From Candidatus Altarchaeota archaeon (GTDB taxonomy: Archaea > SpSt-1190), in the NCBI GenBank assembly GCA_030590165.1, contig JAUUZA010000028.1, forward strand, positions 1 to 8,880: a stretch of 8,880 nt of DNA. The letters run 5' to 3'. Shown in pieces: positions 1 to 8,880 of this stretch. The position numbers were made by a program, and so were the translations under genes. The notes below the pieces were generated by a model, which was not told the DNA's origin, made no database searches, and was given only the letters and a program-made list of their open reading frames with translations. Position 1 is the stretch's first letter. The number at the start of each line of letters is the position of its first letter.

Positions 1-658
1 CCTACATCATAATAATATTACAGGAATACCTGAAAGTTTTAAAAAACTTGTAAATTTAAAATCAGTTTGTCTAAGTGATAATAAAATTACAAAAATTGCT
101 GATATTTTTGAAAATCTCATAAATTTAGAAGATCTTTATTTATACAATAATAAACTTAAAACAATACCAAAGAGTCTTGGGAAACTTATAAACTTAAAGA
201 ATTTACTCCTTAGTTCAAATGAATTAAATTATCTCCCAATAGATGTTTGTAAACTTTTTTCGTCAGGAGAGCGTCTCATAGCCTTAGAAGATAATGCATT
301 TTTAAAAGTTGATACTCCTAATGACGGCTTAAACGTTGATTTATTAAATGAAGAATACGTTTATAGAGAAATTTATGACTCAAAAAAACACATTATAAAA
401 ATAAATGAAAAAGACAAAAAACAAATTTACAAAAGCGCTATTGAAAAAAATTTCTTAAAAGAAGGATTAAAATTGAGTGAAGAAAATTTAAATGAACTCT
501 ACAAAGGACCGAGCAGTTTAAAAAATCTAATCAAAATATATAGTAATTCTTTTGGAGCTACAAGATTTTTTCTAGAACAACAAAACATAATTTTTCCAAA
601 CGACTTCAAAGAAATTGAAATTCCAATTAAAAACGGCAACTACTCAATTTTATTGTAA
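1..658 (+). CDS. Leucine-rich-repeat protein, 3' part only
   Basis: Open from the left edge in the frame beginning at base 2, so about 218 residues of the C-terminus are visible and the start lies outside. Visible residues 1-18 are the end of one leucine-rich repeat. Residues 19-41, 42-64 and about 65-87 are three further repeats of 23 residues with the pattern LxxLxLxxNxLxxIPxxhxxL (for example LYNNKLKTIPKSL). Such repeats form a curved solenoid that usually binds another protein. The last 120 or so residues are not repeats: they are charged, rich in Lys, Glu and Asn, and I do not recognise a domain. No membrane segment is visible in this part. The TTG at 473 is in the same frame and is not a credible start, because the repeats lie upstream of it. 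The gene converges on rpoN with a single base between the two stop codons. The ligand and the role in the cell cannot be told from this fragment. Confidence 0.85.
   Translation, partial: LHHNNITGIPESFKKLVNLKSVCLSDNKITKIADIFENLINLEDLYLYNNKLKTIPKSLGKLINLKNLLLSSNELNYLPIDVCKLFSSGERLIALEDNAFLKVDTPNDGLNVDLLNEEYVYREIYDSKKHIIKINEKDKKQIYKSAIEKNFLKEGLKLSEENLNELYKGPSSLKNLIKIYSNSFGATRFFLEQQNIIFPNDFKEIEIPIKNGNYSILL
56..262 (+). repeat. Three tandem 69-base LRR coding units
   Basis: Units 56-124, 125-193 and 194-262 each encode one 23-residue leucine-rich repeat. Similarity is clear at protein level (Leu at positions 1, 4 and 6, Asn at 9) and weaker in the DNA, so these are old, diverged copies. Confidence 0.7.
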
Positions 659-659
659 T

Positions 660-854
660 TTATTTCCTATAAGGAGCTACCTCATCAATCACATCAACAT
701 GCGATAAAAGCATTCTTCTGCAACAATAACGAGAAATTTTTAGTTCATCCATAATTTTCTTGGCACTTTCACCTTTTTGAACTCTTTTTTTGTACTCCTC
801 ATAAAATGCAGAAACAGGCGCTCCACAACTGAAACATCTGATAGGTATAATCAT
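660..854 (-). CDS. rpoN: DNA-directed RNA polymerase subunit N (Rpo10)
   Basis: A 64-residue protein, the usual length for archaeal Rpo10, homologous to eukaryotic Rpb10. It is a small zinc-binding subunit on the assembly platform of archaeal RNA polymerase. Visible marks are the N-terminal MIIPIRCFSCG with Cys7 and Cys10 and the YCCRRM motif with Cys44 and Cys45; together these four Cys bind the zinc. I chose ATG at 854 because the family starts exactly with MIxPxRC and because a TATA-like box lies 25.5 bases upstream. An in-frame ATG at 872 would add six residues (MKKACF) and overlap the stop of the upstream HIT gene as ATGA, so translational coupling from 872 remains possible. It is last of S9 - HIT - RpoN on this strand. 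The rpoK, S2 and enolase genes that often follow rpoN in archaea are absent here. Confidence 0.96.
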   Translation of the reverse strand: MIIPIRCFSCGAPVSAFYEEYKKRVQKGESAKKIMDELKISRYCCRRMLLSHVDVIDEVAPYRK

Positions 855-868
855 AAAACAAGCCTTCT

Positions 869-1264
869 TCATTCGGTTAAAAGCTTTGCTGTCGACTTAG
901 TATCCTTCTTTTTTGAATTCCACTTAATTTCAAGGCCTTCAGTCTTAGTCTTAGGAATAATATGGAAATGGACATGCATAACCTCTTGACCGGCATCTCG
1001 TCCATTATTTTGTAAAATATTGTAATTTCTTACACCCATCTTACCAACAAGTAATTTTGAAACCACATCCAAGGCATCAGAAATATCTTTCCAAGTTTCA
1101 ATATCCATTTCATGACTTCTTTCAAAATGTTTTTTTGGAATTACTAAAGTATGACCCTCACTTAAAGGTGAAACATCAAGAAAGGCCATGGCCCCTTTAT
1201 TCTCATAAATCAAATCAGAAGGTATTTCCTTTGAAACTATCTTACAAAAAATGCAGTCATCCAT
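869..1264 (-). CDS. HIT-family nucleotide hydrolase or transferase
   Basis: A 131-residue histidine-triad protein of the HINT type. The catalytic triad HVHFH is at residues 97-101, with His99 and His101 preceding IIP, and Gln93 stands four residues before it. An N-terminal CIFC (Cys4, Cys7) plus a His near residue 46 suits the structural zinc site seen in many HIT proteins. The fold binds nucleotides; family members cleave AMP-lysine or adenylated phosphoramidates, or diadenosine polyphosphates, and the exact substrate here is unknown. ATG at 1264 is preferred because the family begins with the DCIFCKI motif and a TATA-like box lies 23.5 bases upstream; a TTG at 1273 would add three residues. 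It sits between S9 and rpoN, which are normally adjacent in archaea. Its stop overlaps an alternative rpoN start. Confidence 0.93.
   Translation of the reverse strand: MDDCIFCKIVSKEIPSDLIYENKGAMAFLDVSPLSEGHTLVIPKKHFERSHEMDIETWKDISDALDVVSKLLVGKMGVRNYNILQNNGRDAGQEVMHVHFHIIPKTKTEGLEIKWNSKKKDTKSTAKLLTE
876..883 (-). promoter_or_regulatory. Possible TATA box for rpoN
   Basis: CTTTTAAC on the minus strand, centred 25.5 bases before the ATG at 854 and inside the HIT gene. It supports the 854 start and an internal promoter, but chance matches are easy in this AT-rich DNA. Confidence 0.35.
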
Positions 1265-1283
1265 AGAAAACAAAGGAAAAGGA

Positions 1284-1291
1284 AATATAAA
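1284..1291 (-). promoter_or_regulatory. Possible TATA box for the HIT gene
   Basis: TTTATATT on the minus strand, ending next to the S9 stop codon and centred 23.5 bases before ATG 1264. It suggests the HIT gene can be transcribed on its own as a leaderless message. Confidence 0.42.
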
Positions 1292-1705
1292 TTACCTTTT
1301 ACTCTTTTGTGCACTTGCACGTGGTTTACTAGACCCTGCTTTCCAAGGTTCATTCTGTCTCATATCTGGAACAATAAGCGTTCTATCATAATTGATAAAG
1401 GCCGTTTTAAGTTTGTCCCCAACATGGTCTGCTAATGCTCGCGCAATAGCCGTTCTAACTGCATCTGATTGAGAACTTATTCCACTTGAACGAACAGTCA
1501 CAGAAATATCAACAGAATTAACAACATCACCTGCAATTTCAAGAGGTTCTTTTATTCTTGCAACTAAATATTTCGGTCCCCATAAATCTAATAATTTTGA
1601 ATTAATTCTTATTATGCCGGTTCCGGGCCTAATTGTAGCCTTAGCAACAGCTACTTTTCTCTTCCCAATGAAATGAGAGGTCGGTTTAACTTTTTTATTT
1701 GACAC
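1292..1705 (-). CDS. rps9: Small-subunit ribosomal protein S9 (uS9)
   Basis: A 137-residue ribosomal protein of the archaeal or eukaryotic S9/S16 type. The N-terminal part has GKRKVAVAKATIRPG (about residues 14-28), the family hallmark, and the middle has SGISSQSDAVRTAIARAL, with the conserved GQxxAxRxxIARAL pattern. The basic C-terminal tail reaches toward the P-site tRNA in known ribosomes. Here it ends QKSKR, whereas archaeal proteins usually end QKSYR. The start is GTG at 1705: the frame closes upstream at a TAA (1727-1729) with no ATG between. A TATA-like box 24.5 bases upstream predicts a leaderless mRNA. S9 normally follows L13 directly; here 1143 bases with two other genes separate them. 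Confidence 0.96.
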   Translation of the reverse strand: MSNKKVKPTSHFIGKRKVAVAKATIRPGTGIIRINSKLLDLWGPKYLVARIKEPLEIAGDVVNSVDISVTVRSSGISSQSDAVRTAIARALADHVGDKLKTAFINYDRTLIVPDMRQNEPWKAGSSKPRASAQKSKR

Positions 1706-1725
1706 ATTTAGGAGTGAAATATGAG

Positions 1726-1733
1726 TTTAAAAG
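1726..1733 (-). promoter_or_regulatory. TATA box for S9
   Basis: CTTTTAAA on the minus strand, centred 24.5 bases before the GTG start at 1705. It is the expected promoter now that S9 is cut off from L13. Confidence 0.5.
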
Positions 1734-1772
1734 TATTTCTGGATAATTCAGACAAAAAAACAAAATCTAAAA

Positions 1773-1780
1773 TATTTATA
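1773..1780 (+). promoter_or_regulatory. TATA box for the acidic-protein gene
   Basis: TATTTATA, centred 20.5 bases before ATG 1797 and 26.5 before ATG 1803. The second spacing is nearer to the other promoters in this window. Confidence 0.5.
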
Positions 1781-1796
1781 ATCTATTAGAAACAAT

Positions 1797-2333
1797 ATGA
1801 ATATGCCTAACTCTAATAATAATCCTGAATATGACCCTGAATATGACGGTGAAGATGACCTTGAAAACAATCTTGACTATCTTTTTGATTATGCTCCTAA
1901 ACAAAATCCTGAGTTGGAAGACGCCGAACTCCTAGATATTTTTGAATCAATTCTTGGAAAAAAAAGAGCTTTCTTTGGGCAAGATATTGAATACTTCGAA
2001 GACATTCATGAACCAATCGAAGAAATCTTTGAAAAGCTTAATCCTGAAAACTTAATTGAATCAACTATGAATAGATTAATCCTTCGAGATGTAATAAACA
2101 TAAATCCAAATGAGTTTTCACCATATTCAAAGCGATTAAACCAAATTATAAATTTACAATATCAAGAACCTAAGTGTGAGGCTGTCCTTAAATGCGAGGG
2201 TTTCGTTAAGAGTGAAGACAAATATGTGGAAGCATTAAGTTATTTCTCAAATGAAAGCGAACTTGAAGACATTTTAGAAGACAATGAGGAAAAAAAACAT
2301 AAACACAAAGGAATAATATACTTTAAAGAATAA
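1797..2333 (+). CDS. Highly acidic hypothetical protein
   Basis: A 178-residue protein that I do not recognise. The first 60 residues or so are very acidic, with a short tandem element PEYDPEYD near residue 11 followed by runs of Glu, Asp, Asn and Leu. The middle (about 80-125) is more ordinary and may be helical. The tail is acidic again and ends with a Lys/His patch, KKHKHK. There is no signal peptide or membrane segment; two Cys occur, in KCEAVLKCEG. It stands between L13 and S9 on the opposite strand, reading toward the metalloprotease gene, whose stop is 10 bases away. A second ATG at 1803 lies 26.5 bases from the TATA box and is an equally good leaderless start. Acidity could suit binding to a basic partner such as a ribosomal protein, but that is only a guess from composition and position. 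Confidence 0.72.
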   Translation: MNMPNSNNNPEYDPEYDGEDDLENNLDYLFDYAPKQNPELEDAELLDIFESILGKKRAFFGQDIEYFEDIHEPIEEIFEKLNPENLIESTMNRLILRDVININPNEFSPYSKRLNQIINLQYQEPKCEAVLKCEGFVKSEDKYVEALSYFSNESELEDILEDNEEKKHKHKGIIYFKE

Positions 2334-2343
2334 TTGAACAAAT

Positions 2344-2838
2344 TCAAAACATAATAAATTTAGAAATCCAAAACAGAAAACTTACATAAATTGCATCAAA
2401 CCAAATATACCTTAAGATATTAATCAACCAAACAACAACACCTAAAATTAAACTTAAACCTAAAGTAATTGGATTAAATTTTTTGCGTTTAAAATGGAAT
2501 CTCCAAAGAGCACTTGCATCCTTATTACTTGGAAAAGCATTAAACCCAGCGGAAAATCCAAGCCAATACCATAGAAATGGAAGCCTTGAATGACCAAGAA
2601 TAAAAAATAAAATTGCAATAAGTGAATTGAAAATAAGGGGGGAGAGTGAAATCAAAATTTCTTTTGAATATGCTTTCGGTATTTCATGAACTACATATCC
2701 ACTAGGATTTCCAAATCGAAAAAAACAAACCTTTTTCACTTTTATTCCTGTTAATTTACAAAAAAAATAATGAGAAAACTCATGAAAGATTACTCCTGGA
2801 AAAGTAATCAAATTAATAAAAACACGTAAACCCATCAT
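2344..2838 (-). CDS. Membrane-embedded zinc metalloprotease-like protein
   Basis: A 164-residue, strongly hydrophobic protein with an HEFSH (HExxH) zinc site at residues 19-23 inside the first membrane segment. Further hydrophobic stretches lie at about 61-82, 87-103, 122-142 and 146-163. The segment NAFPSNKDA at 100-108 resembles the second zinc-ligand motif of site-2 (M50) proteases, with Asp107 as the candidate third ligand. Between them is GYVVHEIP, which I recall from a family of small archaeal membrane metalloproteases. The expected role is cleavage within or next to the membrane; the substrate is unknown. The start is the first of two adjacent ATGs, 10 bases after the L13 stop, with no visible promoter or Shine-Dalgarno. 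It is probably co-transcribed with L18e and L13, a place where S9 would normally be. Confidence 0.82.
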   Translation of the reverse strand: MMGLRVFINLITFPGVIFHEFSHYFFCKLTGIKVKKVCFFRFGNPSGYVVHEIPKAYSKEILISLSPLIFNSLIAILFFILGHSRLPFLWYWLGFSAGFNAFPSNKDASALWRFHFKRKKFNPITLGLSLILGVVVWLINILRYIWFDAIYVSFLFWISKFIMF

Positions 2839-2848
2839 AAGAATAAAA

Positions 2849-3271
2849 TTAGAGTTTAGGAGTCCATCCTAAAAATTTTGCAATTCTTTCAATACGGACA
2901 AATTTTGGAGCACTACTCTTTCCAAACGAAGTTTCAGGAACAAGTTCAGCCTTTCCTTTGAATTCTTCAGGAGTTCCAATATAAACTTTAAGACGTTTGA
3001 ATGCTTCTTGTCCCCTTGGTCTTTTCCAAGGAATCATCCCTCTTATTGTTCGTTTAACTATTAGGTGCGGTTCTTTTGGGAAAAAAGGTCCTTTGTAACG
3101 ATGACCTCTATCATGCTTCTCTTTGTAATTAGCAAAAATCATTTCCTTACTTCCCGTCACAACTGCCTTCTCGGCATTAACTACTGCTACTTCTTCACCA
3201 AGAAGGAGAGTCTTCGCAACATGAGCAGACAACCTTCCTAAAATTGCATTTTCAGCTTCAATAACTTTCAT
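2849..3271 (-). CDS. rpl13: Large-subunit ribosomal protein L13 (uL13)
   Basis: A 140-residue archaeal L13, of normal length. The family signatures are the N-terminal ILGRLSAHVAK (about 10-20), VVNAEKAVVTGSK, and the central RTIRGMIPWKRPRGQEAFKR, followed by a LKVYIGTPEEF segment. It is an early-assembling protein binding 23S rRNA in the large subunit. The ATG follows the L18e stop codon without any spacer (TAGATG). A GGTGAT sequence complementary to the archaeal 16S rRNA 3' end lies four bases upstream, and no TATA box is seen at the expected distance, so it should be translated from the L18e transcript. The next gene downstream is the metalloprotease, not S9. Confidence 0.97.
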   Translation of the reverse strand: MKVIEAENAILGRLSAHVAKTLLLGEEVAVVNAEKAVVTGSKEMIFANYKEKHDRGHRYKGPFFPKEPHLIVKRTIRGMIPWKRPRGQEAFKRLKVYIGTPEEFKGKAELVPETSFGKSSAPKFVRIERIAKFLGWTPKL

Positions 3272-3640
3272 CTAAATCACCATCTTAACCTTTTGTCCCT
3301 TGGAATTTTTTTCAAAAAGTTCTTCCAAGGTCAAAACTTTTCCTCCGGCTTTTTCAATTTTTTCAACTGCTGTTTGTGAAAATGAATATGCAGAAACTGT
3401 TATTTTATTTAAAACAATTCCCGTTCCCAAAACTTTTCCAGGAACAACCAAAACAAAATCATCTGAAGCTAAACGATCAAGCTTTCCTACATTAACCATG
3501 ACTCTATTACTTCTTGGGGTACTAAGCCTCTCTGCCACTGATTTCCAAAAATCACTTCCTTTTTTTGAAAATTTTGAAAGAAGACGAACTATTCTAACAT
3601 CTTCAAAGTTCCGCTTCTTTATTCTTTGCTTGAGTCCCAC
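3272..3640 (-). CDS. rpl18e: Large-subunit ribosomal protein L18e (eL18)
   Basis: A 122-residue archaeal and eukaryotic-specific ribosomal protein, of the usual archaeal length. Recognisable blocks are FWKSVAERLSTPRSNRVMVN (about 32-51), the VGKLDRLA segment, VVPGKVLGTG, and AYSFSQTAVEKIEKAGG near the C-terminus. It is structurally related to L15 and binds 23S rRNA. The start is GTG at 3640 (GTG GGA CTC), matching the expected first residues before the basic KQRIKKRN. A TATA-like box centred 23.5 bases upstream suggests a leaderless message and makes this the first gene of L18e - L13 - metalloprotease. It diverges from the phosphatase gene across 75 bases. Confidence 0.96.
   Translation of the reverse strand: MGLKQRIKKRNFEDVRIVRLLSKFSKKGSDFWKSVAERLSTPRSNRVMVNVGKLDRLASDDFVLVVPGKVLGTGIVLNKITVSAYSFSQTAVEKIEKAGGKVLTLEELFEKNSKGQKVKMVI
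3276..3281 (-). promoter_or_regulatory. Shine-Dalgarno site of L13
   Basis: GGTGAT on the minus strand, four bases before ATG 3271 and overlapping the end of L18e. It matches the complement of the archaeal 16S rRNA 3' end. This gene lacks a TATA box at the usual distance, which fits translation from within a longer message. Confidence 0.6.
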
Positions 3641-3659
3641 AGCTAATATTTAAGAAGCC

Positions 3660-3667
3660 GTTTTTAA
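3660..3667 (-). promoter_or_regulatory. Possible TATA box for L18e
   Basis: TTAAAAAC on the minus strand, centred 23.5 bases before the GTG start at 3640, driving L18e - L13 - metalloprotease. Confidence 0.42.
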
Positions 3668-3688
3668 CCTTTATGCTTTCTACTACAC

Positions 3689-3696
3689 ATTTATAC
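3689..3696 (+). promoter_or_regulatory. TATA box for the phosphatase gene
   Basis: ATTTATAC, centred 23.5 bases before ATG 3716. It lies 21 bases from the opposing L18e box. Confidence 0.45.
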
Positions 3697-3715
3697 TCTT
3701 AAAACCAAGAAAGCA

Positions 3716-4477
3716 ATGAAGAACTTCTTAGAAGTAGCGTTGACTGCAATAAAACAAGCGGAAGAAATTATTATGGGGGCTTATCCAAATAAAATTGATT
3801 TCACCACTAAAGAAGATAATTCACGCGTCACCCTTCTAGACAAAAAATCCGAACAAACAATGATAAACCACATATCAAGTAATTTTCCAGACCACGGATT
3901 TTTCGGAGAAGAATTTGGAAAAAAGAATGAAGACGCAGAATATGTTTGGGTTATGGATCCAATTGATGGCACTCATAATTTTCTTCGTCACATCCCTTTC
4001 TTTGGAATTGAACTTGCCCTAACAAAAAACAAGGAAGTTATTCTTGGAATTTCAGATATGCCTGCCTTTGGAGAATTAATGTGGGCAACAAAGGGAGGGG
4101 GAACTTATCTCAACAGAAAAAAAGTAGGAGTTTCCAATATTTCAAACATAAATCAATCCTTCTTTGCAACAGGAAAACCCCATATCTTCGAAAAAAAAGG
4201 TCACCTAAATGGACTATTAAACCTTTCAAAAAATTGTTATGACTTTAGATCTGATGTTGGAGAACTTACTGGAGGACACTTCGTAGCACAAGGAAAAATT
4301 GAAATTAATATTAGACCTGAAATTCTCTTTTGGGATATAGCAGCACTAAAAATTATAATTGAAGAAGCCGGAGGAAAAATGACTGACTTTCTTGGAAATC
4401 CCGTAGATGAAAATACAAGAGAAATCATTTCAACAAATGGATTACTTCATAATAAAGTCCTTGAATTTTTCCAATGA
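3716..4477 (+). CDS. Inositol-monophosphatase-family phosphatase
   Basis: A 253-residue member of the Mg-dependent IMPase/FBPase/HisN superfamily, of full length. The metal-binding and catalytic pieces are all present: GEE at 64-66, DPIDGTHNF at 81-89 and WDIAALKIIIEEAGG at 206-220, with Asp207 as the last ligand. In archaea such enzymes dephosphorylate inositol-1-phosphate and often also fructose-1,6-bisphosphate; other members are histidinol-phosphate or PAP phosphatases. The segment around 178-190 (RSDVGELTGGH) is not typical of any one subfamily to my eye, so I do not name a substrate. The ATG at 3716 lies 23.5 bases from a TATA-like box. Its stop overlaps an in-frame ATG of the following dcd frame as ATGA. 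Confidence 0.93.
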   Translation: MKNFLEVALTAIKQAEEIIMGAYPNKIDFTTKEDNSRVTLLDKKSEQTMINHISSNFPDHGFFGEEFGKKNEDAEYVWVMDPIDGTHNFLRHIPFFGIELALTKNKEVILGISDMPAFGELMWATKGGGTYLNRKKVGVSNISNINQSFFATGKPHIFEKKGHLNGLLNLSKNCYDFRSDVGELTGGHFVAQGKIEINIRPEILFWDIAALKIIIEEAGGKMTDFLGNPVDENTREIISTNGLLHNKVLEFFQ

Positions 4478-4480
4478 AAA

Positions 4481-4488
4481 GTTTAAAT
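4481..4488 (+). promoter_or_regulatory. Possible TATA box for dcd
   Basis: GTTTAAAT, centred 25.5 bases before ATG 4510 and just after the phosphatase stop codon. It supports the 4510 start and separate transcription of dcd. Confidence 0.42.
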
Positions 4489-4509
4489 TCTCACACTAAA
4501 ATAATTTAC

Positions 4510-5049
4510 ATGGTGTTAGCTGGAGAAGGACTAAAAAATGAACTCAGGAAATCAATTTCAATTAAACCTTTCCGTAATGGAAATTTATCTGGAGTAAGTT
4601 ATGACATCACCCTTGATGGGGAATTTTTAAAATTAAAGGGCGAGGAAACGCCATTAATTGATCCTATGAATTTCAATGTAGTTGGAGAACGAACAATGGC
4701 AAATGATTTCATACTTCAACCTGGAAGGTTTGTTCTTGGACGAAGTGAGGAATGGTTAGAACTCAATGGAAGCACCATGGCAATGGTGAGTGGGAAGAGT
4801 AGTCTTGCTCGATTAGGGCTTCAAATTGAAAGTGCCGCAATACTCCACCCAGGTCACACCGGCTACATAGTACTCGAAATTGCAAATTTTAACAGCGTCC
4901 CAATTAGATTAATTAAAGGAATGAAAATTGCTCAATTAGTTTTTTTCAAAACAAGTGATGATGTTGAATTATATGCAAAAGCAAGTAGCTCAACTTTCAA
5001 AACTCAAAAAACTATTGAACTCCCAAAAAAAATTTCGCGTAGTGACTAA
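4510..5049 (+). CDS. dcd: dCTP deaminase (Dcd/Dut superfamily)
   Basis: A 179-residue trimeric-type dCTP deaminase, which converts dCTP to dUTP (some archaeal members go on to dUMP) for thymidylate synthesis. Visible family marks are SIKPF and SYDITL near the N-terminus, GKSSLARLG at 95-103 (usually GRSSLAR), HPGHTGYIVLE at 113-123 with the catalytic Glu123, and the KGMKIAQLVF strand. The Glu argues for a deaminase rather than a plain dUTPase. I start it at ATG 4510 because MVLAGEGLKNEL aligns with the family N-terminus MILSDxDI and a TATA-like box is centred 25.5 bases upstream. An in-frame ATG at 4474, overlapping the phosphatase stop as ATGA, would add twelve residues with no family counterpart. 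A bifunctional dUTP-hydrolysing activity cannot be judged by eye. Confidence 0.92.
   Translation: MVLAGEGLKNELRKSISIKPFRNGNLSGVSYDITLDGEFLKLKGEETPLIDPMNFNVVGERTMANDFILQPGRFVLGRSEEWLELNGSTMAMVSGKSSLARLGLQIESAAILHPGHTGYIVLEIANFNSVPIRLIKGMKIAQLVFFKTSDDVELYAKASSSTFKTQKTIELPKKISRSD
5042..5045 (+). promoter_or_regulatory. Short Shine-Dalgarno-like site of the TtuA-like gene
   Basis: GTGA, five bases before ATG 5051 and within the last codons of dcd. The match is short. It supports the 5051 start over upstream in-frame ATGs at 4955-4961. Confidence 0.35.
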
Positions 5050-5050
5050 A

Positions 5051-5575
5051 ATGAAATGTTCATATTGTAAGAATGATTCAATTTACTTTGCTAAATACTT
5101 CGGAAAATACTTTTGTAAAAGACATCTCGAAAATTATCTTTTCAAAAAACTGAAACGAAACCTCCACAAGTACCACTTAATACAAAAGGACGATAAACTT
5201 CTTCTTGAAAATTTAAAGTCCCCAGTTGGAACTGCCTGCATACATCTTTTTACAAAGGCTATAAAAACATGGCCAGTAAAAATTGTTCAAAAAAACGAAA
5301 ATAAAAAAATAAATTTTTCAACAATCGAAGATGAAACAAAGAATATAATTGAAAATTTAACTAATAAAAAAATTTATAAAACTTTTTTTCAAGAGGGAAA
5401 AGTAATCAAACCGTTCAGAAATTTTTCAAGAGAAGAATTATTTATATTGGGTGTTGCACTAGGAAGTCCAGAAAAAGAAAAAATTAAGAAAACAAATCAC
5501 CCGACAGATTCTTTGGGAACTGCAACGAAATTGAATTTGATACATCTTTGGGACCGAATCCTGGCATTGAAATAG
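5051..5575 (+). CDS. TtuA/Ncs6-like zinc-finger protein lacking the PP-loop
   Basis: A 174-residue protein starting MKCSYCK. Cys3, Cys6, Cys22 and His25 form a CxxC...CxxH zinc site followed by a basic helix and KYHLIQKDD, closely like the N-terminus of the tRNA 2-thiolation enzymes TtuA/Ncs6. In those enzymes the ATP-binding SGGKDS motif comes next; here the corresponding place reads ENLKSPVGT and no PP-loop is found anywhere. A later stretch, KVIKPFRNFSREELFILGVAL (about 117-137), resembles the family's C-terminal RIKPLxxxxExExxxYA region. The catalytic Cys pair and the C-terminal zinc ribbon are missing, and the protein is well short of a TtuA of about 300 residues. I infer a non-catalytic relative, perhaps RNA- or partner-binding. 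The ATG is one base after the dcd stop with GTGA just upstream. Its last 30 codons overlap the convergent gene. Confidence 0.72.
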   Translation: MKCSYCKNDSIYFAKYFGKYFCKRHLENYLFKKLKRNLHKYHLIQKDDKLLLENLKSPVGTACIHLFTKAIKTWPVKIVQKNENKKINFSTIEDETKNIIENLTNKKIYKTFFQEGKVIKPFRNFSREELFILGVALGSPEKEKIKKTNHPTDSLGTATKLNLIHLWDRILALK

Positions 5576-6719
5576 CACCAACCGAATAATAAGAATAAAG
5601 TAAGAGTAAAGAAATCAAAGCCAGAAGTAAAAATCCTGCCTTGAGATTTGAACCTTTAAATTTCTTTGAAAAGTAAAGTGCACCTATAAAAATCCCAAAC
5701 AAAATCCACGGTGAAATTTCTGATGCCACATATTCATAAATTAAAACAAAAAACCCTTTCTTAATTTCAGGAGTCATTTCTTCAAAAGGATGCACTCCAT
5801 ATAAAACCCCCCTTGAATCTTTAACTGAAATTTTTTCAACAGGCGCTGTCTCACTATATGTTTTTGTTATTGTTTTAAGTTCCCCAGGGGAAACAGAAAA
5901 ACTTTCTCCAGATAACATACTGATATTTCCCAACGCCGTCCCATTATTATACAGTTTATATGAAACTTCAACATATTTCTGAAGTTCCTTGTTTTCATCA
6001 AGATTCCATTTTACTTTTACATCACGACTAATTGAAAGAGATGGAGAAATAAACACGACAGTCATTTCATTTGTTCTTGATTCATTACCCCACGAAATTT
6101 CAGCTAAAATTTTCAAATAACCCTTACTTTCAGCTTCACCTAAAATAAATAATTCTTCAATTATTTCCCCAGGACTCAATGAAACTAAATGAGAAATAAT
6201 TTGGTCATCAAAATTGAGAACTAATGAAGCTTCATCAATTGATTTTGTACCGGGATTTCTTAATGAAACTAAAACTGAAATATTCTCGCCAGGTAAAAGA
6301 GTAAGGTCACCATCTAAACTCATTTCAATTCTTGGTTTTCCAATAAAATACTGCCTAAAAAAATCAATTGTTTTCATTCCACCTTCATAAAATAATTTAG
6401 GACTACCCATCATCCCATAACCATTCCCCAGAGCAAGAAGGGAATAATCAATAACAATTTGACCTTGCATTTCTTGACCAAAAATACATACAAGTGTATC
6501 TTCAGTTTGTTGACAAGAAGAAGGATAATTTTCTGCTATGAAATGTGTCGGAATTACATCTTCAAGTTTTTCTAAATAAACAGCTTCATCCGAACTGATA
6601 ATTAGAGAAACATCTATATTTTCATTAATATCAATTAATTCAGGTCCTGAAACTGTTTTTGATAAGGATAAGGCCCAAACTTGGGTTAAAAGTAGTAAAA
6701 TAAAAATAAATCTCTTCAC
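5484..6719 (-). CDS. Exported membrane-anchored protein with Ig-like domains
   Basis: A 411-residue protein with an N-terminal signal peptide (about 1-17: Lys-Arg, then a Leu/Ile/Phe core ending VWA). A large extracytoplasmic part follows. It has two Cys (69, 78) that could form a disulfide and, at about 131-225, a beta-sandwich-like domain with PGENISVLVSLRNPG, as in archaeal CARDB/Ig-like surface proteins. A second similar stretch lies at about 233-300. Sequons for N-glycosylation occur at 146, 211, 259 and 265. Two membrane helices lie at about 336-350 and 361-381, joined by a Lys-rich loop (SKKFKGSNLK), so by the positive-inside rule the N-terminus and the last 30 residues are outside. 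I do not recognise the family. An archaeal surface or cell-envelope component is likely. ATG at 6719 has a TATA-like box 25.5 bases upstream. Confidence 0.8.
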   Translation of the reverse strand: MKRFIFILLLLTQVWALSLSKTVSGPELIDINENIDVSLIISSDEAVYLEKLEDVIPTHFIAENYPSSCQQTEDTLVCIFGQEMQGQIVIDYSLLALGNGYGMMGSPKLFYEGGMKTIDFFRQYFIGKPRIEMSLDGDLTLLPGENISVLVSLRNPGTKSIDEASLVLNFDDQIISHLVSLSPGEIIEELFILGEAESKGYLKILAEISWGNESRTNEMTVVFISPSLSISRDVKVKWNLDENKELQKYVEVSYKLYNNGTALGNISMLSGESFSVSPGELKTITKTYSETAPVEKISVKDSRGVLYGVHPFEEMTPEIKKGFFVLIYEYVASEISPWILFGIFIGALYFSKKFKGSNLKAGFLLLALISLLLLYSYYSVGAISMPGFGPKDVSNSISLQFPKNLSGDLFS

Positions 6720-6740
6720 ATTAAAAATTGCACCACTGAG

Positions 6741-6748
6741 ATTTATGT
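6741..6748 (-). promoter_or_regulatory. Possible TATA box for the exported-protein gene
   Basis: ACATAAAT on the minus strand, centred 25.5 bases before ATG 6719. Confidence 0.4.
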
Positions 6749-6764
6749 GTTTAGTTAGAAAAGG

Positions 6765-6772
6765 TTATTTAC
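6765..6772 (+). promoter_or_regulatory. Possible TATA box for the RAM-domain gene
   Basis: TTATTTAC, centred 23.5 bases before ATG 6792, with 16 bases to the opposing box at 6741-6748. Confidence 0.4.
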
Positions 6773-6791
6773 GACTAAAACACAATTTGAC

Positions 6792-7022
6792 ATGGTATTA
6801 GCATATATTATGGTAAGAGTAGACGCTGGAAAAGAGAGAGAAGTCCTAAAAAAAATCCAGAAATTCGACGAAGTAAAAGATTCCAATATTATCTATGGAG
6901 AATGGGATGTTGTAATGAAAATTAAAGTTAAAAATATTGAAGAAATCACAGCTTTTGTAGTTGACAAACTAAGAAAAATAAAGCCAGTTAAACTTACTTC
7001 AACAATGATAGTGGCGGATTAA
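6792..7022 (+). CDS. Stand-alone RAM (Lrp/AsnC ligand-binding) domain protein
   Basis: A 76-residue protein equal to just the effector-binding domain of Lrp/AsnC regulators. The beta-alpha-beta-beta-alpha-beta pattern is clear: AYIMVRVDAGKEREVLKKI, then EVKDSNIIYGEWDVVMKI with the family's G(E)xDxxxK, and a final strand STMIV. There is no DNA-binding helix-turn-helix. Such small proteins are common in archaea; they oligomerise and may bind amino acids or modulate full-length Lrp proteins, but the ligand is unknown here. ATG at 6792 is 23.5 bases from a TATA-like box. It is a single-gene unit that ends in a hairpin terminator overlapping its stop codon. Confidence 0.9.
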   Translation: MVLAYIMVRVDAGKEREVLKKIQKFDEVKDSNIIYGEWDVVMKIKVKNIEEITAFVVDKLRKIKPVKLTSTMIVAD

Positions 7023-7036
7023 TCTCCGCTTTTTTT
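7014..7036 (+). terminator. Hairpin plus seven-T terminator of the RAM-domain gene
   Basis: A perfect 5-bp stem, GCGGA (7014-7018) and TCCGC (7025-7029), with a six-base loop, followed directly by seven T (7030-7036). The stop codon TAA (7020-7022) lies in the loop. Archaeal termination needs mainly the T-run. The arrangement also fits a bacterial-style intrinsic terminator. The T-run ends two bases before the stop codon of the convergent gene, so it blocks readthrough into it. Confidence 0.7.
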
Positions 7037-7038
7037 AA

Positions 7039-7476
7039 TTATATATTGTACCAAGGAGTTTTCGACTCTAATTCTTTTTTCATTGTTAAACCATATTCAA
7101 CTTTGGAATTTAGCTTATCTAATAAATTAGGAGAAAGTCTTATTTTTTTAGTAAGTTTTGCTGTCTTCGTATAACACTCTACAAAAGAGATTTCCCCACT
7201 TTCTAGATATGTAACTTCTGCCGAATGCCAATCTGAAAACTCATCAGTCAATAAGTTGGGTGGCCATTCTTTACCTTTATTTTCTTTAAGCAAGGTTGCA
7301 TATTCAAAAATTACTTCCTTATTTGTCTCAATTAAACTTTTAAGATATGTTTCTTTTTCTTCTGAAAACTTTTGCGAATTTAAAACTTCTTTCAAGAAAT
7401 CCGTATCATTCTTCACCTTATAGATAAGGAATCCGTATGCATTAAATCCTGTTTTTAGTCCAACCACATTACTCAA
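7039..7476 (-). CDS. Hypothetical protein, about 145 residues
   Basis: A soluble-looking, charged protein that I do not recognise. The N-terminus, VVGLKTGFNAYGFLIYKV, suggests a beta strand; a Lys/Glu-rich helical section follows (about 25-65). A Trp/Pro segment, EWPPNLLTDEFSDWHSAEV (about 70-88), then leads to two probable strands and a basic C-terminal part ending TPWYNI. There is one Cys and no membrane segment. The frame opens right after a TAA at 7477-7479. The first possible start is TTG at 7476, which sits 22.5 bases from a TATA-like ATTTAAAT; GTG at 7467 is the alternative. The only nearby ATG (7469) is in another frame. It converges on the RAM-domain gene. Confidence 0.7.
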   Translation of the reverse strand: MSNVVGLKTGFNAYGFLIYKVKNDTDFLKEVLNSQKFSEEKETYLKSLIETNKEVIFEYATLLKENKGKEWPPNLLTDEFSDWHSAEVTYLESGEISFVECYTKTAKLTKKIRLSPNLLDKLNSKVEYGLTMKKELESKTPWYNI

Positions 7477-7494
7477 TTATCCTACACTTTTCCA

Positions 7495-7502
7495 ATTTAA
7501 AT
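7495..7502 (-). promoter_or_regulatory. Possible TATA box for the 145-residue gene
   Basis: ATTTAAAT (a palindrome), centred 22.5 bases before the TTG start at 7476. It favours TTG over the GTG at 7467. Confidence 0.4.
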
Positions 7503-7525
7503 AATTACTTAAAAGTAGTTATGTT

Positions 7526-7972
7526 TCACATATCTTCTTTAAAAAATTCAGACGACCATTTATATTCGCTTTCTTCAGAGAGTCTATAAAAACTTAAATA
7601 TTTTCCACCACCAAAGGGAAAATCAATCAAATCCCCTTCAATAAAAACTTCATTCTTTAATTTCACAACTGAATCTAGGTATTCTTCTAATTTTTGATAA
7701 GTTTTCTTTGGAGGTTCTCCAAGAAAATCCTTTAAATCCGACCTCAAAAAAGTCTTCATTTCTTTAATACGAGAAGGAGGCCCAAATATTTTTATCGACG
7801 CAACTTTATAATCTCTAACGAAAAAGACTGAAAGCTCGTTATCAAACAACTCTTTTGCGTGTTCATATGCCTTCATTCGTTTAATAACATATTCTAAAAC
7901 TTCTTTATCTGAATTGAAGTAGTTTGAAGTATACTCAACATCACCAATTTGAATGTGTTTTGTCTCAATCAC
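7526..7972 (-). CDS. Hypothetical protein, about 148 residues
   Basis: A soluble protein of unknown family. It appears alpha/beta: the N-terminal HIQIGDVEYTS looks like paired strands, about 24-45 looks helical (DKEVLEYVIKRMKAYEHAKEL), and SVFFVRDYKVASIKIFGPPS reads as a beta hairpin. A helix follows around 66-80, then GEPPKKTYQKLEEYLDSVVKL, a GDLIDFPFGGGKYLSFYRL section, and an acidic end. No Cys is present and there is no signal or membrane segment. The start is GTG at 7972, with a TATA-like box 24.5 bases upstream. It diverges from the DUF424 gene across 62 bases. It lies 49 bases upstream of the start of the other unknown gene on the same strand, but each has its own TATA-like box. I see no real similarity between the two. 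Confidence 0.75.
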   Translation of the reverse strand: MIETKHIQIGDVEYTSNYFNSDKEVLEYVIKRMKAYEHAKELFDNELSVFFVRDYKVASIKIFGPPSRIKEMKTFLRSDLKDFLGEPPKKTYQKLEEYLDSVVKLKNEVFIEGDLIDFPFGGGKYLSFYRLSEESEYKWSSEFFKEDM

Positions 7973-7992
7973 AAATCAATAAGTGTCCCAAC

Positions 7993-8000
7993 ATTAAAAG
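7993..8000 (-). promoter_or_regulatory. TATA box for the 148-residue gene
   Basis: CTTTTAAT on the minus strand, centred 24.5 bases before the GTG start at 7972. It is nearly the same octamer as at S9 and rpoN. Confidence 0.45.
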
Positions 8001-8006
8001 TTTATT

Positions 8007-8014
8007 TTTTTAAA
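8007..8014 (+). promoter_or_regulatory. Possible TATA box for the DUF424 gene
   Basis: TTTTTAAA, centred 24.5 bases before ATG 8035. Only six bases separate it from the opposing box at 7993-8000. Confidence 0.4.
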
Positions 8015-8034
8015 CCCCTTTTTCATAAACTAAT

Positions 8035-8331
8035 ATGATTTGGTGTAAGACTTATACTCATGAAAACGAAATTGTTCTTGCAATAGCTGACAAAGATTTA
8101 ATGGACAAAACTTTTGAAGAAGGAGAAAAAATTCTTACAATCGGAAGTTTTTACAAAGGGGAATTAAAAACTAAAGAAGCTCTTATTGAACTCCTTAACA
8201 AAGCTACAATAATTAATGCTGTCGGACTAAAATCAACCTCCTTACTTGTGGAACAAAAACTTATTTCACAAGAACACATTCAAAAAATAGGGGGAATTTC
8301 CCACATACAACTCCTCATACAATCTAAATAA
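8035..8331 (+). CDS. DUF424 family protein
   Basis: A 98-residue protein matching the archaeal DUF424 pattern. It starts MIWCKTYTHENEIVLAIADKDLM, continues with the KTFEEGEKILTI segment and FYKGEL, then NAVGLKSTSLLVEQKLISQE, and ends GGISHIQLLI. DUF424 is widespread in archaea, and I recall it being linked with translation genes, but no biochemical function is established as far as I know. ATG at 8035 has a TATA-like TTTTTAAA 24.5 bases upstream. It is a single-gene unit converging on the M24 peptidase, with 25 bases between stops. The neighbourhood gives no further hint. Confidence 0.88.
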   Translation: MIWCKTYTHENEIVLAIADKDLMDKTFEEGEKILTIGSFYKGELKTKEALIELLNKATIINAVGLKSTSLLVEQKLISQEHIQKIGGISHIQLLIQSK

Positions 8332-8356
8332 TTAAACAAATAGATAATTACAAAAA

Positions 8357-8880
8357 CTAAATAATTGCAAAATCTAAATCTTTTGGTGTTGTTGTTAAAA
8401 CTTCTGTTTTCTTTCCAAAATAAATAACATCTTCAATTCTTATCCCAAATCTATCATAAATTCCAGGTTCAATTGTAAACACATTTCCCTCAATTATTTT
8501 TGTTTCTTTTGAAAATGTGGGAGCTTCATGAATATTAAGACCAAGACCATGACCAATTGAATGAATAATTTTTCCTAAGTTTTTTTCAGCTGCTTTTTGT
8601 AAATCCATTGCAAGGACACCATCATGAACTGCATCAATTGAATTTTGCTGTGATTCAATAACTCTTTCATATTGTTTTGAAAACTCAACATCACTTCCAA
8701 GTCTAAAAGTCCTACTAATATCACTAAAATACATCTTAAAACTTGGACCAAAATCAATTAGAACAACATCCCCTTTTCTAATTTTTCGAGTTGATGGGAC
8801 TGCATGTGGGATTGCACTATTTTTTCCAGAAGCAATTATAGTATTAAATCCACCATATATCCCATATGCGAGAAAAAACG
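8357..8880 (-). CDS. M24 metallopeptidase (Xaa-Pro aminopeptidase type), 5' end missing
   Basis: About 174 C-terminal residues are visible; the frame stays open to the right edge, so the start and the N-terminal domain lie outside. All five dimetal ligands of the pita-bread fold can be seen in order: Asp in VLIDFG, Asp in YFSDISRTF, His in SIGHGLGLNIHEAP, Glu in FTIEPGIY and Glu in RIEDVIYF. The catalytic His of the substrate site lies in SAIPHAVPS. This set is typical of aminopeptidase P and prolidase, which cut peptides at Xaa-Pro bonds in the cytoplasm; the two cannot be told apart without the N-terminus. The ATG at 8734 is internal and not the start, because the ASGKNSAIPHAVPS and DFG motifs lie upstream of it. 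The TAG stop is followed on its strand by a short T-run. Confidence 0.94.
   Translation of the reverse strand, partial: FFLAYGIYGGFNTIIASGKNSAIPHAVPSTRKIRKGDVVLIDFGPSFKMYFSDISRTFRLGSDVEFSKQYERVIESQQNSIDAVHDGVLAMDLQKAAEKNLGKIIHSIGHGLGLNIHEAPTFSKETKIIEGNVFTIEPGIYDRFGIRIEDVIYFGKKTEVLTTTPKDLDFAII

Follow-up and report, generated by a model that had tools for sequence, protein, structure and literature searches.

Directly behind dcd, in the 8,880-nt stretch of DNA that we analysed (the window), lies an intact frame for a protein of 174 residues, and the question it raises is what such a protein can do if it derives from a tRNA 2-thiolation enzyme whose usual length is ~300 residues. The initial annotation had reported this frame, correctly as to its length, integrity and place behind dcd, as a TtuA/Ncs6-like protein without the ATP-binding PP-loop, and had taken it for a pseudoenzyme with a possible role in tRNA binding or in the regulation of a genuine TtuA. 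The features of the gene and its immediate neighbours are given in Table 1.

Table 1. Features of the short gene and its neighbours (window coordinates)
Feature	Position	Strand	Remark
dcd, dCTP deaminase/dUTPase family	4474..5049	+	stop 1 nt ahead of the start of the short gene
PP-loop-less TtuA/NcsA paralog, 174 aa	5051..5575	+	intact frame
N-terminal zinc finger (C3, C6, C22, H25)	5051..5128	+	four ligands invariant across six genomes
Basic helix and turn KRHLENYLFKKLKRNLHKYHLIQKDD	5117..5194	+	canonical for ordinary NcsA; charge lost in the family's active paralog
ENLKSPVGT replacing the SGGKDS PP-loop	5207..5233	+	from alignment with NcsA
Approximate deletion junction, ~80 NcsA core residues gone including the Fe-S CxxC	5291..5302	+	
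C-terminal half corresponding to NcsA 162-275: LDDE helix remnant, IKPF block, C-terminal helix; without C-terminal zinc finger	5300..5572	+	
Convergent membrane-protein ORF	5484..6719	-	Pfam: only sub-threshold Cohesin/CARDB matches

The TtuA-like character ascribed to the N-terminal CxxC...CxxH zinc site (C3-x2-C6-x15-C22-x2-H25) was borne out by a match to the Pfam model TtuA_LIM_N (E-value 2.1e-5; 24.9 bits, slightly below the 27-bit cut-off), which was matched by all 14 short paralogs of our alignment A8 (E-values up to 1), and by an alignment of residues 1–52 to P. horikoshii TtuA PH0300 (3vrh; phmmer E-value 1.5e-5). Searched against solved structures, a profile of the six-member family identified TtuA 3vrh (3.6e-10 to 3.8e-10) and M. 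maripaludis NcsA 6scy (2.8e-6), a further collinear segment near the C-terminal end being matched weakly, and a profile-profile comparison aligned the family with ordinary archaeal NcsA over its whole length (99.7%). The C-terminal block had likewise been claimed as TtuA/NcsA-like; when residues 80–174 were compared alone with NcsA columns 162–275, hhalign gave 96% and a score of 61, whereas 60 column shuffles of this part reached at most 20, so that both ends of the short protein are homologous to NcsA. The C-terminal half of the NcsA fold (LDDE helix, KPL block and PGxK helix) is present in a homologous, degenerate form.

In the alignment, ENLKSPVGT stands where the SGGKDS PP-loop of catalytic TtuA/NcsA belongs, as had been reported. 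None of the three [4Fe-4S] cysteines is kept, the CxxC pair falling within the deleted stretch and the third being absent, and the N-terminal zinc finger of TtuA/NcsA is retained while the C-terminal one is missing. The initial annotation was thus right that the catalytic cysteine pair is absent, but it understated the loss, as ~80 core residues and the third Fe-S cysteine are also gone. On the evidence of these alignments, the short protein descends from a TtuA/NcsA-type enzyme and has lost the family's binding residues for ATP and for the [4Fe-4S] cluster. Matches to Pfam DUF2023 and DUF7088 were dismissed as chance, being weak, and an AlphaFold model of the short protein built from three sequences was poor (pLDDT 47) and was discarded.

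Of the seven genomes in the taxonomic family to which the window belongs (f1), six have the short gene, encoding proteins of 174–205 residues. The search for homologs of similar length that the initial annotation had called for thus yielded five in related genomes (177–205 residues, 25–44% identical to the window's protein), all with the same losses; two of these relatives have been deposited under the name Candidatus Altiarchaeota, as MAGs of isolates DPANNHV_H2.bin.71 and bin.121. The sole family genome without the gene is 72% complete, and the gene was not found in the other three genomes of the same class; the genomes surveyed are drafts with gaps and pseudo-copies were detected by profile, so that "absent" here and below means undetected. 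The paralog is conserved over five genera, with all four zinc ligands among its invariant residues, and it follows dcd in five of the six genomes, with eL18-uL13-uS9 nearby. Its 3' end is overlapped by a convergent frame in all six, by 92 nt on the opposite strand in the window (5484–5575) and by ~30–120 nt in the five relatives. Relatives with a complete PP-loop, which would have implied an assembly deletion, were absent (the PP-loop is missing in 5/5 relatives with the gene), and because the gene recurs in six of seven family genomes, mostly just 3' of dcd, we rejected an assembly error. With homology at both ends, loss of the catalytic residues and a conserved order behind dcd, the proposal of a TtuA/NcsA-derived pseudoenzyme held up.

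It had also been suggested to look for a true enzyme in the same genome. An NcsA with catalytic residues was identified in five of the six genomes carrying the short gene, complete in four relatives (G001, G004, G005 and G006) and partial in the window genome (G000), where the active copy (L040) ends at a contig edge with the CxxC, the ECPY cysteine and the C-terminal zinc finger visible and the N-terminus outside the contig; in G002 an active NcsA was looked for and not found. In G005 and G006 the active copy lies in a cluster of genes for ThiF (E1), a ThiS-type carrier ending in VRVWSGG, NcsA, SufC, SufB, a third Suf-like protein, SufS and SufU (SufC, SufS and SufU being our own naming within their Pfam families). 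As a sulfur carrier gene immediately precedes NcsA in every genome of the class whose sequence covers the region, we regard the active copy as the positional orthologue, and by this context of carrier and Suf cluster it looks like NcsA. The short gene, adjoining dcd, is located away from it. In G006 the E1-like ThiF, whose gene precedes those for the sulfur carrier and NcsA, forms a single protein of 645 residues with a ThiI (4-thiouridine synthetase) module (L060:7718-9652, minus strand), and the E1 of G005 is without ThiI.

The short and active copies differ in the helix that follows the zinc finger: the short copy retains the canonical basic helix KLKRNLHKYHLI, and the active copy has lost it (e.g., LKETVETELGKFI). 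The net charge of this N-terminal helix averages +4.1 in ordinary NcsA (n = 30) versus -0.4 in the f1 active copies (n = 5; Mann-Whitney p = 0.001, uncorrected for kinship), and it ranges from +2 to +7 in the f1 short copies. The zinc cysteines are kept in four of the five f1 active copies and lost only in that of G004.

We surveyed 394 archaeal genomes, with follow-up searches, for other paralogs of this kind. A separate short paralog, adjoining proS and pelota, was matched in 24 of 26 genomes of a group that we take to be Korarchaeia, presuming that its member G046 is Korarchaeum cryptofilum; two of the matches were weak, one of them (G102) to a 310-residue frame that may be an ordinary NcsA. 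Further PP-loop-less paralogs occur in families f128, f47, f41, f71, f55, f30, f63, f85, f103, f42 and f20. One archaeal group with small genomes has a catalytic NcsA that starts straight at the helix, without the N-terminal zinc finger, and in the phylum of genome G239 a catalytic NcsA without this finger was found in 4/4 genomes with a pseudo-paralog and 0/14 without one (Fisher 3e-4, kinship ignored). In a wider selected set the association is looser, with 12 cases of both a pseudo-paralog and zinc-finger loss, nine of the pseudo-paralog only, four of the loss only and 25 of neither (Fisher p = 0.002), and scoring low helix charge in the same cell order gave 16/5/5/24 (p = 4e-5); as hits led from one genome to the next in assembling this set, the counts serve for description only, and a phylogeny-aware pair test, for which the tree offered only ~5 independent pairs, too few for a verdict, was not significant. 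Three catalytic NcsA proteins without zinc-finger cysteines, L207 (G279), L213 (G394) and L209 (G089), come from genomes in which no pseudo-paralog was detected, and are either counter-examples or cases in which the partner was overlooked.

The relationships of these copies bear on how often they arose. The pseudo-copy of G239 (family f71) clusters with the ordinary NcsA found in f71 itself (SH-aLRT 99; 43% identity), and the zinc-finger-less active copy of the same genome groups with zinc-finger-less copies of other families. The nearest relative of the f41 pseudo-copies is an intact NcsA from a related genome, G391; this genome holds both an intact and a zinc-finger-less NcsA (L223, L203) and is a plausible intermediate toward a pair that includes a pseudoenzyme. 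As the f71 and f41 pseudo-copies are both nearest to local NcsA, at least two of the degenerations look local and independent, and a single origin for all pseudo-copies is disfavoured. The short copy of the window's family has its best matches among ordinary NcsA proteins and not in the active copy that accompanies it in f1.

Based on these comparisons we think it fairly probable that the short protein is the non-catalytic partner in a heteromeric tRNA 2-thiolase, analogous to eukaryotic Ncs6/Ncs2 (Ctu1/Ctu2). The earlier suggestion of tRNA binding or regulation is thereby narrowed to a partner subunit, because the active paralog has complementary losses. NcsA forms homodimers, on whose second monomer Ctu2 is superposed in an AlphaFold model (PMC10067955); the short protein would substitute for one monomer of such a dimer. 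Its N-terminal zinc finger and basic helix would hold the tRNA, and the active subunit, contributing the catalytic core and C-terminal zinc finger, would adenylate the uridine, U34 or U54, and hand on the sulfur; roles have been proposed to be shared out in this way between eukaryotic Ctu2 and Ctu1. The authors of the NcsA study likewise proposed that Ctu2 diverged for orienting tRNA (PMC10067955). We infer the heteromer, and tRNA contact by the short subunit, from homology, the losses and their complementarity, coexistence of the two genes, and gene context. Several observations weigh against this reading: most f1 active copies still have their zinc cysteines, G002 yielded no active copy, the short gene adjoins dcd and not the active copy, and in the wider set pseudo-paralogs and zinc-finger loss do not always go together.

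More tentatively, with chances that we place a little short of even, two-subunit thiolases resembling Ncs6/Ncs2 may have arisen several times in archaea, each from a pair of NcsA proteins with complementary losses, the window gene encoding one such partner. On this proposal a resident NcsA would lose catalysis and take over the holding of tRNA, as partner to another NcsA that has lost its N-terminal zinc finger or its helix charge.

Other roles for the short protein have to be weighed against that of a partner subunit. Its zinc finger and basic helix are its best conserved portion, and its gene is near ribosomal protein, rpoN and dcd genes (the Korarchaeal one near proS and pelota), as would suit a free-standing tRNA- or RNA-binding protein whose link to thiolation has gone and which acts, for instance, in translation or RNA handling. 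However, a free RNA binder needs neither the retained C-terminal NcsA half nor active copies that have changed in step, and as we see both, we consider this explanation unlikely. Still less likely, in our judgment, is a regulator or chaperone of active NcsA, such as an inhibitory subunit or one that docks the sulfur carrier. Pseudoenzyme paralogs commonly regulate their active partner, and the active copy retains its zinc finger in most f1 genomes; yet the basic helix, kept in the short copy and lost in the active one, points toward tRNA contact, and the near-constant presence of the pseudo-copy in f1 and Korarchaeia suits a fixed subunit.

With about one third of the core gone, the gene could also be taken for a decaying copy or an assembly artefact, but intact frames, shared losses, invariant zinc ligands and a conserved position behind dcd across the six genomes make this very improbable. 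We therefore continue to favour a non-catalytic partner subunit, and compare it below with systems that are already known.

With archaeal NcsA/TtuA (6scy, 3vrh/5mko) the short protein shares the N-terminal zinc finger, the basic helix and the C-terminal half, and it differs from them in being without the PP-loop, ~80 core residues, the Fe-S cysteines and the C-terminal zinc finger (174 versus ~300 residues). Like eukaryotic Ncs2/Ctu2 (PMC10067955), it is an NcsA-type paralog that is without the Fe-S cysteines and exists beside a catalytic paralog; unlike Ncs2/Ctu2, which has both terminal zinc sites, it has only the N-terminal one. Membership of the eukaryotic CTU2 family was rejected, since no CTU2 model was among the Pfam matches up to an E-value of 1, and there is no sign of descent shared with Ctu2, as the f71 and f41 copies are nearest to local archaeal NcsA. 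The short protein nevertheless probably works like Ncs2/Ctu2, though outside that sequence family. The proposed arrangement also resembles ADAT2/ADAT3 and Trm61/Trm6 (PMC6382703), in which homo-oligomeric tRNA enzymes became pairs of a catalytic and a non-catalytic paralog; unlike the family described here, these are unrelated eukaryotic enzymes that catalyze other reactions.

Archaea have been described as relying on one NcsA, the Ctu1/Ctu2 pair being regarded as a eukaryotic divergence (PMC10067955), and our literature search, of incomplete coverage, returned no report of an archaeal Ctu2-like protein. If our proposal is true, the eukaryotic Ncs6/Ncs2 heterodimer is not unique. A recombinant Ctu1/Ctu2 complex could not be made (PMC10067955); compact archaeal pairs would let the role of the dead subunit be tested directly, and would constitute repeated natural experiments in which a homodimeric tRNA enzyme is divided into catalytic and tRNA-holding parts.

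Some of the genomes hold further genes of note. Additional NcsA/TtuA-like paralogs with a complete PP-loop (L042, L043 and L044) occur in some f1 genomes, and the window itself encodes a leucine-rich-repeat protein at 2–658 that runs off the start of the contig. In genome G191, a paralog (L224) has SGGKKS as its PP-loop and is missing the Fe-S CxxC, and perhaps represents an early loss of catalysis.
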